Shown: piece after piece, positions 1 to 64,000 of the stretch
How positions within the stretch are numbered: position 1 is the first letter of the stretch
How the letters are laid out: the number at the start of each line of letters is the position of its first letter
Program-made: the position numbers and the translations under genes
NCBI RefSeq assembly: GCF_023516215.1
Contig: NZ_CP097349.1
Location: 248,001-312,000 of the forward strand
Direction: 5' to 3'
Source of the DNA: Cytobacillus pseudoceanisediminis
GTDB lineage: Bacteria > Bacillota > Bacilli > Bacillales > Cytobacillaceae
Length of the DNA: 64,000 nt
Notes under the pieces: generated by a model
Told to the model about the DNA's origin: nothing
The model's database searches: none
The model's input: only the letters and a program-made list of their open reading frames with translations

Positions 1-328
1 TAATGCACATGTGAAAGAAATCAGTGAAAATAAGCTGACCTACATGGCAGGTGGCCAGCATTTTGACATTGAGAACGACTTTGTATTTGCCATGACCGGC
101 TACCATCCTGACCATGAATTTTTAAGGGGTATGGGAATTCAAATAAATGAAGAAACGGGCCGCCCTCAATTTAATCCTGAAACGATGGAAACGAATGTCC
201 CTGGAATATTTATTGCGGGTGTAATAGCTGCCGGGAATAATGCCAACGAAATTTTTATTGAAAATGGCAGATTCCATGGCGGACAAATAGCAAAAGCTAT
301 AATTGAAAAAGGCAATAACAAAGGCTGA
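1..328 (+). CDS. ypdA: Bacillithiol disulfide reductase YpdA, C-terminal part
   Basis: Partial gene entering from the left edge; the readable frame starts at base 2. About 108 C-terminal residues remain. The end carries the FAD-binding segment typical of thioredoxin-reductase-like flavoproteins: VPGIFIAGVIAAGNNANEIF followed by ENGRFHGGQIA. YpdA (Bdr) is known to reduce bacillithiol disulfide with NADPH in the cytosol. bshB1 and bshA, which make bacillithiol, lie at about 43-45 kb. The NADPH-binding N-terminus is outside the window, so the family call rests on the tail and on position next to ansA/prsW/sleB. Confidence 0.85.
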   Translation, partial: NAHVKEISENKLTYMAGGQHFDIENDFVFAMTGYHPDHEFLRGMGIQINEETGRPQFNPETMETNVPGIFIAGVIAAGNNANEIFIENGRFHGGQIAKAIIEKGNNKG

Positions 329-356
329 TCACAAGTGATTAGCCTTTGTTATTGCC
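311..356. terminator. Bidirectional terminator between ypdA and ansA
   Basis: A near-perfect hairpin: GGCAATAACAAAGGCT pairs with AGCCTTTGTTATTGCC, with ATCAC/GTGAT continuing the stem. The 5' arm overlaps the last codons of ypdA. On the minus strand it is followed by TTTTTCAATT, so it should end ansA transcripts efficiently. The plus-strand tail (AATTTATATTT) is weaker. Confidence 0.85.
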
Positions 357-359
357 AAT

Positions 360-1327
360 TTATATTTGGAAAATCTCTTCGATATTTTGCTGGGTTTCCA
401 GTCCGATAAGCAGTTTAATTCTTGCTTTTTGCCCGTTTAGTCCATTTGAGAAAATAACACCCATGTCCTTTAGATGCTTTCCGCCTCCGTCATAGCCATA
501 CACATCTTGTGCAATTCCATTGAAACATCGGGAAACCAATACAATCGGAATGTTCTTTTCTGTAAGAGCCTTAATGCCTTCAATTGTGGCTGGAGGCAAA
601 TTGCCTTGTCCAAGTGCTTCAATCACAACTCCGTCAAAATCTAAATCACCTATCGCATAAAGCAAAGAAGAATCCATTCCGGCAAATGCTTTAATAAGTG
701 TGACTTTTTTAACAATAGCATTTAAAGGATAATATTCTCTATTTGTGGGCGTGTTGTGGAATAATACACCTCTCTTTGTGACTATTCCGATTGGTCCATA
801 CTGCGGGCTTTGGAAAGTAGATACATTGCTTGTGTGTGTCTTTGTCACATTTTCCGCAGTATGAATTTCATCATTTAGAACAACCAGAACCCCTTTGTTT
901 TTTGCTTCTTCACATGAAGCCACGCGAATGGAGGAAATTAGGTTGTAAAGTCCGTCAGAGCCGATTTCATTACTTGATCTCATTGCACCAGTAACAACGA
1001 TGGGAAGAGATGTTTTAACAGTCAGATCCAAGAAATAGGCTGTCTCTTCTAATGTATCTGTTCCATGGGTAATGACTACGCCGCTAATTTTTTCTTTTGC
1101 CAGGTTTTTTTCAATGATTTCCTTCAATTTAAGCATTTCTCTAGGTGTTATATGCGGTGAAGGGAGATGAAAAGGCTCTTCAACCAGTAATTCTGCAAGG
1201 GAAAGCAGTTCCTTTGTTTTTTCAGTTAATGGATTATTATCTGTTGGCTTTACAGCACCAGTTGCTGCATCCTCACTCATTGAAATGGTGCCTCCAGTGT
1301 GTATAACAAGTATCTTTTTTTCTCCAT
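360..1327 (-). CDS. ansA: L-asparaginase (frame broken near the start)
   Basis: Hydrolyses asparagine to aspartate and ammonia. The longest frame starts at 1280 and gives 306 residues with the second catalytic motif HGTDT near residue 72, TGAMRSSNEIGSDG after it, and a C-terminal SRCFNG segment. It lacks the first catalytic Thr. That motif, HTGGTIS, is encoded directly upstream in the same frame, but the frame then meets a stop with no start codon. A start ATG at 1327, preceded by GGGGGATTAAC, sits one base out of frame across an A7 run (T7 on the plus strand, 1315-1321). One added A restores a start reading MEKKKILVIHTGGTIS. I treat the gene as whole with a one-base sequence error. It resembles the longer bacillar type II-like enzymes more than B. 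subtilis AnsA, so the symbol is approximate. Confidence 0.8.
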
Positions 1328-1459
1328 GTTAATCCCCCAATTCTAGCTTTGACTCAAAATATGATGTGAAATATTTTGTTTTCCAATATTTGAATAATCA
1401 TTTTAATTCTTTCTATATCATGATACGATTAAGAAAACAGATTGAAAAGAGGGCAGCTC

Positions 1460-2149
1460 ATGCTGGGAATATTATCCGCTGGCATCGCGCCGGGGTTGGC
1501 ATTATTAAGCTATTTTTATTTAAAAGATCAATATGAGTCTGAACCCATATCAATGGTTTTTAAAACTTTTTTGTTTGGTGCTTTGCTCGTATTCCCTATC
1601 ATGTTCATCCAGTATGTTTTAGAGACTGAAGGGGTGCTGCAGTCTAGTTTGATGGATGCATTTCTGTCATCAAGTCTGCTGGAAGAATTCTTTAAATGGT
1701 TTATATTATTTTATACTATTTATCAGCATATAACATTTGATGAACCATATGATGGAATTGTGTATGGTGCTTCTGTATCACTTGGCTTTGCCACTGCAGA
1801 AAATATCTTCTATCTCGTCGCACTCGGTGTGGAACACGCTCTTGGAAGGGCCTTGCTTCCGGTTTCCAGTCATGCTCTCTTTGGTGTTATCATGGGCTAT
1901 TATATAGGAAAAGGAAAATTCTCGGCAACCTCGACAAAAAAATGGATAGCCTTTTCGCTCTTTATACCTTTTCTCCTTCACGGTATTTACGACTATATCC
2001 TGATCTCCTTAAAACATTGGATTTTTATCATGTTCCCATTTATGATCTTCCTTTGGTGGCTGGGCTTAAGAAAAGTCAAAAAAGCAAGGGCACATAGTCT
2101 AAACCACATGAATAATCAATTTGATTTACAGAAAACTCTCCATTCTTGA
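1460..2149 (+). CDS. prsW: Intramembrane protease PrsW
   Basis: Polytopic membrane protein of about 229 residues. In B. subtilis PrsW makes the first cut in the anti-sigma factor RsiW and so activates SigW under envelope stress. Visible family motifs are EEFFKW (the EExxK motif), [20 protein letters not shown] and LLHGIYDY, spread over seven or eight hydrophobic segments. The ATG at 1460 is chosen because AGAGGG lies 8 bases upstream; a TTG at 1442 in the same frame has no good ribosome site. It has its own terminator and is followed by the spore gene sleB, as in B. subtilis. Confidence 0.9.
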
Positions 2150-2164
2150 TGGAGGGTTTTTTAT
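2132..2164 (+). terminator. prsW terminator
   Basis: AAAACTCTCCAT pairs with ATGGAGGGTTTT (one G-T pair), followed by a T run. The 5' arm lies inside the last codons of prsW. Confidence 0.9.
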
Positions 2165-2274
2165 TTTGCCGAAAATAAACCAAAAGTAAAAAGACTCAAG
2201 TTATTGAATAAAAAGCCAAGGACTACAAAAAATAGGGTCAATGAAAAAAGATTGACTTTTGGAGGTTAAAATCC

Positions 2275-3114
2275 ATGAAAAAGAATTTTTTGGCAGGAAA
2301 GGTTTTACTCATAATCTCCCTTTGTATTCTAGGAATTCCTTTTAGCGGGAATATGGACAAAGCTAATGCCTTTTCGAACCAGGTTATCCAGCACGGAGCA
2401 GTGGGAAATGATGTAATCGAGCTTCAGTCCCGCCTGCAGTATTTAGGATTCTACAATGGGAAAATCGATGGAGTTTTTGGGTGGGGAACCTATTGGGCAC
2501 TCAGGAATTTTCAATATGAATTCGGCCTTCCGATAGATGGGCTTGCTGGCCAGGAAACAAAAAATAAGCTCGTAAAAGCATCCAAGTATAATGAACAGTA
2601 TGTGAAAGAACAAATTAATAAGGGCAATAAATTTACCCATTACGGCGGGGTGGACACTGAAAAGCAGACTAAGCCTCAGCAAGGTGGATCTTCCGGGGGA
2701 ACGGCACAGCAGCAGGAAGCTCCTAAACAGCCGACTGCTGCAAATGTGCCTAACGGATTCTCAGATAATGATATCCAGTTAATGGCCAATGCGGTTTATG
2801 GAGAATCAAGAGGAGAGCCGTATACAGGCCAGGTGGCAGTTGCCGCAGTTATCTTAAACCGTGTAGAAAGTGCATCATTTCCGAACACTGTATCTGGCGT
2901 TATTTTTGAGCCGCGTGCTTTTACCGCCGTGGCCGATGGACAGATATGGTTAACGCCGAATGAAACTGCAAAAAAGGCCGTCCTTGATGCCATTAATGGA
3001 TGGGATCCAACAGGCGAGGCACTGTATTACTTTAACCCGGATACAGCAACAAGCGGATGGATTTGGACACGGCCGCAAATCAAGCAGATTGGAAAACATA
3101 TATTCTGTAAATAG
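2275..3114 (+). CDS. sleB: Spore cortex-lytic enzyme SleB
   Basis: Lytic transglycosylase that degrades spore cortex peptidoglycan during germination. The 279 residues show an N-terminal signal peptide (hydrophobic core about residues 8-25), a peptidoglycan-binding domain (about 40-100, with VIELQSRLQYLGFYNGKIDG), a Gln/Gly/Pro-rich linker, and a C-terminal hydrolase_2 domain with ANAVYGESRGEPYTGQVAVA and AAVILNRV. The ribosome site TTGGAGG is strong. A -35-like TGAATA (2205-2210) would suit sigma G, but no convincing -10 follows it. ypeB starts 8 bases after the stop, matching the known sleB-ypeB operon in which the two proteins stabilise each other in the spore. Confidence 0.95.
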   Translation: MKKNFLAGKVLLIISLCILGIPFSGNMDKANAFSNQVIQHGAVGNDVIELQSRLQYLGFYNGKIDGVFGWGTYWALRNFQYEFGLPIDGLAGQETKNKLVKASKYNEQYVKEQINKGNKFTHYGGVDTEKQTKPQQGGSSGGTAQQQEAPKQPTAANVPNGFSDNDIQLMANAVYGESRGEPYTGQVAVAAVILNRVESASFPNTVSGVIFEPRAFTAVADGQIWLTPNETAKKAVLDAINGWDPTGEALYYFNPDTATSGWIWTRPQIKQIGKHIFCK

Positions 3115-3122
3115 AGGGGTGA

Positions 3123-4478
3123 ATGATCATGCTTAGAGGAATTCTCATAGGCGTACTTGCACTGGGTGTTGCCGGTACAGCGTTTTGGGGTTATCAGGAA
3201 CACCGGGAGAAAAATGCAATCCTAATTAATGCCGAAAATAATTATCAAAGGGCATTTCATGATTTAACTTACCAAATTGACCTATTGCATGACAAAATCG
3301 GAACAACCTTAGCAATGAATTCGAGAGCTTCACTATCACCTGAATTGGCAGAAGTGTGGAGATTGACTTCAGAAGCCCACTCAGATGTTGGCCAGCTGCC
3401 TCTCTCACTTCTTCCTTTCAATAAAACAGAAGAGTTTCTATCCAATATTGGAGATTTCAGTTATCGGACAGCAGTAAGGGATTTGGAGAAGGAACCTTTA
3501 TCGGATAAAGAATATCAAGCGCTAAAGCAGCTCTATAAACAGTCGGCTGATGTTCAGCAGGATTTGCGCAAAGTTCAGCATATGGTGCTTGAAAAGAACT
3601 TACGGTGGATGGATGTAGAAATGGCGCTCGCTTCCAATGGGGAAGCTGCAGATAATACAATCATAGATGGATTTAAGACAGTGGAAAAAACGGTTGAAGG
3701 CTATGGAGAGACAGACTTTGGACCGGCATTTGTAAATATGCAGAGGAAGGATGAAAATTACAAATATCTTAAAGGTAAAGAAATAACAGAAGAAGAAGCT
3801 GCACGAATAGGTCAGCAATATGCAAAGTTGGGGAAAAATGTAAATATAAGAGTGACTGAAAACGGCAAAGGATCTGATTACGGGTTCTATAGTGTCAGTA
3901 TTCAAAATAAGAAAACAAAAGAAGAAGCAAACATGGATATCACTAAGAAAGGCGGGTATCCTATCTGGTTCATACTGGATCGGGAAGTGGCGAAACAAAA
4001 AGTAAGCCTTAATGAAGCAAGCAATAATGCGATTAAATTTCTGAAAGATAATGGCTTCAAGGACCTTGATTTATTCGAGAGTGCTCAGTATGACAATTTA
4101 GGCGTATTTACCTTCGTATCCAATCAGGATGGCGTAAGAATTTATCCGGACTCCATTCGTGTGAAAGTTGCGCTTGATAATGGCAGTATGGCAGCCTTTT
4201 CTGCTGAGGATTATTTAAAAGCTCATCACCAGAGAGAAATTCCTGAGCCTGCAATTACTGCAGAAGAGGCGAGAGCCAAGGTGAATCCACAACTGAAAGT
4301 CATGGAAGACAGACGGGCAATCATCATTAATGATTTAAAACAGGAAGTTTCCTGTTATGAAATTCTAGGCACATTGGGTGAAGATACCTACAGAATCTAT
4401 ATAAACGCAGAAACAGGACAAGAAGAAAAAGTAGAAAAGCTAAAAAATGCTGAGCCAGTATTTGAAGATGTACTGTAG
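3123..4478 (+). CDS. ypeB: Germination protein YpeB
   Basis: Partner of SleB, required to localise and stabilise it in the spore coat/inner membrane. The 451 residues begin with one membrane-spanning signal-anchor (about residues 5-20), continue with a helical N-terminal half, and end with repeated PepSY-type (YPEB) domains, for example EEAARIGQQYAKLGKN and AEEARAKVNPQL. Start ATG at 3123 follows AGAGGGGTG; a second in-frame ATG lies at 3129. It ends at a clear terminator. Confidence 0.93.
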   Translation: MIMLRGILIGVLALGVAGTAFWGYQEHREKNAILINAENNYQRAFHDLTYQIDLLHDKIGTTLAMNSRASLSPELAEVWRLTSEAHSDVGQLPLSLLPFNKTEEFLSNIGDFSYRTAVRDLEKEPLSDKEYQALKQLYKQSADVQQDLRKVQHMVLEKNLRWMDVEMALASNGEAADNTIIDGFKTVEKTVEGYGETDFGPAFVNMQRKDENYKYLKGKEITEEEAARIGQQYAKLGKNVNIRVTENGKGSDYGFYSVSIQNKKTKEEANMDITKKGGYPIWFILDREVAKQKVSLNEASNNAIKFLKDNGFKDLDLFESAQYDNLGVFTFVSNQDGVRIYPDSIRVKVALDNGSMAAFSAEDYLKAHHQREIPEPAITAEEARAKVNPQLKVMEDRRAIIINDLKQEVSCYEILGTLGEDTYRIYINAETGQEEKVEKLKNAEPVFEDVL

Positions 4479-4505
4479 AGAAAGCCGTATAGGCTTTCTT
4501 TTTTT
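4479..4505 (+). terminator. sleB-ypeB terminator
   Basis: AGAAAGCC, loop GTAT, GGCTTTCT, then seven T residues. Confidence 0.92.
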
Positions 4506-4625
4506 GCTTTAGGAAGCACTTGGGTCTTTTTGCCTAAGTTTTTTAAAAATGCTATTGCGGGAATCTTTTATACCGGTCATAATTAAATGACAAGTTTATC
4601 CTTTTAATAAGGGAAGTGTGTCAGT

Positions 4626-5287
4626 GTGATAAATATTGGAGAGACAGTGCTGCTCGAATTAACATACTCGGAAAAATCCGAGAAATATAAATGCAAGCTT
4701 GTTGAAAGAGAAGGAAATAATCTATATATTGATTATCCGATAGTACAGGAAACAAATAAAACTGCTTTCCTGCTCGATGGGACTCAGCTGAAGGCAACCT
4801 TTTTGGCTGAAGATGGGACGGTATATCTTTTCGAAAGCGAGGTTATGGGAAGAGTTAAGTTGAAGATCCCGATGATTGTTTTATCATATCCAGGGGACGA
4901 ACATTTGGTAAAAATTCAGCGGCGTCAGTTTGTCCGGGTTGAAACACCCGTTGATGTTGCTATCCACCCGGAAAGTAATGAGTTTAGTCCTTTTGTATCC
5001 GTTACGGATGATATTAGTGCTGGCGGGGCTGCAATCATCGCACAAACAGGCAGCTCTTTAATAGCGAATATGCAAATACTCACTTATTTCGTATTAACTA
5101 TGCAAAACGGCGACAATTATTATTTACGGCTTAAAAGTAAGGTAATCAGAGTTTCTGAACCTCAAAATGGAAAATCGCTTATTTCTGTTCAGTTTTTGGA
5201 GGTAAGCCCCAGGATAGACAATTGCTCCTGCGATTTTGTTTCGATAGGCAACTGGCAATGAAGAAAAAGGCCTGGAAATATAAATAA
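4626..5287 (+). CDS. ypfA: PilZ-domain c-di-GMP receptor YpfA/MotI (frame broken near the end)
   Basis: Flagellar brake protein: in B. subtilis the c-di-GMP-bound form acts on the stator to inhibit motility. An N-terminal YcgR-like domain (about residues 1-90) is followed by a PilZ domain with RRQFVR and TDDISAGGAAI, the c-di-GMP-binding motifs. Start is GTG at 4626 behind AGGGAAG. As written the frame ends at 5261 with an atypical tail. Adding one C to the C4 run at 5207-5210 restores a family-like ending (DRQLLLRFCFDRQLAMKKK) and a stop at 5287. The extended coordinates assume that correction. Confidence 0.88.
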
Positions 5288-5364
5288 AGGAATATTTTTT
5301 ATATTCATCTCTCATAATAGATGGTGAAGTCTATTGGCTTATTCTTATTTTACCAGTTGGAGAG

Positions 5365-5556
5365 ATGGCATTAATGAAAACGGTGGAGAGGATTATTCTA
5401 AAGTTAATTATTGTGCAATTTGTTTTCTTGCTGTTCACTCAATTTTTCTTTCATCATATGGATGCTTTTCCGGAATTAAAGCAGCTGACTCAGTATGAGG
5501 GTGTTACAGATCAGAATTTCACTGAGCTGCTTGAAACGTTCAGGGAAAATTATTAG
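5365..5556 (+). CDS. ypfB: Small membrane protein YpfB
   Basis: 63-residue protein with one N-terminal transmembrane helix (about residues 11-30, [18 protein letters not shown]) and a short acidic C-terminus. It matches YpfB, a protein of unknown role found between ypfA and cmk in bacilli. GGAG precedes the ATG at 5365; an alternative ATG lies at 5374. A terminator overlaps its stop codon, so it is probably transcribed apart from cmk. Confidence 0.75.
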
Positions 5557-5581
5557 CAGGCAGGCGCCTGCTTATTTTTTG
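5555..5581 (+). terminator. ypfB terminator
   Basis: AGCAGGC, loop AGGC, GCCTGCT, then TATTTTTTG. The stem starts one base before the end of the ypfB stop codon. Confidence 0.9.
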
Positions 5582-5746
5582 TCCCGGCAGTCGGGAAAAT
5601 CGATCATCTATAAGCCTTTCAGGGGCTATTTTTTAATATTTGCAAGACTTAAAAAACAGCTTAATTATGCACTGATGCAGACTTATTATGTTAAAATAAA
5701 GCTGAATGAACCTGGGAAAGAAGCGGCCAGGGGTACAGGAGGAACT

Positions 5747-6427
5747 ATGAGCAAACGTATATCAATTGCAATTGACGGCCCAGCTGCTGCAGGGAAAAGT
5801 ACAGTAGCAAAGATTGTGGCAGAAAAATTATCTTACATATATATTGATACTGGTGCCATGTATCGCGCCTTGACTTATAAAGCTATTCAGAAGAATGCAA
5901 GTCTTGAAGATGAAGCTTCTCTTATGGAGATTCTAAACAATACAGTTATTGAACTGCAGCCAGGCGAAAAAGGGCAATTAATTTATCTGGACGGGCTGGA
6001 TGTGACAAATGAAATCAGGACTTCTGAAGTGACAAATTCTGTTTCTATAGTCTCCATGCATAAACTAGTTAGAGAAGAAATGGTATTGCGCCAGCAAAGC
6101 TTTGCTTTAAATGGAGGAGTTGTAATGGATGGCCGGGATATCGGAACCCATGTCCTGCCCCATGCAGAAGTAAAGATTTTTCTTTTAGCCTCTGTCGATG
6201 AAAGAGCTGTAAGGCGACATAACGAAAATATCCAGAAGGGATATCCATCTGATCTTGAAAAACTGAAGGAAGAAATTTCCTTAAGGGACAAGCTGGACTC
6301 TGAGCGCGAAGTAGCTCCCTTAAAGAAAGCAGATGATGCAAAGGAGATTGATACAACTTCTTTGTCAATTGGTCAGGTAGTCGATAAGATAATGGATCTG
6401 GCTATTGAAAGGATTGGTTCAAAGTGA
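5747..6427 (+). CDS. cmk: Cytidylate kinase
   Basis: Phosphorylates CMP and dCMP to the diphosphates with ATP in the cytosol. The 226-residue product has the P-loop [13 protein letters not shown] (about residues 9-21), [10 protein letters not shown], and the substrate-binding [12 protein letters not shown]. The ATG at 5747 is the start because ACAGGAGGAACT lies just upstream; the frame stays open for some 250 bases further 5' without a ribosome site. Its stop overlaps the GTG start of plsC, so the two are translationally coupled. Confidence 0.95.
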
Positions 6428-7005
6428 ATCTCTATTCTTTTGCTAAAGCAGCAGTCTATGGAGTTCTAAAACCCATATACAGATTTGAAGTAATTGGGAA
6501 GGAGAACTTTCCTGCTGAAGGGGGCGTCCTTTTATGCTCTAATCATATAGATAATCTCGATCCTCCGGTGGTCGGCATTAATGCTCCAAGGCCAGTTTAT
6601 TTTATGGCCAAGGAAGAGCTTTTTAATGTACCGGTTCTGGGGAAAATTCTTCCCGATCTCAACGCATTTCCTGTCAAGAGAGGAATGAGTGACAGAGAGG
6701 CATTGAGAAAAGGGCTTGGAATATTAAAAGAAGGAAAGGTTTTAGGGCTGTTTCCAGAGGGTACTAGAAGTAAAACGGGGCAGCTGGGGAAAGGACTGGC
6801 AGGTGCAGGTTTTTTTGCTCTCAGGTCAGAAGCGAATGTCGTTCCCTGCGCCATTATTGGCCCCTATAAAGCTTTTTCAAGATTAAAAGTTGTATATGGT
6901 AAACCAATTGATATGAAAGAGCTAAGGGAAAGAAAGGCCTCGGCGGAGGAAACCACTGAATTGATTATGTCAGAAATACGTAAATTAATAGAAGATTATT
7001 CATAG
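6424..7005 (+). CDS. plsC: 1-acyl-sn-glycerol-3-phosphate acyltransferase
   Basis: Makes phosphatidic acid by acylating lysophosphatidic acid at the membrane. The 193 residues carry the acyltransferase motifs SNHIDNLDP (HX4D box, about residue 40), [10 protein letters not shown] (about 115) and VPCAIIGP. The GTG start overlaps the cmk stop by four bases (GTGA). Length is normal for the short bacillar PlsC. Confidence 0.92.
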
Positions 7006-7102
7006 ACCTTCTTGCTTGACAAAAAACTTCTTTTGTAAGAAGTTAGTAAAAAGGCATTTTTTAAAAAGGCGAAAATATTCGAAAAATAAGGCTGTCCTTT
7101 AC

Positions 7103-7200
7103 TTTGAACTTCAAGAATTGTCTAGCGCAAGCAGCCTAACCCTTCGAGGTCACAAGTCTTGTTCTTGTCGGGGGTGGGCAAGGCGTTTACGCTTTTCTTA
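7103..7200 (+). repeat. Dispersed intergenic repeat, copy 1 (short form)
   Basis: Lies between plsC and the S1-like gene. The left module reads TTTGAACTTCAAGAA..TGTCTAGC and CGAGGTCACAAG; the right module reads GGGGTGGGCAAGGCG and CGCTTTTCTTA. The same modules, diverged, recur at about 9.6, 30.5, 37.9-38.4, 39.2 and 55.8 kb. A 74-codon open frame runs through it but has no ribosome site and no recognisable product. The rest of the 7006-7362 gap holds a weak AACTTCTT/AAGAAGTT hairpin (7026-7045) and a TGCCTG/CAGGCA hairpin (about 7292-7308) in the leader of the next gene. Confidence 0.7.
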
Positions 7201-7362
7201 TGAGGGCAGAAAGAGACATTCAACAACAGTTGAAAAATAGCCTGCAAAATAAATAGCCATTCGAGTATTTCTGCTGCTGACACAGGGTTCTTGCCTGGAT
7301 GGCAGGCAGTTGAATACAGATTAAAAATTTGAAAGCAGCCATTGGATTAAGGAGGAATACAT

Positions 7363-8502
7363 ATGTCAGAGGAAATGAATCAAGTAGAAGTTAAAAATTT
7401 TGAGGTGGGTGACAAGGTAAAAGGCCAAGTTACCAAAGTAGAAGAAAAGCAAGTCATTGTTGATCTTGCTGACAGCAAATTGGATGGGATTATCCCAATC
7501 AGCGAGCTTTCAAGCCTTCATATTGAAAAAGCAAGCGATGCGGTTTCAGAAGGAGATGAGCTCGAGCTTGAAGTTTTAAAAGTGGAGGAAGAAGCCCTTA
7601 TTCTTTCTAAACGAAAAGTGGATGCCGGGAAATCCTGGGAAACCCTTGAAAAGAAATTCAATGATGGTGAAGTTTTTGAAGCAGAAATAAAAGATGTTGT
7701 TAAAGGCGGCTTAGTAGTAGACTTGGGTGTGCGCGGATTTGTTCCTGCTTCCCTGGTTGAAGCTCACTTTGTTGAGGACTTTACTGATTATAAAGGCAAA
7801 ACGATGACATTTAAAATTGTAGAGCTTGATAAAGATAAAAATCGCCTGATTCTTTCTCACCGCGCTGTAATAGAGGAAGAAAAAGGAAAACAGAAACACC
7901 AAGTGCTTGAATCCCTTCAGGCAGGTCAGGTTTTAGATGGAACAGTTCAAAGAATTACTGACTTTGGAGCATTTGTTGATATTGGCGGGATCGATGGTCT
8001 TGTTCATATTTCCCAGCTTTCTTATGAGCATGTAGAGAAGCCTTCAGATGTTGTGGAAGAAGGCCAAAAAGTGAAAGTGAAAGTATTAAGTGTAGACCGG
8101 GATAATGAACGCATTTCACTTTCCATTAAGGAGACTTTGCCAGGGCCATGGGATAATATCAGTGAAAAGGCTCCTAAAGGAAGCACTCTTGAAGGAACAG
8201 TAAAAAGACTGGTGTCATATGGAGCATTTGTTGAAGTTTTCCCAGGAGTGGAAGGCCTTGTCCATATTTCTCAAATTGCGCATAAGCATATTGGAACTCC
8301 TCACGAAGTATTGAGCGAAGGACAGGAAATAAAAGTAAAGGTTCTTGATGTGAACGAACAGGACCAGCGCCTGTCATTGAGCATCAAAGATCTTCTTGAA
8401 AAAGAACAGGAAGAAGTGACTGACTATGAACTTCCTGAAGAAAATAAAGGCTTCTCTCTTGGTGATATGATAGGCGACCAGCTAAAGAATTTAAAAAAGT
8501 AA
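7363..8502 (+). CDS. ypfD: S1-domain RNA-binding protein, 30S ribosomal protein S1 homologue
   Basis: 379 residues with four S1 domains: about residues 15-85, 100-170, 187-257 and 272-342. The third and fourth show the classic pattern [27 protein letters not shown] and [24 protein letters not shown]. Bacillus homologues are shorter than the six-domain proteobacterial S1 and are often named RpsA. It probably binds mRNA at or near the ribosome. The ribosome site AAGGAGG is strong. fni follows 12 bases later. Confidence 0.92.
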
Positions 8503-8511
8503 TGGTGATAA

Positions 8512-9574
<1,063 letters not shown>

Positions 9575-9606
9575 AGCTCTCGTCAAATGACGAGAGCTAT
9601 TTTTTG
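9575..9606 (+). terminator. fni terminator
   Basis: AGCTCTCGTCA, loop AA, TGACGAGAGCT, then ATTTTTTG. Confidence 0.93.
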
Positions 9607-9631
9607 CTTTCAGAGGCGTGTATATTAGATT

Positions 9632-9952
9632 TTTGAACATCGATAACTGTCTGGGTCCACAAGGAACGCTTCGACAGCATGACCATAGCACGATTAAAAG
9701 CATTAGCTTTTATGAGGAGCGCCTCCACCCTCGAGGTCACAAGTTTGTCCGGTTTCGGCTCCGGACGAAAGCTAACCATTCCATTCCAGAAGGAAAGAAC
9801 ACCTTCCTGCAGGGCTAATCTTGTGCTTGGTGCCCCCAAGGAAAGGAGGGCTTTGTCAGCATAATCATCGCACGATCAAATGCGCCAGCTTTTGAGAGAA
9901 TGTGGCGTTTTTAGTCTGTGTTCCTTTGTGAGCAAAGTGCTTGCACTTTTCT
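9632..9952 (+). repeat. Dispersed intergenic repeat, copy 2 (long form)
   Basis: Fills the gap between the fni terminator and ypzI. It opens with TTTTGAACATCGATAACTGTCT (22 bases; first 20 TTTTGAACATCGATAACTGT), contains CCTCGAGGTCACAAG at about 9728-9742, and ends GTGCTTGCACTTTTCTTTTT. The stretch CAGCATAATCATCGCACGAT to GTCTGTGTTCCTTTGTGAGC matches the reverse complement of 37.88-37.98 kb closely. A diverged internal copy of the same stretch lies at about 9655-9720. Open frames inside it look accidental. Confidence 0.65.
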
Positions 9953-9954
9953 TT

Positions 9955-10097
9955 TTAACTGTATTTTGAATCATTCAAAGATCTGGCTTCTTCGGGGCTC
10001 TGCATCTTGGCAGCTCCAGCATAATGAAGTGCCTGGTCGCGATCGGATTCCACTTTTCCGCTATTTTTAAGTTTTTTTCCTGTCTGTCTTTACCCAT
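9955..10097 (-). CDS. ypzI: Small conserved protein YpzI (one frame break)
   Basis: About 47 residues, highly charged, of unknown function. Start ATG at 10097 follows GGAGGTGTTTAAT. The frame MGKDRQEK breaks at an A7 run (T7 on the plus strand, 10072-10078). One added A gives K-L-K-N-S-G-K-V-E-S-D-R-D-Q, then HYAGAAKMQSPEEA, which matches the YpzI family (MGKDRQEKKLK..GRVESDRDQ). In B. subtilis ypzI also lies beside yphA, on the opposite strand. Confidence 0.75.
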
Positions 10098-10244
10098 ATT
10101 AAACACCTCCATGTTATTAAGATGAAATGAGTGCAAAAGAATTATGCAAAAAGATAGCTTTGATTCCAAAGGAATTATCCTTTTGAACTTGCAGGGTTAT
10201 TTTACATATGAAAAAGCCATAATGGAAATGATAGGAGGTAGAGG

Positions 10245-10853
10245 ATGGAAGGATTAATTTTCTATTGGATTTCCTGGATGGTTTGGATTATGGCGACTTT
10301 TTTTATGGATCGAAATAATAAATACAGGTTTCTATTATCTGCCTGGATTTTATTCTTCATTATGCTGTCACCCTGGACACTTAAAATCTTCAATGTTGAA
10401 ACTGGTATTGGTGGCCTTTTTCTGCTTGTATCTTTATATATTTTTGCTGGGAGATTAAAAAAACTGAGTAAACTTTATTTCCTTTTTTGTGCTTTCATCC
10501 TGATGATGGCATATGTCACATTTCATCTGTTTGAACTGTTTGATCCGGTTTGGGTAATATTCTCACGAAATTGGATGCTGTCAGTCCTTCTTGTTTATTT
10601 GGCAGTTCTCCTGCAAAAAAACAGAATGCTCAGACTGCCGTTAATATTGCTCGGGAGCATCCAGGGAGAAGTTCTTTATGCGCTCATACTTAATCAATTT
10701 TCCTTTCCGTACACTATTGGATCATTGGCCTTTCTGGATATCATGGCAATCTCTGTTTCCATATCGGCCGTATGGATTGCAGTGCAATGGGCCGTCAAAT
10801 ATATTGAAGCCAACTTTAAACATTTCGAAAGGGAGAAACAAAAATTATCATGA
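10245..10853 (+). CDS. yphA: Membrane protein YphA
   Basis: 202 residues with about six hydrophobic segments and a basic C-terminal tail (KHFEREKQK). It corresponds in size and position to B. subtilis YphA (SeaA), which has been linked to spore envelope assembly. Its stop overlaps the ATG of the next gene by four bases (ATGA), so the two are coupled. Ribosome site AGGAGGTAG. There is no enzymatic motif. Confidence 0.72.
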   Translation: MEGLIFYWISWMVWIMATFFMDRNNKYRFLLSAWILFFIMLSPWTLKIFNVETGIGGLFLLVSLYIFAGRLKKLSKLYFLFCAFILMMAYVTFHLFELFDPVWVIFSRNWMLSVLLVYLAVLLQKNRMLRLPLILLGSIQGEVLYALILNQFSFPYTIGSLAFLDIMAISVSISAVWIAVQWAVKYIEANFKHFEREKQKLS

Positions 10854-11737
10854 GCGAATATACGTACCCGATACTTTTTGGTCTGGCAGCCGGAACTTTG
10901 ACCCGTATTTATATGCTGAGGACGGATTACCGGCAATATCCTACATACTTACATGGAAAAATTATACACGTTGCATTGGGATTCATTGCTGCTGGCCTGG
11001 GAACGGTGGCCATCCCTTCAATTATGGAGGAAGAATTCACAGCCATTACCTTCCTGACCCTTGCTGCATCCCAGTTTAGGGAAGTCAGAAACATGGAGAG
11101 AAACACGCTTACTGAACTGGACAGCTACGAAATGGTTCCCAGAGGCAAAACGTATATAGAAGGCGTGGCGATCGCCTTCGAAAGCAGAAATTATCTTGTG
11201 ATTTTTACATCTTTATTAAGTACGCTTGGCTATCTGCTATTTAATATATGGGGAGGGCTTGCGGCAGCCATTCTGGCCGTACTTATTTCAAAGAAATTAA
11301 TGTCAGGGGGAAGGCTGAAGGAAATCGTTGAAGTTGAGTTTGTAGAGCCGCGATTTGATGGAGCGGGCTTGTATGTTGACAATATTTATATCATGAATAT
11401 AGGTTTGCCTGAAAGACAAGAGGAAGTGCTGCGATATGGGATGGGATTTATTTTAAAACCTAAAAATTTCAATGCCCGCTCCACTATTGCGAATCTTGGG
11501 CAGAGACAGGCTATATTGCATGATGTTTCTACTGCTTTGGGTGTTTACCGGGATTCCGGAACTCCTGCGCTTGTTCCGCTTGCGAAAAGGGACCTTGATG
11601 ATGGGCGTGTGGGGGTTTTTGTATTGCCGCAGGAAAAGAATATCAATAAAGCCATAAAAATCATCGAAGCGGTTCCGACACTCGAAAACGCGATTAGGAT
11701 GCCTACTGAACGGCAAACGAATGGGAAAGGAAGTTAG
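10850..11737 (+). CDS. YIEGIA family membrane protein (YphB-like)
   Basis: 295 residues. The name-giving motif is visible as TYIEGVAIAFESRNYLV near residue 104. Hydrophobic segments lie at about residues 5-20, 38-60 and 120-145, followed by a soluble C-terminal region of about 130 residues. Family members occur in spore formers; I know of no established biochemical activity. The next gene, 3 bases downstream, encodes the small protein described as a capping-complex subunit for YIEGIA proteins, so the pair probably forms a complex. A role in sporulation is inferred from gene order (yphA before, der after) and not visible in the sequence. Confidence 0.75.
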   Translation: MSEYTYPILFGLAAGTLTRIYMLRTDYRQYPTYLHGKIIHVALGFIAAGLGTVAIPSIMEEEFTAITFLTLAASQFREVRNMERNTLTELDSYEMVPRGKTYIEGVAIAFESRNYLVIFTSLLSTLGYLLFNIWGGLAAAILAVLISKKLMSGGRLKEIVEVEFVEPRFDGAGLYVDNIYIMNIGLPERQEEVLRYGMGFILKPKNFNARSTIANLGQRQAILHDVSTALGVYRDSGTPALVPLAKRDLDDGRVGVFVLPQEKNINKAIKIIEAVPTLENAIRMPTERQTNGKGS

Positions 11738-11740
11738 CGT

Positions 11741-11926
11741 ATGGTGCTTGAAAAATTCATACTGGCTGCAATTACAACAAATCCAGCCAAGATACCCTCA
11801 GGAACCGCCGTATTTCATTGTGAAGATAAAAAAGAAATGGAAATCATCGCAGCCAATCTCGAAGCTATTCTTGACGGTATTGCCCATGCTTTAACAGATG
11901 AACTATATGTAATTGTTAAGCATTAA
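11741..11926 (+). CDS. Small capping-complex subunit for the YIEGIA protein (YpzH-like)
   Basis: 61 residues with no membrane segment, predicted as a small alpha/beta protein (EKFILAAITTNPAKIPSGTA, then an acidic helix and LYVIVKH). It follows the YIEGIA gene by 3 bases and is followed by a terminator, closing a three-gene unit with yphA. Function beyond pairing with the upstream protein is unknown. Confidence 0.7.
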   Translation: MVLEKFILAAITTNPAKIPSGTAVFHCEDKKEMEIIAANLEAILDGIAHALTDELYVIVKH

Positions 11927-11986
11927 TCCAGCTTCCAAGTTTTTCATTGCTAGGAAGGTTTCTCTTTGTTAAAATATCTAAGTTAG

Positions 11987-12015
11987 ACCCTTCTATCTTT
12001 GAGAAGGGTTTATTT
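11987..12015 (+). terminator. yphA-YIEGIA operon terminator
   Basis: ACCCTTCT, loop ATCTTTG, AGAAGGGT, then TTATTTTAT. Confidence 0.85.
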
Positions 12016-12163
12016 TATAAATGTACAGCTGTTTGGATGGTTTTAACATCAATGTAGTGTTATTGTGGACAGCCATCTGTATGCTTACTCAAGGTAAAGG
12101 CATTTCTGGAACATAGATGGGATGTTTAAACAATTTAAATAAAGAATTGAAAGGGTGATGTTC

Positions 12164-13474
12164 ATGGCAAAACCAGTGGTGGCTATTGTCGGGCGTCCTA
12201 ACGTTGGGAAATCAACGATATTTAACAGAATTGTAGGAGAACGGATATCCATTGTCGAAGATATTCCGGGAGTGACAAGGGACAGGATTTATAGTTCGGC
12301 AGAATGGCTGACTCATGATTTTAATATTATTGACACAGGCGGAATTGATATTGGAGACGAGCCATTTTTAGAGCAAATTCGGCTTCAGGCAGAAATTGCG
12401 ATTGATGAAGCGGATGTCATCATTTTTCTTGTAAACGGGCGAGAGGGTGTTACCTCTGCAGACGAGGAAGTTGCCAAAATTTTATATAAAGCCAAAAAGC
12501 CTGTAGTTCTTGGGGTAAATAAGATCGATAACCCTGAGATGCGGGATTTAGTCTATGACTTTTATGCACTTGGCTTTGGTGAACCATTTCCTATTTCAGG
12601 TTCTCATGGGCTTGGTCTTGGAGACTTGCTTGATGAAGCAGCCAAGCATTTCCCGAAACATGGCCAAACTGAATATGGAGAAGATGTCATTAAGTTTTCT
12701 TTAATTGGGCGCCCGAATGTCGGGAAATCCTCCCTTGTAAACGCAATGCTTGGTGAAGAACGGGTCATTGTCAGCAATATCGCAGGCACCACAAGAGATG
12801 CTATCGACTCGAAGGTGAAGGTTGACGGACAGGAATATGTCATCATCGATACTGCAGGAATGCGAAAAAAAGGGAAAGTCTATGAAACAACAGAAAAATA
12901 CAGTGTACTGAGAGCTTTGCGGGCAATCGAACGTTCCGATGTTGTCCTAGTGGTCATCGATGGGGAAGAAGGAATCATCGAGCAGGACAAGCGCATTGCC
13001 GGTTATGCTCATGAAGCAGGCAGAGCTGTTGTTATTGTAGTCAATAAGTGGGATGCAGTTGAAAAAGATGAGAGAACAATGAAGGCATTTGAACAAAATA
13101 TCCGTGAGCATTTTCAATTCCTTGATTATGCACCAATTGTTTTCCTTTCAGCTAAAACGAAAAAGCGTATTCATACTCTTATCCCGATGATTAATACAGC
13201 CAGTGAAAACCATGCTTTGCGTGTTGAAACAAGCGTCCTCAATGATGTCGTTATGGATGCTGTTGCGATGAATCCAACACCTACAGATAAAGGAAGACGC
13301 CTAAGAATTTATTATACAACACAGGTTGCTGTGAAGCCGCCGACATTTGTTGTGTTTGTTAATGATCCTGAACTTCTTCATTTTTCATATGAACGTTTCC
13401 TTGAAAACAGAATTAGAGACGCTTTTGGTTTTGAAGGCACACCTATTAAGATATTTGCAAGGGAAAGAAAATAA
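12164..13474 (+). CDS. der: Ribosome assembly GTPase Der (EngA)
   Basis: Essential double-Era GTPase needed to assemble the 50S subunit. Two G domains in tandem: GRPNVGKST (about residue 10), DTGG and NKID in the first; GRPNVGKSS (about 182), DTAGM and NKWD in the second; then a C-terminal KH-like domain. Start ATG at 12164 gives [10 protein letters not shown] and 436 residues, the usual length; AAAGGGTG lies upstream. In-frame GTG and ATG codons just 5' would add a few residues. Confidence 0.96.
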
Positions 13475-13569
13475 TGCGATGATGCCAGCCGGAAAGCTTT
13501 AATGTTGTCTGGCAGGCAGAATCGGATGAATTTTTGATGCATCCAAATACATTGAAAGGCAGTGATCAA

Positions 13570-14631
13570 ATGGAGCGGAAAAAAGAAAGTGTAGCTGTAG
13601 CAGGTGCTGGCAGCTGGGGTACTGCCCTGGCGATGGTGCTTGCGGATAATGGGCATGACGTCAGACTGTGGGGCCATAATCCTGATCAGATAGAAGAAAT
13701 TAATAAGCACCATACTAATCAAAAATATTTATCAGGGATACATCTGCCTGCAGAAATAAGGGGATACACCTCGCTTGAAGAGGCTTTAACCGGAACAGAC
13801 ACTTTGATTTTGGCAGTACCGACAAAGGCAATTCGTGAAGTAGTCGGCAAGATCAAGGGAAGTAGAAAAGAGCCTCTAACCATTGTACACGTAAGTAAAG
13901 GCATTGAACCTGATTCACTTCTCCGGATTTCTGAAATGATTGAAGAAGAAATGCCTGGAAATCTTCTGGATAGTGTAGTGGTACTCTCTGGCCCAAGCCA
14001 TGCAGAAGAAGTTAGTCTGCGGCATCCAACTACTGTTACGGTATCATCAAAAAATATGGTTGCTGCCGAAAAAATCCAGGATTTGTTTATCAATAACAAT
14101 TTCAGAGTATATACAAACCCGGATATCATTGGAGTGGAAATTGGCGGGGCTTTGAAAAATATTATTGCGCTTGCAGCTGGAATTACAGATGGCTTAGGCT
14201 ATGGAGACAATGCAAAGGCAGCCCTGATAACCAGAGGCCTTGCTGAAATTGCCCGTCTCGGTATGAAGATGGGGGCAAGCCCGCTTACTTTCTCCGGTTT
14301 AGCGGGAATCGGTGATTTGATCGTTACATGCACTTCTGTCCATTCACGCAATTGGCGAGCAGGCAACCTTCTTGGAAAGGGCCATAATCTGCAGGAAGTC
14401 CTTGATAATATGGGGATGGTCGTAGAGGGAGTCAGGACAACAAAGGCAGCACATCAGCTGGCTCAAAAATATGATGTAAAAATGCCGATTACTACTGTCC
14501 TGTATGATGTTCTTTTTAATAATGTAATTGCGAAGGATGCTGTTGATCTTCTGATGGCAAGAGGAAAAACACATGAGATGGAAGATCTTGCGAACGTTTT
14601 GGAAGATCAAAGCGGGAATAAAAAGGACTGA
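13570..14631 (+). CDS. gpsA: NAD(P)-dependent glycerol-3-phosphate dehydrogenase
   Basis: Reduces dihydroxyacetone phosphate to sn-glycerol-3-phosphate for phospholipid synthesis. The N-terminal nucleotide-binding site GAGSWGTA is at about residues 12-19, followed by [39 protein letters not shown] and MPI. 353 residues from ATG 13570, preceded by AAAGGCAGTGAT. It lies about 95 bases after der; a TGCCAG/CTGGCA dyad in the gap is too weak to call. Confidence 0.95.
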
Positions 14632-14749
14632 AATGTTTATTAATTGAAAAATATAGGCATTAGATGATGCGAGACAGCAGGTTCCTGCATACAATGCAAC
14701 GAAGCAAACTAGTGTAATGAACAGGGTGCTGGGTTATTTAGTCAAATGG

Positions 14750-14789
14750 CTGAGGTAAAGAATTGCCCCTTCTTTGCCTCAGTTTTTTT
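14750..14789 (+). terminator. gpsA terminator
   Basis: CTGAGGTAAAGAA pairs with TTCTTTGCCTCAG around the loop TTGCCCC, followed by seven T residues. It lies about 120 bases after gpsA; the spacer between holds nothing I recognise. Confidence 0.9.
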
Positions 14790-14874
14790 GTGTTTAATTT
14801 TTTCGTAATGAAAAGTTTTTAGATTTATTCAATTAGTATGTTATAATACATTTCGGAAAAGGGAGTTGATTTGT

Positions 14875-15078
14875 ATGTCGCCGGCTTTAATGAAAATGTG
14901 GATATCCCTTGCTTCTATGGGATTTATGTTTTTATCTATAATATTAATTTATCTTAGCCGCTACAAGCTGAAACCTGGAGTTTTTAAGATTATAACAGCC
15001 ATTGTTGCCTACTTTTTAATGATAATAAGCGGGATTATTATAGTGATTGTCGTGTTCAGCGGTCCGACAAGCAGCTAG
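14875..15078 (+). CDS. yphE: Small membrane protein of the DUF2768 family (YphE-like)
   Basis: 67 residues with two transmembrane helices (about 8-26 and 40-62) separated by SRYKLKPGVFK. The start MSPALMKMWISLA is typical of the family. ATG at 14875 follows AAAGGGAGTTG; an in-frame TTG at 14866 is less likely. It precedes the lipoprotein gene yphF by 25 bases, as in B. subtilis. Function unknown. Confidence 0.75.
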   Translation: MSPALMKMWISLASMGFMFLSIILIYLSRYKLKPGVFKIITAIVAYFLMIISGIIIVIVVFSGPTSS

Positions 15079-15103
15079 CACTTTTACATAAAGGGTTGAT
15101 TAA

Positions 15104-15817
15104 ATGAAAAAAGCTTTTAATATATTTTTGCTCTTGTTGAGCGGTGCTTTGATTCTGACGGGCTGTATGTATCCTGAAGAGAAATTATCACAAAATCAGA
15201 TAGCCTATAAGGATCAGCTTCAGTCTGTCCAGTCGGCAGTGGACCAATATCGGGAAGCAAATGGAGACCTTTTGCCGATCAAAACCAAGGATCAGACGAC
15301 CCCTATATATCAAAAATATCCAATTGATTTTAAGAAAATTGCCCCCGAATATATGGCAGAGCCGCCTGGGAATGCCTTTGAATCCGGCGGAGTTTTTCAA
15401 TATGTAATCGTTGATGCAGAAACAGATCCAAAAGTGAAGATTTTTGATTTAAGAATTGCTGAAACTATAAGGGATATTAACCTGAGGGTTAAGGCACATG
15501 GGTTCCCGCCATATAAAGAGCAGATAGCAGAAAATGTCTTTACGATGGATTTCAAAAAATTAGGGTTTAAGGAAGAACCTAAAGCCCTCAGTCCATACAG
15601 CGGCCAGAGCCTCCCGTATGTTGTTACCGGCAATGCAGAGGTATACGTGGATTATCGGGCTGATTTATATCAGGCATTGGAGAATAAGGAAAACAAGCCT
15701 AAACCTGGAGAAGATATTAGAGATCTTCTTGTAGAGGATTCTGATTTTGTTCCTGCCTATTCCCTGCCTTACACAATCGATCCCGCCACAAATGATCCAA
15801 TCTTTTTGGTGAAATAG
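15104..15817 (+). CDS. yphF: Lipoprotein YphF
   Basis: 237 residues. The N-terminal signal peptide ends in a lipobox, LILTGC, with Cys at about residue 21, so the mature protein should be anchored to the outer face of the membrane. The rest is soluble with no catalytic motif I recognise. Position before spoIVA matches B. subtilis yphF. The gene ends in a strong terminator that isolates it from spoIVA. Confidence 0.8.
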   Translation: MKKAFNIFLLLLSGALILTGCMYPEEKLSQNQIAYKDQLQSVQSAVDQYREANGDLLPIKTKDQTTPIYQKYPIDFKKIAPEYMAEPPGNAFESGGVFQYVIVDAETDPKVKIFDLRIAETIRDINLRVKAHGFPPYKEQIAENVFTMDFKKLGFKEEPKALSPYSGQSLPYVVTGNAEVYVDYRADLYQALENKENKPKPGEDIRDLLVEDSDFVPAYSLPYTIDPATNDPIFLVK

Positions 15818-15820
15818 TCA

Positions 15821-15868
15821 TAACCCTTCTCCTGCAAAATATATTGTAGGAGAAGGGTTATTTTTTTA
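15821..15868 (+). terminator. yphF terminator
   Basis: TAACCCTTCTCCT pairs with AGGAGAAGGGTTA, then seven T residues. The roughly 300 bases after it hold no gene; only the candidate spoIVA promoter at their end is recognisable. Confidence 0.93.
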
Positions 15869-16069
15869 TATACTTTTATAGCCACTCTTCAACTATTGAC
15901 TATAAGCATAAAGGTAAAGGAATAAAGAGTAAGGGGAGTTTGAAAATAAAAAGGAAATTTGGAATGGTAAGCTGTCCATTTCAGACTGTCATTGGTTTGG
16001 AGATTTCCAGCTGGGCTGGCAGGTGCAATGCACATTCCTGATAGGGGGTAAAAATTTTAAAAAACTGTC

Positions 16070-16098
16070 ATAACAATGTAGGACAACATCATACACAT
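16070..16098 (+). promoter_or_regulatory. Candidate sigma E promoter of spoIVA
   Basis: ATA, 17 bases, then CATACACAT. This fits the sigma E pattern (ATA, 16-18 bases, CATANNNT) except at the last -10 position. spoIVA is a known sigma E gene and starts about 70 bases downstream. A match by eye only. Confidence 0.5.
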
Positions 16099-16165
16099 AT
16101 AATGTCCAAACATAATAGATAGGATAATATTATCCCATTAACTCAAGATTTCAGGAGGGGATCAC

Positions 16166-17644
16166 TTGGAAAAGGTTGATATTTTTAAAGATATTGCCGA
16201 AAGAACTGGCGGCGATATATATTTTGGAGTAGTTGGCGCAGTTCGCACCGGCAAATCTACATTTATAAAAAAGTTTATGGAACTAGTTGTTCTGCCAAAT
16301 ATGGAGAATGAAGCAGAACGTGCCCGCACACAGGATGAGCTTCCTCAAAGTGCTGCCGGCAAGACGATTATGACAACAGAACCGAAATTTGTCCCTAACC
16401 AGGCTGCTACAGTGCATGTTGCAGAAGGGCTGGATGTAAATATCAGGCTTGTGGACTGTGTGGGATATACAGTACCGGGGGCGAAGGGCTATGAAGACGA
16501 AAACGGCCCGAGAATGATCAATACACCTTGGTATGAAGAGCCGATTCCTTTTCATGAAGCTGCTGAAATAGGAACTAGAAAGGTAATTCAGGAGCATTCG
16601 ACTATCGGAGTAGTGGTTACAACTGACGGAACAATTGGAGAGATCCCGCGTGCGAATTACCTGGAAGCCGAAGAAAGGGTTATTGAAGAGTTAAAGGAAG
16701 TTGGCAAGCCATTTATCATGATCATTAACAGTGTCCAGCCTCATCATCCGAATACGGATGCCCTGAGAAATGATCTCGCTGAAAAATACGATATCCCTGT
16801 CCTGGCCATGAGTGTTGAGGGCATGAGGGAATCAGATGTACTAAACGTTATGCGTGAAGCTCTTTATGAGTTCCCGGTACTGGAGGTCAATGTAAACCTT
16901 CCGAGCTGGGTAATGGTGCTGCATGAAGATCACTGGCTTCGTGAAAGCTATCAGGAAGCTGTTAAAGAAACGGTTAAGGATATAAAGAGGCTAAGAGATG
17001 TCGACCGAGTGGTCCATCAATTCAGCGACTTTGAATTCATTGACCGGGCAGGCCTCGCAGGTATTGAAATGGGGCAGGGAGTAGCCGAAATTGACTTATA
17101 TGCGCCAGATGATCTTTATGATGAGGTACTTAAAGAGATAGTGGGTGTTGAAATCCGCGGAAAAGACCACTTGCTTGAGCTGATGCAGGAATTTGCTCAT
17201 GCCAAAGCAGAGTATGATCAAATTTCCGATGCATTGAGAATGGTAAAGCAAACCGGCTACGGCATTGCTGCTCCTTCGCTGGCTGATATGAGCCTCGATG
17301 AACCGGAAATTACACGCCATGGTTCCCGCTTTGGTGTAAGGCTAAAAGCCGTTGCCCCATCCATTCATATGATTAAAGTGGATGTAGAATCTGAATTCTC
17401 ACCTATCATCGGAACAGAAAAGCAAAGTGAAGAACTTGTCCGCTATCTGATGCAGGACTTTGAAGACGATCCGCTTTCAATTTGGAACTCCGACATCTTT
17501 GGACGCAGCCTAAGCTCCATCGTAAGAGAAGGAATTCAGGCCAAACTCTCCCTAATGCCTGAAAATGCAAGATACAAACTGAAAGAAACATTAGAAAGAA
17601 TCATCAACGAAGGCTCTGGCGGATTAATAGCGATTATTCTTTAA
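16166..17644 (+). CDS. spoIVA: Spore coat morphogenetic ATPase SpoIVA
   Basis: Builds the basement layer of the spore coat by ATP-dependent polymerisation on the forespore outer membrane. 492 residues, exactly the usual length. Walker A GAVRTGKST lies at about residues 24-32, followed by TTEPKFVPNQA and LVDCVGYTVPGAKGYEDENG; the conserved C-terminus ends GGLIAIIL. The start is TTG at 16166 with CAGGAGGGG upstream; no better ATG exists. Monocistronic between terminators. Confidence 0.97.
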   Translation: MEKVDIFKDIAERTGGDIYFGVVGAVRTGKSTFIKKFMELVVLPNMENEAERARTQDELPQSAAGKTIMTTEPKFVPNQAATVHVAEGLDVNIRLVDCVGYTVPGAKGYEDENGPRMINTPWYEEPIPFHEAAEIGTRKVIQEHSTIGVVVTTDGTIGEIPRANYLEAEERVIEELKEVGKPFIMIINSVQPHHPNTDALRNDLAEKYDIPVLAMSVEGMRESDVLNVMREALYEFPVLEVNVNLPSWVMVLHEDHWLRESYQEAVKETVKDIKRLRDVDRVVHQFSDFEFIDRAGLAGIEMGQGVAEIDLYAPDDLYDEVLKEIVGVEIRGKDHLLELMQEFAHAKAEYDQISDALRMVKQTGYGIAAPSLADMSLDEPEITRHGSRFGVRLKAVAPSIHMIKVDVESEFSPIIGTEKQSEELVRYLMQDFEDDPLSIWNSDIFGRSLSSIVREGIQAKLSLMPENARYKLKETLERIINEGSGGLIAIIL

Positions 17645-17646
17645 TG

Positions 17647-17671
17647 AAGGCTCCTTTTGGAGTCTTTTTTT
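17647..17671 (+). terminator. spoIVA terminator
   Basis: AAGGCTCC, loop TTTT, GGAGTCTT (one G-T pair), inside a T7 run. Confidence 0.88.
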
Positions 17672-17838
17672 ACGTTTATTCTAATTTAAAGGAAATGTTT
17701 GAAAAATTCACTGCTTAATTTGCAATTGATTATCTAAAATAGTGTTTTAAAAAGCGCCGTAAGGGTAATAAAAACAGGTCAACTTATTACAAATATGTTG
17801 CAAAGAAGAAAAGATTCCCATTAAATCATGAAATATTC

Positions 17839-17867
17839 TTGATAACAGCATTTGATTGTGATAATCT
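17839..17867 (+). promoter_or_regulatory. Candidate sigma A promoter of hbs
   Basis: TTGATA, 17 bases, TAATCT. Transcription would begin near 17874, leaving a leader of about 208 bases before hbs. Called by eye. Confidence 0.45.
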
Positions 17868-17881
17868 TTTAACAGAATTAC

Positions 17882-17994
17882 CGTTATGGCGGCCGAAACC
17901 CTTATATTTAAAGGGTTTATAATGATTTTTGGATTGAAAAATTTCAATTTATCATTTATTATAGGGCTTGTTATACAAAAAAAACGCCATAACG
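17882..17994 (+). promoter_or_regulatory. Branched RNA structure in the hbs leader
   Basis: CGTTATGGCG (17882-17891) is perfectly complementary to CGCCATAACG (17985-17994). Inside this closing stem lie two further hairpins: AAACCCTT/AAGGGTTT (17896-17918) and ATTGAAA/TTTCAAT (17933-17948). Together they form a multibranch RNA about 90 bases upstream of the hbs ribosome site. None of the hairpins has a T run, so they are not ordinary terminators. A 66-codon minus-strand frame across the region is not credible. Confidence 0.5.
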
Positions 17995-18081
17995 TATAGA
18001 ATTCAGTAATTTTGTTTACAAATGTATGTAAGGAATCTTATTTTACTGGGTTTTATCCATATTTGGGAGGAGGTGAAAGGC

Positions 18082-18354
18082 ATGAACAAAACAGAACTAA
18101 TTAACGCAGTTGCTGAAGCTGGCGAACTTTCTAAAAAAGACGCGACTAAAGCAGTTGATGCTGTTTTCGATACAATCCTTGATGCTTTGAAAAATGGTGA
18201 TAAGGTACAACTAATCGGTTTCGGAAACTTTGAAGTTCGCGAGCGTGCAGCCCGTAAAGGACGCAACCCGCAAACTGGCGAAGAAATCGAAATCGCTGCA
18301 AGCAAAGTTCCTGCTTTCAAACCAGGTAAAGCGCTTAAAGATGCAGTTAAATAA
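18082..18354 (+). CDS. hbs: DNA-binding protein HU (HBsu)
   Basis: 90-residue nucleoid protein that bends and compacts DNA as a dimer. The start [12 protein letters not shown] and the arm [14 protein letters not shown] with [14 protein letters not shown] are diagnostic. ATG at 18082 follows an exceptionally long Shine-Dalgarno stretch, GGGAGGAGGTGAAAGG; the frame stays open 60 bases further 5' but no family member starts there. In B. subtilis, ribosomes initiating on the hbs mRNA protect it from RNase J1, which fits this strong site. Monocistronic. Confidence 0.97.
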
Positions 18355-18390
18355 TCTACATACAAGTGCTTAAAGCTTATGCTTGAGCTA

Positions 18391-18417
18391 AAAACCGCGA
18401 ATAATCGCGGTTTTTTC
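18391..18417 (+). terminator. hbs terminator
   Basis: AAAACCGCGA, loop ATAA, TCGCGGTTTTTT. Confidence 0.93.
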
Positions 18418-18572
18418 TTTTTTATCCGATCTGAAATCACCCTGGCTACAGGGGAAAGAGCTGTATATTTAAATTAGAGAAAGACACGGAAGTTTCAGTT
18501 TTGCCTGAATGAAAGGGTTATGCTAATATGAACATATTATTACCACAGTGTTAATACATAGGAGGCATAATT

Positions 18573-19139
18573 ATGGCAGAAGTGAATCGTGCCCAGATAG
18601 AGGATGCGGTGCGTTTAATATTAGAAGCTATCGGAGAAGACCCGAATCGTGAAGGACTTCTTGATACGCCTAAGCGAGTCGCAAAAATGTATGAAGAAGT
18701 TTTTATGGGGCTTAACCAGGATCCTAAAGAATACTTTGAAACAGTATTTGGCGAAGATCATGAAGAACTTGTTTTAGTTAAAGATATTCCATTCTACTCT
18801 ATGTGTGAACATCACCTTGTACCTTTCTTTGGTGTTGCTCATGTAGCTTACATCCCAAGGGGCGGCAGAGTAACAGGTTTAAGCAAACTTGCCAGAGCAG
18901 TGGAGGCGGTTGCCAAGCGTCCTCAGCTTCAGGAACGCATTACATCTACTGTGGCAAATTCCATTCTGGAAAAGCTTGAGCCCCATGGTGTAATGGTCGT
19001 TGTGGAAGCGGAACATATGTGCATGACAATGCGCGGAGTTAAAAAGCCTGGTTCAAAAACGGTGACATCAGCAGTAAGAGGTGTGTTTGCAGAGGATGCA
19101 AGAGCACGGGCTGAAGTGCTTTCGCTTATTAAACAATAA
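18573..19139 (+). CDS. folE: GTP cyclohydrolase I
   Basis: Converts GTP to dihydroneopterin triphosphate, first step of folate synthesis. 188 residues with the zinc site [10 protein letters not shown] (Cys and His near residues 78-81) and the second Cys in EHMCMTMRG (about 150), plus GLSKLAR and the C-terminal TSAVRGVF. Ribosome site AGGAGGC. mtrB follows, as in the B. subtilis mtrAB operon, but a terminator lies between them here. Confidence 0.96.
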
Positions 19140-19183
19140 TAATGAGAACTCTGTAATGAAGGAGTTCAGGCTATAAAAAGGTC

Positions 19184-19218
19184 AAAGGCTGAAAGATAAA
19201 ACTTTTAGCCTTTTTTTG
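19184..19218 (+). terminator. folE terminator
   Basis: AAAGGCTGAAAG pairs with CTTTTAGCCTTT (one mismatch), then T7. Confidence 0.88.
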
Positions 19219-19259
19219 TAAGTAATTATCATGAACATATGAAGCAAAGGATGGTTTAA

Positions 19260-19496
19260 ATGGAAAAGAAAAGTCCATCAGCAAATGAATATATTGTGAT
19301 AAAAGCCAAAGAAGACGGTGTTAATGTCATAGGGTTAACAAGAGGCTCTGATACAAGATTCCATCATTCAGAAAAACTTGATCAGGGAGAAGTAATGATT
19401 GCACAATTTACCGAGCATACATCCGCGATTAAGATCCGGGGGAATGCAAGAATAATGACAAGCTATGGGGAACTTGAAAGTGAAGCTAAGAAATAA
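19260..19496 (+). CDS. mtrB: Tryptophan RNA-binding attenuation protein TRAP
   Basis: 78-residue subunit of the 11-mer ring that binds GAG/UAG repeats in trp leader RNA when tryptophan is abundant. Conserved segments are [43 protein letters not shown]. The residues that touch RNA and tryptophan in known TRAPs appear kept. ATG at 19260 follows AAAGGATGG. The trp operon it would control is not in this window. Confidence 0.95.
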
Positions 19497-19775
19497 CCTT
19501 CCCTTTGAAAAGAAGGATAGGATATTTTCACAAGAGAATGTCCTGACATGTTCCTGTAATTTATGATATAATTGTTTCTGCTTGATTATTTCTCTTGAAT
19601 ACAAGATACCGGGTAAAAGGCTTTTTTTGCCCGTTTTACTTTAATAGTAACCAATGAATTGGCTAAAATAGATAAGATGTGTAAGGCAATTTGTGCCCGT
19701 TCTCTTTGTCGCAGTATTTACATGGAGAAAGCGCGCGGCTGAAAAAGAAAACTAAGGGGAAACAAGGGTGATGGC

Positions 19776-20584
19776 ATGCATGATGTGAAGATTAAATTAG
19801 CAGATATAAAAGAACAGATTGAGAAAAAGTTAACCACCCTTATCTGCTCAGGTATATTGATTCTCCTGTTATTGATGAAGACAAGCTTCTGCTTCTGATC
19901 TCTTTCCTGAATGATGTGGAAATACCTGACACAAAAGCAGAAAAATATGCAGTTACTGCAATGCTTATCCAAATCGCCCTTGATACCCATGAACTTGTTA
20001 AGAACGATGAATCTGAAGACAAAGGTCTTAAGCATAGACAGCTCACTGTCCTTGCAGGTGTTTATTACAGCGGTTTATATTACAAGATTCTCGCAGCTTT
20101 TGATGATATTAAAATGATCAGGGCCTTCGCAGATGGGATTAAAGATGTAAATGAGCATAAAATTTCGCTATATCAGAAGTCTCCTGATGCAGTTGACAGC
20201 CTGATGAATTCAGTCAAAAAAGTTGAGGCGTCCCTATTTGAAAAACTGGCTGATGCATTCAGCAAGGCAGCTTGGAAAGAGGTAATATCCAATCTTTTAT
20301 TCATCAAGCGATTGATTGCAGAGAAGCAGCAGTTCATTAAGGAAGGAACCTCAGTTGTTTTTGAAGCCCTGAAAAAGCTGACTTTCCCAAAAGTGAAAGA
20401 CATGTCTGCTGAGCAGCGGAGATATCTGATTCTCATTTGTGATAGATATATTGATTTTTCAAGGAATATAGTTGATCAATCCCTGAGGAAATTCCCTCTT
20501 GCAAATGAATTATTAGAGCAGCGTATTCACTGCATTTTTAATAATAGTCAGTCTGTGGCTAAAACTTTTGTGGAAGAAGGATAA
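19776..20584 (+). CDS. hepS: Heptaprenyl diphosphate synthase component I (one frame break)
   Basis: Small regulatory subunit of the synthase that makes the C35 side chain of menaquinone-7. The frame from ATG 19776 (after AAGGGTGATGGC) reads MHDVKIKLADIKEQIEKKLT and breaks at CC (19834-19835). One added C continues it into HPYLLRYIDSPVIDEDKLLL and the intact remainder, with RQLTVLAGVYYSGLYYK and INEHK-like VNEHKISLYQ. About 269 residues after correction. menG follows 3 bases later and hepT after that: the classic gerC operon. Confidence 0.87.
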
Positions 20585-20587
20585 AAT

Positions 20588-21289
20588 ATGCAGCAATCAA
20601 AAGAAGAACGTGTTCATAGCGTATTTGAAAAGATTTATGGCAACTACGATAAAATGAATTCAGTTATCAGCTTTCAGCAGCATTTAAGATGGCGCAAAGA
20701 TACAATGAAAAAGATGAATGTTCAAAAGGGTTCAAAGGCTCTTGATGTTTGCTGCGGTACTGCCGATTGGTCCATTGCGCTTGCTGAAGCAGTAGGTGAA
20801 AACGGTAAAGTTGTAGGTTTGGATTTCAGTAAAAATATGCTTAAAATCGGTGAGGAAAAAATTAAGGATAGGAAACTGAAGCAAGTCGAGCTTGTGCATG
20901 GAAATGCAATGGAACTTCCTTTTGCGGACAATTCCTTCGATTATGTTACAATCGGTTTCGGTCTTCGCAATGTTCCGGATTATCTGCAGGTATTAAAAGA
21001 AATGCACCGTGTTGCAAAGCCTGGCGGTATAGCAGTGTGTCTGGAGACTTCTCAGCCAACTCTGTTTGGATACAAGCAGGCTTATTATTTCTACTTCCGT
21101 TTTATCATGCCTATGTTTGGCAAGCTTTTTGCCAAAAGTTTTAATGAATATTCCTGGCTGCAGGAATCAGCCAGAGACTTTCCTGGGATGAAAGAACTTG
21201 CAGGAATGTTCGAAGAAGCAGGCTTTAAGAACGTCACATTCAAGCCATATAGCGGCGGTGTGGCTGCAGTACACATTGGAACGAAATAA
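20588..21289 (+). CDS. menG: Demethylmenaquinone methyltransferase
   Basis: SAM-dependent C-methylation that completes menaquinone. 233 residues with [14 protein letters not shown] at the N-terminus, SAM motif [11 protein letters not shown] (about residues 50-60), GLDFSKNML, and [10 protein letters not shown]. Sits between the two heptaprenyl diphosphate synthase subunits, whose product side chain is part of its substrate. Start 3 bases after hepS. Confidence 0.96.
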
Positions 21290-21372
21290 AAAATAATAAC
21301 TTGTTCTGTATGTTTCTCATTGAACGATAGAGAATAGATCAGACGGGATCGATAAGCTGGGTGAGTAAGCAA

Positions 21373-22334
21373 ATGAAATTGAAAATGATGTATTCATTTT
21401 TAAATTCAGATTTAACTGTTATAGAGAACGAGCTTGAGGAGACGATTAAAGCTGAGTCTCCTCTATTGCATCAGGCTTCCCTGCATCTGCTGCAGGCCGG
21501 GGGAAAAGAATCCGGCCAGTTTTTGTTTTGCTTGCTGCAAAGTTCGGAGAATATGATATTGATAAAATTAAAAACGTAGCGGTATCACTGGAGCTTATCC
21601 ATATGGCGTCGCTTGTCCATGATGATGTTATTGATGATGCAGAACTGCGCCGGGGGCAGCCTACCATTAAAGCAAAGTGGGATAATAAGATTGCCATGTA
21701 TACCGGTGATTATATTTTCGCACGCGCTTTGGAATTAATAACCAATATACAAAATCCGCATGCTCACAAAATTCTCTCCCATACCCTTGTGGAACTTTGC
21801 ATAGGAGAAATTGAGCAAATTAAAGATAAGTATAACTATGATCAGAATATAAGGACATATTTCCGGAGAATTAAAAGGAAAACAGCCATGCTTATTGCGG
21901 TGAGCTGTCAGCTTGGCGGCATTGCAGCTAATGTGGAGGAAGATATACATAAAAAGCTCTTTAAATTCGGCTATTTTGTGGGAATGTCCTATCAAATCAT
22001 TGACGATGTCCTGGATTTTGTCGGTACAGAAAAAGAACTTGGCAAGCCGGCGGGAGGAGATCTCCACCAGGGTAACATTACGCTCCCTGCTTTATTTGCA
22101 ATGGAGGACAGCATCATCTGCGATCAAATCAGCAGAGTCCACGAAGGAACTGAACGAAGTGATATTGAGAAGATAATTGCTTTGGTCAAAGACTCCGGTG
22201 CAATTGAAAAATCTCTGCAAATTAGTGATAAATATCTGCAGAAAGCCTTGGGGGTTCTCGAAGAGCTGCCTCCTTCCAGGTCAAAGAAAGCTTTGCGGGA
22301 TATTGCAAAATTTATAGGCAAAAGAAAATTTTAA
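21373..22334 (+). CDS. hepT: Heptaprenyl diphosphate synthase component II (one frame break)
   Basis: Catalytic subunit of the C35 prenyl synthase for menaquinone. Start ATG 21373 after GGGTGAG gives MKLKMMYSFLNSDL. The frame breaks inside LLQAGGK at A4 (21504-21507); one added A gives KRIRPVFVLLAAKFGEYD and the intact rest. Aspartate-rich motifs are HDDVIDDAELRRG (about residue 84) and DDVLDF (about 208); the end is IGKRKF. Corrected length about 320 residues, as in relatives. Menaquinone synthesis is essential in bacilli, so a true null is unlikely. Confidence 0.9.
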
Positions 22335-22344
22335 TCCGCCAATT

Positions 22345-22380
22345 AATTGCCAGCACTTTTACAGGTGCCGGCAATTTTGT
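22345..22380 (+). terminator. hepS-menG-hepT terminator
   Basis: AATTGCC-A-GCAC pairs with GTGC-C-GGCAATT, followed by TTGTTT. The T run is short. Confidence 0.75.
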
Positions 22381-22398
22381 TTAGGAGGAAATTATTAA

Positions 22399-22413
22399 GT
22401 AAAAGCGCTTTCA
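22399..22413 (+). promoter_or_regulatory. Possible CcpA (cre) site upstream of ndk
   Basis: GTAAAAGCGCTTTCA agrees with the cre consensus WTGNAARCGNWWWCA at all but two positions, both in the left half. No promoter could be placed relative to it, so this is only a candidate. Confidence 0.25.
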
Positions 22414-22501
22414 GATTTCTGTTGCTAAATTTTCAAAACAATGTTAATATTTTCGTGGATTAACATAAATCACTATACATAAAGTTTTAGGAGTGGAATC
22501 A

Positions 22502-22948
22502 ATGGAAAGAACATTTTTAATGGTTAAACCAGACGGAGTACAGCGCAATCTAATCGGGGAAATCGTTTCCCGTTTCGAAAAGAAAGGCTTTCAGCTTGTT
22601 GGCGGCAAGCTAATGAGCATCAGCAAGGAACTTGCTGAAGAGCATTATGGAGAGCATAAAGAGCGTCCATTTTTCGGAGAACTTGTTGACTTTATTACAT
22701 CCGGACCAGTATTCGCAATGGTTTGGGAAGGTGAAAATGTTATCGCTACAGCTCGTCAGATGATGGGTTCAACAAATCCTAAAGATGCTGCTCCTGGAAC
22801 AATCAGAGGAGATTTCGGCATTACAGTTGGGAAAAATGTAATCCATGGATCAGATTCACCTGCAAGTGCAGAACGTGAGATCGGCCTTTTCTTCAAAGAG
22901 GAAGAAAAAGTGGAATACAAAAAACTAATGAATGAATGGATTAACTAA
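22502..22948 (+). CDS. ndk: Nucleoside diphosphate kinase
   Basis: Transfers phosphate between nucleoside tri- and diphosphates via a phosphohistidine. 148 residues; active-site His in NVIHGSDSP (His115), with [13 protein letters not shown] at the start and [21 protein letters not shown] 22502 follows AGGAGTG. Own terminator at about 22955-22989 (AGTACTTGTC/GACAAGTGCT, then T7). Lies between hepT and cheR as in B. subtilis. Confidence 0.96.
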
Positions 22949-22954
22949 TATTCA

Positions 22955-22989
22955 AAAAAAGTACTTGTCCCTGACAAGTGCTTTTTTTG
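22955..22989 (+). terminator. ndk terminator
   Basis: AGTACTTGTC, loop CCT, GACAAGTGCT, then T7. Confidence 0.87.
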
Positions 22990-23024
22990 TAACCGAATTC
23001 ATTTTTACGGCTGGGCGGGCATAG

Positions 23025-23841
<817 letters not shown>

Positions 23842-24048
23842 AAAAGTAACCGCATAGGGGATGATTTTCTGACATCCTCTTTCTTTTGTTTTTCTCCGTT
23901 TTGTAGTAAATATCTATTCGTGTTAAAATGGCTCCATTCATAAGAAGAAATAAAATATTATAGGAATTTTCAATTTTATCTATTCTTATATTTATCATTA
24001 TGTTATATTGATACATAATCCTTTAATGAGTTGAAGGGGGAAAGAGTT

Positions 24049-25221
24049 TTGAGATATCTTACATCTGGTGAATCTCACGGACCACAGCTGACCACTATAA
24101 TTGAAGGGCTGCCTGCAGGAATGCCGCTGATTGATTCAGATATAAATGAAGAACTTGCCAGACGCCAGAAAGGCTATGGCAGAGGCAGAAGGATGCAAAT
24201 TGAAAAGGATACTGTTCAAATAACAGCGGGGATCAGGCATGGATATACATTAGGATCGCCGGTGGCACTTGTGGTTGAGAATAATGATTGGAAGCATTGG
24301 ACAAAGATTATGGGCCAGGACCCTCTAAGTCCTGAGGATGAGGGTGAAGTGAAGAGAAAAATATCGCGTCCCCGTCCAGGCCATGCTGACTTAAATGGAG
24401 CACTAAAATATGGGCACAGGGATATGAGGAATGTGCTGGAGCGATCTTCAGCCAGAGAAACGACAGTGAGGGTGGCAGCCGGTGCAGCTGCCAAAAAACT
24501 GCTCTCTGAATTGGGGATTGAAGTTGCAGCCCATGTTATTGAAATTGGCGGGGTTGTTTCAAGCAAAAGAGATTATTCTTCACTAAAAGAGTTAAAGGAA
24601 ATCACAGAAGAATCGCCTGTTCGCTGTCTGGATCAGAATGCCGGCCAAAAAATGATGGATGCCATTGATTCCGCGAAAGAAAATGGGGATTCCATTGGCG
24701 GAGTAGTAGAGGTTATTGTTGAAGGCATGCCTCCGGGTGTCGGAAGTTATGTACACTATGACCGCAAGCTCGATTCAAAGCTTGCAGGGGCAATGGTGAG
24801 CATTAATGCGTTTAAAGGTGTTGAGTTTGGCATTGGCTTTGAGGCTGCAAGGAAGCCTGGAAGTGAAGTTCATGATGAGATCACATGGGATCCTGAAAAA
24901 GGCTATTATCGGAAAACGAACCGGCTTGGCGGCTTAGAAGGGGGCATGACAACGGGTATGCCTATTGTTGTCAGAGGAGTGATGAAACCAATTCCTACCC
25001 TCTATAAGCCTCTTCAAAGTGTCGATATTGAAACAAAGGAACCCTTCTCAGCAAGCATAGAGCGTTCTGACAGCTGTGCAGTACCTGCAGCTGCAGTCGT
25101 TGCAGAAAATGTAATTGCCTGGGAATTGGCTTCAGCTATTGTGGATCAATTTTATTCTGACCGTTTCGAAGCATTAAAAGCTTCGGTTGAGCAGCAAAGA
25201 AAATTTGCGAGGGAGTTTTAA
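24049..25221 (+). CDS. aroC: Chorismate synthase
   Basis: Last shikimate-pathway step, EPSP to chorismate, using reduced flavin. 390 residues (called AroF in B. subtilis). Signatures: GESHGPQLT at the start, [46 protein letters not shown], and [14 protein letters not shown]. Start is TTG at 24049, giving [11 protein letters not shown], with GGGGGAAAGAG upstream; 6 more in-frame codons 5' are unlikely to be used. First gene of the aromatic cluster; aroB overlaps its stop. Confidence 0.96.
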
Positions 25222-26297
25222 TGAATAGTATTTCAATCAAAACCCCCGGGAGGACCTATCCAGTTTATATAGGGTCAGGAGCAATTGAGGGATTGGGATC
25301 ATATATTAAAGATACTTTTCCGGCTCTAACCAATTTAATGATAATTACAGATGAAACGGTCCGGGCCATACATCTGCCTGTGCTGGAAACAGCACTTAGG
25401 GGTATAGATGCAAAAGTCTGCACAGTGCCAAGCGGGGAGAGAGCAAAGACATTTGAAGTTTACTATCAATGCTTGTCATTTGCTTTGGAACATAAGCTTG
25501 ACCGAAAATCTCTTATTCTGGCGTTTGGCGGGGGAGCTGTCGGAGATTTGGGAGGTTTCGTGGCTGCCACATTTATGAGGGGGATACCCTTCATTCAGAT
25601 TCCTACTACCATTTTGGCGCATGATAGCGCCGTTGGAGGGAAAGTGGCCATCAACCATCCTTCAGGAAAAAATATGGTGGGATCCTTTTATCAGCCTCAA
25701 GCTGTATTTTATGATTTGAATTTTCTTGATTCCCTTCCTCCAAAAGAGGTGCGCTCAGGGTTTGCAGAAGTAATAAAGCATAGCTTGATACATGATATGA
25801 ACTTTTATTTGAGTCTTAAAGACAACATCCGCTCGCTTGAAGGGCTTCCTTCTGATGAATTAAGCGGAATGCTTACAAAGGGGATAGAAATCAAAGGCAT
25901 GATCGTTGCTGAGGACGAAAAGGAAGCTGGTGTTCGCGCATTCTTGAATTTCGGCCATACCTTGGGTCATGCAATTGAAGCAGAAAAAGGCTATGGAGAA
26001 TGGACACATGGAGAATCTGTTGCAGTAGGAATGCTATTCGCACTCCAATTAAGCAATAAAATGCTTGATCTGCGTTTTGATGTTAACGAATTCCGGTGCT
26101 GGCTTGATCAGCTTGGCTACCAAACGGATCTCCCGGAAGATTTATCGCATTCAAAACTGCTGGAACGGATGAAGCAGGATAAAAAATCAGAAGGCCAGAA
26201 TGTCCGCTTTGTTCTTTTGAAAGAAGTGGGCAGTCCCGTTATACACCAGGTTTCTGATGATTTTATTCTGCAGGAGCTCGCAATATTTTTAAAATAA
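25221..26297 (+). CDS. aroB: 3-dehydroquinate synthase
   Basis: Converts DAHP to 3-dehydroquinate using NAD and a divalent metal. 358 residues with PSGERAKT, FGGGAVGDLGGFVAATFMRG, PTTILAHDSAVGGKVAIN, GFAEVIKHSLIHD and the metal-binding NFGHTLGHAIE. The ATG shares one base with the aroC stop (TAATG), so translation is coupled. Confidence 0.96.
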   Translation: MNSISIKTPGRTYPVYIGSGAIEGLGSYIKDTFPALTNLMIITDETVRAIHLPVLETALRGIDAKVCTVPSGERAKTFEVYYQCLSFALEHKLDRKSLILAFGGGAVGDLGGFVAATFMRGIPFIQIPTTILAHDSAVGGKVAINHPSGKNMVGSFYQPQAVFYDLNFLDSLPPKEVRSGFAEVIKHSLIHDMNFYLSLKDNIRSLEGLPSDELSGMLTKGIEIKGMIVAEDEKEAGVRAFLNFGHTLGHAIEAEKGYGEWTHGESVAVGMLFALQLSNKMLDLRFDVNEFRCWLDQLGYQTDLPEDLSHSKLLERMKQDKKSEGQNVRFVLLKEVGSPVIHQVSDDFILQELAIFLK

Positions 26298-26361
26298 ACA
26301 AGGAAGACTTTATTACTAAGAGATAAAAAGGCTGGTGAATCAGCTTTGGGAGGTGCTGCAA

Positions 26362-26736
26362 GTGATTCGAGGGGTGAGGGGAGCCGTCACCGTAGATAAG
26401 AATAGTGAATCTGAGATATTAGAGGCAACTGAGATGCTGATCAGACAAATGATTCAGGAGAATAAGATTAATTCTGAGGATGTTGCTTCTGTATTCATAT
26501 CCGTTACGGAAGAATTAACAGCAGCCTTTCCCGCAAAGGCAATGCGTTCAATAGAGGGCTGGACCTATGTTCCTGTCATGTGCATGAGGGAAATACCTGT
26601 TGAAGGATCACTTCGTAATTGTATTAGGGTAATGATGCATGTGAATATAGATGTCCCTCAGGAGAATATCTGCCATATATATTTGCGTGAAGCCATCCAG
26701 CTCCGGCCAGATCTAAAGACCACAGACTCTCCTTAA
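26362..26736 (+). CDS. aroH: Monofunctional chorismate mutase AroH
   Basis: Rearranges chorismate to prephenate. 124 residues. Active-site positions known from B. subtilis appear kept: Arg in RGVRGAVTV, the C-M-R-E segment, and Arg in NCIRVMMHV. Start is GTG at 26362 behind GGGAGGTG; a longer in-frame version 27 bases 5' would include the ribosome site itself. Here aroH is the last gene before a hairpin, where B. subtilis continues into trpE. Confidence 0.92.
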   Translation: MIRGVRGAVTVDKNSESEILEATEMLIRQMIQENKINSEDVASVFISVTEELTAAFPAKAMRSIEGWTYVPVMCMREIPVEGSLRNCIRVMMHVNIDVPQENICHIYLREAIQLRPDLKTTDSP

Positions 26737-26748
26737 TGGAGAGTTTTG
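26726..26748 (+). terminator. Weak terminator after aroH
   Basis: ACTCTCC, loop TTAAT, GGAGAGT, then only TTTTG. It overlaps the aroH stop. The short tail suggests partial readthrough into hisC. Confidence 0.65.
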
Positions 26749-26822
26749 TGATAATATAGGAGCAGATCAAATAACGCTTTAATACGATAATAAGTAAAAG
26801 TGATAAAAAGAGGTGGATTTGA

Positions 26823-27923
26823 ATGAAATGGAAGGAACAGCTGTTGGATTTAACTCCTTACCAGCCGGGAAAATCAATTGATCAAGTAAAAAAGGAATAC
26901 GGTCTGGATAAAATAGTTAAGCTTGCTTCAAATGAAAATCCGTTTGGATGCTCTGAAAAAGTTCTTTTTACTATGAATCAGTCGACATCATTTTTTGCGC
27001 TGTATCCCGATGGCTATGCTTCTGAACTGCGGACTGCTCTGGCTGGACACTTAAGCATACAGGAAGATCAGCTGATTTTTGGAAACGGATCGGATGAAAT
27101 AATTCAAATGATTTCCAGAGCTTTATTAAGCCCGGAAACAAATACTGTAATGGCTGCGCCAACATTCCCTCAATATAGGCATAATGCTGTAGTAGAAGGA
27201 GCCGAGATCAGGGAAATTCCATTAGTTGATGGGGGACATGATCTTGATGGAATGCTGGCTGCAATTGATGAAAATACAGCTGTAGTATGGGTTTGCAGTC
27301 CAAACAATCCGACAGGAAACTATGTTAATGAATCTTCATTGCTTTCCTTTCTGCAAAAGGTGCCTCGTGATGTATTGATAGTCCTTGATGAAGCTTATTA
27401 TGAATATGTTATTGCTGAGGATTACTACAATGCATTGGATTTGATCCGGAAATTCGAAAATTTGATTGTCCTTCGTACATTTTCGAAAATTTATGGCTTA
27501 GCAAGCCTTCGGGTAGGCTATGGAATTGCAGATCCTCAAACTATCAAAGCTCTTGAGCCGGTTAGGGAGCCGTTCAATGTAAACAAGTTTGCTCAGGCTG
27601 CAGCAGCTGCAGCCATAGGGGATCAGAACTTTATCGAAGAGTGCAGACAGAAAAATCGGGAAGGGCTGGAACAATTCTATGCTTTCTGTGAAGCACATGG
27701 ACTGGAATACTACCCTTCACAGGGAAATTTCATTTTAATCAACTTTAATGCAGATTCAAATGAAGTGTTTCAATTTTTGCTTGAAAAAGGGTATATCGTC
27801 CGCTCCGGCAAAGCACTTGGCTTCCAGGGATATGTCCGTGTCACAGTAGGTTCCAAGGAACAGAATGATGGTGTGCTTGCCGCCATGGATCAATACCTTG
27901 CAAAGCAGGCTGCAGCATTGTAG
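26823..27923 (+). CDS. hisC: Histidinol-phosphate aminotransferase
   Basis: PLP enzyme for histidine synthesis that in B. subtilis also serves tyrosine and phenylalanine synthesis, explaining its place among aro genes. 366 residues with KLASNENPFG, FGNGSDEIIQM, CSPNNPTGNY, DEAYYEY and the PLP lysine in TFSKIYGLASLRVGYG. Ribosome site AGAGGTGG. A hairpin separates it from aroH and a strong one from tyrA. Confidence 0.95.
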   Translation: MKWKEQLLDLTPYQPGKSIDQVKKEYGLDKIVKLASNENPFGCSEKVLFTMNQSTSFFALYPDGYASELRTALAGHLSIQEDQLIFGNGSDEIIQMISRALLSPETNTVMAAPTFPQYRHNAVVEGAEIREIPLVDGGHDLDGMLAAIDENTAVVWVCSPNNPTGNYVNESSLLSFLQKVPRDVLIVLDEAYYEYVIAEDYYNALDLIRKFENLIVLRTFSKIYGLASLRVGYGIADPQTIKALEPVREPFNVNKFAQAAAAAAIGDQNFIEECRQKNREGLEQFYAFCEAHGLEYYPSQGNFILINFNADSNEVFQFLLEKGYIVRSGKALGFQGYVRVTVGSKEQNDGVLAAMDQYLAKQAAAL

Positions 27924-27961
27924 GCAATATGGGTTCTTAGTATTAATACTTTTTGATATCC

Positions 27962-27996
27962 ATTCAGAGGCATATAGATGCCTCTGAATTATTTTT
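27962..27996 (+). terminator. hisC terminator
   Basis: ATTCAGAGGCAT, loop ATAG, ATGCCTCTGAAT, then TATTTTTAA. Confidence 0.88.
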
Positions 27997-28013
27997 AATA
28001 AGGCGGTGAGAGG

Positions 28014-29120
28014 ATGAGAGGGAAAATCTTTATTATCGGCCTTGGTTTGATCGGCGGCTCTTTGGCATTATCGATAAAAAGAAGCCATAGTGAAAGCATG
28101 ATCATCGGCTTTGATGTAAATAAAGAGCAGGGACGCCTTGCTGAAATGCTTGGGGTCGCAGATGGAATTTCTTCTACAATTGAGGATGGAGCAAGGGACG
28201 CCGATTTAATTTTAATAGCTGCACCTGTGCAGGAGACACAAAAAATTATACATATATTAAAAGAGTGTGAATTAAAAAACACGGTCATCATCTCGGATGC
28301 AGGCAGCACTAAAAAGGAAATTGTCAGCTGCGCTAAGGTACTGAAGGAAAAAGGAATTACGTTTATCGGAGGCCACCCAATGGCTGGCTCTCATAAGAGC
28401 GGTGTTACTGCAGCAAAAGCATTGCTTTTTGAAAATGCCTTTTATCTGCTCACTCCTGAAGAGCACGTTTCCACGGCAGAGGTTGAAAGGTTAAAAGAAT
28501 GGCTCACAGGGACGAAAGCAAAATTTCTAACCTTATCGCCTGAAGAACATGATTATATAACTGGTATTGTGAGCCATTTTCCGCACATGGTGGCTGCTTC
28601 TCTAGTGCATCAGGCAGAAAAAACAAGCCGTTCACAAAAGCTGATTCCAAGACTGGCTGCCGGCGGATTCAGGGATATTACCAGGATTGCCTCCAGCAGC
28701 CCTGCAATGTGGAGAGATATCCTGCTTCAGAATAAAGAAGTGCTTCTTAAGTTAATGGAGGATTGGCAGGAGGAAATGGAGAATGTTAAATCAATCCTCA
28801 GGCAAGAAAACAGTGAGGGCATTTTTGAGTATTTCCTCCGTGCAAAATTGTTCAGGGATGAACTGCCGCAAAAAGAAAAAGGCGCAATTCCGGCATTTTA
28901 TGATCTCTTCGTCGATGTGCCGGACTACCCAGGTGTCATTTCAGAAATAACTGGATATTTAGCTAAGGAAGAAATCAGCATTACGAATATCAGAATTCTG
29001 GAAACAAGAGAAGAAATTTATGGAGTTTTGGTTATCAGCTTTCAAACTGAAGAGGACCGGGAACGGGCCATTAATTGCTTAGAACAATATACAAGCTATG
29101 AAACAACCATCGGTCTATAG
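28014..29120 (+). CDS. tyrA: Prephenate dehydrogenase with ACT domain
   Basis: Oxidises prephenate to 4-hydroxyphenylpyruvate for tyrosine. 368 residues: NAD site [13 protein letters not shown] at the start, [35 protein letters not shown], and a C-terminal ACT domain (about residues 295-368, [19 protein letters not shown]) that probably senses an amino acid. ATG 28014 follows GGCGGTGAGAGG. Confidence 0.95.
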
Positions 29121-29163
29121 TTCAGCAGGGAAGACCTTTATAAACCAGCAAAGGGTGATTAAT

Positions 29164-30459
29164 ATGATTCCGGCAAATTTAAGGACAAATCTTAAGGGAT
29201 TAAGCGGAGAAATTGCGGTACCAGGTGATAAATCCATATCTCATCGATCTGTGATGTTTGGATCAATTGCAAAGGGAAAGACTGTTGTAACCAATTTCCT
29301 GCTTGGTGAGGACTGCTTAAGTACGATAGCCTGCTTTAGAAAGCTGGGTGTATCTATTGAACAGGAAGGCAATAAAGTCACAATTATGGGGAAGGGGATG
29401 GATGGATTACATGAACCCGAAGCTATTCTGGATGTTGGCAATTCCGGTACAACCATTCGCCTTATGATGGGAATCCTGGCTGGCCGTCCATTCCATTCAG
29501 TCCTTGTCGGGGATGAATCAATTGCAAAAAGGCCAATGACAAGAGTTACCGCACCGCTTAGTTTATTTGGGGCGAAGATTTATGGCAGGAAGAATGGTGA
29601 ATTTACCCCTTTATCAGTAATTGGCGGACCGTTGGCCGGGGCAGCATACGAGCTTCCTGTAGCGAGCGCACAGGTAAAATCCTCGCTGCTCTTTGCCGGC
29701 CTGCAGGCCAGTGGGGAAACAGTCATTATTGAACCTATGAAGACGCGTGATCATACCGAAAGAATGATTAAGCAATTTGGCGGGGAAGTTGCAGCAGATG
29801 GGCATACCATTCGGATTAAAGGCGGTCAAACGCTAACAGGGACGGAAATCCATGTTCCAGGCGATATATCTTCTGCTGCCTTCTTCCTGGCTGCAGGAGC
29901 CATTGTGCCTAACAGTGAGATTAAACTGAAAAACGTCGGGCTCAATCCTACAAGAACCGGCATCATTGAGGTATTGCAGCAGATGGGTGCAAATATTAGC
30001 ATTGAGCCATATGAAAATGGCTTAGCCGAGCCCGCAGGAGATATTACCATTAGAACATCCACTCTTAAAGGAACCGTTATCGAAGGGGCGCTCATTCCTC
30101 GGCTTATCGATGAAATTCCTATTATAGCCCTGCTCGCAACACAGGCAGAGGGAGAAACAGTTATCAAGGATGCAGAAGAACTTAAAGTCAAGGAAACGAA
30201 TCGCATTGATACGGTTGTCAAGGAACTGTCAAAGCTTGGAGCCGATATTACTGCTACGGAAGATGGAATGGTGATCAAAGGGAGGGCATCCCTTTCTGGA
30301 GGTACTGTTTCAAGCCATGGGGACCATCGAATCGGCATGATGCTTGCAGTTGCCGCTGCCATTTCAAAGGGGGAAGTTCAGCTTCAACAGAAAGAAGCTA
30401 TTTCTGTATCCTATCCGTCGTTTTTTGAGCATTTTGAAAGCCTGATTTCGGAGACGTAA
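29164..30459 (+). CDS. aroA: 3-phosphoshikimate 1-carboxyvinyltransferase (EPSP synthase)
   Basis: Joins shikimate-3-phosphate and PEP. 431 residues (AroE in B. subtilis). Motifs: [49 protein letters not shown] (the R-D-H-T-E pattern of class II enzymes), [23 protein letters not shown] and [10 protein letters not shown]. Start ATG 29164 follows AAAGGGTGATT; the frame is open 22 codons further 5', overlapping tyrA, without a ribosome site. A dispersed repeat starts at its stop codon. Confidence 0.95.
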
Positions 30460-30545
30460 GAAAAGCTGTAAGCGCCTTGCACGCCCCGGCACATCGAGGA
30501 GGCAGGCTGCTTGCGCTGATAGTTATCAAACTTCGGAATTTTGGA
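30459..30545 (-). repeat. Dispersed intergenic repeat, copy 3 (short form)
   Basis: Reads on the minus strand as GAAGTTTGATAACTATCAGC, GCAAGCAGCCTGCCTCC, GGGGCGTGCAAGGCGCTTAC and TTTTCTTA. Compare copy 1: GCGCAAGCAGCCTAACCCTT and GGGCAAGGCGTTTAC. The right end lies exactly at the aroA stop codon (TAAGAAAAGCTG). Confidence 0.65.
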
Positions 30546-30560
30546 CATTCTTGTCATTTA

Positions 30561-30591
30561 AAAAAGAGCTGATTTCCTGCAGCTCTTTTTC
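30561..30591 (+). terminator. aroA terminator
   Basis: AAAAAGAGCTG pairs with CAGCTCTTTTT. It lies about 100 bases after aroA, beyond the repeat, so the repeat is transcribed as part of the aroA 3' end. Confidence 0.88.
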
Positions 30592-30659
30592 TATTGAATC
30601 AGTCATATTTGCGAGAAAAATTCATAGCTTGTCATAAGACCGTTTTAGAGGGTGGTTTT

Positions 30660-31565
30660 ATGACTTATATTATTGAGAATGCAAATATTTTAAAGGAAGA
30701 CAAGCTGATAAAAACATCACTGCTGATCAAGAATAATGAGATTTCACTGATGCAGGCAGAAATGAGAAGGTTTCAGTTTGCCAGAATGGATGCCGCTGCA
30801 TTTATTATGGCTGCAGGATTTGTGGTTCTGGATACATCTATACCGCTGGAAAAGCCTTTTATTGAACTCAAAGAGTATTATATAAGGGAGTTCCTATTAA
30901 AAGGCTGTACAGCCTTCCTAACAGCCGCACCTGTAAAGCATGAATATTCCATGAAGAGTGACCTGAAATGCTTTAAGGCAAGTTTGTTAAGCAGTCCAAT
31001 CGATTATATTATTGGTGTTAAGATTCCTGTCCGTCTCCTCACACCTTCATTTATTAGAAGATGCAAGAGGGAAAGGGTTCCTGTTGTTTTTGTTGAAATA
31101 CAGGATGCAAAGGAGCTTGAAGCTGTACCATGGGGGTGGCTGCGGGAAGCCATGTTTCCTTATAATTGCCCGCTTTCCCCAATCTTTGCAAGCAGGAATG
31201 AAAAGGAGAAAAGCAGAATTAATACATTATGGAAAAAAATGATGCAGGAGCAGAAAATCCCTTCCATGCCAAATGAGCTGAATGAACACGAACCGCTATC
31301 CCGGTCAGTCCTTTCCAAAGCAGGAATTTACCCGTTAAAAGGAAATATCCATCAGGGTGGTGAAATCAGCTATAATTTATATGAAAAACCTGCAGAAGGT
31401 CTTACCGTTGAAGAATCACAGCTGTTTCATTATCATAGAGATAAACTTGCTGTTTCTGTACTGAGGGGGAAAGTGATACGAGCCGGGCAAGAAGTGGTTT
31501 TCCGTTCAGGGTCAGGCGAGCATGTTAATATCAGTACGCCAGCTTACTTTAAAATAGCCGATTAG
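30660..31565 (+). CDS. Unassigned protein, possibly a degenerate amidohydrolase
   Basis: 301 residues; not recognised with certainty. The N-terminus (YIIENANILKEDKLIKTSLL, then IKNNEI) looks like the beta-strand opening of amidohydrolases such as dihydroorotase or N-acetylglucosamine-6-phosphate deacetylase. The place where those enzymes have the metal site (PGFIDxHxH) reads AGFVVLDTSIP, without the histidines, and the other metal ligands are not apparent. The middle is rich in Lys and Glu. ATG at 30660 follows GAGGGTGG. It sits 19 bases before ypiA, in the slot where B. subtilis has no gene. It may be a non-catalytic protein; this is inference from sequence resemblance only. Confidence 0.6.
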   Translation: MTYIIENANILKEDKLIKTSLLIKNNEISLMQAEMRRFQFARMDAAAFIMAAGFVVLDTSIPLEKPFIELKEYYIREFLLKGCTAFLTAAPVKHEYSMKSDLKCFKASLLSSPIDYIIGVKIPVRLLTPSFIRRCKRERVPVVFVEIQDAKELEAVPWGWLREAMFPYNCPLSPIFASRNEKEKSRINTLWKKMMQEQKIPSMPNELNEHEPLSRSVLSKAGIYPLKGNIHQGGEISYNLYEKPAEGLTVEESQLFHYHRDKLAVSVLRGKVIRAGQEVVFRSGSGEHVNISTPAYFKIAD

Positions 31566-31584
31566 CATTCGAAAGGAATTTAGT

Positions 31585-32847
31585 ATGGATAAAGTAAATA
31601 AAATCATTACTCTTTTAGAAAACGGTCATCACGAAGAAGCATTGGAGAGCTATCAGCTAATACTGCTGGATGGTTCACATGAAGAAAGGTTCCTGCTGGC
31701 AGAAGAACTGTTCCAGTATGGGTTCCTTGAAGAATCAAAAGCATTATATGAACGTCTTCTGGAAGCATATCCGGAAGAAGGGGAACTGCTCGTTCTGTTA
31801 GCTGAAACACATATTGATCTGGGAAATGAAGAGGAAGCCATCCTCGTCCTTGAAAGAATAAATGAGCATGATCCAAGCTTTCCGCAGTCGCTTCTTCTAT
31901 TAGCAGACCTTTATCAAATGGATGGTCTATTCGAAGTCAGCGAACAAAAGCTGCTGAAAGCAAAAGAAATATTGCCTGAAGAAGTAATTGTAGATTTTGC
32001 TTTGGGAGAACTTTATGCAGAGCAGGGAAGATTCCTGGAAGCAAAGCGGATTTACGAAAATGTTCTCGGTAAAGAGGAAGTCATTGCGGGGATAAATGTA
32101 AATCAGAGAATGGCGGATATTCTCAGCGCAGGAGGAGCATTTGAAGAAGCCCTTCCATATTACGAAAAAGCGCTTGCTGATAAACTGGAGATTAATACCC
32201 TTTTCAGCTATGCTTTTACAGCGCTGCAAGCGGGCTTTAACCGTACAGCAATTGAAAAGTTGACAGAACTGAAGGATCTGGACCCCGAGTATCATTCACT
32301 GTATTTATATCTTGCCCAGGCATATGAGAGGGAGGAAGAGGCTGGAAAAGGCCTTGAAGCGGTAAAGGAAGGCATTAAACTGGACGAATTTAATAAAGAA
32401 CTATTTTTCTATGGCGGTAAGCTTGCCCTGAAAAATGGCAATGAAAAAGAAGCTGAAGATATGTTCAGACAGGCTCTTGCACTGGATCCCGAATATGTCC
32501 AGGCAGCCATTTATTTAAATAGACTGCTTCTGCAGCACGAAAGATATGAAGATGTAATCGAGATCACTGATATTTTGAACGAGCTTGAAGAGCCGCAGCT
32601 TATATGGGATTCAGCTGTTGCCTTTCAGCATACTGAAGAATATTCAGAGGCATTAAACAAATACCAGCTTGCATATACTTTCTTTAAACAGCAGCCTGAT
32701 TTTCTTTCAGATTACGGATATTTTTTAGCAGAGGAAGGAAAAAGGGAAGAGGCTGCCGAAATTTTTAATACATTAATCAAACTGGAGCCAGGCAATGAAG
32801 AGTACCTCGATGTTCTGGAAAGACTTACTGATGATTTTCTTGATTAA
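31585..32847 (+). CDS. ypiA: Tetratricopeptide-repeat protein YpiA
   Basis: 420 residues, almost entirely helical TPR units with the usual spacing (AEELFQYGFLEESKALYERL, LAETHIDLGNEEEAILVLER, ADLYQMDGLFEVSEQKLLKA and so on), strongly acidic. No signal peptide, so cytosolic. Next gene is reoY; in bacilli and Listeria the TPR protein and ReoY work together with ClpCP in controlling MurA turnover. ATG 31585 follows AAAGGAATT. Confidence 0.88.
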   Translation: MDKVNKIITLLENGHHEEALESYQLILLDGSHEERFLLAEELFQYGFLEESKALYERLLEAYPEEGELLVLLAETHIDLGNEEEAILVLERINEHDPSFPQSLLLLADLYQMDGLFEVSEQKLLKAKEILPEEVIVDFALGELYAEQGRFLEAKRIYENVLGKEEVIAGINVNQRMADILSAGGAFEEALPYYEKALADKLEINTLFSYAFTALQAGFNRTAIEKLTELKDLDPEYHSLYLYLAQAYEREEEAGKGLEAVKEGIKLDEFNKELFFYGGKLALKNGNEKEAEDMFRQALALDPEYVQAAIYLNRLLLQHERYEDVIEITDILNELEEPQLIWDSAVAFQHTEEYSEALNKYQLAYTFFKQQPDFLSDYGYFLAEEGKREEAAEIFNTLIKLEPGNEEYLDVLERLTDDFLD

Positions 32848-32935
32848 ATAAGGAAGCTGTTTTTTTAGCGTAGGGTGCCCTTATTGTAATTTCAGTTAGG
32901 CCAAATTTGTCTGTAAGCAGAGGAGGGAATCAAAA

Positions 32936-33481
32936 ATGGCGACCCCTGTATCTGTCAACGAGAAGAAAGATTTTATCCGCTGGTTTTTAAACCATTATCA
33001 GCTCAAAAGAAGAGAATGCGTATGGATTCTCAATTATTTGATGAGCCATGACCAGCTTATGGAGAAGGTGCATTTTGTGGAACAGGCACAGTATTGTCCA
33101 AGAGGCCTGATCATGTCCGCCCACTGTGTGGATGAAGTTCCTTTCCGTTTTTATAAAGAGAATGTAATGACTACAGATGCGGAGAAGTCCTTCCATGATA
33201 TCCGCTTAAACAGGGATGAAGAGATTTACATTCAGCTTAATTTCCATGCTTCCAACAAGGCCCATCAGTATGCAGCTGTCATGGAGGAAAATCCCTTTAT
33301 GCCTAAAACACTTCAGATTAATGAAAAGGACCGGCTGATCGCGGAAAGGTTCCTGACAGAAAGCCTGGAGAAGTTCAGAAGAGAAAAACTTCTTGAGCTG
33401 ATTGATGAAGCACTGGATAAGCAGGATAAAAAAGCTTTTAACATTTTGACTCAGCAGCTGAATAAATTAGAAACAACCTAA
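32936..33481 (+). CDS. reoY: ReoY family protein (YpiB), MurA degradation factor
   Basis: 181 residues matching the YpiB/ReoY family: [57 protein letters not shown]. ReoY helps ClpCP degrade MurA, the first enzyme of peptidoglycan synthesis, in Listeria; its role here is by homology. ATG 32936 follows AGAGGAGGG. Downstream is a terminator. Confidence 0.88.
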
Positions 33482-33516
33482 GCCTTGCTTTTATAAAAGC
33501 AGGGCTCTTATTTTTG
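33481..33516 (+). terminator. ypiA-reoY terminator
   Basis: AGCCTTGCTTT pairs with AAAGCAGGGCT (one G-T pair), then TTATTTTTG. Confidence 0.88.
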
Positions 33517-33605
33517 TCTGCGCCCTATAGCGTAATCTGATTTGAAGCACTCTAAGCATTAATGATATATTAAGGGAGGCAAATATATGTAATGGAGTGA
33601 ATGAT

Positions 33606-34070
33606 ATGAAATGGGTATCACAGGATATCGAAATGTTCCTTAAAGAAAAGCAATATGTAGACACTGCAGTTCTGCCGCTCCTTCCAGTATCATTTGGTGA
33701 TGATATTAAACAGTCTGTAGCCATGACAGAATTTATATCGCTTCTAAGTGTCCAGCTTGAACGGCAATTCAGAGGCCGTCTGATCATGCTTCCTGGCTAT
33801 GCCTATCTGAAATCAGCAGGGGAAGAAAGCCTGCTCAGCGGCTTGAGTGAATGGGAAGCAGAATTGAAGGCACAGGGATTTAAGCACATATTCCTTCTAA
33901 CTTCAGATAGCATGTGGAAATCCCTTGAAGACCGCTTGGAAGGAGGTTTGATTTGGCTGCCATCCCTGCCTCTTGAGCATATGGATGAAAACTATCGAAA
34001 TTCCATTCTGGATGACCAGGTGAAGCAGCTGTTGAATTTATTCGTGCAAAAGTGGCAAAATGGTGAATAG
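33606..34070 (+). CDS. ypiF: YpiF (DUF2487 family)
   Basis: 154 residues, no membrane segment, function unknown. Family-like features are the start MKWVSQDIEMFLKEKQYVDT and LLPVSFGDDIKQSV, and EFISLLSVQLERQFRGRL. ATG 33606 is preferred over the GTG at 33597 because GGAGTGA has proper spacing only to the ATG. It lies between reoY and qcrA exactly as in B. subtilis. Confidence 0.82.
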   Translation: MKWVSQDIEMFLKEKQYVDTAVLPLLPVSFGDDIKQSVAMTEFISLLSVQLERQFRGRLIMLPGYAYLKSAGEESLLSGLSEWEAELKAQGFKHIFLLTSDSMWKSLEDRLEGGLIWLPSLPLEHMDENYRNSILDDQVKQLLNLFVQKWQNGE

Positions 34071-34117
34071 TGTGAATGTTAAGCCGCTCTATTTACATGT
34101 TTCGCCAAAGGATTATA

Positions 34118-34146
34118 TTGACCTTACATAAAGATTGATATATCAT
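34118..34146 (+). promoter_or_regulatory. Candidate sigma A promoter of qcrABC
   Basis: TTGACC, 17 bases, TATCAT, about 70 bases upstream of qcrA. Good hexamers and ideal spacing. Confidence 0.6.
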
Positions 34147-34218
34147 TGTTATGTCCTAGTTTTATATTGTGTTGAATTTTGTCCGTTGGACTTAACTTCA
34201 TAATAGAGGGGGAAAAGT

Positions 34219-34724
34219 ATGAGCAAAAATCGAGTTTCTAGACGTCAATTCCTAAACTATACACTTACTGGTGTAGGCGGTTTCATGGCAGCTGGCATGC
34301 TGATGCCGATGGTCCGTTTTGCGGTCGATCCTGTATTGCAGGCAGCTGGTGAGAGTGATTTTATCCCAACAAAGCAAAAAGTGGCTGAAATTACTGAAAC
34401 GCCAACAAGGGTTGATTACACATTTGAACAGCAGGATGCTTGGTACACATCCGAAGTTACCGGCACTGCTTGGTTTATAAGGATGAAAAAGGTGAAATTG
34501 TAGCATTGTCTCCAGTATGTAAGCATTTAGGGTGCGTAGTCGACTGGAATACTGACAAATCAAACCCTGATCATTTCTACTGCCCTTGCCATGGCGGCCT
34601 TTATACAAAGGATGGGACAAACGTTCCAGGTACACCGCCGGTTGCAGCGCTGGATGTATTTCCTTACACAGAAAAAGACGGCTTTTTGTATTTAGGCAAG
34701 GCTGAACCGCGAAAGGAGGCGTAA
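34219..34724 (+). CDS. qcrA: Rieske iron-sulfur subunit of the menaquinol-cytochrome c reductase (one frame break)
   Basis: Carries electrons from menaquinol to cytochrome c within the bc complex. Twin-arginine N-terminus (VSRRQFLNYTLTG) with a membrane anchor, then the Rieske domain with CKHLGC and CPCHGG, all four cluster ligands present. The frame breaks after VTGTAW at T3 (34474-34476); one added base (G or T) restores YKDEKGEIVALSPV. About 168 residues corrected. ATG 34219 follows GAGGGGGAAAAG. Its ribosome spacing to qcrB is normal. Confidence 0.9.
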
Positions 34725-34727
34725 TAA

Positions 34728-35402
34728 TTGTTAAACAAAATTTATGATTGGGTAGATGAACGTTTAGATATTACGCCGATCTGGCGGGATATTGCTGACC
34801 ACGAAGTTCCAGAGCATGTAAACCCTGCACATCATTTCTCTGCATTCGTTTACTGTTTTGGCGGTCTGACGTTTTTTGTAACTGTAATTCAGATTTTATC
34901 CGGTATGTTCCTGACAATGTATTATGTTCCGGATATTAAAAATGCATGGGAATCCGTGTATTATCTTCAGAACCATGTTGCATTTGGACAGATTGTCCGC
35001 GGAATGCACCACTGGGGAGCAAGTTTGGTAATCGTAATGATGTTCCTACATACGTTACGTGTTTTCTTCCAGGGAGCTTATAAGAAGCCCCGTGAATTAA
35101 ACTGGATTGTCGGAGTGCTCATTTTCTTCATTATGCTTGCACTTGGACTGACAGGTTACTTATTGCCTTGGGATATGAAAGCCCTTTTCGCTACAAAAGT
35201 AACAATCCAGATCGTAGAATCAACTCCGCTGATTGGAGAATATCTGAAAATACTTATTGCCGGACATTCTGATATTGTCGGCGCTCAGACGATCACCCGA
35301 TTCTTTGCCATCCATGTATTCTTCTTACCGGCTGCACTATTCGGGTTAATGGCTGCCCACTTTATTATGATTCGTAAACAGGGTATTTCAGGACCGTTGT
35401 AA
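34728..35402 (+). CDS. qcrB: Cytochrome b subunit of the bc complex
   Basis: 224 residues, four transmembrane helices, binding two b hemes and heme ci as in b6f complexes. Heme histidines lie in the helix with RGMHHWGASLVIVMMFLHTLR (paired His, 14 apart) and in the last helices (FFAIHVFFLPA). Start is TTG 34728 behind AAAGGAGGCG, as expected for MLNKIYDWVDERLDITP. Confidence 0.96.
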   Translation: MLNKIYDWVDERLDITPIWRDIADHEVPEHVNPAHHFSAFVYCFGGLTFFVTVIQILSGMFLTMYYVPDIKNAWESVYYLQNHVAFGQIVRGMHHWGASLVIVMMFLHTLRVFFQGAYKKPRELNWIVGVLIFFIMLALGLTGYLLPWDMKALFATKVTIQIVESTPLIGEYLKILIAGHSDIVGAQTITRFFAIHVFFLPAALFGLMAAHFIMIRKQGISGPL

Positions 35403-35445
35403 GAAATAATTTTTTGATCATTGCAAAAGGAGGGGAAATCGCCCA

Positions 35446-36213
35446 ATGCATCGTGGTAAAGGTATGAAATTCGTAGGTGACTCTCGTGTTCCTGCAGAAC
35501 GCAAACCGAATATCCCGAAAGACTATTCGGAATATCCAGGAAAAACAGAAGCATTCTGGCCAAACTTCCTGTTAAAGGAATGGATGGTAGGGGCTGTATT
35601 CCTTATCGGTTTCCTATGCTTGACAATTGCGCATGAGCCGCCATTAGAAAAAATTGCTGATCCTAGTGATACAGCTTATATCCCGCTGCCAGACTGGTAC
35701 TTCCTGTTCTTGTACCAGCTTCTGAAATACAGCTATGCTTCAGGACCTTATAATGCAATCGGTGCTTTCATTATACCGGGTCTTGCATTTGGAGCTTTGC
35801 TGCTTGCGCCATTCATTGACCGCGGACCTGAACGCCGCCCATCCAAGCGTCCTTTAGCAACTGGCTTCATGCTATTGGCTCTTGCCGGCATCACTTTCTT
35901 GACTTGGGAGTCTGTTGCACACCATGACTGGGAAGCTGCTGCACAGCAAGGTAAGATTGTAGCTGAAGTAGAATTTGATAAAGAGGACGAAGGCTACAAG
36001 ATTTTTGAAGCGAACGGCTGTATTTCCTGCCATGGAGGAGATCTTCAGGGTGGAGCAGGTTCACCTGCACTTGTTGATACTGGATTAACACCTGAAGAAG
36101 TTGCTGACATTGCTAAAAACGGTAAAGGCGCCATGCCTCCGGGAATGTTCAAAGGCACTGATGAAGAACTTCAAAAGCTTGCTGAGTTTATTTCTGGCCT
36201 TGAAAGCAAATAA
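35446..36213 (+). CDS. qcrC: Cytochrome b/c fusion subunit of the bc complex
   Basis: 255 residues: subunit IV-like N-terminal half with three hydrophobic helices, then a c-type cytochrome domain with heme motif CISCHGG near residue 190 and the Met ligand in GAMPPGMFKG. Final electron-transfer subunit of the QcrABC complex at the cytoplasmic membrane. ATG 35446 follows AAAGGAGGGG. A strong terminator ends the operon. Confidence 0.96.
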   Translation: MHRGKGMKFVGDSRVPAERKPNIPKDYSEYPGKTEAFWPNFLLKEWMVGAVFLIGFLCLTIAHEPPLEKIADPSDTAYIPLPDWYFLFLYQLLKYSYASGPYNAIGAFIIPGLAFGALLLAPFIDRGPERRPSKRPLATGFMLLALAGITFLTWESVAHHDWEAAAQQGKIVAEVEFDKEDEGYKIFEANGCISCHGGDLQGGAGSPALVDTGLTPEEVADIAKNGKGAMPPGMFKGTDEELQKLAEFISGLESK

Positions 36214-36220
36214 TTTGTAA

Positions 36221-36248
36221 AGAAGCTGGCACTGCCAGCTTCTTTTTT
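36221..36248 (+). terminator. qcrABC terminator
   Basis: AGAAGCTGGC, loop ACT, GCCAGCTTCT, then TTTTT. Confidence 0.93.
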
Positions 36249-36335
36249 ATGCACAAAAATTGTTCGGTTTTTTTACAGGCATTTGGTGTGGTAAAATAAT
36301 GAAATAATCGTGTACATAGAGAAGGAGAACAAAAT

Positions 36336-36932
36336 ATGAAATGGATCTATCCTTTATTAGGCAGCAGAGCTATGCTGATACTGCTACTGGTCATTAACAC
36401 GGCAGGCACAATTTATGGGTATGTATGGTATAAGTGGCAGCTTGTCGATACACCGCCGATTTTTTTGCCTTTCGTACCGGACAGTCCTACAGCGAGCCTG
36501 TTTTTTATGTTTGTGCTTATCGCCTTTCTATTGGGCAAAAATTGGCCGCTGTTTGAAGCGCTAGCTATTGTAACCCTTATTAAATACGGAATATGGGCTG
36601 TGGTTATGAATTTGCTCGTTTTTCAGGTGACAGGTGAATTGGATCCTGTAGCGCTCATGCTGATCTTCTCGCATGGTGCAATGGCAGTCCAGGGTGTTTT
36701 GTATGCACCATTCTACCGTTTTAAACTATGGCATCTAGTTTTAACAGCAATTTGGACTCTTCATAATGATGTAATTGATTATGTCTTTTTCATGCTGCCG
36801 CGCTACCCTATTTTAAATCTTTACACACCGCAAATTGGCTACTTTACATTTTGGCTCAGTATTTTTTCCTTAGGAACCGCTTATTACTTCGTCTTAAGAA
36901 AGAATCGGTTTAGTCTGGATATAGTGAAATAG
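36336..36932 (+). CDS. ypjA: Membrane protein YpjA (DUF1405)
   Basis: 198 residues with about six transmembrane segments, no signal peptide and no catalytic motif. Position after qcrC and before ypjB matches B. subtilis ypjA. ATG 36336 follows AGAAGGAG. Function unknown. Confidence 0.82.
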   Translation: MKWIYPLLGSRAMLILLLVINTAGTIYGYVWYKWQLVDTPPIFLPFVPDSPTASLFFMFVLIAFLLGKNWPLFEALAIVTLIKYGIWAVVMNLLVFQVTGELDPVALMLIFSHGAMAVQGVLYAPFYRFKLWHLVLTAIWTLHNDVIDYVFFMLPRYPILNLYTPQIGYFTFWLSIFSLGTAYYFVLRKNRFSLDIVK

Positions 36933-37079
36933 TGCTCCGATTGTCCTAATCCAAACCATTGAGTGATTTGGTTCCTCGTTTGTTTGAAAGAAATATCCTG
37001 GCTGGCTGAATTAATTTCTGGTCTAACCTTGTCCCTCTTTTCATATTTATCTAATAGTAATTTGAGGGGGACAAGTTTA

Positions 37080-37856
37080 ATGAGGCGAAAAGTAATCGCA
37101 TTCTTATTCATTATTATGTTATTGCCTGGAATGGTGTCTGCGGATAAGACAACACAAATAGATAAATTAGATCAATTATCTAATGAAGCCTTACAGATGG
37201 TTAAGCTTCATAGGTATGAGGATGCCAAGAAGCTTTTGGAGTATTTTTCCGAGCAATTTGTTGCTGTGAATGGCAAGGAAAGGCCATTTACAATGGACGA
37301 ACTCCGGATTATTACAGTCTCTCATGATGATGCTGTACAAGCTGCTGTCAATACATCAATGAGCCATGAAGAACGGCTGAATCATGCAACAAAGTTCCGC
37401 CTGGTTATGGATGCAATCTCCTCAAAGTATCAGCCTTTGTGGACCGAAATGGAGAAGCCGATTATGACTGTATTTGGAGAAGTTAAGGAAGCGGCATACA
37501 GAGGCAATAACGAGAACTTTCATTCACATTTGAATTCCTTTTTGTCTTTATATGAGGTTATTTATCCCAGTTTAAAAATTGATGTTGATGCCGAAAAGGT
37601 ACAAAAACTGAACGCACGCATTAATTTTATCGATCATTATCGGCCGCAGGTGCTTTCTCAGCAGGCAAGTCAGCAGGAGCTGGCGGCATTGGAAAATGAT
37701 CTGCAGACAATCTTTGATGAAATGACAGAAGATGAAACGGACCCATCCCTTTGGTGGGTAATCATTTCAACCGGGAGTATTATCATCATTACATTATCTT
37801 ACGTAGGCTGGAGAAAATATAAGGGAGACAGGGCAAGACAAAAAAACAGATCGTGA
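37080..37856 (+). CDS. ypjB: Sporulation protein YpjB
   Basis: 258 residues: signal peptide (residues 1-20, ending MVSA), a long helical extracellular region, and a C-terminal transmembrane helix (WWVIISTGSIIIITLSYVGW) with a basic tail. This is the layout of the YpjB sporulation family, whose exact job is unknown. ATG 37080 follows TGAGGGGGA; upstream in-frame codons have no ribosome site. A long repeat element starts at the stop codon. Confidence 0.82.
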   Translation: MRRKVIAFLFIIMLLPGMVSADKTTQIDKLDQLSNEALQMVKLHRYEDAKKLLEYFSEQFVAVNGKERPFTMDELRIITVSHDDAVQAAVNTSMSHEERLNHATKFRLVMDAISSKYQPLWTEMEKPIMTVFGEVKEAAYRGNNENFHSHLNSFLSLYEVIYPSLKIDVDAEKVQKLNARINFIDHYRPQVLSQQASQQELAALENDLQTIFDEMTEDETDPSLWWVIISTGSIIIITLSYVGWRKYKGDRARQKNRS

Positions 37857-38365
37857 TAAGAAAAGAGGAAGCGCCTTGCCCACAAAGGAACGCAGACTAA
37901 GAACGCCACGTCTTCCTAAAAGCTTCGCTTTCGGTCGTGCGATGTTTTTGCTGACGAAGCCTACATTGTCCTGTGTGCCTCAAGCACAAGACGAGCCTCA
38001 TGAAAAGGTGTTCTTTGCCTTTTTGGGGGAGTCCCCGAAATGTGGAGTCCCTAGGAGCCGCAACTAGACAAACCGAAAAGTGGAGGCGACTGCCCAGGGA
38101 CGACAGGCATAAGATGGTTCCTTCTGGAAGGAAACGGCTTATGACCCCGGGTCCCTAGGAGCCGTAACTAGACAAACCGAAAAGTGGAGGCGACTGCCCA
38201 GGGACGACAGGCATAAGATGGTTCCTGTAAGAAGGTGTTTTTCCTTCTGGAAGGAAACGGCTTATGACCCCGGGTCCCTAGGAGCCGTAACTAGACAAGC
38301 TTGTGACCTCCAGGTGGTAGGTGCTGTAGCTAGACAGTCCTCGAAGTTCAAAAATTTCTACACCC
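37857..38365 (-). repeat. Dispersed intergenic repeat, copy 4 (long form with internal tandem units)
   Basis: The only content of the gap between ypjB and the zinc peptidase. On the minus strand it opens with TTGAACTTCGAGGACTGTCT and GGAGGTCACAAG, and closes with TGGGCAAGGCGCTTCC and TCTTTTCTTATC at the ypjB stop. Its right half matches copy 2 (9.63-9.95 kb). Its left half is expanded into tandem units, listed separately. Short open frames inside it are not credible. Confidence 0.7.
38051..38300. repeat. Tandem units inside repeat copy 4
   Basis: Units beginning CTAGGAGCCG start at 38051, 38155 and 38278: periods of 104 and 123 bases, the second longer by an insertion TGTAAGAAGGTGTTTTTCC. 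Each unit contains CGAAAAGTGGAGGCGACTGC, CATAAGATGGTTCC and GGAAACGGCTTATG; the last two can pair (CATAAG/CTTATG, GGTTCC/GGAAAC) into a hairpin. The third unit is partial. Confidence 0.85.
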
Positions 38366-38512
38366 TTATTTTTGAACAAAAAGAATAATTGAGCGTCTTT
38401 TCCGTTTTGCAATAAAGGAAAATGGGAAAAAGATAATTAGAACTACTCATATGCTGGAGAGAAAAGCCAGCGGTTAAAATTCAACATGATCAGCTTGATG
38501 GGGGGTAACAAA

Positions 38513-39192
38513 ATGGGAGGATATCTCATTTATTTTGCAATAATTATTCTTGTTCCGCTCTGGGCACAAATGAAAGTTAAGGGAGCTTACAGCAAATATT
38601 CAAAAATTCCTTCATCCACACAAATGAGAGGTGCTGAAGTAGCCAGAAGAATCCTGGATGAAAATGGCCTATATAACGTTGGCGTGGAAGAGACCAGGGG
38701 ACATTTAACGGATCATTATGATCCGCGTTCTAAAACTGTCAGGCTATCAGCAACAAATTATCACGGCCATTCAGTGGCAGCAGCTGCCATTGCGGCCCAT
38801 GAGGTTGGCCATGCAATTCAGGATAATCAGGATTACGCTTTTCTGCGTTTTCGCCATGCGCTTGTGCCTGTTGCAAATCTTGGTTCAAACTTCTCCTGGA
38901 TTCTGATCATGATCGGTTTTTTTGCAGGATTGAGCGGAATGGTGCTGCTGGGAATTATCTTTATGGCAGCTGCAGTGGTATTCCAGGTTATCACTCTTCC
39001 TGTGGAGTTCAATGCTTCTAATCGTGCAATGGATCAGGTAGTGTCCCTCGGAATTATCAGAAACGATGAAGAACGGGAAACAAAAAAGTTTTGAATGCAG
39101 CTGCATTGACATATGTGGCGGCAGCAGCTGTTGCTGTGCTGGAATTGCTGCGTTTAATCCTTATTTACACAGGTATGACAAGATCCGAGTAA
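38513..39192 (+). CDS. Zinc metallopeptidase, YugP-like (one frame break)
   Basis: 226 residues after correction. N-terminal membrane helix, then the zinc motif HEVGHAIQ (HExxH) near residue 100, followed by hydrophobic segments including a further pair of helices; membrane-bound neutral zinc peptidase family. Substrate unknown. The frame breaks at A6 (39082-39087); one added A restores VLNAAALTYVAAAAVAVLEL and a stop at 39192. ATG 38513 follows GGGGGGT. The gene's terminator has been split by an insertion sequence. Confidence 0.8.
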
Positions 39193-39215
39193 GAAAAGCT
39201 GCTAGATAGTTATCT
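39190..39215 (-). repeat. Remnant of the dispersed repeat
   Basis: TAAGAAAAGCTG followed by CTAGATAGTTATC. Both parts match the two ends of copy 3 (TAAGAAAAGCTG and CTGATAGTTATC), with the middle lost. It begins at the peptidase stop codon. Confidence 0.45.
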
Positions 39216-39216
39216 T

Positions 39217-39233
39217 AAAAAAGCCGGCTAGTG
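39217..39233 (+). terminator. Left arm of a split terminator
   Basis: AAAAAAGCCGGCTAGTG. Its partner, CACTAGCTGGCTTTTT, lies at 40523-40538 on the other side of the insertion sequence. Joined, the two give a 16-pair stem (one G-T) followed by TTTTTCTTTTT. Confidence 0.75.
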
Positions 39234-39316
39234 TTAATGTCCCCTTTAAGTAGACATTCAAAAAAACCTTCATGTTACCATGGAGGAAAGAATGCTACTT
39301 GGAGGGGATTTTTTCT

Positions 39317-39648
39317 ATGGCAAAGAAAGGACAAACTTTTAATAGCTATTCGGAGGAGTTTAAACATAATGCCGTCATGAGATACGTGAATGGGTCTAAG
39401 AGCTATAAAGTGTTGTCAGAAGAATTGGGAATTCGTCACTGCAGCCAGCTTAAAGTGTGGGTTAAGAAATGGAAAGATGGAGTACCATTTGATGAGCGTA
39501 AGGAGTCTCTAACCCTTTAAAAGGCAGGCCTAGGACTAAATTTAAATCGGTTGAAGAGGAAAGAGATTATTTAAAAGCACAGGTTGAATTTCTAAAAAAG
39601 CAGTATCCAAATCTGGTAAAGGAGGAGGAAACATACCCAGAAGAATAA
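39317..39648 (+). CDS. Transposase OrfA, IS3 family (one frame break)
   Basis: N-terminal helix-turn-helix DNA-binding part of the transposase: YSEEFKHNAVMRYVNG, YKVLSEELGIRHCSQLKVW. The frame ends at 39520; one added base near 39516-39522 continues it as KGRPRTKFKSVEEERDYLKA, a leucine-zipper-like helix, to a stop at 39648. ATG 39317 follows GGAGGGG. The slippery A AAA AAG at 39594-39600 lies near its end, for fusion with OrfB by -1 frameshifting. Confidence 0.75.
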
Positions 39649-40489
39649 AATATGAACTGGTTGATGAGTTAAGGGGGACCTATCCGGTCTCCTGGCTGCT
39701 GGAGATTGCCTATATCAAACCGGCTAGCTATTACAAATGGAAAAAAACGAATGTTAAACGGGAAGAGAAGGCTAAGGATGAACAAGTCATCCGTGAGCAC
39801 ATTTTGGGGATCCATTTCATGCATCCTGAATTTGGCCGGCCTCGTATTACAGATGAATTAAATGAAAACGGGTATTTAATTAACCACAAGAAGGTCTGCA
39901 GGCTGATGATGGAAATGGACATACAATCAGTCATCCGAAAGAAGAGAAAATGGCACGGTCGTAGTCCTTCTATCCTCTTCCCTAATCGCCTTAAAAGGAA
40001 TTTCAGGGCTGCAGGACCTAATCAAAAGATGGTAACGGATATAACATATGTGTCTGTTGGAGAAGAATTTTATTATGTATCGGTCATACAGGATCTCTTT
40101 AATAACGAAATAGTAAGTTGGGAGCTATCTAAGAGAAATGATCTGGAACTTGTGTTAAATACAGTAGAAAAATGGACAAGAAAAAAGACGTAGCTGAAGC
40201 CGTTCTCCATTCAGATCAAGGTTTCCAGTATACGTCAAAGCTATACAGCAGCCGATTAGAGGATTATGGCATCAAGGGCAGCCACTCTCGAAAAGGAAAC
40301 TGCCTGGACAATGCCAGTGTAGAATCGTTCTTCTCACACCTCAAAACCGAGAAGCTGTATATAAATAAGTGTAAGTCAGAAGAAGAACTAGAACAAGCTC
40401 TTGAGAATTACCTCTACCATTACAAACGAAGACAAAAGAAACTAAAGATACGCGCGCCGATTGAATATCGACACGCGCTCACTGCTTAG
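39600..40489 (+). CDS. Transposase OrfB, IS3 family DDE integrase (one frame break)
   Basis: Catalytic part, translated as a -1 frameshift extension of OrfA: directly after the slippery site the -1 frame is open into RRIKYELVDELRG. The integrase core shows all three acidic residues: MVTDITYV, HSDQGFQYTS, and NCLDNASVESFFSHLKTE. The frame breaks at A6 (40181-40186), between the first and second motifs; one added A restores it. It may be active if the break is a sequence error; otherwise the copy is dead. Confidence 0.75.
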
Positions 40490-40522
40490 CTTTTTATGTT
40501 GTCTACTTGACAGGGGCAAGAC

Positions 40523-40544
40523 CACTAGCTGGCTTTTTCTTTTT
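40523..40544 (+). terminator. Right arm of the split terminator
   Basis: CACTAGCTGGCTTTTT followed by CTTTTT. See the left arm at 39217-39233. Alone it cannot form the original hairpin. Confidence 0.7.
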
Positions 40545-40554
40545 GCTGAAAAAA

Positions 40555-40575
40555 GAGATGCCATTATGGCATCTC
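40555..40575 (-). terminator. ypjC terminator
   Basis: GAGATGCCA, loop TAA/TTA, TGGCATCTC; on the minus strand followed by TTTTTTCAGC. Confidence 0.88.
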
Positions 40576-40588
40576 CTGGATCTATTCT

Positions 40589-41461
40589 TTAGCGTTCAAC
40601 CGGCTTTTTATTTTCATCCAGAGTAAAGCCTTCCCCCAGTACGTCATGGACAGCTGTAACCGATACAAATGCATGCGGATCAACAGCTGTGATGACATTT
40701 TTCAAACGAACAATTTCATTGCGGCCAACTACACAATAGAGCACTTCCCGTTCTATCTTAGTGAAGGAGCCGTGGCCTTTTAACACGGTGACACCCCGGT
40801 CCATTTCTTTCATGATTTTATCGGCAATCGCTTCATTTTGTTCTGAAATGATCATCGCTCCCCTTGCTGCATAGGCGCCTTCTTGCATAAAATCAATTAC
40901 TTTGGCACCGATAAAAACAGCAACAAGAGTATACATGGCCTCCCTGTAATCCAAGTATGTAATTAAAGAAAGTGCTATAACAAAAAAGTCAAAAATGAAC
41001 ATCGTTTTTCCCATGCTTACCCCTGCGTACTTATGGGTAAGCCTCGCGATTATATCCACTCCGCCTGTTGTGCCCCCATACCTGAAAATGGTCCCAAGTC
41101 CAATCCCGATGAAGACTCCGGCGAATAGAGAAGCAAGAGTTAAATCCTCTTTTAGAGGCATTTCGATCTGGTACCGCTGAAAAATCCACAAGAAAATGGA
41201 CACAGCGACCGTTCCGATAATCGTGTAAACAAAAACATTCCTGCCAAGAAGTTTCCACCCTATAAAGAAAAGGGGTATATTCAGCAGCAAGTTTGTATAA
41301 GAAGGATCCCACTTGAACAGGAAATATAAGAGCAGTGTTATCCCGGTGAATCCGCCTTCAGCCAAATTATTCTGCATATTAAAATGAACAAGGCCCCACG
41401 AAAAAATGGCCGCACCAAGCAAAATGAAAAAAATATTCTTAAATTTTACTCCAAAATGCAT
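40589..41461 (-). CDS. ypjC: YitT family membrane protein YpjC
   Basis: 290 residues: five or six transmembrane helices (about residues 10-180) with NLAEGGFTGITLLL and RYGGTTGGVDIIARL, then a cytosolic C-terminal domain of the DUF2179 type (GAMIISEQNEAIADKIM, GVTVLKGHGSFTK). Family function unsettled; transport or second-messenger sensing has been suggested. Start ATG 41461 follows GGAGGG; 9 upstream in-frame codons lack a ribosome site. It is transcribed against its neighbours. Confidence 0.88.
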   Translation of the reverse strand: MHFGVKFKNIFFILLGAAIFSWGLVHFNMQNNLAEGGFTGITLLLYFLFKWDPSYTNLLLNIPLFFIGWKLLGRNVFVYTIIGTVAVSIFLWIFQRYQIEMPLKEDLTLASLFAGVFIGIGLGTIFRYGGTTGGVDIIARLTHKYAGVSMGKTMFIFDFFVIALSLITYLDYREAMYTLVAVFIGAKVIDFMQEGAYAARGAMIISEQNEAIADKIMKEMDRGVTVLKGHGSFTKIEREVLYCVVGRNEIVRLKNVITAVDPHAFVSVTAVHDVLGEGFTLDENKKPVER

Positions 41462-41679
41462 ATTATCCCTCCACTGCCTGAATATCACAATACCAAAGCG
41501 TATCTAATTATATAAGATACAGAATATAAGAGCAATGACCTTTCCGGGACAAGATGGCAGAGGGGAATCAAATAAGCTCGATGATAAAAAATATTTGTAA
41601 AATAGCCGATCTTTAGCTTAACATGAAAAGTGGTAATCTCCGTATATAGATACACCTATAAAAAGCAGAGGTGAAATAA

Positions 41680-42012
41680 ATGCAACCAGCAAAATCAATG
41701 AAAGATATGCAAACAGAAGTAGACACATACATAAGCCAATTTAAAGAAGGTTATTTCAGTCCATTGGCCATGCTTGCAAGAATGACTGAAGAACTTGGGG
41801 AACTATCCAGGGAAGTAAACCATTACTATGGTGAAAAACCCAAAAAATCCACCGAGGAAGAAAAAGCGATCGAAGAAGAGCTTGGAGATATGCTTTTTGT
41901 TCTAATATGCTTTGCTAATTCCTTAAATATTGACTTGGAAGAAGCGCACGATCGTGTCATGAAAAAATTCAGCACACGTGATAAAGACAGATGGACAAGA
42001 ATTGAAGAATAG
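41680..42012 (+). CDS. ypjD: MazG-like nucleotide pyrophosphohydrolase YpjD
   Basis: 110 residues, cytosolic, with the metal-binding pattern [13 protein letters not shown] and [17 protein letters not shown] of MazG-type enzymes that hydrolyse (d)NTPs to monophosphates. The true substrate is unknown. ATG 41680 follows AGAGGTG. It is the first gene of a long operon (dapB, mgsA, bshB1, bshA, cca, birA). Confidence 0.85.
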
Positions 42013-42026
42013 AAGGAGAGAAAACA

Positions 42027-42830
42027 ATGGATAAAGTTAAAATTGTTATAGCGGGACCGCGGGGACGAATGGGAAGTGAAGCCGTCCAGCTTGTTAATCG
42101 AACAGAAAATTATGAAATAGCTGCAGTGATCGACCATAAAAATGGAGGAGGCTTTCTTGGCGATTTTGAAGGGTTTTCACAGTTTGGCCAGGTTCCGGTT
42201 TACACAGATCTTGCCTTATGCTTTCAGGAACTAAAACCAGATGTGCTTATTGATTTGACCACTCCGGAAGTAGGAATGTTCCACACGAAAACAGCACTGG
42301 AGTATGGTGTTAGACCAGTTGTTGGGACAACAGGCTTTTCGAAGGAAAATTTGAAAGAGCTTGAAGAACTTTGCCAGGAAAAAGGAATCGGCTGCATTAT
42401 TGCCCCAAACTTTGCACTTGGTGCTGTATTAATGATGAAATTCTCACAATTAGCAGGAAGATATTTTAACGATGTGGAAATTATAGAGCTCCACCATGAC
42501 CAGAAATTGGATGCTCCATCTGGAACTGCAGTGAAAACAGCAGAAATGATTGCTGATGTAAGAGAGAACAAAGAGCAGGGCCATTCACAGGAGAAGGAAA
42601 CGATTCCTGGTGCAAGAGGCGCAAACTTTGATGGCATGCATATACACTCTGTACGGCTTCCTGGCCTGATTGCTCATCAGCAGGTTATGTTCGGTTCGGA
42701 GGGACAAACATTGACCATCCGCCATGACTCCTATAACAGGGCTTCCTTTATGTCTGGAGTAAAACTTGCTGTCGATACAGTTTTAAAAATTGATACTCTC
42801 GTCTACGGCCTCGAAAATATTATTGATTAG
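42027..42830 (+). CDS. dapB: 4-hydroxy-tetrahydrodipicolinate reductase
   Basis: Lysine and meso-diaminopimelate synthesis, also the route to spore dipicolinate. 267 residues: NAD(P) site [11 protein letters not shown] near residue 9, [16 protein letters not shown], and the catalytic segment [16 protein letters not shown] 42027 follows AGAAGGAGAG, 14 bases after ypjD. Confidence 0.96.
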
Positions 42831-42844
42831 AAAGGGGTGCCACC

Positions 42845-43267
42845 ATGAATATTGCCTTAATTGCCCATGATAAGAAAAAGGATGATATTGTAAGATTTGC
42901 AATCGCCTATAAATCAATTCTTGCTGAACATACCCTTTACGCTACTGGAACAACCGGTTCACGCATCATGAAGGAAACTGGCCTTTCCATTCATCGTTTT
43001 CAGTCTGGGCCACTTGGCGGGGACCAGGAAATTGGTGCTTTAATTGCTAACAATAAAATGGATGTAGTATTTTTCTTTAGAGATCCTCTGACTGTTCAGC
43101 CTCATGAGCCGGATGTTTCAGCTTTGGTGCGCCTCTGTGATGTATATGCGGTCCCATTGGCGACTAATATGGGCACTGCTGAAATTATTATTAAAGGACT
43201 GGAACGCAATGATTTATCATGGAGGAATATTGTAAGTGAAAAAGGTGACATGAATGAACCTGGATAA
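42845..43267 (+). CDS. mgsA: Methylglyoxal synthase
   Basis: Converts dihydroxyacetone phosphate to methylglyoxal, a bypass of lower glycolysis under phosphate limitation. 140 residues with [28 protein letters not shown] (catalytic Asp) and [16 protein letters not shown] 42845 follows AAAGGGGTG. The last 14 bases overlap bshB1; bacillithiol made by bshB1/bshA detoxifies methylglyoxal, so the pairing makes sense. Confidence 0.95.
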
Positions 43268-43967
43268 TCTTGATATTCTGGCATTTGGTGCGCATGCTGA
43301 TGATGTTGAAATTGGCATGGGCGGCACAATTGCCAAATTTGCCTCAATCGGAAAAAAATTGGAATATGCGACTTGACCCGGGCCGAGCTTTCTTCTAATG
43401 GGACGGTTGAAATCCGTAAAGAGGAATCACTGAAAGCAGCTGATATTCTGGGGGTTAGTGTGCGGGAAACACTTAATCTGCCTGACAGGGTTTATATTAT
43501 AATCAGGAATACATAAAAAAGATTGCGGAAATGATCCGTAAATACAAGCCTGTTCTTGTGTTTGCACCTTACATGGAGGACAGGCATCCTGACCATGGCC
43601 ATTGTGCCCGGCTGGTGGAAGAAGCCGTCTTTTCGGCCGGAATAAGAAAATACGAAACAGGGGGGATTTTGCTCCGCATAAGGTGAAAAGCCTTCACTTT
43701 TACATGATAAATGGTTTCCATAAGCCTGACTTCCTAATTGATATCTCATCTTTTATGGATAAAAAAGCTGAAGGGCTGGAGTCTTATCAAAGTCAATTTG
43801 TAAAAAAACCTGGTTCATTTGATACTCCGCTTGTCAACGGTTATATTGAGACTGTTGCAGCGAGGGAAGGCCTATTTGGAAAACAGGCAGGGGTGGAATA
43901 TGCAGAGGGCTTTAAAGTCAATAAGCCCTTAATGATTAATATGGATATATTCGGTGGAGAATTATGA
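43254..43967 (+). CDS. bshB1: Bacillithiol deacetylase BshB1 (three frame breaks)
   Basis: Zinc deacetylase that releases acetate from GlcNAc-malate in bacillithiol synthesis. Start ATG 43254 after AAAGGTGACATGA reads [20 protein letters not shown], with the zinc motif AHADD; later [15 protein letters not shown] supplies the other metal/catalytic residues. Breaks at A7 (43352-43358), G3 (43488-43490) and G6 (43660-43665) each heal with one added base, giving about 238 residues, the usual size. Its stop overlaps the bshA start (ATGA). Confidence 0.86.
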
Positions 43968-45107
43968 GAAAAAATTAAAAATAGGTATCACCTGCTATCC
44001 CACGGTGGGAGGATCAGGTGTTGTTGCAACAGAACTGGGTAAAATGCTGGCTGAAAAAGGCCATGAAATACATTTTATTTCATCAAGCCTCCCTTTTAGA
44101 CTGAAAAGGATGTACCCAAATATTTTTTATCACCAGGTAGATGTAAATCAATACTCCGTGTTCCAATATGCTCCTTACGATATCGCGCTTGCAAGTAAAA
44201 TGGCAGAAGTGATAAAACGTGAAGGACTTGACCTTCTTCATGTGCATTATGCAATCCCGCATGCAGTTTGTGCGATTCTGGCTAAGCAGATGAGCGGCAC
44301 GGATATTAAGATTGTTACCACCCTTCATGGAACGGATATTACAGTTCTCGGGTATGATCCATCCCTGACAGATGCGATCCGTTTCGGAATCGAAAAGTCT
44401 GATGGCGTTACAGCTGTATCCAATGCGCTCATTTCGCAAACTTATGACCTGATAAAACCTGATAAATCTATAAGAGCAGTTTATAACTTTATAGATGAAA
44501 GAATATACAAGAAAACCGACTCTGCTTATCTTAAAGAAGAATATGGCATAAAACCGGATGAGAAGGTTGTCATCCATGTTTCCAATTTTCGCGGTGTAAA
44601 GCGGGTACCTGATGTTGTTAAGGCTTTTGCAAAAATCACGGAAGAAGTTCCTTCCAAGCTGCTATTAGTAGGAGACGGACCGGAAATGACCGTTATATGC
44701 AGGCTGGTGAATGATCTGCAGCTTAAAGATAAGGTCTTGTTTTTGGGAAAACAGGATAATCTGGAGGAGCTATACAGCATCAGTGATTTAATGCTCTTAT
44801 TATCCGAAAAGGAAAGCTTTGGACTTGTTGCTCTCGAGGCAATGGCATGCGGAGTGCCGTGCATCGGCACTAATACTGGGGAATTCCAGAAGTAATCAGC
44901 GACGGTGAGACAGGTTATATTTGTACTCTGGGGGATATAACTGATATCTCAAAAAAAGCAATTAAACTGCTTAATGATGAGTCCCTGCTTGAAAGGTTTG
45001 CTTCCCAATCCATTTCACTCGCTAAAGGAAGGTTCAGTGCCAGTCAGATTGTCATTCAATATGAAGAGTTTTATTATGAACTTTTGGAAAAAGGTGACCT
45101 TCGATGA
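43964..45107 (+). CDS. bshA: Bacillithiol glycosyltransferase BshA (two frame breaks)
   Basis: Joins UDP-GlcNAc and L-malate, first step of bacillithiol. GT4 glycosyltransferase: [20 protein letters not shown] at the start, [54 protein letters not shown]. The ATG at 43964 overlaps the bshB1 stop but is one base out of frame across A6 (43969-43974). A second break at G4 (44878-44881) hides [15 protein letters not shown] and the last 70 residues. With both healed the protein has about 381 residues and ends at 45107, overlapping cca by four bases. Confidence 0.88.
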
Positions 45108-46312
45108 ATGAAGCTTTTTTAAGGGCAGTTCCTGTCCTCGAGAATATAGAAGCGGCAGGTTATGAGGCCTATTTTGTAGGAGGCTCCGTACGGGATTTTA
45201 TCCTTGGCAAGGAAATTGCGGACGTCGATATTGCCACTTCCGCTGCCCCTGAGGAAGTCAAAACCATATTCCCAAGAACACTTGATGTGGGCATCGAGCA
45301 TGGCACTGTGGTTGTACTGCATAATGGCATACCCTATGAAATTACAACTTTCAGGTCAGAGGCTGAATATCTGGATTTTAGGAGGCCTTCAAAGGTTCAA
45401 TTTATCAGGTCTCTAAAAGAGGATTTGAAAAGAAGAGATTTTACAATGAACGCCATTGCTATGGATAAGAAAGGGCATCTTATTGATCCATTTAACGGCA
45501 GGGGAGCAATAGAAGAGAAAAGAATCTGCACCGTTGGACAGCCTGCTGAGAGATTTACTGAAGATGCACTTCGAATGATGAGAGCAGTCCGCTTTTATAG
45601 TCAGCTTGCATTCGAAATTGAAAAAAACACTTATGATGCTTTGGCATCTTTGGCTCATTTACTTGAAAACATTGCAGTTGAAAGAAAGCTGGCAGAATTC
45701 GAAAAACTATTAGCAGGAACCAGCCGGATGAAAGCTCTTATGATAATTGGGGAAACAGGACTATCTAAGTATCTGCCAAATATGTCTGGCTTCCAAAAGG
45801 AATTAATGCAGGCAGAAGATTATAATGCAGCTGAACTGACAGTGGATGAAATGTGGGCCTTTCTTGCATGCATCTTTAACTTGGACGAGTCGCAGGCTGA
45901 AGCCTTTTTCAAAAGCTGGAAACTGCCTGTAAAGAAAATAAAAAAGATATTGGCAATTAATAAATGGATTCGGTATAGAGCCAAAAATATGTGGGATGCC
46001 TATTCCCTTTACCAGGCAGGATGCGTTTCACTAAACGCCGAGCGGGTCCTCAACGTAATCGTGCATGAGGACTCAAGCAGGGGAACCGATATCCTGGTGA
46101 GTAAATATAATTGCCTGCCGATTAAAGAGAGAAGCGATCTTCAGCTTACCGGAGATAACCTGATGGATTGGTTTGGCAAACCTCCTGGACCCTGGATTAA
46201 AGCAATTCTTGAAAAAACGGAGGAAGCTGTCTTGCGCGGCGAATTGAATAATAGCAATGAATCCATAAGGGAGTGGCTCATAAATTGCAATCAGAAATTA
46301 GGAAAAAATTGA
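45104..46312 (+). CDS. cca: CCA-adding tRNA nucleotidyltransferase
   Basis: Adds or repairs the 3' CCA end of tRNA. 402 residues: head domain FVGGSVRDFILGKEIADVDIAT (20-residue part FVGGSVRDFILGKEIADVDI) with the catalytic Asp pair, TFRSEAEY, RRDFTMNAIAMD, DPFNGRGAIEEKRI and RFTEDALRMMRAVRF, then a helical body. Named papS in older B. subtilis lists. Overlaps bshA (ATGA) and birA. Confidence 0.95.
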   Translation: MNEAFLRAVPVLENIEAAGYEAYFVGGSVRDFILGKEIADVDIATSAAPEEVKTIFPRTLDVGIEHGTVVVLHNGIPYEITTFRSEAEYLDFRRPSKVQFIRSLKEDLKRRDFTMNAIAMDKKGHLIDPFNGRGAIEEKRICTVGQPAERFTEDALRMMRAVRFYSQLAFEIEKNTYDALASLAHLLENIAVERKLAEFEKLLAGTSRMKALMIIGETGLSKYLPNMSGFQKELMQAEDYNAAELTVDEMWAFLACIFNLDESQAEAFFKSWKLPVKKIKKILAINKWIRYRAKNMWDAYSLYQAGCVSLNAERVLNVIVHEDSSRGTDILVSKYNCLPIKERSDLQLTGDNLMDWFGKPPGPWIKAILEKTEEAVLRGELNNSNESIREWLINCNQKLGKN

Positions 46313-47268
46313 TTGATGCTTTTACGAAGAGCAAGGAGGAATACCTTTCAGGCCAGTATTTAGCCGACCTGATTGGCTGCTCAAGAACGGCTGTATGGAA
46401 GCATATTGAAGAGCTGAGGAAAGAAGGCTTTGAACTGGAAGCGGTCAGAAGAAAGGGATATCGGATTACGAAAACACCTGAAAAGGTTACTCCTGATGAA
46501 ATCAGGCTGGGTCTGCAGACTGAAACACTTGGCCGTCAAATTCATCATGAAGAAAGTGTTGACTCAACACAGAAGATTGCTCATCGCCTTGCTTACGAAG
46601 GTGCGCAGGAAGGAACGGTCGTCATCGCGGAGGAACAGCTTTCAGGCAGGGGAAGAATGGACAGGAGATGGCATTCCCCGAAATCAACAGGCGTATGGAT
46701 GAGTGTTATCCTGAGGCCGAATATTCCACCTCCGAAAGCACCGCAGCTGACGCTCATTACAGCGGTGGCTGTTGTACAGGCGATTGAAGAGCTGACAGAT
46801 TTAACACCGCAAATTAAATGGCCGAATGATATATTAATGAACGGGAAGAAAGTTACAGGAATCCTGACGGAACTGCAGGCGGATGCAGACCGCATTATTT
46901 CAATAATCATCGGCATCGGAATCAATGTTAACCAGGAGCTTGATGATTATCCAGATGAACTTAAAGACATTGCCACTTCTATATCCATTGAAAAAGGCGA
47001 AAAGCTTTCAAGAGCGGAGCTGATTAGAGTATTACTGGCAAAACTGGAAAACCTTTATAAACTGTATTTAGATAAAGGCTTCTATCCGATTAAGCTTTTA
47101 TGGGAAAGTTATGCTGTCAGCATTGGTAAGAACCTTACTGCAAGAACTATTACCGGCAGTATATATGGCAAGGCTCTTGGAATTACAGAAGATGGAGTCC
47201 TGATGATCGAAGACAGCAGCGGAAAGGTCCATCATGTCTATTCTGCGGACATTGAGCTGGATGTTTAA
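46285..47268 (+). CDS. birA: Biotin-protein ligase and biotin repressor BirA
   Basis: Biotinylates acetyl-CoA carboxylase and pyruvate carboxylase and represses biotin genes when loaded with biotinyl-AMP. About 327 residues: N-terminal winged helix (about residues 15-60, DLIGCSRTAVWKHIEELRK), ligase core with GRGRMDRRWHSP, KWPNDILMNGKKVTGIL and IGIGINVN, and a C-terminal SH3-like domain. TTG 46285 has AGGGAGTGG at good spacing; a GTG at 46273 lies within that site. The start overlaps the end of cca. Confidence 0.93.
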   Translation: MQSEIRKKLIDAFTKSKEEYLSGQYLADLIGCSRTAVWKHIEELRKEGFELEAVRRKGYRITKTPEKVTPDEIRLGLQTETLGRQIHHEESVDSTQKIAHRLAYEGAQEGTVVIAEEQLSGRGRMDRRWHSPKSTGVWMSVILRPNIPPPKAPQLTLITAVAVVQAIEELTDLTPQIKWPNDILMNGKKVTGILTELQADADRIISIIIGIGINVNQELDDYPDELKDIATSISIEKGEKLSRAELIRVLLAKLENLYKLYLDKGFYPIKLLWESYAVSIGKNLTARTITGSIYGKALGITEDGVLMIEDSSGKVHHVYSADIELDV

Positions 47269-47312
47269 TTGTTTGCCTAAAATTTTTATAGCCAATTCTT
47301 TTGCCTTTTTGA

Positions 47313-47475
47313 TATACTTTTTATGGGCAGTATCCTTAAAAGAACTGCACCTTTTTTGAGCGAATCATAAAATAAATAGATATCTGCCTAGATCCAAAAA
47401 AATGGACCGGGACAGAGGGATGAACTGATATATGAGCTATTGCAAAATCCTTCTGCCTACAGAAGGATTTTTTAA
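47313..47475 (+). promoter_or_regulatory. Structured leader and attenuator-like terminator before panB
   Basis: A -10-like TATACT (47313-47318) is followed by a folded leader. Hairpin 1: GGGCAGT pairs with ACTGCACC, leaving a bulged A (about 47325-47352). Hairpin 2: TCTGCC..TCC pairs with GGA..GG..CAGA with bulged GA (about 47384-47418). Then an intrinsic terminator, AAATCCTTCTG/CAGAAGGATTT plus T run (47445-47473), ends 62 bases before panB. The bulged purines and position suggest the 'pan' RNA motif described upstream of panB in Firmicutes; I could not compare the consensus. It could instead just terminate birA. Nothing else is visible in this 265-base gap. Confidence 0.5.
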
Positions 47476-47534
47476 TGTTCTGTTTTTTAACTCATTTGGA
47501 AGTTTTATTGCCTCTTCCTGCATAAGGAGGACGA

Positions 47535-48374
47535 ATGATGAAGCAAACAACTGATTTTCTAAAAATGAAGGAACATGAAGAGAAAATTGTAATGCTGACA
47601 GCTTATGATTTCCCTGCTGCCAAACAGGCCGAAGGGGCCAATGTGGACATGATTCTTGTGGGGGACTCGCTTGGGATGGTAGTGCTGGGCTATGATTCAA
47701 CTGTTCCAGTTACAATGGAGGATATGATTCATCATGGAAAGGCTGTCAAACGTGGAGCAAAAAATACATTTATTGTGATTGATATGCCGTTTATGAGCTA
47801 TCACTTGTCCGCAAAAGATACACTTATAAATGGAGCAAGGCTCATTCAGGAAACAGGGGCACATGCTGTTAAGCTTGAAGGCGGTGATGAAGTCGCACAA
47901 CAAATCGGAGCGTTAACAAAAGCAGGCATTCCTGTTGTTGCCCACCTGGGCCTGACACCACAATCTGTGGGGGTCCTTGGGGGATATAAAGTTCAGGGGA
48001 AAAACGCTGAAGCAGCCAGAAAGCTGATTGATGATGCCAGAGAATGTGAGAGGGCTGGAGCTTTCGCTCTTGTCCTTGAGTGTGTTCCAAAACAGCTGGC
48101 AAAGCAGATTACTGATGAATTGACGATTCCTGTCATTGGGATCGGGGCCGGCAAGGATACAGACGGACAGGTTCTTGTTTACCATGATGTATTGGGATAC
48201 GGTGTAGAGCGTGTTCCAAAGTTTGTGAAACAGTATGAAAACCTGAACCCAATTATCGCCGATAGTCTTGCAGCTTATTCCGCAGAAGTGAAGAACGGAT
48301 CATTTCCTGATGATTCCCATTCCTTCAAGATGAAAGAGGAAGAGCTGCTGAGCTTGTACGGAGGAAAAGCATGA
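47535..48374 (+). CDS. panB: 3-methyl-2-oxobutanoate hydroxymethyltransferase
   Basis: First committed step of pantothenate synthesis, forming ketopantoate. 279 residues with [91 protein letters not shown] 47535 follows AAGGAGG; a second ATG is adjacent. The stop overlaps panC (ATGA). Confidence 0.96.
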
Positions 48375-49228
48375 GAACGATTACTGATATAAGAGAAATG
48401 CAAAGTATTGCTTTACAGCTTAAGAGGGAAGGAAAGACAATTGGATTCGTCCCGACAATGGGTTATTTACACGAAGGTCATCTCTCCTTATTAAGTGCCG
48501 CCAGAGAAGAAAATGATGTGACAGTGGTAAGCATCTTTGTCAATCCGCTTCAATTCGGCCCTAAAGAAGATTTAGCGACATATCCCAGGGATTTCGAGCG
48601 TGACAGCAGCCTTGCAGAGAAAGAGGGGAATGACTACATCTTCTTTCCTTCAGCAGAGGAAATGTATCCTGAGACTCCGTCTGTAACAGCTAAAGTACAG
48701 GATCGTACGGATGTTTTATGCGGAAAATCCAGGCCGGGACATTTCGATGGTGTTGCAACGGTCCTTATAAAGCTCTTTAACATTGTACAGCCTGATAAAG
48801 TATATTTTGGGATGAAGGATGCTCAGCAGGTGGCCGTTGTTGATGGGCTAGTACGAGATTTCAATATTCCAGTGGAAATTGTCCCTGTTCAGACGGTCAG
48901 AGAAGAAGATGGATTGGCTAAGAGCTCAAGAAACGTACATCTTCTTCCGGCAGAACGAGATCAAGCAGCAGCTCTCCATCAAAGTCTTAAGATGGCGGAG
49001 TCCGCTATAGATGAAGGGGAACAAGATCCCCGGAAGATTCTAGCCTGCATGAAGGAATTCATCACAAAAAATACAAGCGGGGAAATAGATTATATTGAAA
49101 TCCTATCCTATCCCCACCTTAAACAGCTTTCCCGCCTGGAAGGTAAAATCATCATCGCAATGGCCGTTAAATTCTCAAAGGCCCGTTTAATAGATAACGC
49201 TATAATATCAGTAAAAAAACAAAGCTAA
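48371..49228 (+). CDS. panC: Pantothenate synthetase
   Basis: ATP-dependent condensation of pantoate and beta-alanine. 285 residues: [15 protein letters not shown] (HIGH-like), [46 protein letters not shown] and the KMSKS-like DGLAKSSRN. Four-base overlap with panB indicates coupling. Confidence 0.96.
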
Positions 49229-49242
49229 GGGAGGAAGACAGC

Positions 49243-49626
49243 ATGTTTCGCACCATGATGAATGGCAAGATCCATCGTGCAACAGTAACAGAAGCCAATC
49301 TTAATTATGTTGGCAGCATCACTATCGATACAGACATTATTGAAGCAGTAGGCATGGCTCCCAATGAGAAAGTTCAAATTGTTAATAATAACAATGGAGC
49401 ACGATTTGAAACCTATATTATACCCGGTGAAAGAGGGAGCGGCGTAATCTGTGTTAATGGTGCAGCTGCACGCCTTGTACAGGAAGGGGATATTGTCATT
49501 ATCATTTCATATGCTCTCGTTCCTGATGAAAAGGTGCCTTATCATGAACCAAAGGTAGCGATAATGGACAGCAGCAATCGGATCGCTGACATGATACATG
49601 CAGAGCCGGAAAGTACAGTTTTTTAA
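49243..49626 (+). CDS. panD: Aspartate 1-decarboxylase
   Basis: Makes beta-alanine for panC. 127 residues. The pro-enzyme self-cleaves at Gly24-Ser25, visible in LNYVGSIT, creating the pyruvoyl cofactor on the alpha chain. [12 protein letters not shown] and the C-terminal half are typical. ATG 49243 follows AGGGAGGAAG. Confidence 0.96.
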
Positions 49627-49640
49627 ATAGAGTTTTATAA

Positions 49641-49677
49641 AGTGCTGAACTCCTATGGAGATTCAGCTCTTTTTTAT
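49641..49677 (+). terminator. panBCD terminator
   Basis: GCTGAA-C-TCC, loop TAT, GGA-GA-TTCAGC with flanking pairs, then TCTTTTTT. Confidence 0.85.
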
Positions 49678-49799
49678 AAACAGCCTGAATAACTGCATAG
49701 TTCAAGTGGAAGAAAAATAATAAGGGGAAAAGCTATTTGCCTTTTTCTTTTTCCGTTTTTATGATACCGTTTGAATGACTGAATATTGAGGTGTTAGCC

Positions 49800-52599
49800 A
49801 TGGGTAATAAATATGTTGTAGTGGATTTGGAAACAACCGGGAACGCCCCGAAAAAAGGCGATAAAATGATACAATTTGCTGCTGTGGTGATTGAAAACGG
49901 AAAAATCACAGAGGAATACTCCTCCCTTGTAAACCCGGAGCAATCCATCCCCCCGTTTATAGAAGAACTGACAGGATTGTCAGATGAAATGGTCGAGAAT
50001 GCCCCGCTCTTTTCGGAAATTGCCCCTAAAGTCTTGACTTTGCTTGAGGGTGCTTATTTTGTGGCTCATAATGTTTTATTTGATTTATCTTTTTTACAGG
50101 AAGAATTAATTGAGGCAGGATATAACGGATTTTACGGTCCTGTTCTTGATACAGTTGAGATGGCCCGTATTCTTTTTCCGACTGCAGATAGCTTTAAATT
50201 ATCTGATCTTGCACTCCGGGAAGGCCTTAATCATGAACGTCCCCATCAGGCAGACAGTGATGCGTATGTGACCGCTGAGCTCCTGTTAATATTATTGAAT
50301 AAGCTTAAAAACCTTCCCCATAACACCATAGACCTGCTGCATAAGCTGTCTGGAGGCTTAAAGAGTGATCTTGATATATTATTGGACGAGTTCATTGCGG
50401 TTAATGAAAGTAGGATTGGTTATTTAGATGATGGTATTGAAGTTCACAGAGGGATTGCACTGAAAAAAGAAATGAAACCACGGGAACTAGCAGGCTCCGA
50501 ATTTCAGGGCTTTCCTTTCAGTGAAGAGGAAAAGCAGGAAATGTTCATTAAAGCCTTCCCTTCTTTTGAAAAAGAGATGGCCAGTTTATCATGATGGATT
50601 CGGTTTATGGAGCGTTCAAAAATAAACGGCATGCATTGATTGAGGCAGGCACTGGTGTTGGGAAGTCCTTGGCATATCTTGTTCCATCAGCTGTTTATGC
50701 AAAGGAAAGCGGAAGAACTGTTATTATCAGTACATATACAACACAGCTTCAGGAGCAGCTGCTGAGGAAGGATGTTCCACTGCTTCAAAAAATGCTGCCA
50801 TTCCCGCTTAAAGCTGTATTGCTGAAGGGAAGAAGCCATTATATCAGCCTTGCGAAGTTCGCTCAAACGTTAAGAGATGATGAAGATAATTATGATACAA
50901 CCCTTAGCAAAATGCAGATTCTTGTCTGGCTGCTGGAGACTGACACAGGTGATATTGATGAATTAAACCTGTCAAGCGGCGGGATGATTTACTGGAGCAG
51001 GATAAAGAATGATGAAACAGCTTTTTTACAGGATAAGTCGTGGATTTCCAGAGATTTTTATCTAAGGGCAAGAAAGGATGCCCAAAAGGCAGATATCATT
51101 ATTACGAATCACTCACTGCTTTTAACGGATCTAACAGCAGATAATGTTATTTTGCCTGAATTCAGCCATGTGGTGATCGATGAGGGACATCATTTTGTTA
51201 AGGCTTCTGGGAAACATTTTGGCAATAAGCTTGATTATCTATCAGTTCGGCTGATGCTTGGTCAAATTGGATTATTTGAACAGAAGCAGCTGTATTATAA
51301 GCTTGAAAAGCTGGTGGAAGAGAAAGCAGCGGCACCTGATGATGTCATGCATTCTTTTGAAATCAACCAAACAATAGCTGACATTATTCATGAAATGGAT
51401 GAGTTGTTTAGAGTTATAGCGATTTATGCTAAAAAACATACAAAAGCAAAAAAAGCGTAAATCGAATTACGGTCCGATTTAATAGAAATGCTGATAACAA
51501 GGAAACGAATGTCGTATTAGCGAGTGCCGAACGTTTTAAATTTATGCTTAAGGAATTGATCCAGGGCATAGACAGCCGTGTAGGAGCAGTTACAAATATT
51601 AAATCAGCTCTTTCTCTTGAGGAGAAGGCATTAATGGAGGAAGTGGCTTCCATTCTGGATGATTTAAGGGGAATGTATGAGGATTTAAACCATATCTTTC
51701 ACTTGCCGTCCCGGGAATTTGTTGTTTGGATTGAAATGGATACTCGCTCTGCACAAAATGCTACAACTGTTTATGCACAGCCTGTATCAGTTTCTGAATA
51801 TCTTAATGAACAATTCTTCAGCCAAAAGGAAAGTACGGTCATTACATCTGCCACTTTATCTGTGAAAAATTCTTTCAGTTTTATTCTAAAGGAACTAGGG
51901 CTTGAGGAACAGCAATGCACTCTAAAGCAAATTCAATCTCCTTTTGATTATCAAAGGCAGGTTAAGCTAGTGATTTCTGATGATTTGCCTGAAGTGAATG
52001 CAGTACCGCTCGAGGAGTATGTGGCATCAATTACCGAGCATATAATTTCAATTGCGGAAGCAGCGAAAGGAAGAATGCTGATTCTTTTCACTTCGCATGA
52101 GATGTTAAGAAGAACCTATGAGCTTATAAAGGAATCAGGGTTCCTGGAGGATTATGTTCTCATTGCCCAGGGTGTTACAAGCGGAAGCAGATCAAGACTT
52201 ACGAGGAATTTTCAGCGATTTGATAAAGCCATTCTTTTAGGGACAAGCAGCTTTTGGGAAGGTGTGGATATCCCTGGTGAGGATCTTTCCTGTCTTGTAA
52301 TTGTCAGGCTGCCATTTTCACCTCCAGATGAACCGATGGCACAGGCGAAAAATGAGCAAATTGCAAAGGAAGGAAAAAATCCGTTTTCCGAATACTCATT
52401 GCCCGAAGCAGTTATCCGCTTTAAGCAAGGTGTCGGGAGATTAATTAGAACAAGTTCGGATAGAGGAGTCATCGTGATATTTGACCGAAGAATTATCACC
52501 GCAAGGTATGGAAAGGCATTTCTGGATTCCATTCCGCCTATTCCTGTCCAGAAAAGTAATATTGATGAAATTGTCGAATTAATTTATACTTGGCTGTAA
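49800..52599 (+). CDS. dinG: DinG family ATP-dependent helicase with exonuclease domain (two frame breaks)
   Basis: DEDD exonuclease domain (about residues 1-170: VVVDLETTGNAPKKGD, AHNVLFDLSFL, HQADSDAYVTAEL) joined to an XPD-like superfamily 2 helicase: Walker A EAGTGVGKSLAYL, STYTTQLQEQLL, the DEAH-like box VVIDEGHHFVK, SATLSVK, FTSHEMLRRTY, and motif VI QGVGRLIRTSSDRG. The iron-sulfur cysteines of XPD are not evident, as in other Gram-positive DinG. Breaks at A5 (50569-50573) and A7 (51448-51454) each need one added A; the whole is about 933 residues. ATG 49800 follows GAGGTG. Confidence 0.88.
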
Positions 52600-52753
52600 A
52601 AAATTCCGCGATTTTCACCGGAATCCTACTATGAGAACAAGGCATCTGGTTTTTATCAGGATAAATTTAGATGATTAACGCATTATAATTTTGTGGGTTC
52701 TTTATTTATAAATCCTCAGTATGCTTTTGTTCATATGTAGGAGGAATGGAAAG

Positions 52754-53602
52754 ATGAACGTGCTGTTCGCCTTTATGCTACTGTTCACGAATTGGTATTA
52801 CATACCTAAGGATTCACCAGCAGTTCCTGTTAAAGTGGAAAGCATTGATCTAAAACTAAAAAGTGATGAGCTGGCTTTTACGTTTTTTTCCTTGTCTGAT
52901 GGCGAGGCTTCCTTGCTTCATCATGGAAATGACGAAAAAGTCCTTATTAACACCGGCGGGCCAGGAACAGAGGAAGAATTAAAGAAGCTTCTTGAATTAT
53001 ATGGCGTAAATAGGATTTCAGCTATTATCCTGACAGATGAGGAATTATATAACGTGGCCAGCCTTAAATGGCTGATAGAAGATTTTGGGGTTAAAGAAAT
53101 TATTGCCTATGATTCTGCAGTTTCTGAGTTGAGGGCTGAGAACGGAATCAGTGACCTTAGTCTGCATGCCTGGAATCAGAATTTTAAGCAGCAGCTATTT
53201 CCGGGGTTGCTTGCAGAAGTTCTTTACGCAGGTAATGAATCGGGGGAAGGAATGGATATTTCCTTTACATTTGCAAGGCATCGTGTATTATTTATGAACT
53301 CGACTAGTCCAAAATCTAAAGATTTTCTCATGAAAAAAGAGTTATCCAATGTTAATATTGTAAAACTTCCTGCGTTTGGCAGGAACGATTCCATATCAGA
53401 AGAGATGATCAAACATTTGGATCCGCAGATCGCCATTCTTTTTTATAAACCATCCATAAAACATGATTCGGATCTGTTCGGGCTGTTAAACGATGCCTGG
53501 GTTGATGTATATTATACAAGAAAGCACGGAACCGTCACCATCAAATTTACAGACATTAATTATGAATTATTCACGATTTTCCAGGGCGAGGAGTTCAAAT
53601 AA
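52754..53602 (+). CDS. Secreted ComEC/metallo-beta-lactamase-like protein lacking the metal motif
   Basis: 282 residues: signal peptide or membrane anchor at residues 1-15, then a fold resembling the C-terminal metallo-beta-lactamase domain of ComEC: FFSLSDGEASLLHHGNDEKV, LINTGGPGTEEELKKLLELY, GVNRISAIILTDEELYNVAS. Where active members carry HxHxDH after ILT, this reads TDEELYNVASLKWL, so the metal site is lost. Later FARHRVLFMN and IVKLPAFGRNDSISEEMIKH follow the ComEC layout (VLKVxHHG lost too). ATG 52754 follows GGAGG. It sits between dinG and ypmA, where B. subtilis has no gene. Probably non-catalytic; function unknown. Confidence 0.65.
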   Translation: MNVLFAFMLLFTNWYYIPKDSPAVPVKVESIDLKLKSDELAFTFFSLSDGEASLLHHGNDEKVLINTGGPGTEEELKKLLELYGVNRISAIILTDEELYNVASLKWLIEDFGVKEIIAYDSAVSELRAENGISDLSLHAWNQNFKQQLFPGLLAEVLYAGNESGEGMDISFTFARHRVLFMNSTSPKSKDFLMKKELSNVNIVKLPAFGRNDSISEEMIKHLDPQIAILFYKPSIKHDSDLFGLLNDAWVDVYYTRKHGTVTIKFTDINYELFTIFQGEEFK

Positions 53603-53608
53603 ACATAT

Positions 53609-53648
53609 ACCTTCACCAAAATATCAAAGGGAAATATTTTGTGAAGGT
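53609..53648 (+). terminator. Long hairpin after the ComEC-like gene
   Basis: ACCTTCAC-C-AAAATAT pairs with ATATTTTGTGAAGGT, 15 pairs with one bulged C. The following AATGACTTTTAGG is a poor T run, so it may protect an mRNA end as much as terminate. Confidence 0.6.
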
Positions 53649-53726
53649 AATGACTTTTAGGGGGAATTTTATCACTTTCAACAGGCCAAATAATTAGCAA
53701 TCAAAATTTAATGGCCAAATGGAAAA

Positions 53727-53749
53727 AAGCTGCGCTTGCGGCGCAGCTT
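53727..53749 (-). terminator. Minus-strand terminator with no minus-strand gene
   Basis: AAGCTGCGC, loop, GCGCAGCTT. On the minus strand it is followed by TTTTTTCC, the form of an intrinsic terminator. No minus-strand coding frame lies to its right (53750-53910), which otherwise holds nothing recognisable except the ypmA ribosome site. Confidence 0.6.
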
Positions 53750-53910
53750 GACGTGGTGGACCAGAAGAAAATTTGTAGTTGTTTTAATACCAGTTAATCA
53801 ATTCTGCTGTTATACTGTTACTGAGATTTATTTCTTTGTAAAATTAGTTTAACCTTAACGGCTGGGTATATAAGTTACAAATATTGTAGAGGCTGAGGAG
53901 GAATTCCAGA

Positions 53911-54081
53911 ATGGAAAGCAAAATTGAGGTTTTATCTACCGTGAAGATCCAGCAAAGCCCGGATCTGTATAAAATTGTTGATGCACTGAACAGAACTTTA
54001 AAAGAAAAAGATTTGATGTTCGGTTTGGCGCTTGATCAGGAAGACCAAAATAAAGCGATTTTTACGATTTATCGTACATAA
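53911..54081 (+). CDS. ypmA: Small protein YpmA
   Basis: 56 residues beginning MESKIEVLSTVKIQQSPDLY and ending AIFTIYRT; soluble, charged, function unknown. Size and position before ypmB match B. subtilis ypmA. ATG 53911 follows GAGGAGGAATTCC. Confidence 0.82.
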   Translation: MESKIEVLSTVKIQQSPDLYKIVDALNRTLKEKDLMFGLALDQEDQNKAIFTIYRT

Positions 54082-54096
54082 AAGAGTGATTGAGAC

Positions 54097-54568
54097 ATGA
54101 AGAGAGCAATATGGGGTATCATTATTCTGCTTGTCATATGCATTGGAGCAGGCTCTTTAATTTATTTCAACAGCATGAAGCCGGTTAGAGCGGCAGAATC
54201 AAAGGCTGTAGAGCTTGCGAAAAAGGAAACAGATCTTGCTGAAACTGAAGATTTCAATTTATATCATGGCACTGAGACCTACTATGTAATCGAGGGTAAA
54301 GATCATGATGGGACAAGTATATATGTGTGGGTTCCAGAAAAAAAGGGAAAATCGTTACACTGAAAGAATCTGAAGGAATTTCCAGAAATGAGGCCATTAA
54401 CAGACTTAAGCAGGAGAAAAATGCTGCTGAAATCATGTCTGTGCGGCTTGGAATGGAGAAAAATATTCCATTATGGGAAATTCATTACCGTTCCGGCAGT
54501 GATTTAATAAATTATTATTATATAGATTTTAAAACAGGAGAATGGCTAAAAAAATTGAAAATCTATAG
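54097..54568 (+). CDS. tseB: Cell wall elongation regulator TseB (YpmB; two frame breaks)
   Basis: About 157 residues: N-terminal transmembrane anchor (residues 4-26) and an extracellular PepSY/DUF5590-like region. In B. subtilis TseB acts with PBP2A in sidewall elongation. Breaks at A4 (54348-54351) and A7 (54548-54554) each need one added A; the first restores IVTLKESEGISRNEAINRL, the second gives the short family ending WLKKIENL and a stop at 54568. Without the second correction the frame runs on unnaturally into aspB. Confidence 0.82.
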
Positions 54569-54621
54569 CCTGAGGCATTACAGCGCCTTAGTGCAGGAGA
54601 AAATCGGGAGGAAGCAAGCAA

Positions 54622-55812
54622 ATGGAGATTCAACTGGCACAAAGAGTAAAAGCGTTGACACCATCAACAACTCTGGCAATCACAGCAAAAGCAAAAGAGC
54701 TAAAAGCCCAGGGACATGATGTTATTGGATTGGGAGCAGGCGAGCCGGATTTTAATACGCCGCAGCATATTATCGATGCAGCAGTGAAATCAATGAATGA
54801 GGGACATACAAAATATACGGCTTCAGCAGGTCTTCCAGCATTAAAGAAAGAAATCGCAAACAAGTTTAAAAAAGACCAGGGACTTGAGTATGACGCTTCA
54901 GAAATCATCGTTACCAATGGTGCAAAGCATGGCTTATATACACTTTTCCAGGTTTTGCTTAATGAAGGGGATGAAGTCATTATCCCGACTCCATATTGGG
55001 TCAGCTATCCTGAACAGGTTAAACTAGCAGGAGGTATTCCTGTTTATGCAGAGGGAAGAGAAGAGAATGATTTTAAGATCACACCGGAACAGCTGGCTAA
55101 AAGCATAACTGACAAAACCAAGGCAGTGATTATTAACTCACCAAGCAACCCGACCGGCATGCTTTATTCAGCGGAGGAATTAAAGGAGCTTGGCGAGGTT
55201 TGTTTAAAGCATAATGTCCTTATCATTTCTGATGAAATCTATGAAAAACTGGTATATGGCGGCCACCAGCATACTTCGATTGCTGAAATTTCACCTGAAC
55301 TTAAAGAACAAACCATTATCATTAATGGGGTATCCAAGTCTCATTCCATGACAGGGTGGAGAATTGGATATGCAGCAGGTAATAAGAATATTATTAAGGC
55401 CATGACCAACCTTGCCAGCCACAGCACATCCAACCCGACAACAACAGCACAATATGGTTCAATCGCTGCATATGCCGGATCACAGGATACACTGGAAGAA
55501 ATGAGAGAAGCATTCGAACATCGATTAAATGTTATCTATGATAAATTAATCAGCATACCAGGCTTTACTTGTGTAAAACCACAAGGAGCATTTTACCTGT
55601 TTCCCAATGTGAAAAAGGCAGCAGAATTGACCGGTTTTGAGAGTGTCGATGAATTTGTTAAGGCTCTTCTTGAGGAAGCGATGGTTGCAGTAATTCCAGG
55701 TTCTGGTTTTGGCTCTCCGGATAATATCCGTTTATCATATGCAACTTCTCTTGAATTATTAGAAAAAGCTGTGGAACGGATGCATGGATTTGTAGAAAAG
55801 AACATGAAGTAA
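54622..55812 (+). CDS. aspB: Aspartate aminotransferase
   Basis: PLP enzyme making aspartate from oxaloacetate and glutamate. 396 residues, class I aminotransferase: GAGEPDFNTP, YTASAGLPALK, NGAKHGLYTLFQ, NSPSNPTGMLY, SDEIYEKLVYGG, PLP lysine in NGVSKSHSMTGWRIGYAAG. ATG 54622 follows GGGAGGAAG. A dispersed repeat starts at its stop. Confidence 0.95.
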   Translation: MEIQLAQRVKALTPSTTLAITAKAKELKAQGHDVIGLGAGEPDFNTPQHIIDAAVKSMNEGHTKYTASAGLPALKKEIANKFKKDQGLEYDASEIIVTNGAKHGLYTLFQVLLNEGDEVIIPTPYWVSYPEQVKLAGGIPVYAEGREENDFKITPEQLAKSITDKTKAVIINSPSNPTGMLYSAEELKELGEVCLKHNVLIISDEIYEKLVYGGHQHTSIAEISPELKEQTIIINGVSKSHSMTGWRIGYAAGNKNIIKAMTNLASHSTSNPTTTAQYGSIAAYAGSQDTLEEMREAFEHRLNVIYDKLISIPGFTCVKPQGAFYLFPNVKKAAELTGFESVDEFVKALLEEAMVAVIPGSGFGSPDNIRLSYATSLELLEKAVERMHGFVEKNMK

Positions 55813-55895
55813 AGAAAAGCGGAAGCGCCTTGCCCACCCCGTACACTTCAAGGCTTACGTTAGAAATCGACGTTCAAAATTTTGGACTTTCTAAT
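55812..55895 (-). repeat. Dispersed intergenic repeat, copy 5 (short form)
   Basis: On the minus strand: TTTTGAACGTCGATTTCTAA, then GGGGTGGGCAAGGCGCTTCC and GCTTTTCT. The right end touches the aspB stop codon. It leaves no recognisable aspB terminator. Confidence 0.65.
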
Positions 55896-56055
55896 TTTTG
55901 TGAAACAGGAGCGCTGGATTATATCCGGCCTCCTTCTGTATTTTTCGTAAGAACACTTAAAATATTACTAATATTGCTTGTCAATGTGCTTGAAGGTATA
56001 ATATATAGCGTTACATAAGAAGTGATTGCTTAGATTTTTTTGGAGGGAACATAAA

Positions 56056-57351
56056 TTGATAAAAACAACAATTTCTCAAGTTCATAAATATGTTGATCAG
56101 GAAGTTACGATTGGAGCTTGGATTGCCAACAAGCGCTCAAGCGGAAAGATTGCATTTTTACAGCTGCGCGATGGGACTGGTTTTATTCAAGGTGTTGTAG
56201 TGAAAGCGGAAGTGCCGGAAGAGATTTTCCAGGGTGCAAAATCAGTTACACAGGAATCTTCCGTTTATGTTACTGGCAAGATTCAAAAGGATGAGCGTTC
56301 ACCTTTCGGATTTGAAATGCTGGTTACAGGCCTGGAAGTTATTCATCAGGCTGTGGACTATCCGATTACTCCTAAAGAACATGGAACTGAATTCCTAATG
56401 GACAATCGTCACTTATGGCTGCGCTCCCGCCGACAGCATGCAGTCATGAAAATCAGAAATGAAATTATCCGGGCAACTTATGAGTTTTTCAACGAGCAAG
56501 GTTTTTCAAAGGTTGACCCTCCAATTTTGACGGGAAGCGCCCCAGAAGGTACATCGGAACTTTTTGCGACAAAGTATTTTGATGAAGATGCTTATTTATC
56601 ACAAAGCGGCCAGCTTTATATGGAGGCAGCTGCTATGGCTCTTGGAAAAGTATTTTCATTCGGGCCGACCTTCCGTGCTGAAAAATCCAAAACTCGCCGT
56701 CATTTAATCGAATTTTGGATGATTGAACCTGAAATGGCTTTCTGTGAGTTTGATGATAACCTGAAAGTACAGGAAGAATATGTAGCTCATATTGTACAAT
56801 CTGTTCTTAAGAACTGTTCAATTGAACTCAAAACACTAGGCCGTGATACGGAGAAACTTGAAAAAATTACGGCACCATTCCCGCGCATCACGTATGATGA
56901 AGCAATTAAGTTTCTTCAGGAAAAAGGTTTTGATGATATCCAGTGGGGAGACGACTTTGGTGCACCGCATGAGACAGCAATTGCAGAAAGCTATGATAAG
57001 CCAGTCTTTATCACACACTATCCAACTTCACTGAAACCATTCTATATGCAGCCTGATCCATCAAGAGAAGATGTTGTATTATGTGCCGACTTGATTGCAC
57101 CTGAAGGGTATGGAGAAATCATCGGCGGCTCTGAGCGTATTCACGACTATGACCTTCTAAAGCAGCGCCTTGATGAACATAAGTTAGATAGGGATGCTTA
57201 CAAATGGTACCTGGAGCTTCGTCAATATGGGTCCGTACCGCATTCGGGATTTGGTCTTGGACTTGAAAGAACAGTTGCGTGGATAAGCGGCGTCGAGCAT
57301 GTACGTGAAACAATTCCTTTTCCTCGTTTATTAAACCGCCTATATCCATAA
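56056..57351 (+). CDS. asnS: Asparaginyl-tRNA synthetase
   Basis: Class IIb synthetase. 431 residues: N-terminal OB fold ([32 protein letters not shown]), motif 2 [16 protein letters not shown], motif 3 [12 protein letters not shown]. Start TTG 56056 follows TTTTGGAGGG and fits the family start; the frame is open 10 codons further 5' across that site. Directly after aspB, which feeds asparagine synthesis. Strong terminator. Confidence 0.95.
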
Positions 57352-57378
57352 TTTTTTAAAAACTGATAGATAAAGCAG

Positions 57379-57402
57379 AAATCCGCCTTCCGCGGATTTT
57401 TT
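57379..57402 (+). terminator. asnS terminator
   Basis: AAATCCGC, loop CTTCC, GCGGATTT, then TTT. Confidence 0.9.
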
Positions 57403-57530
57403 GCTTCTTCAGATTCCCGCAACATCTTCCAGAAGAAAGCAGTCAAGCTGAATCTTCATGGAAAAGTTACCGGTTTTTCATCTCACTTTGGCCACTGTGT
57501 TCATGATATACTGAGAAGGAGGTGTCCCGA

Positions 57531-58241
57531 ATGTCTAAAAATAGTTTATTAAAATGGCTTCAGGAAGGAAATATTTCAATACCTGGAGTCCTGCTTTCTC
57601 AATATAAAGAAATGAATTTGAATGAGCATGAACTCGTCTTAATTCTTCATGTAATTTCCTATATTGAACATGGGAATGAATTTCCCACCCCTGTAGAATT
57701 ATCTTCGCGCATGACCATTTCTGTGGCTGAATGTACGGATATGCTAAGGAAACTAATCCAAAAAGGATTTTTTGATATCAAAGATAGCTACTCTGCTGAT
57801 GGCATCAGATATGAAAAATACCATCTAGATCCGCTTTGGGAGAAGCTCATTGATCAGTTTCTGCTCAGCGGCAAGAAAGAGGAAGCTGTTAAGATACAGC
57901 AGGAGGAAACAGATCTTTATACTTGCTTTGAAAGGGAATTCGGCAGGCCGCTTTCACCTTTTGAATGTGAAACACTTGCGCTCTGGATGGATGATGATCA
58001 TCATGATCCCCATATTATAAAAGCTGCATTAAGAGAATCTGTCCTGTCCGGCAAACTGAATTTCAGATATATAGACAGGATTCTTTTTGAGTGGAAAAAG
58101 AATGGCATAAAAACGATTGAACAGGCTAAAAGCTATGGAAAAAAATTCAGGCAGAACCAGGCACAGCTAAGGACAAAGAGGGAAGACACTCCGTCACAGA
58201 CGACGAAATCTGTTCCCTTTTATAATTGGCTTGAACAGTAA
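57531..58241 (+). CDS. dnaD: Replication initiation protein DnaD
   Basis: Primosome and chromosome-organising protein that acts with DnaB and DnaI in low-GC Gram-positives. 236 residues: N-terminal winged-helix DDBH1 domain (about 1-100), C-terminal DDBH2 domain (about 130-200) with the YxxxIxxxW motif YIDRILFEWKKNGI. ATG 57531 follows AAGGAGGTG. nth follows, as in B. subtilis. Confidence 0.95.
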   Translation: MSKNSLLKWLQEGNISIPGVLLSQYKEMNLNEHELVLILHVISYIEHGNEFPTPVELSSRMTISVAECTDMLRKLIQKGFFDIKDSYSADGIRYEKYHLDPLWEKLIDQFLLSGKKEEAVKIQQEETDLYTCFEREFGRPLSPFECETLALWMDDDHHDPHIIKAALRESVLSGKLNFRYIDRILFEWKKNGIKTIEQAKSYGKKFRQNQAQLRTKREDTPSQTTKSVPFYNWLEQ

Positions 58242-58292
58242 GCAGGCTAAAGCTGCACCCAAAATATTGAAGATAGTAAGTTGGTGATTTCT

Positions 58293-58949
58293 TTGTTAAA
58301 TAAAACACAAATAAGATACTGCCTTGATGCAATGGGGGAAATGTTCCCGGAGGCACATTGTGAATTAAATCATTCCAATCCATTTGAATTAGTCATAGCT
58401 GTAGCACTATCTGCACAATGTACTGATGCACTGGTAAACAAAGTGACAAAAAACCTGTTCCAAAAGTATAAAACACCCCAGGATTACCTCAATGTTTCCA
58501 TAGAGGAACTGCAGGAAGATATCCGCTCAATTGGTCTTTATCGCAACAAAGCTAAAAATATCCAAAAGCTGTGCAGATTGCTTCTGGATGAATATGAGGG
58601 TGTAGTGCCGCGTGACAGAGATGAGCTGACAAAGCTTCCTGGAGTAGGCCGCAAAACTGCCAATGTCGTTGTCTCAGTGGCTTATGGAGTGCCTGCTATT
58701 GCAGTCGATACTCATGTTGAACGAGTAAGCAAAAGGCTTGGCTTCTGCCGCTGGAAGGACTCTGTACTGGAAGTTGAAAAGACATTAATGAAGAAAGTGC
58801 CGATGGATGAATGGTCAATTACTCATCATCGTATGATCTTTTTTGGGAGATATCACTGTAAGGCACAGAATCCTCAATGTGAGATTTGCCCTCTGCTAGA
58901 TTTATGCCGGGAAGGCAAGAAACGTATGAAGGTGAAGCAAGCAAAATGA
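58293..58949 (+). CDS. nth: Endonuclease III
   Basis: DNA glycosylase/AP lyase for oxidised pyrimidines. 218 residues: helix-hairpin-helix LPGVGRKTANVVVS with catalytic Lys, catalytic Asp in VDTHVERV, and the [4Fe-4S] ligands in CKAQNPQCEICPLLDLC. TTG 58293 gives MLNKTQI, like B. subtilis; an in-frame GTG lies at 58281. Overlaps ypoC (ATGA). Confidence 0.94.
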   Translation: MLNKTQIRYCLDAMGEMFPEAHCELNHSNPFELVIAVALSAQCTDALVNKVTKNLFQKYKTPQDYLNVSIEELQEDIRSIGLYRNKAKNIQKLCRLLLDEYEGVVPRDRDELTKLPGVGRKTANVVVSVAYGVPAIAVDTHVERVSKRLGFCRWKDSVLEVEKTLMKKVPMDEWSITHHRMIFFGRYHCKAQNPQCEICPLLDLCREGKKRMKVKQAK

Positions 58950-59470
58950 CCGGGGAGATAGTCATTCCTGTTACAGAACAATTATGCCATTCCCTGTTTT
59001 ACAAAATGAATGATTCATTGGCTGTAAAAGAAAGATCCCTTTCCGCTTATCAGCCTCTACCGCCATTTCTATATGAAGCGGCTTTTTATAGGGGCATACC
59101 TGCTGTAAGGCCTTGGGAAACCAGCGAAAAATTTATTCCTGTCTTAATGAATGAGTGGGCAGGGCAGAAACATCTTCTGGGTATGCACTTTTCGAACCGG
59201 GACCAGAAGGCAGCATTAGATCCGATGAAAGTATCTTTGGGAGTATTTTTACAGCTATTGTATTGGGCAAACAGCAAGCCGGTAAACCTTCAGTCAGATC
59301 CTGGAGAATTGCCAATAAAGCCAGTGAACCTTAAGGAACGGCTGAATTTCATTTTTGCACGACCGGCTTTTTATCATTCTTATATACAGCTGTCTGAACT
59401 AATGTCTGAAATGGAAAAGCAATATATGAAGATGCTTGCATTGGAAAAATCGAAGAGAAAGCGCCTTTAA
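58946..59470 (+). CDS. ypoC: YpoC family protein
   Basis: 174 residues, soluble, function unknown. Matches the family in YQPLPPFLYEAAFYRG, WAGQKHLLGMHF and KPVNLKERLNFI. ATG 58946 overlaps the nth stop by four bases. It is the last plus-strand gene before a convergent intergenic region. Confidence 0.82.
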   Translation: MTGEIVIPVTEQLCHSLFYKMNDSLAVKERSLSAYQPLPPFLYEAAFYRGIPAVRPWETSEKFIPVLMNEWAGQKHLLGMHFSNRDQKAALDPMKVSLGVFLQLLYWANSKPVNLQSDPGELPIKPVNLKERLNFIFARPAFYHSYIQLSELMSEMEKQYMKMLALEKSKRKRL

Positions 59471-59489
59471 ATGATAGGCGCTTTTTTCT
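59458..59489 (+). terminator. dnaD-nth-ypoC terminator
   Basis: AAAGCGCCT pairs with AGGCGCTTT across TTAAATGAT, followed by TTT. The 5' arm overlaps the end of ypoC. Confidence 0.9.
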
Positions 59490-59510
59490 ATGGCTAGAGA
59501 AAACAATAGC

Positions 59511-60039
59511 CTGCGCGAACTACAAGTCCCGCGCATAAACCCCATTAAGGCCGCGCGCGAAAGGAGAGAAAGCGCGCACAAGAAATGCGAGCGTAAAAGA
59601 CCGGAACCCGCGCACAAAAGGAGGGAAAGCGCACACAACGGAAGAAATGCGAGCGTAAAAGACCAGGACCCGCGCAAACCCAAAAGTCCCGCGCATAAAT
59701 CCCATTAAGCCGCGCGCAAAAGGAGGGAAAGCGCGCACAAATGGAAGAAATGCGAGCGTAAAAGACCAGGACCCGCGCAAACCCAAAAGTATCGCGCACA
59801 ACTCCAAAAAAGCCGCGCGTAAAAGGAGAGAAAGTGCGCACAAACCGGAGAAATGGGCGCACAAAAGACCGAGACTCGCGCGAATCCAAAGGTCTCAGCG
59901 CAAAAATCTCATTAAACAGCGCGGAAAGTGAGGAAACCGCGCACAAACGGAAGAAATGCACGCGCAAAAGACCGGGATCCGCGCGAACCCAACAGAATCG
60001 CGCACAACTTCAAAGAATCCGAGCGCCAAAGGAGGAAGC
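59511..60039. repeat. Tandem array of about 21-bp GCGC/A-rich monomers in five-monomer units
   Basis: About 26 monomers of 15-24 bases, each opening with a GCGC-type core and carrying A-rich tails. Five types recur in fixed order: A (CGCGCAAACCCAAAAGTCC), B (CGCGCATAAATCCCATTAAG), C (CGCGCGCAAAAGGAGGGAAA), D (GCGCGCACAAATGGAAGAAA) and E (GCGAGCGTAAAAGACCAGGA). Order read: ABCDE, CDE, ABCDE, ABCDE, ABCDE, ABC, with divergence growing to the right. It fills the gap between convergent ypoC and ponA, between their terminators. Long minus-strand frames across it in all three phases follow from a period divisible by three and have no ribosome sites. Confidence 0.9.
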
Positions 60040-60114
60040 TGCCTACAATCACGAATTACCCGGACACAATTGTACCAATACCGTCCATTCCATAAAACCT
60101 CAGCAGGACAAAGA

Positions 60115-60150
60115 TAAAAAAAGAGCTGACTCAACCCTGAGCCAGCTCTT
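60115..60150 (-). terminator. ponA terminator
   Basis: AAGAGCTGACTCA pairs with TGAGCCAGCTCTT (one mismatch), loop ACCC; on the minus strand followed by TTTTTTTATC. Confidence 0.9.
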
Positions 60151-60163
60151 CATTTCTATTTAG

Positions 60164-62883
60164 TTATGTGCCAGATCCATTTCCAGAACCGCTCGAGCCT
60201 GAAGTGCCGCTGCCATTGCCGTTTCCGCCGCTGCCAGTACCTCCAGTACCTCCAGTATCTCCAGTACCTCCTGTATCTCCAGCACCCGCTCCATTTCCTT
60301 CTCCGGTACCGGTGTCGCCATCTCCGGAACCTTCACCATTACCTTCACCGTTTCCGGCTCCTTCGCCATCTCCGGAACCATCACCGGAACCTTCACCTTC
60401 ACCATTTCCAGAACCGTCGCCATCTTGGTTTCCGTCCTGGCCGTCTTCACCATTTTGTCCTTCTTGACCTTCCTGTTCCTCTTCGCCAGTTCCATCTTGT
60501 CCTTCACCTTCAGTTTCATCTTCTTCGATGACGCCTGGATCAGGGATTTCTACTTTTACAGAGGCAGGATCACTTTGCTGATCACCTTTAAATGCTGTTA
60601 CTTTAAAGGTATAAACAGCTCCTGGCTGAGGGTTGGCAATTTTTAAGCCTTTTTCAGAAGTGACGCTAAGCTGCTGATCTCCGCCTTCATTTACGGATAC
60701 CGTCACTTCAAATTGAGTGCCTTCTGCGTCTTCTGGGTATTCCCATGATAATGCAATTTCATTTGTCTCCTGGTCAAAGTTCGCTGACAGACCAGAAGGG
60801 GAGTCGAGTTTATCAAACTTCTCAGACACTTGTGTCGGAGCATTGCCTTTTACAGCATATTCATAAATGATTTGGTCCTTAGGTGTAAATTGGCTTGCCC
60901 GTTTGGCAGGGTTGCTTCCTTTTTCAATGGCAACCTCCTCCACGGAGTTAGGGACCTTGAAGTCTTCTGTTTCTTTTCCTTCTGAAACATGTGCCATTAG
61001 ACTGCTGAAAAGTCTTTGCGCAATTTTTTGCTCATCGCCTGCAGGGATATAGTTTTTTCTATCCTGATAGCCGGTCCATATAGCTGCTGTATAGTTCGTC
61101 GTATAACCTGCAAACCATGCATCAGGCACAGCACCACTAGGAATTCCCCATTCCTGTTCCTGTTCATCAGTGTAGTTTGTAGTTCCTGTTTTTCCTGCTA
61201 CAGGCAATCCTTGAACATCTGCCTGTCGGCCAGTTCCATATGAAGATTTAACTACACTTTTCAGCATGTCACTAATCATAAATGCTGTATAATCTTTCAT
61301 CACTACTTCAGACTCTGGTTTCAAGTCAAGCTTCGTGCCGTCACGCATTTCAATTTGCTTGATGGCATGAGGCTCAGTGTAAAAGCCATTATTCCCAAAA
61401 GCACTATATGCGCCGGCTACCTGCAGAGAGGAAACCTCATATGCGCCGATAGAATATGACTCATACATTTCTTCCATTGGGATGCCTAATCTATTGGTGA
61501 ATTCTAAAGCCTTATCAGTTCCTACTTCCTGAAGGGTTTTCAGGGCCGGGATATTACGTGAACGGGCGAGGGCTTCACGCATGGACATAGGGCCCATATG
61601 TTTTCCGTCCCAGTTATTAATTTTTGTTCCGCCGGAATATGTGTGGGGTTCATCAACAATAGTCTGGTAGGTTCCCCATTTTAGATACTCGATTGCTGGG
61701 CCATAATCGACAATCGGTTTAAAAGTTGAACCAGCATGTCTTTTTTGATCTACAGCATAGTTAAACCCGCGTTTTACTTCCTGGTTGCGACCGCCGCCAA
61801 TTGCTCTTATTTCCCCAGTTTTTGTATCCAGCAAAGTGATTCCTGCCTGGAATTCGTCATCTGGATACGCTACCGCTGCATCAGTGTTTAAGATGTTTTC
61901 TACGTGTTTCTGTGCATTTGGATCCAGGGTCGTATAAATTTTTAATCCATCAGAATATGGGTTAAGATCCGGGTATTTCTTTTCTACTTCATCCAAGACA
62001 ACATCGATGAAAGAATCATATTTTGATTCGTTTGTTTCTCTTTTCTCTTCAGCCACAAGTGTAGATTCCACAGGAACTTTTTGGGCTGCTTCCATTTGTT
62101 CTTTTGTAATGAAACCATGCTGATTCATCAGTGAAAGGACAATATTTCTCCTTTTCTCTGCCTTGTCAGGATGATCAAAAGGATTATAATTGTTCGGGCT
62201 TTGCGGCATGCCGGCTAAGAGGGCCGCTTCATGCAGCTCCAGCTCATCTAGTTCTTTATCAAAAAAGATTTTCGATGCCGTTAAAACTCCATGCCCTTCT
62301 GACATGTAAATCTTGTTCACATACATCTCAAAGATTTCCTGTTTTGTATACTTGCGCTCAAGCTGGAATGCGAGCCAGGCTTCCTGGGCTTTCCTGCTTA
62401 GCGTTTTTTCATTATTTAAGAAGGAGTTCTTTACCACCTGCTGGGTAATCGTACTTGCCCCTTCAGAACCAAATCCGCGAGTTACGTTGGCTATTACTGC
62501 ACCGCCTAATCGAATTAAGTCCATGCCATTATGTTTGTAAAAGCGAACATCCTCAGTTGCCAAAAACGCGTCTTCCACTAGTTTTGGTATGTCTTCATAA
62601 GCGACATAATCACGGTTTTCGGAGCCTACATCAGTAATGAATTCGCCCTCCATATCGTAAATCTGTGAAGAAATTGGATCCTTCAGCAATTTTTCATCAA
62701 GCTTTGGTGCGTCTTTCACCATAAAAGCAAAAGCGCCTGCTCCTATAAGCATTCCAGCAATCCCGAGGGCAATTAAAATTAGGAAAATACGTTTAAAAGT
62801 GCCTGTGCCTTTTTTCTGCCCTTCTTTTTAGGCTTGGATTGCTGTTTGCGGCGCTCCTCTCTTGATTGATATTTTTCAGTCAT
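60164..62883 (-). CDS. ponA: Class A penicillin-binding protein PonA (PBP1; one frame break)
   Basis: Bifunctional peptidoglycan glycosyltransferase and transpeptidase. About 906 residues after correction: short cytosolic basic N-terminus, one membrane helix, GT51 domain ([42 protein letters not shown]), transpeptidase domain (active Ser in [26 protein letters not shown]), a fibronectin type III-like domain, and a Gly/Glu/Asp/Asn-rich tail. The frame as written starts at 62752. A start at 62883 ([17 protein letters not shown]) with AAAGGATG upstream joins it after one A is added to A6 (T6 at 62810-62815), restoring the membrane helix. Transcribed after recU. Confidence 0.92.
60170..60520 (-). 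repeat. Low-complexity repeats encoding the PonA tail
   Basis: Short in-frame repeats code for about 115 residues of Gly alternating with Asn, Ser, Asp, Glu and Thr ([16 protein letters not shown] and [20 protein letters not shown]). DNA units such as CCTCCAGTA and GGAACCTTCACC repeat. B. subtilis PonA has a comparable disordered tail of different composition (Asn/Asp/Gln). Confidence 0.8.
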
Positions 62884-62925
62884 ATCTATGTTCATCCTTT
62901 CTTGACAATGGAACTGTAAAAAAAC

Positions 62926-63537
62926 TTATTTAAGGGTATAAAGATAATCTATTATCTTAATATAGTCAATTCTGGGCTGAAATCCAAGCGGAATGTGGTG
63001 GCCATGCATTTCGATTTCCCCCTTGGTAATTGATTTTCTTCCCCCAGCCTTCATTCTCTCCCAGTATGAGAGCAAATAATGTGCCTCTAAAAGGAAAACT
63101 TCTTCGGTAGCAGAAAAGCGGAGAAGAACAAAACAAATCCCTTGCTGGGCTAATACCTTCTCCATGTGCTTCACCTGGTGTTCATGAAAATTCTTTAGAG
63201 GGAAGGAGGTCGTGTTCTGAGTTTCTTTTGCTTCAAAATCAATATATCTCCCTTTATACACACCATTATAATCTGTTGTTGATGCTTGTTTGAAATATGC
63301 TTCTTTAATAACGGCCGCACTTCTCTTTGGATAATCAACCTGGACGATTTGAACAGGCGTTGGTTTTTTATGAATAGTGGCTATTCCATGTTCCAGATAG
63401 AATTCATTCGTTTCGTTAATATCTTCCTCCAGTGTCATTCCACGATTGCTGTAGGTCCATTTCTTCTCTGGTGTTAATTTTTTGGCGCTATTGGGAGAAG
63501 GAGTATATCTCCTGCCATTAGGATAATGGAAATTCAT
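62926..63537 (-). CDS. recU: Holliday junction resolvase RecU
   Basis: Cuts Holliday junctions and modulates RecA in Gram-positives; also needed for chromosome segregation. 203 residues: [19 protein letters not shown], catalytic core with DFEAKET (Asp, Glu, Lys of the nuclease site), HEHQVKHM. Start ATG 63537 follows GAGGTG; the frame is open 16 codons 5' without a site. Upstream of ponA in one operon, the conserved arrangement in Firmicutes. Confidence 0.94.
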
Positions 63538-63734
63538 GCATTCACCTCGTTTTAAACTACTCCCTATAATAACAAAAGTAAGCATGATTTGGTTGAATAA
63601 AAAGTTCTAAATAACAAAGTATATAGGAAACTCCATTTGAGCGTTACTTTCCAGTTTTATTCGTTTTACAGAGTCATTTGGAGTGTCTGCCTGCTGGCCA
63701 AATACAGACCATTCATTTTCTGAGGTGAAATGCG

Positions 63735-64000
63735 ATGTTTCTTCCTGGGAAATTCTTGAATAGCCATGAGAAAAAGGAACAGGCAATAATGGATCATATT
63801 ATGAAGATGACTGCAAAATATAACCTGGACAATATTTCAAGAACGGAAGCATATTTCAGATTTTATAAAAAGCATCCTGAGATACGCTGGGCGTTTCTTG
63901 CCTCCATGGTGTCTCGAAATGCCGGCTGGAATATGTGTGATCTTGAAGGAAACTGTTTTCCTAAATTGATAGGAAAGAAATTGCGGGACATGCTTTATAT
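63735..64000 (+). CDS. yppC: YppC-like protein (DUF2515), N-terminal part
   Basis: Runs off the right edge; 88 residues are visible: MFLPGKFLNSHEKKEQAIMD, TEAYFRFYKKHPEIRWAFLA, SMVSRNAGWNMCDLEG. This matches the YppC/DUF2515 family of unknown function. ATG 63735 follows GAGGTGAAATGCG; an ATG five bases earlier is in a closed frame. Divergent from recU, as in B. subtilis; no clear promoter could be placed in the 197-base gap. Confidence 0.75.
   Translation, partial: MFLPGKFLNSHEKKEQAIMDHIMKMTAKYNLDNISRTEAYFRFYKKHPEIRWAFLASMVSRNAGWNMCDLEGNCFPKLIGKKLRDMLY

Follow-up and report, generated by a model that had tools for sequence, protein, structure and literature searches.

A helically phased tandem array between ypoC and a penicillin-binding protein gene in Cytobacillus, possibly a protein-bound chromosome-organising element

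The window analysed here is a stretch of 64,000 nucleotides from Cytobacillus pseudoceanisediminis. Between the converging genes for YpoC and a bifunctional penicillin-binding protein it contains a regular tandem array of short units (Table 1), and the question raised by this locus is what such an array does on the chromosome, if anything. The genome contains at least nine such arrays. Tentatively, we take this one to be a DNA-level, putatively protein-bound or wrapped, helically phased element with a topological or chromosome-organising role, a reading which we consider possible, short of probable.

The array consists of 26 monomers arranged head-to-tail at spacings of 17-22 bp, with a mean of 20.3 bp after splitting into monomers. 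Each monomer starts with a box, CCGCGC-R-N-AAA, and continues with a tail of about 10 variable bases. The spacings are mostly 21 bp and every fifth is 19 bp, giving superunits of 103 bp, three successive ones having exactly this length. In our lettering the monomer types follow the order D-E, A-B-C, four times A-B-C-D-E, and A. The autocorrelation of the array is 0.55 at 103 bp, 0.53 at 206 bp and 0.43 at 21 bp, while in 200 first-order Markov shuffles no lag rose above 0.41. The periods given by Tandem Repeats Finder are 103 (59608-59992) and 206 (59608-60034), and the array detector added two weak monomers beyond 60039. The first-pass annotation had described a higher-order array of about 26 monomers of some 21 bp, spaced by two helical turns, with five types in fixed order, one superunit cut to three monomers, a retained GCGC core and two phased A-runs in many monomers. 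All of this is borne out: the 21-bp monomers are rich in A at positions 8-10 and at 17-19, and copies within arrays differ by 4.5% in the box and 11.1% in the tail, a contrast which is inflated somewhat by box-based detection.

Table 1. Features of the array and its flanks (positions in the window)
Feature	Position	Strand	Remark
ypoC (PF21747)	58886..59470	+	upstream of the array, on the array strand; start approximate
Terminator-like hairpin and T-run at the ypoC end	~59460..59487	+	GCGCC/GGCGC; folds at -13.9 kcal/mol
Tandem array	59511..60039	+	26 monomers of ~21 bp; five-monomer superunits of 103 bp
Reduced superunit	59551..59607	+	three monomers (21, 17, 19 bp)
Superunit	59670..59772	+	exactly 103 bp; spacings 19-21-21-21-21
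Superunit	59773..59875	+	exactly 103 bp; spacings 19-21-21-21-21
Superunit	59876..59978	+	exactly 103 bp; compensating spacings 20-21-20-21-21
Terminator of the penicillin-binding protein gene	60120..60151	-	14 pairs, T-run; called by the terminator scanner
Bifunctional penicillin-binding protein (transglycosylase, transpeptidase, fn3)	60164..62752	-	converging on the array

The array had been placed between two terminators which face each other, and both of them are plausible. One was called by the scanner; the hairpin at the end of ypoC escaped it because the loop is larger than the scanner limit, but it folds at -13.9 kcal/mol. Both are kept in six aligned sequences, in which the intervening array varies. 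The scanner gave six sites against 2.7 in shuffles, all on the minus strand, four of them inside the array (59512-59990); these four terminator-like matches are perhaps a mere by-product of GC boxes and T-runs. At the C-terminus of the penicillin-binding protein (window 60164-60530) lies a low-complexity tail rich in Gly, Glu and Asp; it contains 9-, 12- and 30-bp repeats and varies in length among relatives. Elsewhere in the window, a 104-bp tandem repeat is found at 38047-38235 (1.8 copies, 94%; GTCCCTAGGAGCCG...), which is unlike the array by eye.

Several familiar identities of repeated DNA were considered for the array. A coding reading was rejected because 103 is not a multiple of three and partial open frames are found on both strands. 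A CRISPR was dismissed as well, since the spacer-like tails recur every 103 bp and the units are contiguous. Around this array, Rfam gave only three sub-threshold matches at chance level (E 0.46-0.9), and for six array loci nothing reached the gathering score but one tRNA, located outside the array. The array had no match in plasmid and phage collections.

The same gap was compared in relatives by applying the detector to the window and to ten loci picked from 79 fetched by means of the penicillin-binding protein. It contains 14 monomers in L005, nine in L006, eight in L010 and L011, six in L004 and L008, and two in L012, and the detector found no monomer chain there in L009, L038 and L053. 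The gap is merely 28-37 bp in C. firmus (L003, L007, L013) and in L039, which is labelled Paenibacillus and is about 97% identical. The array of Cytobacillus oceanisediminis 2691 (L002) matches that of the window by eye and is followed by an insertion sequence. This insertion (L002:8600-9850), with an integrase-core (rve) ORF and an HTH_Tnp_1 ORF, lies inside the terminator of the penicillin-binding protein gene and adjoins the array.

The array belongs to a family of loci. A simple pattern found 11 copies in the genome of the window strain and none in its reversed control. A three-monomer sequence model (63 positions, built from 36 array pieces; E<=0.01, neighbouring hits merged) located at least nine places in G000, at least nine in G048, which is of the same species as the window strain, at least eight in G060 and at least seven in G046. 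These four near-complete Cytobacillus genomes thus hold at least 33 array places at about 14 distinct loci, the place counts being lower bounds with 150 of 553-626 candidates scored per genome. Locus identity was assigned by flanking proteins, most G048 places being matched through position and score only; with the G048 matches counted, nine of the 14 loci are present in two to four genomes. In the family search described below, the first pattern matched 24 of 36 genomes of the genus, with reversed-control matches in 10 of the 36.

The arrays are flanked by genes for YpoC and the penicillin-binding protein, a 5'-3' exonuclease, NMT1-like and LemA proteins, flotillin, a polysaccharide synthesis protein and SpoVT, DUF554 and DUF1256 proteins, CTP synthase, and others. 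The flanking genes are functionally unrelated, which argues that the role of the arrays is not gene-specific. Among the matches listed between loci, arrays are 65-82% alike over 51-498 bases, with the shared boxes contributing; these are not the near-identical copies expected of a MITE or other dispersed mobile element, and plasmid and phage collections gave no match either. Recent copying of superunits between loci was also rejected, since the in-register similarity of tails across loci is at background and long near-identical matches are absent. Some single loci show further features. A DDE transposase gene lies beside the array of L227, and an apparent decayed array of ~20-bp units, perhaps an eroding edge, precedes the second array of L092 (3750-4040). 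In the congener G041, loci L138-L142 have GCGC/A arrays with a 17/51-bp period and, by eye, a 17-residue open frame, and these may be coding or another kind of repeat.

The rhythm of the arrays is retained while the tails are not. Among 22 arrays of Cytobacillus, spacings of 21 bp (243 cases) predominate, followed by 19 bp (64), 20 bp (25) and 18 bp (14), with few others. From one spacing of 18 or 19 bp to the next the distance is exactly five places in 28 of 57 cases, where shuffles give 4.9 (maximum 12 in 2000 shuffles); since orthologs are among the loci used here and for the gap placement given below, neither set of counts is independent. The variance of the five-monomer sum is 2.5 against 5.1 when shuffled. 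Copies within an array repeat the rhythm by construction, and weight is therefore placed on its recurrence at ten locus groups with full units. Arrays in different gaps have the box and the 21-21-21-21-19 rhythm (103 bp) in common, whereas the stretches between boxes differ in sequence: tails across loci are 0.466 alike in register and 0.457 out of register, the in-register value being attained by 21 of 400 rotations.

Orthologous arrays behave differently in part. In five of seven orthologous pairs the tails are 0.68-0.78 alike in register, while the remaining two pairs, both involving L129, are at background (0.37 and 0.46) with the same rhythm. In the exonuclease gap, where the 296-residue protein is 96-100% identical in three genomes, the tails of L125 and L144 are alike (0.71) and those of L129 are not. 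For the orthologous pair L126/L205, another rotation is as alike as the register. Over eight pairs of orthologous arrays, GCGC cells differ by 7.9% (51/648), AA by 8.3% and tails by 27.4% (406/1483), each pair being counted in both directions so that the effective numbers are half of these. The GCGC and AA cells therefore diverge 3.3-3.5 times less than the tails, again with some inflation from detection by the box, and the two bases separating GCGC from AAA diverge like tails. Loss of the unit order in close relatives, which the first-pass annotation had named as counting against its reading, is partly observed: the 103-bp rhythm holds, but the monomer tails proved replaceable. Either the superunit is old, with saturated tails and with boxes and spacing held, or else the rhythm has been selected repeatedly. 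Both possibilities suggest something that reads the boxes and their spacing.

A three-box pattern was found in 46 of 397 genomes of the order and in 28 of 135 genera, with the reversed control in 25 genomes; the matches number 537 against 161 for the control, and 15 genomes have control matches only. This order-wide control is unclean: the reversed form of the first pattern found 21-bp arrays in other genera, so some control matches are array-like. In the family search 101 of 193 genomes matched, mostly with one or two matches outside the genus, which resembles the control. The other 351 of the 397 genomes of the order have no three-box match, and together with the short gap in C. firmus this indicates that the element is dispensable. 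When 40 further stretches around pattern matches were inspected, two of them from Cytobacillus (L205 and L206), 33 contained arrays of at least four monomers (14 of 20 and 19 of 20). These arrays have a period of 20-21 bp and a CGCG/A box. The 101-103 bp superunit occurs also in two other families (L207 and L211), and L208 has 204 bp. Superunit lengths outside are 101-103, 114, 155 and 166 bp, also 63 and 40-42 bp, and some lineages have a 20-bp spacing. A length of 103 bp therefore does not hold for every genus, and a universal 103-bp or integer-turn rule was dropped, the 17/51-bp period of G041 being a further departure. In L195 (3090-4477), five blocks of 21-bp array recur about every 311 bp, a further order of repetition.

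The position of the arrays relative to genes was tabulated from 59 loci, of which L189, L192, L199-L202 and L217 lacked an array of at least four monomers; the G041 loci L138-L142 were excluded. The 52 arrays comprise 32 in codirectional, 16 in convergent and four in divergent gaps. A preference for gaps between convergent genes, which the first-pass annotation had proposed to look for, is thus not the rule, though convergent gaps outnumber divergent ones where equal frequency is expected. In the codirectional gaps, 28 of the 32 arrays share the strand of the genes.

The orientation relative to replication, which the first-pass annotation missed, may be the strongest feature. With dnaA taken as the origin and the point opposite it as the terminus, all 33 array places found in the four Cytobacillus genomes are in leading-strand orientation, and the sign flips across oriC. 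In G000 (dnaA at 4151 kb) the arrays are on the plus strand at 307, 353, 533 and 4163 kb and on the minus strand at 2554, 2696, 3115, 3705 and 4083 kb; in G046 (dnaA at 247 kb) one is on the minus strand at 235 kb and one on the plus strand at 315 kb. In a wider table of arrays with known origin, 23 of 25 are leading, including all eight in convergent gaps. At the locus of a 519-residue oxidoreductase (L227, L233 and L236, in three genomes) the array is antisense to the adjoining lagging-strand gene and is still leading. Outside the genus there are exceptions, namely L187, L204, the G162 positions at about 2.596 and 2.806 Mb, a pair of G306 sites and, if the contig is read correctly, probably also two arrays of G275. 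Weak model hits outside the known loci of G000 and G046 (E 0.01-10), some of which may be decayed arrays, are leading in 20 of 25 cases, with one more on both strands. The background is therefore above one half and strand bias contributes to the polarity, the exact strength of which is uncertain: at a background of 80%, the chance that all 14 distinct loci are leading would be about 0.04 instead of 2 to the minus 14. On the array strand purines make up 51.9% of the non-coding flanks and 61.4% of the tails, so the flanks by themselves have only a small base skew.

The physical properties of the arrays bear on two of the possible explanations. The first-pass annotation suggested that intrinsic curvature or Z-DNA could act alone as a sink for supercoils, and the phased A-runs and the alternating GCGCGC of Cytobacillus fit this suggestion. 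In 39 arrays the predicted bend per 103 bp is 57 and 73 degrees by two simple wedge models, against about 37 degrees in shuffles. Curvature is thus predicted at 1.5-2 times the level of shuffles, but it is modest, and strong intrinsic curvature was rejected. Shuffling of the tails lowers the prediction only in part, from 57 to 51 and from 73 to 62 degrees, so the bend comes mainly from the boxes. In other genera CGCG is followed by A, C or G, and only some members of the family have the alternating GCGCGC; the Z-prone alternation is therefore not a conserved property, and a sink of this kind appears very improbable. Still somewhat less probable is a 3' untranslated RNA element read from the sense strand. 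The arrays of codirectional gaps do mostly lie on the gene strand, and two of 17 arrays (L197, z -3.4; L212, z -4.3) fold clearly better than shuffles on the sense strand. However, the mean z over the first 210 bases of the 17 arrays (40 shuffles each) is -1.0 for the sense and -1.6 for the antisense strand, the array here lies behind the ypoC terminator, Rfam gave the six loci no array match at the gathering score and this array only chance-level ones, and a spacing of 20-21 bp fits the turns of B-DNA. The box period is 20.5-20.6 bp. Cytobacillus monomers have G/C at positions 1-5 and the A-runs at 8-10 and 17-19, with nearly the same arrangement elsewhere, and this antiphase of A and G/C is seen in 22 Cytobacillus arrays and 28 others. 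Such antiphase makes DNA easy to wrap. The modest curvature, the unconserved Z-runs, the mostly ordinary RNA folding and the antiphase together favour a DNA element that is bound or wrapped by protein.

The main rival is a functionless, fast-evolving minisatellite, built and homogenised by slippage and recombination, tolerated in gene-end gaps, and stable or prone to expansion in one orientation to the fork; we give it a considerable minority share of belief. It would agree with the range from 26 monomers to none in the same gap of close relatives, with the complete turnover of tails that is possible, with the rarity of divergent gaps, as for tolerated DNA, and with the lack of plasmid and phage matches and of Rfam gathering-score matches in the arrays of six loci. 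It accounts poorly for the slow divergence of GCGC and AA when the bases between them change like tails, for a common rhythm in different gaps with unrelated tails, and for the persistence of loci in orthologous gaps of several species. A further possibility, which we hold to be unlikely, is a replication-polar signal read directionally by some machine that travels behind the fork or encounters it, for example a DNA translocase, a factor for segregation, or an obstacle to forks arriving from the wrong side. The uniform leading orientation with its flip across oriC, the convergent gaps, where all eight arrays with a known origin are leading, and the oxidoreductase locus all speak for this signal. 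Against it, at least seven to nine loci per genome are unlike short dispersed polar motifs, exceptions occur outside the genus, and the weak hits suggest that background strand bias may account for some of the polarity.

In the protein-bound reading which we favour, the boxes would sit on one face of the helix at intervals of two turns, with a second, weaker A-run half-way between them and G/C in antiphase. Through this phasing a protein could bind in a cooperative manner, or could wrap many turns of the DNA, and in Cytobacillus five boxes would make a superunit of ten turns. Placed at gene-end gaps, seldom in divergent (promoter) gaps, and co-oriented with the replication fork, the arrays may be places where a protein that organises the chromosome or handles supercoils docks or wraps the DNA, candidates being DNA gyrase and a nucleoid protein. 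The protein-binding or topological role suggested by the first-pass annotation is thus plausible; the binding, the identity of the protein and an effect on topology or segregation are candidate proposals. Wrapping alone does not explain the replication orientation.

Some known systems are instructive here. Insertion sequences reportedly target REP elements. The arrays resemble REP/BIME clusters in being intergenic, clustered, at gene ends and mostly in codirectional and convergent gaps, and in the insertion sequence and transposase gene beside L002 and L227. They are unlike these in that they lack a GTAG/CGTC tag on a palindromic unit of 20-40 bp and, for the most part, a strong stem-loop, and in that they have a uniform head-to-tail two-turn spacing, replication orientation in the genus and locus-specific tails. 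E. coli gyrase acts on gene-end REPs, which is linked to relief of supercoils (PMC3733652), and the arrays might in effect be a Bacillales counterpart of these gyrase-bound enterobacterial clusters. PMC12393610 describes motifs for gyrase cleavage that span about 130 bp and include two 47-bp regions in which G/C is periodic, and phased anisotropic bending at a strong site. The arrays share with the Mu SGS and this motif the long periodic G/C, which extends over some 130 bp, and the phased bendability; unlike gyrase sites they are tandem, up to ~850 bp long, and have a regular 21-bp box. Gyrase is also said to relax positive supercoils induced by transcription (PMC10117906). This ability and the long motif with periodic G/C make gyrase an attractive candidate.

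Minisatellites (VNTRs) have tandem units and a variable copy number, as seen in the ypoC gap, but the arrays differ from them by the common box and rhythm across loci with unrelated tails, by replication polarity and by conservation of the box. KOPS/SRS and Chi are polar chromosomal motifs which are short, many, dispersed and co-oriented with replication. The arrays are like KOPS/SRS in this co-orientation, with exceptions outside the genus, and differ from all of these motifs in being few and large (at least seven to nine places per genome at E<=0.01) and in their sequence.

No published description of such arrays was found in the open-licence literature. We put forward, as a doubtful proposal, that they form an undescribed class of polar 'metronome' arrays in the Bacillales, with boxes on one face of the helix, lineage-specific superunits and a putative protein that would gauge the spacing and not the sequence, located at gene ends and oriented with replication. 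If the arrays are neutral, they would be a clean natural case of arrays which hold unit length and direction despite sequence turnover. If they are bound by protein, they would point to a system of chromosome organisation in a large bacterial order, no account of which was found in that literature. They would then offer loci that are fixed, a clear box, a spacing rule open to measurement, and a polarity testable by inversion.
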